Below, piece by piece: positions 1-5,721 of a stretch of 5,721 nt of DNA (position 1 is the first letter of the stretch; every line of letters begins with the position of its first letter). This stretch comes from JAUWCW01 sp030609125 [NCBI: Candidatus Rokuibacteriota bacterium] (GTDB lineage Bacteria; JAUVQV01). The stretch is from the NCBI GenBank assembly GCA_030609125.1, contig JAUWCW010000147.1:1-5721 (forward strand), given 5' to 3'. The position numbers and the translations under genes are program-made. The notes beneath the pieces are model-generated. The model searched no databases, was not told the DNA's origin, and worked only from the letters and a program-made list of their open reading frames with translations.

Positions 1-831
1 GTCGGGGGGCATGTCAGCCTCACCGGCGGGAACCCGCTGCTTCACCCGGACTTCTTCGAGCTCTACCGGGCGGTTTCGGAAAGGGGCTTCACCGTGTCGA
101 TCCTCGGCAATCCCGCGCCGCGGGAGCAGATCGAGGAGATCGTCTCCATCGAGAGGCCCTATCTTTACCAGGTGAGCCTTGAGGGACTGGAGGGGCACAA
201 CGACGCCATCCGCGGCAAGGGCCACTTTCGCAGCGTCATGGACTTTCTTGCCCTGCTCAAAGAGATGGAGGTCTCCTCCATGGTCATGCTCACCCTGACC
301 GAGGGCAATATCGACCAGGTGCTTCCCTTGGCGGAGCTCCTGGAGGGCCTGGCGGACGACTTCACCTTCAACAGGCTCTCCATGGTCGGAGAGGGGGCAG
401 GCCTGCGCATCGCTTCACCGGAGCGGTACGAGGCCTTTCTCGAGGAGTACACCGCCCGGGCGGAAAGGAGCTCCCTCATCGGGTTGAAGGACAACCTGAT
501 CAACATCCTGCGCCTGCGCAGGGGCGAGAAGCCCTTCGGGGGATGCACCGGATTCGGGTGCGGCGCGGCCTTCAACTTCATCAGCGTCCTCGCCGAGGGA
601 GAGGCCCACGCCTGCCGCAAGTTCCCCTCGCCCATCGGCAACGTGCTGACAGACGGAATCGAAGGGGTCTACGAGTCGGAGGCGGCCCGTCGCTACCGCG
701 CCGGCTGCGAGGCCTGCAGGGAATGCGAAATACGGCCGGTCTGCGGCGGGTGCCTCGCCGTCGCCTACGGCTGCGGCCTCGATCCCCTCAGGGAGCGGGA
801 CCCCCAGTGCTTCATGGGCGGCACTGACTGA
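1..831 (+). CDS. sbtM: SbtM-like radical SAM/SPASM peptide maturase (5' partial)
   Basis: The reading frame is open from base 1 to a TGA at 829-831, giving 276 C-terminal residues; the start and the radical SAM CxxxCxxC lie outside the window. Visible motifs are SLTGGNPLLHPDF (residues 6-18, the GG motif of the radical SAM barrel), QVSLEGLEGHNDAIRG, FNRLSMVGEGAG, and a C-terminal SPASM-type auxiliary-cluster region. That region has cysteines at 182, 187, 205, 236, 239, 242, 248, 251, 258 and 270, with GGCTGFGCGAAFNF and ACRKFPSPIGN as its most distinctive strings. From memory these match the thio(seleno)oxazole maturase SbtM family, cytosolic enzymes thought to modify a cysteine- or selenocysteine-containing precursor peptide (SbtA). 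The precursor would be expected upstream, outside the window. The gene converges on a selenoprotein gene 24 bases away. The radical SAM/SPASM call is firm. The SbtM assignment is likely but recalled, and other SPASM maturases (GeoRSP type) are the alternative. Confidence 0.82.
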   Translation, partial: VGGHVSLTGGNPLLHPDFFELYRAVSERGFTVSILGNPAPREQIEEIVSIERPYLYQVSLEGLEGHNDAIRGKGHFRSVMDFLALLKEMEVSSMVMLTLTEGNIDQVLPLAELLEGLADDFTFNRLSMVGEGAGLRIASPERYEAFLEEYTARAERSSLIGLKDNLINILRLRRGEKPFGGCTGFGCGAAFNFISVLAEGEAHACRKFPSPIGNVLTDGIEGVYESEAARRYRAGCEACRECEIRPVCGGCLAVAYGCGLDPLRERDPQCFMGGTD

Positions 832-855
832 AGTCAGCCGCTTCCGTCGCGGAGG

Positions 856-1656
856 TCAGACATCCTCGTACTTCTCGCGCCTCCAGCGGAAGGGGAGATC
901 GACGATCTCCCCCGGCTCGGTGATGTCATAGAGGGCCTCGAAGGCCTTCCGGATAACCGCTCTCTGCTGCGCCACGTTGGAGGGCTCCCCCAGCGGGTGG
1001 CCGAAGGGCCAGCGGAGGTGAACGGTCCTGGGCGGCTTGACCTTCTCCGAGTAGCTCCGGACGATGGAAACGCCGATGGTCGGCACCCCCCGCCTCTCGA
1101 TCTCACGCTGGACCAGTCCGACCGACTGGTTGCAGATCGCTCAGCCGGGGGTGAGCAGGACGATGTCGACGCCGTCCTTCACGAGCGCCTCGGCGACGCG
1201 CGGGCCCGTGTCCTCGATGAGGGTGGAAATGTAGGGGCCGTCGATGTGTCCCATGAAACTGTAGTGCCGCTCCGAGAGGCCGCCTATGGCTCCCTCGGCG
1301 ACCATCTCGCGGAGACGGTCCAGGGGAAAGACGATGTTGATGTCGCGGTCCGCGTCGGAGTGGTCATAGTAGTCGTGAGTGATCATAAGGGTGGACGGGG
1401 GCCGGGAGGCGTCGATCACGCGGAAGGAGGGGTCGCCGTTGGGGTCCTTCATATCGAAGGGCTTCTGGTCCCGGTGGTGGACCCCGGCGGTTGTGACGAC
1501 GGCGACGGTGGCCTCCCGCAGGGGCTTTTCAACAGGCGTCCACGGAACGTCCTCCGACTCCCAGGGGTGGTAGGAGTCGACGAGCCGCCTGCCGAGGGAG
1601 GGAAAGGCGGCGATGACCTTGGCAATGGCCCGGTTCTTCAGTCTCATGAACGACAC
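856..1656 (-). CDS. GrdB/PrdB-like selenoprotein (glycine/sarcosine/betaine reductase selenoprotein B family), UGA read as Sec
   Basis: Two same-frame segments, 1656-1144 and 1140-856, are separated only by a TGA at 1143-1141. Read as selenocysteine, it gives a 266-residue protein with the motif LLTPG-U-AICNQSVGL, that is U172-x-x-C175. The sequence after U (QREIERRGVPTIGVSIV) continues the same Rossmann-like fold, as in PrdB and GrdB, whose redox centre is a Sec or Cys at this point. Full-length GrdB and PrdB belong to amino-acid reductases of anaerobes. This shorter stand-alone family is of unknown substrate, and no GrdA, GrdC or PrdA partner is visible. A SECIS-like hairpin follows the UGA. 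I chose the GTG start at 1656 because GGGAAAGGAG lies 4 bases upstream; ATG 1647 (three codons later) is 13 bases from it. The gene lies 22 bases after the FixH-like gene and probably shares its transcript. An ordinary caller would split it into 171- and about 76-residue pieces. Confidence 0.9.
1108..1135 (-). promoter_or_regulatory. Bacterial SECIS-like hairpin directing Sec insertion
   Basis: In the mRNA sense, 10 nt after the UGA, ACCAGUC (1130-1124) pairs perfectly with GACUGGU (1118-1112) around a five-base GGUCG loop. A lower helix of CUG (1135-1133) with CAG (1110-1108) extends it across a small asymmetric internal loop. The apical loop begins with G and lies 17 nt after the UGA, within the spacing and loop rules known for bacterial SECIS elements. 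The GGUC loop resembles the SelB-binding loop of E. coli fdhF. The hairpin sits inside the coding sequence, as bacterial SECIS elements must. The alternative is a chance hairpin in GC-rich coding DNA, but its placement makes that unlikely. Confidence 0.8.
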
Positions 1657-1660
1657 GGCA

Positions 1661-1670
1661 CTCCTTTCCC
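1661..1670 (-). promoter_or_regulatory. Ribosome binding site deciding the GTG start of the selenoprotein
   Basis: The mRNA reads GGGAAAGGAG followed by TGCC and then GTG. The Shine-Dalgarno core AGGAG is 4 bases from GTG 1656 and 13 bases from ATG 1647, so GTG is preferred although its spacing is short. The site lies in the 22-base gap after the TAG stop of the upstream gene. Confidence 0.6.
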
Positions 1671-1678
1671 GAAAAAAC

Positions 1679-2503
1679 CTACTTCAGCCGGAGATTGAAG
1701 GTCACGCTGTCCTCGCGGCCGCCGCTCTTGACGAGAAAGTTCACCACCCACCATCCGGGCATGCTGAATTTCATCCCCTCCACGAGATAGACTCCCGGGG
1801 CGGTCTCATCGGTGACCTCCGGTTCCGTCGGCAGGCCGTGTCCGTGCTCGGGCATATCGCCGCTGACCATGACCATGGCGCCGGTCACCGGCTCGCCGGA
1901 GGGTGTGGTGACGGTCAGGTTCCAGGTGTGGATCCTGTTCATGGGGGGTGACGGAGGGTCACTGGTGTAGCTGACGGAGAACATCTTCTTCTCCGAAAGC
2001 CTCGCGGTCGCGAGATCGAGGTCCGCGGGGGCCTTCACCTTCTCGTGCTTCATCCCCGACATCCCTTTGCCGCCCACGTCGGGAAAGTCGAAGACCGCCC
2101 CGTCCTTGACGCCGTCCTTTTCCACTTCCACGAGAATCTCCCAGTGCCCCCCCATGCTGATCATGAGATTTTCGACGTGGTAGCGGGAGCCGAAGAAGCC
2201 CTCCTCCTCCTTCACCACCGGCACTTCGGGAACTCCGTGGCCCATGCCCGGCATCCAGGGGGTGAGAGTGATGGAGGCGCCCTTCACGTCCTTGTCGTTC
2301 TTATCGTGGATGACGATCTCCGCCTTGTTCTCACCCTCTTTCAGGGCGTCTCCCTCGAGCTCCATCTCTATACTGAAGAGCTTGTCGGCGGTGATCATGA
2401 AGAAGCTTCCCGATTTATGCTTGGTTTGGCCGCCGCCGTGACCTTCGCCGGCGACGGCGGTGCAGGGAGCGAGAAGAAGCAGCAAAGCCATGAATACTCT
2501 CAT
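1679..2503 (-). CDS. Exported protein with tandem FixH/YtkA-like domains
   Basis: This is a 274-residue protein with a Sec signal peptide (MRVF followed by a Leu/Ala core; likely cleavage after A16-V-A18). Two related beta-sandwich domains follow. In the first (about 36-140) the signature is TPWMPGMGHGVPEVP at 81-95 followed by SMGGHWEILVEV. In the second (about 165-274) it is SGDMPEHGHGLPTEPEV at 214-230 followed by SMPGWWVVNFLV. Both show the FixH/YtkA pattern of a Met/Gly/His loop, then a G-x-Y/F strand, then a W-containing strand. The family acts in the periplasm or at its membrane and is often linked to cytochrome oxidase assembly or copper handling; no role is shown here. Extra Met/His stretches (GHGGG, HKSG, GMSGMKHE) could bind metal, which is inference. 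C14 is not in a good lipobox (LAPC). The ATG at 2503 has AGGAGG 5 bases upstream. The gene lies between the YkgJ-like and selenoprotein genes. Confidence 0.82.
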   Translation of the reverse strand: MRVFMALLLLLAPCTAVAGEGHGGGQTKHKSGSFFMITADKLFSIEMELEGDALKEGENKAEIVIHDKNDKDVKGASITLTPWMPGMGHGVPEVPVVKEEEGFFGSRYHVENLMISMGGHWEILVEVEKDGVKDGAVFDFPDVGGKGMSGMKHEKVKAPADLDLATARLSEKKMFSVSYTSDPPSPPMNRIHTWNLTVTTPSGEPVTGAMVMVSGDMPEHGHGLPTEPEVTDETAPGVYLVEGMKFSMPGWWVVNFLVKSGGREDSVTFNLRLK

Positions 2504-2508
2504 GAGAC

Positions 2509-2514
2509 CCTCCT
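2509..2514 (-). promoter_or_regulatory. Strong ribosome binding site of the FixH-like gene
   Basis: The mRNA reads AGGAGG, then GTCTC, then ATG at 2503. This is a near-consensus Shine-Dalgarno with 5-base spacing, in the 24-base gap after the TGA stop of the YkgJ-like gene. It fixes the start and is the best site in the minus-strand cluster, so this product may be made at the highest rate. Confidence 0.7.
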
Positions 2515-2527
2515 CTTCCGTCGGCCG

Positions 2528-2968
2528 TCAGGCCGTCCGGTATTTGCGGCGCCGCCTCTTGAGGTCGGTGCCGATTACGCGGTAGTTGAGCTTGAAAAAG
2601 TCGTCCAGCTCCTGGACGGAGTCGAACTCGGCGATGTTCTTCACGTCGATGTCCGCGCGCTCACACGCCGTGGGCTTGTAGTTGCGGCAGACCATGGGCC
2701 GCCCCTCGTAGGAGCGGCACTTCCCGTGCCTGTCCAGTTCCCGGCAGGGGACCTCGATGTGAACGTACCAGTCTTCCTCCTTGTCGATGTAGACGCTCAC
2801 CTTCCGGTGGTAGATGTACCACTTCACGGCGTCGTACTCGTCCAGGTCCGTCGGTTCGTCGATGTAGACGGCGAAGTACTGGCAGCACTCCGACGCACAG
2901 CCGTAGCACGGACTGGAGCTCTTGAGGCCCTTGGCGGACTTCCTGTTTTTCGAAGCCTTTTGCGTCAT
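2528..2968 (-). CDS. YkgJ-family cysteine-cluster protein (CxxCxxxCC)
   Basis: This is a 146-residue soluble protein with eight cysteines in the arrangement of the YkgJ/Fli-type zinc- or iron-chelating family. The N-terminal motif is C21-x2-C24-x3-C28-C29 (CYGCASECC), followed by C75, C84, C94 and C102 within PCRELDRHGKC and YEGRPMVCRNYKPTACE. The GKC...RP..CR.Y pattern is characteristic. The family is presumed to bind a metal ion or Fe-S cluster; its biochemical role is not established. The N-terminus (about 20 residues) and C-terminus (KRRRRKYR) are strongly basic, so RNA or membrane-phosphate contact is possible. The ATG at 2968 lacks a well-spaced ribosome site: the nearest, AAAGGAAA, is roughly 15 bases away, and no alternative in-frame start is evident. 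It lies 43 bases after the MgtC-like gene and 24 bases before the FixH-like gene. Confidence 0.85.
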   Translation of the reverse strand: MTQKASKNRKSAKGLKSSSPCYGCASECCQYFAVYIDEPTDLDEYDAVKWYIYHRKVSVYIDKEEDWYVHIEVPCRELDRHGKCRSYEGRPMVCRNYKPTACERADIDVKNIAEFDSVQELDDFFKLNYRVIGTDLKRRRRKYRTA

Positions 2969-3011
2969 GGCGGTGTCGAGGTTTCCTTTCGTTGGATTCA
3001 GAGTGCCGTGA

Positions 3012-3686
3012 TCAGGTGCGGAGGGAGTATCTTAGCACGAAGGGCAGGGAGGCCACCTCTTTCAGGAGCGGGCCCAGCAGGCCCCTGTCCCTCAGGCTGA
3101 TGGTGAAGACATAGGAGCTCTCCCGCTTCTCCCGGTTGAACTCGTAGGCCACGTTCTTGACGGTCGTTCCGTGGCCGCCCATCACCTTCCGAAGCGCCGC
3201 CTCGTTGGCGTCCGCGGTTTCCGTGACGACCGTGAAGGAGCGGTAGAGGCGCGAGGGCATGAGCCGCTCCAGCTTCTCGAGCAGCCAGAGGGCGAGAAGG
3301 GTGATGACGAACGTCAGTCCCGCCGCCAGGTAAAGGCCGCCGCCCAGGGCGAGGCCGATGGCGGAAACGACCCAGAGGCAGGCGGCTGTGGTGAGGCCGT
3401 GCACGCTTACTCCAGCCCTGACGATGACGCCCGCCCCCAGAAAACCGATGCCCGTGATGGCGCCGGCGGCGATGCGTCCCGGGTCCACGCGCACGTAGGA
3501 GGAGTCAAAGGGCTGCCGGAAGTGGAAGTACTCGGAGATGAGCATGACCAGCACCGACGCCGTGCAGACGAGCAGGTGGGTCCTGAAGCCGGCGGGCCGG
3601 CCGTGTTGCTGCCTCTCAAAGCCGATAATGCCGCCCAGGAGGGCTCCGAGAAGAAGGCGCAGCACTATTTCGCTGTCGGGAATCAT
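3012..3686 (-). CDS. MgtC/SapB-family inner-membrane protein
   Basis: This is a 224-residue protein with the full family signature. The first helix carries LLGALLGGIIGFERQ (12-26), followed by the RPAGFRTH loop (30-37), a second hydrophobic segment (38-51), D68, and the GIGFLGAGVIV segment (79-89). Then come GLTTAACLWVVSAIG (97-111) and a final hydrophobic stretch (112-136). Residues 149-224 form a soluble C-terminal domain of the ACT-like type common in longer MgtC homologues. Members sit in the inner membrane. Salmonella MgtC helps survival at low Mg2+ and inhibits F1Fo ATPase, but most homologues outside pathogens have no proven function. The ATG at 3686 has no Shine-Dalgarno; a consensus extended -10 lies 7 bases upstream instead, which suggests a leaderless transcript. 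It may be the first gene of the minus-strand cluster continuing to the selenoprotein. Confidence 0.92.
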   Translation of the reverse strand: MIPDSEIVLRLLLGALLGGIIGFERQQHGRPAGFRTHLLVCTASVLVMLISEYFHFRQPFDSSYVRVDPGRIAAGAITGIGFLGAGVIVRAGVSVHGLTTAACLWVVSAIGLALGGGLYLAAGLTFVITLLALWLLEKLERLMPSRLYRSFTVVTETADANEAALRKVMGGHGTTVKNVAYEFNREKRESSYVFTISLRDRGLLGPLLKEVASLPFVLRYSLRT

Positions 3687-3693
3687 CGCGTCG

Positions 3694-3702
3694 ATTATAC
3701 CA
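3694..3702 (-). promoter_or_regulatory. Extended -10 promoter element of the mgtC-like gene
   Basis: On the minus strand the sequence is TGGTATAAT, a perfect extended -10 (TGnTATAAT), in otherwise GC-rich DNA. No good -35 is found 16-18 bases upstream, which extended -10 promoters can tolerate. Only CGACGCG separates it from the ATG at 3686, so transcription would begin at or just before the start codon. The sequence is clear; promoter activity is inferred. Confidence 0.6.
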
Positions 3703-3715
3703 GACCCCTGCCAAC

Positions 3716-3758
3716 TTCCTCTCCCCTCCGAGAGAGAGGCCGGGTGAAGGGGAACCCG
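3716..3758. repeat. GC-rich palindromic repeat, copy A (diverged, intergenic)
   Basis: This copy aligns with copy B (3779-3822) with one indel. Both run CCTCTCCCC...GAGAGGCCGGGT(G/A)AAGGGG...CCCG. The left half is a palindrome (3718-3739), now imperfect as DNA. As minus-strand RNA it still forms nine pairs, two of them G-U, around a CGGA loop. It occupies most of the 74-base gap between the exported-protein gene and the mgtC-like gene. The CCTCTCCCC/GGGGAGAGG type of element is widespread in Proteobacterial genomes as REP-like intergenic repeats (recalled). It may act as an mRNA-stabilising or terminating hairpin. Confidence 0.7.
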
Positions 3759-3760
3759 TG

Positions 3761-4369
3761 TTATCTCGGCCCGAGTGTCTCCTCTCCCCCCGTGGGGGAG
3801 AGGCCGGGTAAGGGGGAGCCCGCCTGCTCCGCGATGACGATCGGCATCTGCACTTTCAGTCTCCGGTCGGAGAAAGAGTCCCTGATGAGCGTCTCAAAAG
3901 TGTAGTTTCCCGCGGGCAGCCCCTCGGTGTCGTAGGTGAAGGAGACCATGAACTCCATGACGGGTCGGCGGGACTCCATCTCCAGGCGGTCGAAGTCGCG
4001 CTGTCCCCCGAGGATCTTTCCCGACTCATCGAGGAGGGTGAAGTCCAGTGCAAGGCTTATGGAGTAGACGCCGTCGGCCTTCCGGATCGTGTGTCCCACG
4101 GGTTCGGCGTAGATGTGGACCGGTTCTCCCGGGCGGTAGCGATTGTCTCCCCTCGGCGCGTAGACGCCGAAGGAGGTGGGTTCCTCTTCGACGAGCAGGG
4201 CCCGCCGGAGGGCCATCGTCTCCATCCGCCGCCAGATTTCCAGCTCGGCGGCCTTGTGCTCCTCGTAGGTCTCGAGGCCGGGGCCCCCTCCCTCCTCCTC
4301 CGCCGACCCGGCAGCGGCGGGAAGGAACGTGGCCAGCCCGAACAGGGCGAGAAGAGCGATTCGTTTCAT
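3761..4369 (-). CDS. Exported protein of unknown function
   Basis: This is a 202-residue protein starting at ATG 4369. It has a clear Sec signal peptide (MKR, then a Leu/Ala/Phe core, likely cleaved after AGSA at residue 23). GAGG lies 10 bases upstream of the ATG; an upstream in-frame start at 4477 would place 36 Arg/Gly-rich residues before the signal and is rejected. After a short charged helix (about 35-63) comes an all-beta region with FGVYAPRGDNRYRPGEPVHI (67-86), LDFTLLDESGKILGGQRDF, and an AGNYTFETLIRDSFSDRRL (153-171) stretch. This looks like an Ig-like or C2-like sandwich in the periplasm. I recognise no named family. Residues 183-197 (AGSPLPGLSPTGGEETL) are encoded by repeat copy B, and the stop lies 18 bases past it. 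The native C-terminus probably ended near IVIAEQ. The gene is divergent from the QTMAN-like gene. Confidence 0.78.
   Translation of the reverse strand: MKRIALLALFGLATFLPAAAGSAEEEGGGPGLETYEEHKAAELEIWRRMETMALRRALLVEEEPTSFGVYAPRGDNRYRPGEPVHIYAEPVGHTIRKADGVYSISLALDFTLLDESGKILGGQRDFDRLEMESRRPVMEFMVSFTYDTEGLPAGNYTFETLIRDSFSDRRLKVQMPIVIAEQAGSPLPGLSPTGGEETLGPR
3779..3822. repeat. GC-rich palindromic repeat, copy B (overlaps the 3' end of a gene)
   Basis: CCTCTCCCCC (3781-3790) and GGGGGAGAGG (3794-3803) form a perfect 10-bp inverted repeat with a 3-base centre, followed by GCCGGGTAAGGGGGAGCCCG. It is a second, more intact copy of the element at 3716-3758, in the same orientation 61 bases away. It lies inside the coding sequence of the exported protein and encodes its tail. 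A short palindrome, CTCGG-C-CCGAG (3765-3775), sits between the two copies. Confidence 0.75.
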
Positions 4370-4412
4370 GGTCTGTCTTCCTCTTTTCCCTACCTTAACG
4401 CCCTCCCTGCCG

Positions 4413-4445
4413 CCGTCAAGCCGGGCGCTCCCGCCGCCTTGACGG
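4413..4445. promoter_or_regulatory. Inverted repeat with outward TTGACGG arms in the divergent intergenic region
   Basis: CCGTCAAG (4413-4420) and CTTGACGG (4438-4445) are an exact 8-bp inverted repeat with a 17-base centre that itself holds CGGG/CCCG (4422-4425, 4430-4433). Each arm reads TTGACG, a near-consensus -35, pointing toward its own gene. To the right, CATTGT lies at 17-base spacing (4462-4467). To the left, TAAGGT lies at 16-base spacing (minus strand 4397-4392). Both -10 candidates match only three of six bases. The element could be a paired divergent promoter, an operator, or a hairpin. The symmetry is certain; the function is inferred. Confidence 0.45.
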
Positions 4446-4475
4446 AATAACCGGCCTGGGGCATTGTTCGGGCCC

Positions 4476-5573
4476 ATGAGAGTACTCTTCGTCGAGCCCT
4501 TCTACGGCGGGTCCCACCGCCTCTTCGCGGACCGCTTCGCCGCCCTCTCCTCCCACGACGTCGATCTTCTCACCCTCCCCTCCAGCTTCTGGAAGTGGAG
4601 GATGCGGGGGGCCCACCTCTCGCTTGCCGAAAAGATCAGGGCCCGGGCGGGGCAAGTCGAGTGCCTGCTGACGACGGACATGGTCAGCCTGGCGGAGCTG
4701 GTGGCGGTCGTCCCGGAAATCTCCCGCTGTCCCCGCGTGGTTTACTTCCACGAGAACCAGCTGAGCTACCCGGTGCCGAAAGGCGAGGCGCCCGACGTGC
4801 ACTTCGGCTTCACCAACATATCGACGGCCCTCGCCGCCGATATGCTGGTCTTTAACTCCGAGTTTCACCGGGAGGAGTTCACCGGCGGCGTGGAGAGGTT
4901 TCTCAAGGCCATGCCCGACCACCGGCCGCGGGGCCTGGAGGAGCTGCTCCGCCCCAGGGGGAGGGTGGTCTACCCGGGAGTGGACTGCGGGGAGCTGAAA
5001 GGACTGCGTCCGGAGCGGACCGGCAGGAAGCCCCTCACCATCCTCTGGAACCATCGCTGGGAGTTCGACAAGCAGCCCGAGGTCTTCTTCGGCGCCCTGG
5101 GCAGGCTCGCCGGTGAAGGGCTCGACTTCCGGGTGCACGTGCTGGGAGAGAACTTCCAGGTTCGGCCGAAGCCCTTTCTCGAGGCGCGGGAGCTTCTGGG
5201 GGAGAAGCTGCTCACCTTCGGGTACCTCGAGGAGAGGGCCGGCTACATCCGGGCCCTCTGGGATTCGGACGTGGTCGTGTCGACGGCGGTCCAGGAGTTC
5301 TACGGCATCGCCGTCATGGAAGCCGCCTGCTGCGGATGCCGCCCCCTTCTGCCGCGGCGGCTGGTCTACCCCGAGCTTTACGGGGAGGAGTTCCTCTACG
5401 GGGAGGAGGGTGAGCTCGAGGAGAAACTGCGCGTCTTCATCGAGAGGGGGACAAAGCCTGAAGAGTGGGAAGATGGAGTGCGGGCCGGCATCGAAAAAGA
5501 GCACGACGTCCGCCGGAGCGCCGCCCGCCTCGACTCCCTGATCACAGAGACCATGCGACGAAGAAGTATCTGA
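4476..5573 (+). CDS. DUF3524/QTMAN-family glycosyltransferase (tRNA-queuosine mannosyltransferase homologue)
   Basis: This is a 365-residue protein with the N-terminal signature of the GTDC1/QTMAN family: VEPFYGGSH (6-14), FWKWRMRGAHLS (38-49), a TDMVSLAELVA stretch (67-77), and VYFHENQLSYPVP (89-101). FNSEFHREEF (126-135) and AMPDHRPRGLEELL (145-158) follow. The C-terminal half is a GT-B, GT4-like domain with LWNHRWEFDKQPEVFF (190-205) and STAVQEFYGIAVMEAACCG (269-287), which includes the E-x7-E donor-binding motif (E274, E282). The animal enzyme adds mannose from GDP-mannose to queuosine at tRNA-Asp position 34. A bacterial enzyme of this length probably acts similarly in the cytosol, but donor and acceptor are not shown by sequence. 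The start at ATG 4476 gives the family-typical MRVLFVEPFYGG; an in-frame TTG at 4464 adds four residues and is less likely. No queuosine biosynthesis gene is visible nearby. Confidence 0.9.
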   Translation: MRVLFVEPFYGGSHRLFADRFAALSSHDVDLLTLPSSFWKWRMRGAHLSLAEKIRARAGQVECLLTTDMVSLAELVAVVPEISRCPRVVYFHENQLSYPVPKGEAPDVHFGFTNISTALAADMLVFNSEFHREEFTGGVERFLKAMPDHRPRGLEELLRPRGRVVYPGVDCGELKGLRPERTGRKPLTILWNHRWEFDKQPEVFFGALGRLAGEGLDFRVHVLGENFQVRPKPFLEARELLGEKLLTFGYLEERAGYIRALWDSDVVVSTAVQEFYGIAVMEAACCGCRPLLPRRLVYPELYGEEFLYGEEGELEEKLRVFIERGTKPEEWEDGVRAGIEKEHDVRRSAARLDSLITETMRRRSI

Positions 5574-5584
5574 CCTGCTTCCCG

Positions 5585-5595
5585 CCCCCCCCCCC
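5585..5595. repeat. C11 homopolymer tract
   Basis: Eleven consecutive C residues lie 12 bases after the stop codon of the QTMAN-like gene, in the gap before a probable convergent gene. Such tracts are slippage-prone and are also sites of sequencing error, so its exact length should be treated with caution. It is in non-coding sequence on both sides as annotated. Confidence 0.85.
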
Positions 5596-5647
5596 GTATT
5601 TCCCCGACTGCGAAGAAGGAATCGGTCAGGGGGTTCCTCGCTCCGGT

Positions 5648-5721
5648 CTACAGGGGTTCTGCGGGACCCCGTGCTTCTATTTTCGCCTCGGCGTCGAGGT
5701 AGGCTTTTCGATATTTCTTCG
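5648..5721 (-). CDS. Possible C-terminal fragment of an unidentified protein (partial)
   Basis: Read from the right edge on the minus strand, this frame is open for 23 codons and ends in TAG (5650-5648). The peptide begins KKYRKAYLDAEAKIEARG and ends in PAEPL. It is rich in Lys, Ala, Glu and Tyr with a helix-like pattern, and looks like real protein rather than the Arg/Pro/Ser-rich shadow peptides usual in this GC-rich DNA. It would converge on the QTMAN-like gene. It is too short for a family assignment. Another minus frame is also open to the edge, but its peptide is Arg-rich and unconvincing. Confidence 0.4.
   Translation of the reverse strand, partial: KKYRKAYLDAEAKIEARGPAEPL

Follow-up and report, generated by a model that had tools for sequence, protein, structure and literature searches.

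A minus-strand gene at positions 856–1656 of the window (the whole 5,721-nucleotide stretch of DNA analysed here) raises the question of whether a reading frame interrupted by an in-frame TGA encodes one selenoprotein or two separate ORFs and, if one, whether the product is the PrdB subunit of D-proline reductase or a protein with another function. The frame runs from a GTG at 1656–1654 through a single internal TGA at 1143–1141 to a terminal TGA at 858–856, which makes 266 codons plus the stop and a product of 266 residues; the strand, frame and coordinates given in an initial annotation of this DNA, with the single TGA at residue 172, were all reproduced. A ribosome-binding-site-like AAGGAG (1661–1666, minus strand), recognised by inspection of the sequence, sits four bases 5′ of the GTG, and translation may start there or at an ATG three codons further on at 1647. 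The internal TGA (1141–1143) is a predicted selenocysteine (Sec) codon lying in the motif U-A-I-C, a UxxC with Cys175. As had been anticipated, annotators following standard rules would break the gene in two, since a standard ORF listing splits the frame into pieces of 171 aa (1656–1141) and 76 aa (1086–856). The sequence past the TGA had also been described as protein-like; indeed, the 94 downstream residues, scanned alone, match positions 151–236 of the PrdB profile (E 1.6e-12). At the level of sequence the gene is confirmed as encoding one putative read-through protein rather than two ORFs, with a frame beyond what chance would give.

Conservation of the TGA and its decoding context

A contig scan with a ten-sequence alignment, using search patterns that did not include the Sec codon, gave 445 relatives, and the best 80 were kept. 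At the site of residue 172, which the initial annotation had proposed to compare among homologues for Cys or Sec, the codon is the Sec codon TGA in 79 of these 80 and GGA in one (L108), a figure that describes near kin because the best 80 are the closest relatives. By title most of them belong to Nitrospirota or deltaproteobacterial lineages, and several phyla are represented. The relatives continue beyond the TGA and their downstream sequence is conserved, so homologues ending at this codon, an outcome for which the initial annotation had allowed, were not what was found. Cys175 is invariant in all 73 rows of an alignment made up of the window protein and 72 of the 80 loci. Across the domain, 43 of 386 sampled genomes gave matches at E ≤ 1e-10, part of which are GrdB-type, and among the matches listed from this sample 52 of 59 stretches contain an in-frame TGA, the position of which is not given there.

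The redox pair is not universal, since Gly replaces Sec in L108 and a further relative, L024 (1501–2178), has neither Sec nor Cys175. In L108 the GGA lies around position 6502 and the SECIS hairpin sequence is still intact, which suggests that the GGA arose recently or is an error of sequencing. L024 has Gly at both positions (TPGGPLGHQ), and the SelA match in its genome is weak (24.1 bits).

A SECIS-like hairpin with a 7-base-pair stem and a 5-base loop (1112–1130, minus strand) starts 10 bases 3′ of the TGA. The 48 bases from the TGA were aligned for 80 sequences, 78 of them distinct, comprising the window and the 79 loci other than L108. In the seven-pair stem (columns 14–20 with 26–32) 98.9% of cells are paired, and in a possible loop pair (21–24) 74.4%; stem and loop pair together reach 95.8%, as against 15–47% when the partner is slid by one to three columns. 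Cells changed on both sides number 40, compared with a shuffled mean of 9.3, and none of 500 shuffles reached this count, while two of the five covariation measures were not above the shuffles: 421 of the 500 reached the number of double-changed pairs and 499 that of additional pair types. Codons +5 and +9 read CAG/CTG in 33 of the 80 loci, CGG/CTG in 25 (a G-U pair), CAA/TTG in 21 and CAG/CTT in one, and RNAalifold, unprompted, gives the identical stem. Moreover, third positions, which are silent sites, are constrained in the hairpin region: third-position entropy is 0.76 at Gly180, compared with 1.77–1.95 for the remaining seven glycines whose conservation across the 73 rows is 95% or higher, and 0.10 at Leu181, compared with 1.76 for Leu146 in the same rows. 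The loop G (column 22) is invariant and fits the description of the bacterial SECIS in the relevant excerpt of PMC1088965. Taken singly, the window's 42-base hairpin fold has an unremarkable energy (z −1.11; 32 of 200 shuffles do as well), and an Rfam search of the window gave nothing up to E 1. The comparative evidence supports the assignment of the element downstream of the TGA as a putative SECIS-like hairpin.

All four genes for which the initial annotation had proposed a search are present in the window's genome (92.4% complete, 376 contigs). The selB gene (314.5 bits, over cut-off) adjoins selA (E 3.4e-158) on contig C310; tRNA-Sec (selC) scores 67.9 bits against a gathering score of 47 on contig C359; and selD (362.8 bits; contig C159, L134) carries an in-frame TGA of its own. 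Thus selB and selC, on which the earlier case had been made to depend, are both there. The tRNA-Sec is over the gathering score in all 11 genomes tested (that of the window plus ten more that carry a clade member), and SelA is present in 29 of 30 carrier genomes; it was not found in the carrier G032 (86% complete), whose relative (L031, 609–1298) has an in-frame TGA. With relatives that keep the TGA, a SECIS-like hairpin and the Sec machinery in the genome, the predicted Sec at residue 172 appears well founded.

Comparison with PrdB and GrdB

The kinship with GrdB and PrdB that had been claimed for the protein was recovered. PrdB (TIGR04483) is the best NCBIfam family for the read-through protein (residues 38–260, 197.9 bits, E 1.7e-58), the Pfam GRDB model (PF07355) gives 44.8 bits against a cut-off of 22 through the C-terminal part of the model only, and identity to annotated PrdB is about 39–42%, with the UxxC at the Sec site in common. 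However, the score of about 198 bits is below the PrdB equivalog cut-off of 300, as are those of three other clade members (157.5, 179.3 and 186.3 bits), whereas five plasmid PrdBs score 310–424 bits, all above 300, in a comparison that is partly circular because PrdB names and cut-off may share one model (the prdB annotation that four of the five carry perhaps came from TIGR04483 itself; the fifth is in a record without gene annotation there).

The window protein and PrdB both conserve His60, Asp75, Arg79, His94, Asp105, Asn107 and Arg210. They differ in that His99, His137 and His220 are found in all 83 clade rows (the 73 alignment rows and 10 from sampled genomes, with at least one sequence, L036 and L116, present twice) and in none of six PrdB rows, which have Asn at 99, Gly at 137 and Ala or Ser at 220. 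Among 18 more distant relatives the equivalents of His99, His137 and His220 occur in 9, 2 and 5, respectively, and the position of His220 is His in all three GrdB rows too. Most clade members, unlike PrdB, also have an insertion near 139–140, and the N-terminal 37 residues of the window protein, mostly helical in the model described below, lie outside the PrdB profile match. In a tree, PrdB forms one group (96/80) and the window protein is placed among the rows labelled clade A; the split of clade A from PrdB and GrdB has a support of 83/97, which is below the starred level and not strong, and, with three label changes, the clade A rows do not form a single clean clade. The C-terminal half of GrdB, GrdF and GrdH (PF07355; glycine, sarcosine and betaine reductases), including the Sec loop, is homologous to the window protein, whereas their models span 431–435 positions, compared with its 266 residues.

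The initial annotation had described a form without partner subunits, and none of PrdA, GrdE and GrdA was found in the 92%-complete genome; since this assembly is in 376 contigs, a partner could be missing from the data. The PrdA model (TIGR04480) gave no match there and was over cut-off in none of the 386 genomes and 14 controls, with weak matches in eight, in a sample that held no known PrdA positive by which to judge its sensitivity. PF09338 (GrdE/PrdA type) and GrdA likewise had no match in the window's genome; four of 30 carriers have PF09338, and these four are also the ones with GrdA; among them is one of the 11 clade genomes, G276, which has GrdE- and GrdA-type genes. Three annotated prd clusters have prdA upstream of prdB, with a single small gene separating the two; this arrangement is absent at the window gene. 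By score, partner and pocket residues, all read from sequence, the window protein does not pass as a putative D-proline reductase PrdB.

Other PrdB-like proteins lie close to this form. The alphaproteobacterial proteins annotated as 'glycine/sarcosine/betaine reductase selenoprotein B family protein' (L149 and L150) resemble the window protein in being PrdB-like, in keeping Cys175 and in having no prdA annotated within the 6.5–6.7 kb fetched; they differ in having Cys instead of Sec, and their identity is 28 and 33%. On a Paraclostridium plasmid (L148, 5001–5645) a PrdB-like frame has Cys (TGT) for Sec, and neither prdB nor prdA is annotated in the fetched stretch. The prdB of a Peptoclostridium acidaminophilum plasmid (L143, 5016–5729) scores 310 bits, just above the cut-off, with no prdA annotated within 10.7 kb, and is possibly another solo form that annotation names PrdB.

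Predicted fold and gene neighbourhood

An AlphaFold2 model built with 73 window and locus sequences (mean pLDDT 92.6) shows an N-terminal helical pair (residues 3–17 and 19–28) followed by an alternating α/β domain. Residue 172 lies between strand 165–169 and helix 175–188, with Cys175 at the start of the helix, and His60 is in a short strand (59–61). His94, His137, Sec172 and His220 occupy loops after strands 90–92, 130–135, 165–169 and 210–213, respectively, and in this model they would lie on one active-site edge. A fold search of the PDB gave no match at E ≤ 0.001 and hence no pointer to function. In a second look the best match was MlrC (PDB 7ylq; Z 8.6, rmsd 4.0, 155 aligned), and the other rows (Z of 7.5 or below), many of them unrelated Rossmann-like chains, probably reflect a common arrangement only. 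A profile search of PDB sequences gave three chains up to E 1, namely a designed protein (E 0.00014), one phosphate-loop protein and a construct of a cytochrome; all were taken as unrelated.

Upstream of the selenoprotein gene, on the same strand, are a YtkA-like-domain gene (1679–2503; PF13115, 90.4 bits) at a distance of 22 bases, a gene for a CxxCxxCC protein (2968–2528) and an MgtC gene (3686–3012); the gaps are short, and co-transcription of these four genes is therefore possible. The plus strand encodes a tRNA-queuosine mannosyltransferase N-terminal domain protein (4464–5573; PF12038, 206 bits) and, at 1–831, the thio(seleno)oxazole radical SAM maturase SbtM, which is cut by the contig start, where the window also begins, and matches the C-terminal 271 positions of its model (466 bits, cut-off 350). 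The suggestion that the selenoprotein acts with its redox or metal neighbours in the window was not supported: the six other window proteins gave no tblastn match (E ≤ 1e-3) in 95 relative-carrying loci of 3.3 to 19.9 kb, in all of which a control query was matched, and the SbtM gene is on the opposite strand. An operon with SbtM was rejected because the two genes converge. Linkage to SbtM was also set aside, as SbtM and the selenoprotein lie on different contigs of the related genome G001, the former, over its cut-off, on C305 and the latter on C244; one look at the ORFs beside that SbtM (L151) gave no clear candidate for a precursor peptide.

Among the best 80 of the 445 relatives, an upstream ORF is present at 77 loci and a downstream ORF at 70. 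The 58 upstream ORFs on the same strand, when scanned, included 16 rhodaneses and 7 E1-E2 ATPases, and 7 of the 41 same-strand downstream ORFs have a radical SAM domain. As raw counts, taken without a background rate over lineage-clustered loci that are not independent, a rhodanese cluster lies upstream on the same strand at 16 of the 80 loci (Desulfuromonadales or unassigned deltaproteobacteria by title), a same-strand P-type ATPase is no more than about 0.7 kb away at 12 by ORF clustering (11 upstream, 1 downstream; Desulfobacteraceae, Desulfarculus and an Olavius-associated bacterium among them by title), and 51 loci, some on short contigs, have neither on the same strand. The one ATPase that was typed (L117) is over cut-off for the heavy-metal, copper subfamily, and at the magnetotactic locus L056 a single-domain rhodanese precedes the gene. 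Several ORF clusters on the opposite strand were set aside as apparent shadows of the rhodanese and ATPase genes. No neighbour is common across the lineages compared.

Candidate mechanism and competing readings

The reading that is probable from the sequence is a 266-residue selenoprotein of the PrdB/GrdB superfamily in which UGA172 is read as Sec, working as a one-subunit Sec/Cys reductase for which no PrdA, GrdE or GrdA was found. The sequence evidence supports the superfamily membership, the recoded UGA172 and the predicted Sec/Cys pair; that the protein is a one-subunit reductase is what we infer. In the GrdB and PrdB systems a pyruvoyl partner activates the substrate. A title cited in PMC1088965, as excerpted, names the pyruvoyl group of D-proline reductase. 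Because such a partner was not found here, the substrate should be electrophilic on its own, and amine reduction by the proline/glycine reductase route would not be expected. UGA172 would be read as Sec via the downstream SECIS hairpin by the genome's SelA, SelB, SelD and tRNA-Sec; Sec172 would then attack an already activated electrophilic bond in a small substrate, Cys175 would resolve the selenium adduct to give a Se–S bond, and a dithiol donor would re-reduce that bond. In the model, the clade-specific His99, His137 and His220, together with His60 and His94, which are common to PrdB, probably shape a pocket of the clade's own, and the protein probably does another job than PrdB. A non-amine substrate is thinkable, since an excerpt of PMC10838667 proposes that a GrdB-type protein of Synergistota, where a GrdE homologue is present, attacks the C–F bond of fluoroacetate. 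A hint of sulfane-sulfur or metal-thiol chemistry comes from those lineages in which a rhodanese or P-type ATPase gene is a neighbour; the window has neither.

Other readings fit parts of these data. Standard translation stops at 171 residues and the end codon of the gene is itself TGA, as would be the case if the internal TGA were a genuine stop, a sequencing error or the mark of a decayed gene with a relic frame downstream; however, with the TGA common to 79 of the best 80 relatives from several phyla by title, a conserved downstream protein and a SECIS-like hairpin under silent-site constraint, this is extremely unlikely. Far from probable too, though less remote, is that the protein is the PrdB of a genuine D-proline reductase, with a PrdA that went undetected because the assembly is incomplete. 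The best family match, the identity to annotated PrdB and the shared UxxC all agree with this, as does a PrdA model that had no positive in the sample, but the protein is below the equivalog cut-off that the five plasmid PrdBs pass, its three pocket histidines are unlike PrdB and prdA is not one small gene upstream. PF09338, moreover, is found in four carriers with the window's genome not among them, and PrdA is over cut-off in none of 386 genomes, compared with 43 with PrdB- or GrdB-like matches in an equal-sized sample.

Somewhat less improbable, but still unlikely, is an amine-type or other inactive substrate that a different, unrecognised partner would supply in trans with an activating carbonyl or cofactor. 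GrdB and PrdB both act together with partner subunits, a point also touched on in passages of PMC13188914, and since the neighbour set varies such a partner could be encoded elsewhere; against this, no neighbour recurs across the compared lineages and GrdE/PrdA-type partners were not found in 26 of 30 carriers. An equally doubtful proposal is a copper or sulfane-sulfur stress factor, for example one freeing metal or sulfur from thiol adducts, in place of a metabolic reductase. The same-strand ATPases, with L117 of the copper/heavy-metal type, the upstream rhodanese clusters and, in the window, the upstream genes for YtkA-like and CxxCxxCC proteins speak for it, but the rhodanese and ATPase associations are clustered by lineage, most loci have neither, and the window's own neighbours had no match in the 95 loci. 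A bolder extension of the one-subunit reductase reading, possible but tentative, is that the clade is a separate, widespread family of sediment and groundwater bacteria, misfiled as 'proline reductase' for some twenty years: a single subunit without a pyruvoyl partner, with Sec/Cys in a His-lined, perhaps metal-binding pocket, and with a role in sulfane-sulfur or copper-thiol chemistry and not in the fermentation of amino acids.

To our knowledge, Geobacter uraniumreducens and Anaeromyxobacter dehalogenans are not Stickland fermenters. Both are among the single genomes for which excerpts of PMC1088965, PMC2398784 and PMC1794560 list 'proline reductase' selenoproteins, and the occurrence of a PrdB-like selenoprotein in bacteria of this sort was therefore known already. 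In the same excerpts the UxxC 'PrdB' is a named, abundant selenoprotein class that includes non-clostridial bacteria: the Sargasso Sea data held 42 such genes, making it the third most abundant known selenoprotein family (PMC1088965), and the GOS survey held 235 (PMC2398784). These marine proteins, UxxC-containing and PrdB-like, probably belong by description to the same broad group as the window protein; they differ in being labelled proline reductase, with no PrdA test in the excerpted parts of those surveys. The open-access literature, as far as its excerpts go, yielded no paper testing PrdB-like selenoproteins for PrdA and no statement that score, partner and pocket set such proteins apart from PrdB, and this separation of the clade seems to be the new element. 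The genomes sampled here suggest that many PrdB-like selenoproteins are without PrdA; if so, the metabolic label is wrong for these and an abundant selenoenzyme is without a known substrate. The clade is represented in Geothermobacter hydrogeniphilus HR-1 and Pelovirga terrestris M08fum, both recorded under a strain name and neither flagged as a MAG. One locus (L059) carries two PrdB-like genes on one strand, near 4308–5165 and 7260; both have TGA as the codon for the Sec position, and they are separated by a gene of the pyridine-nucleotide-disulfide-oxidoreductase type.
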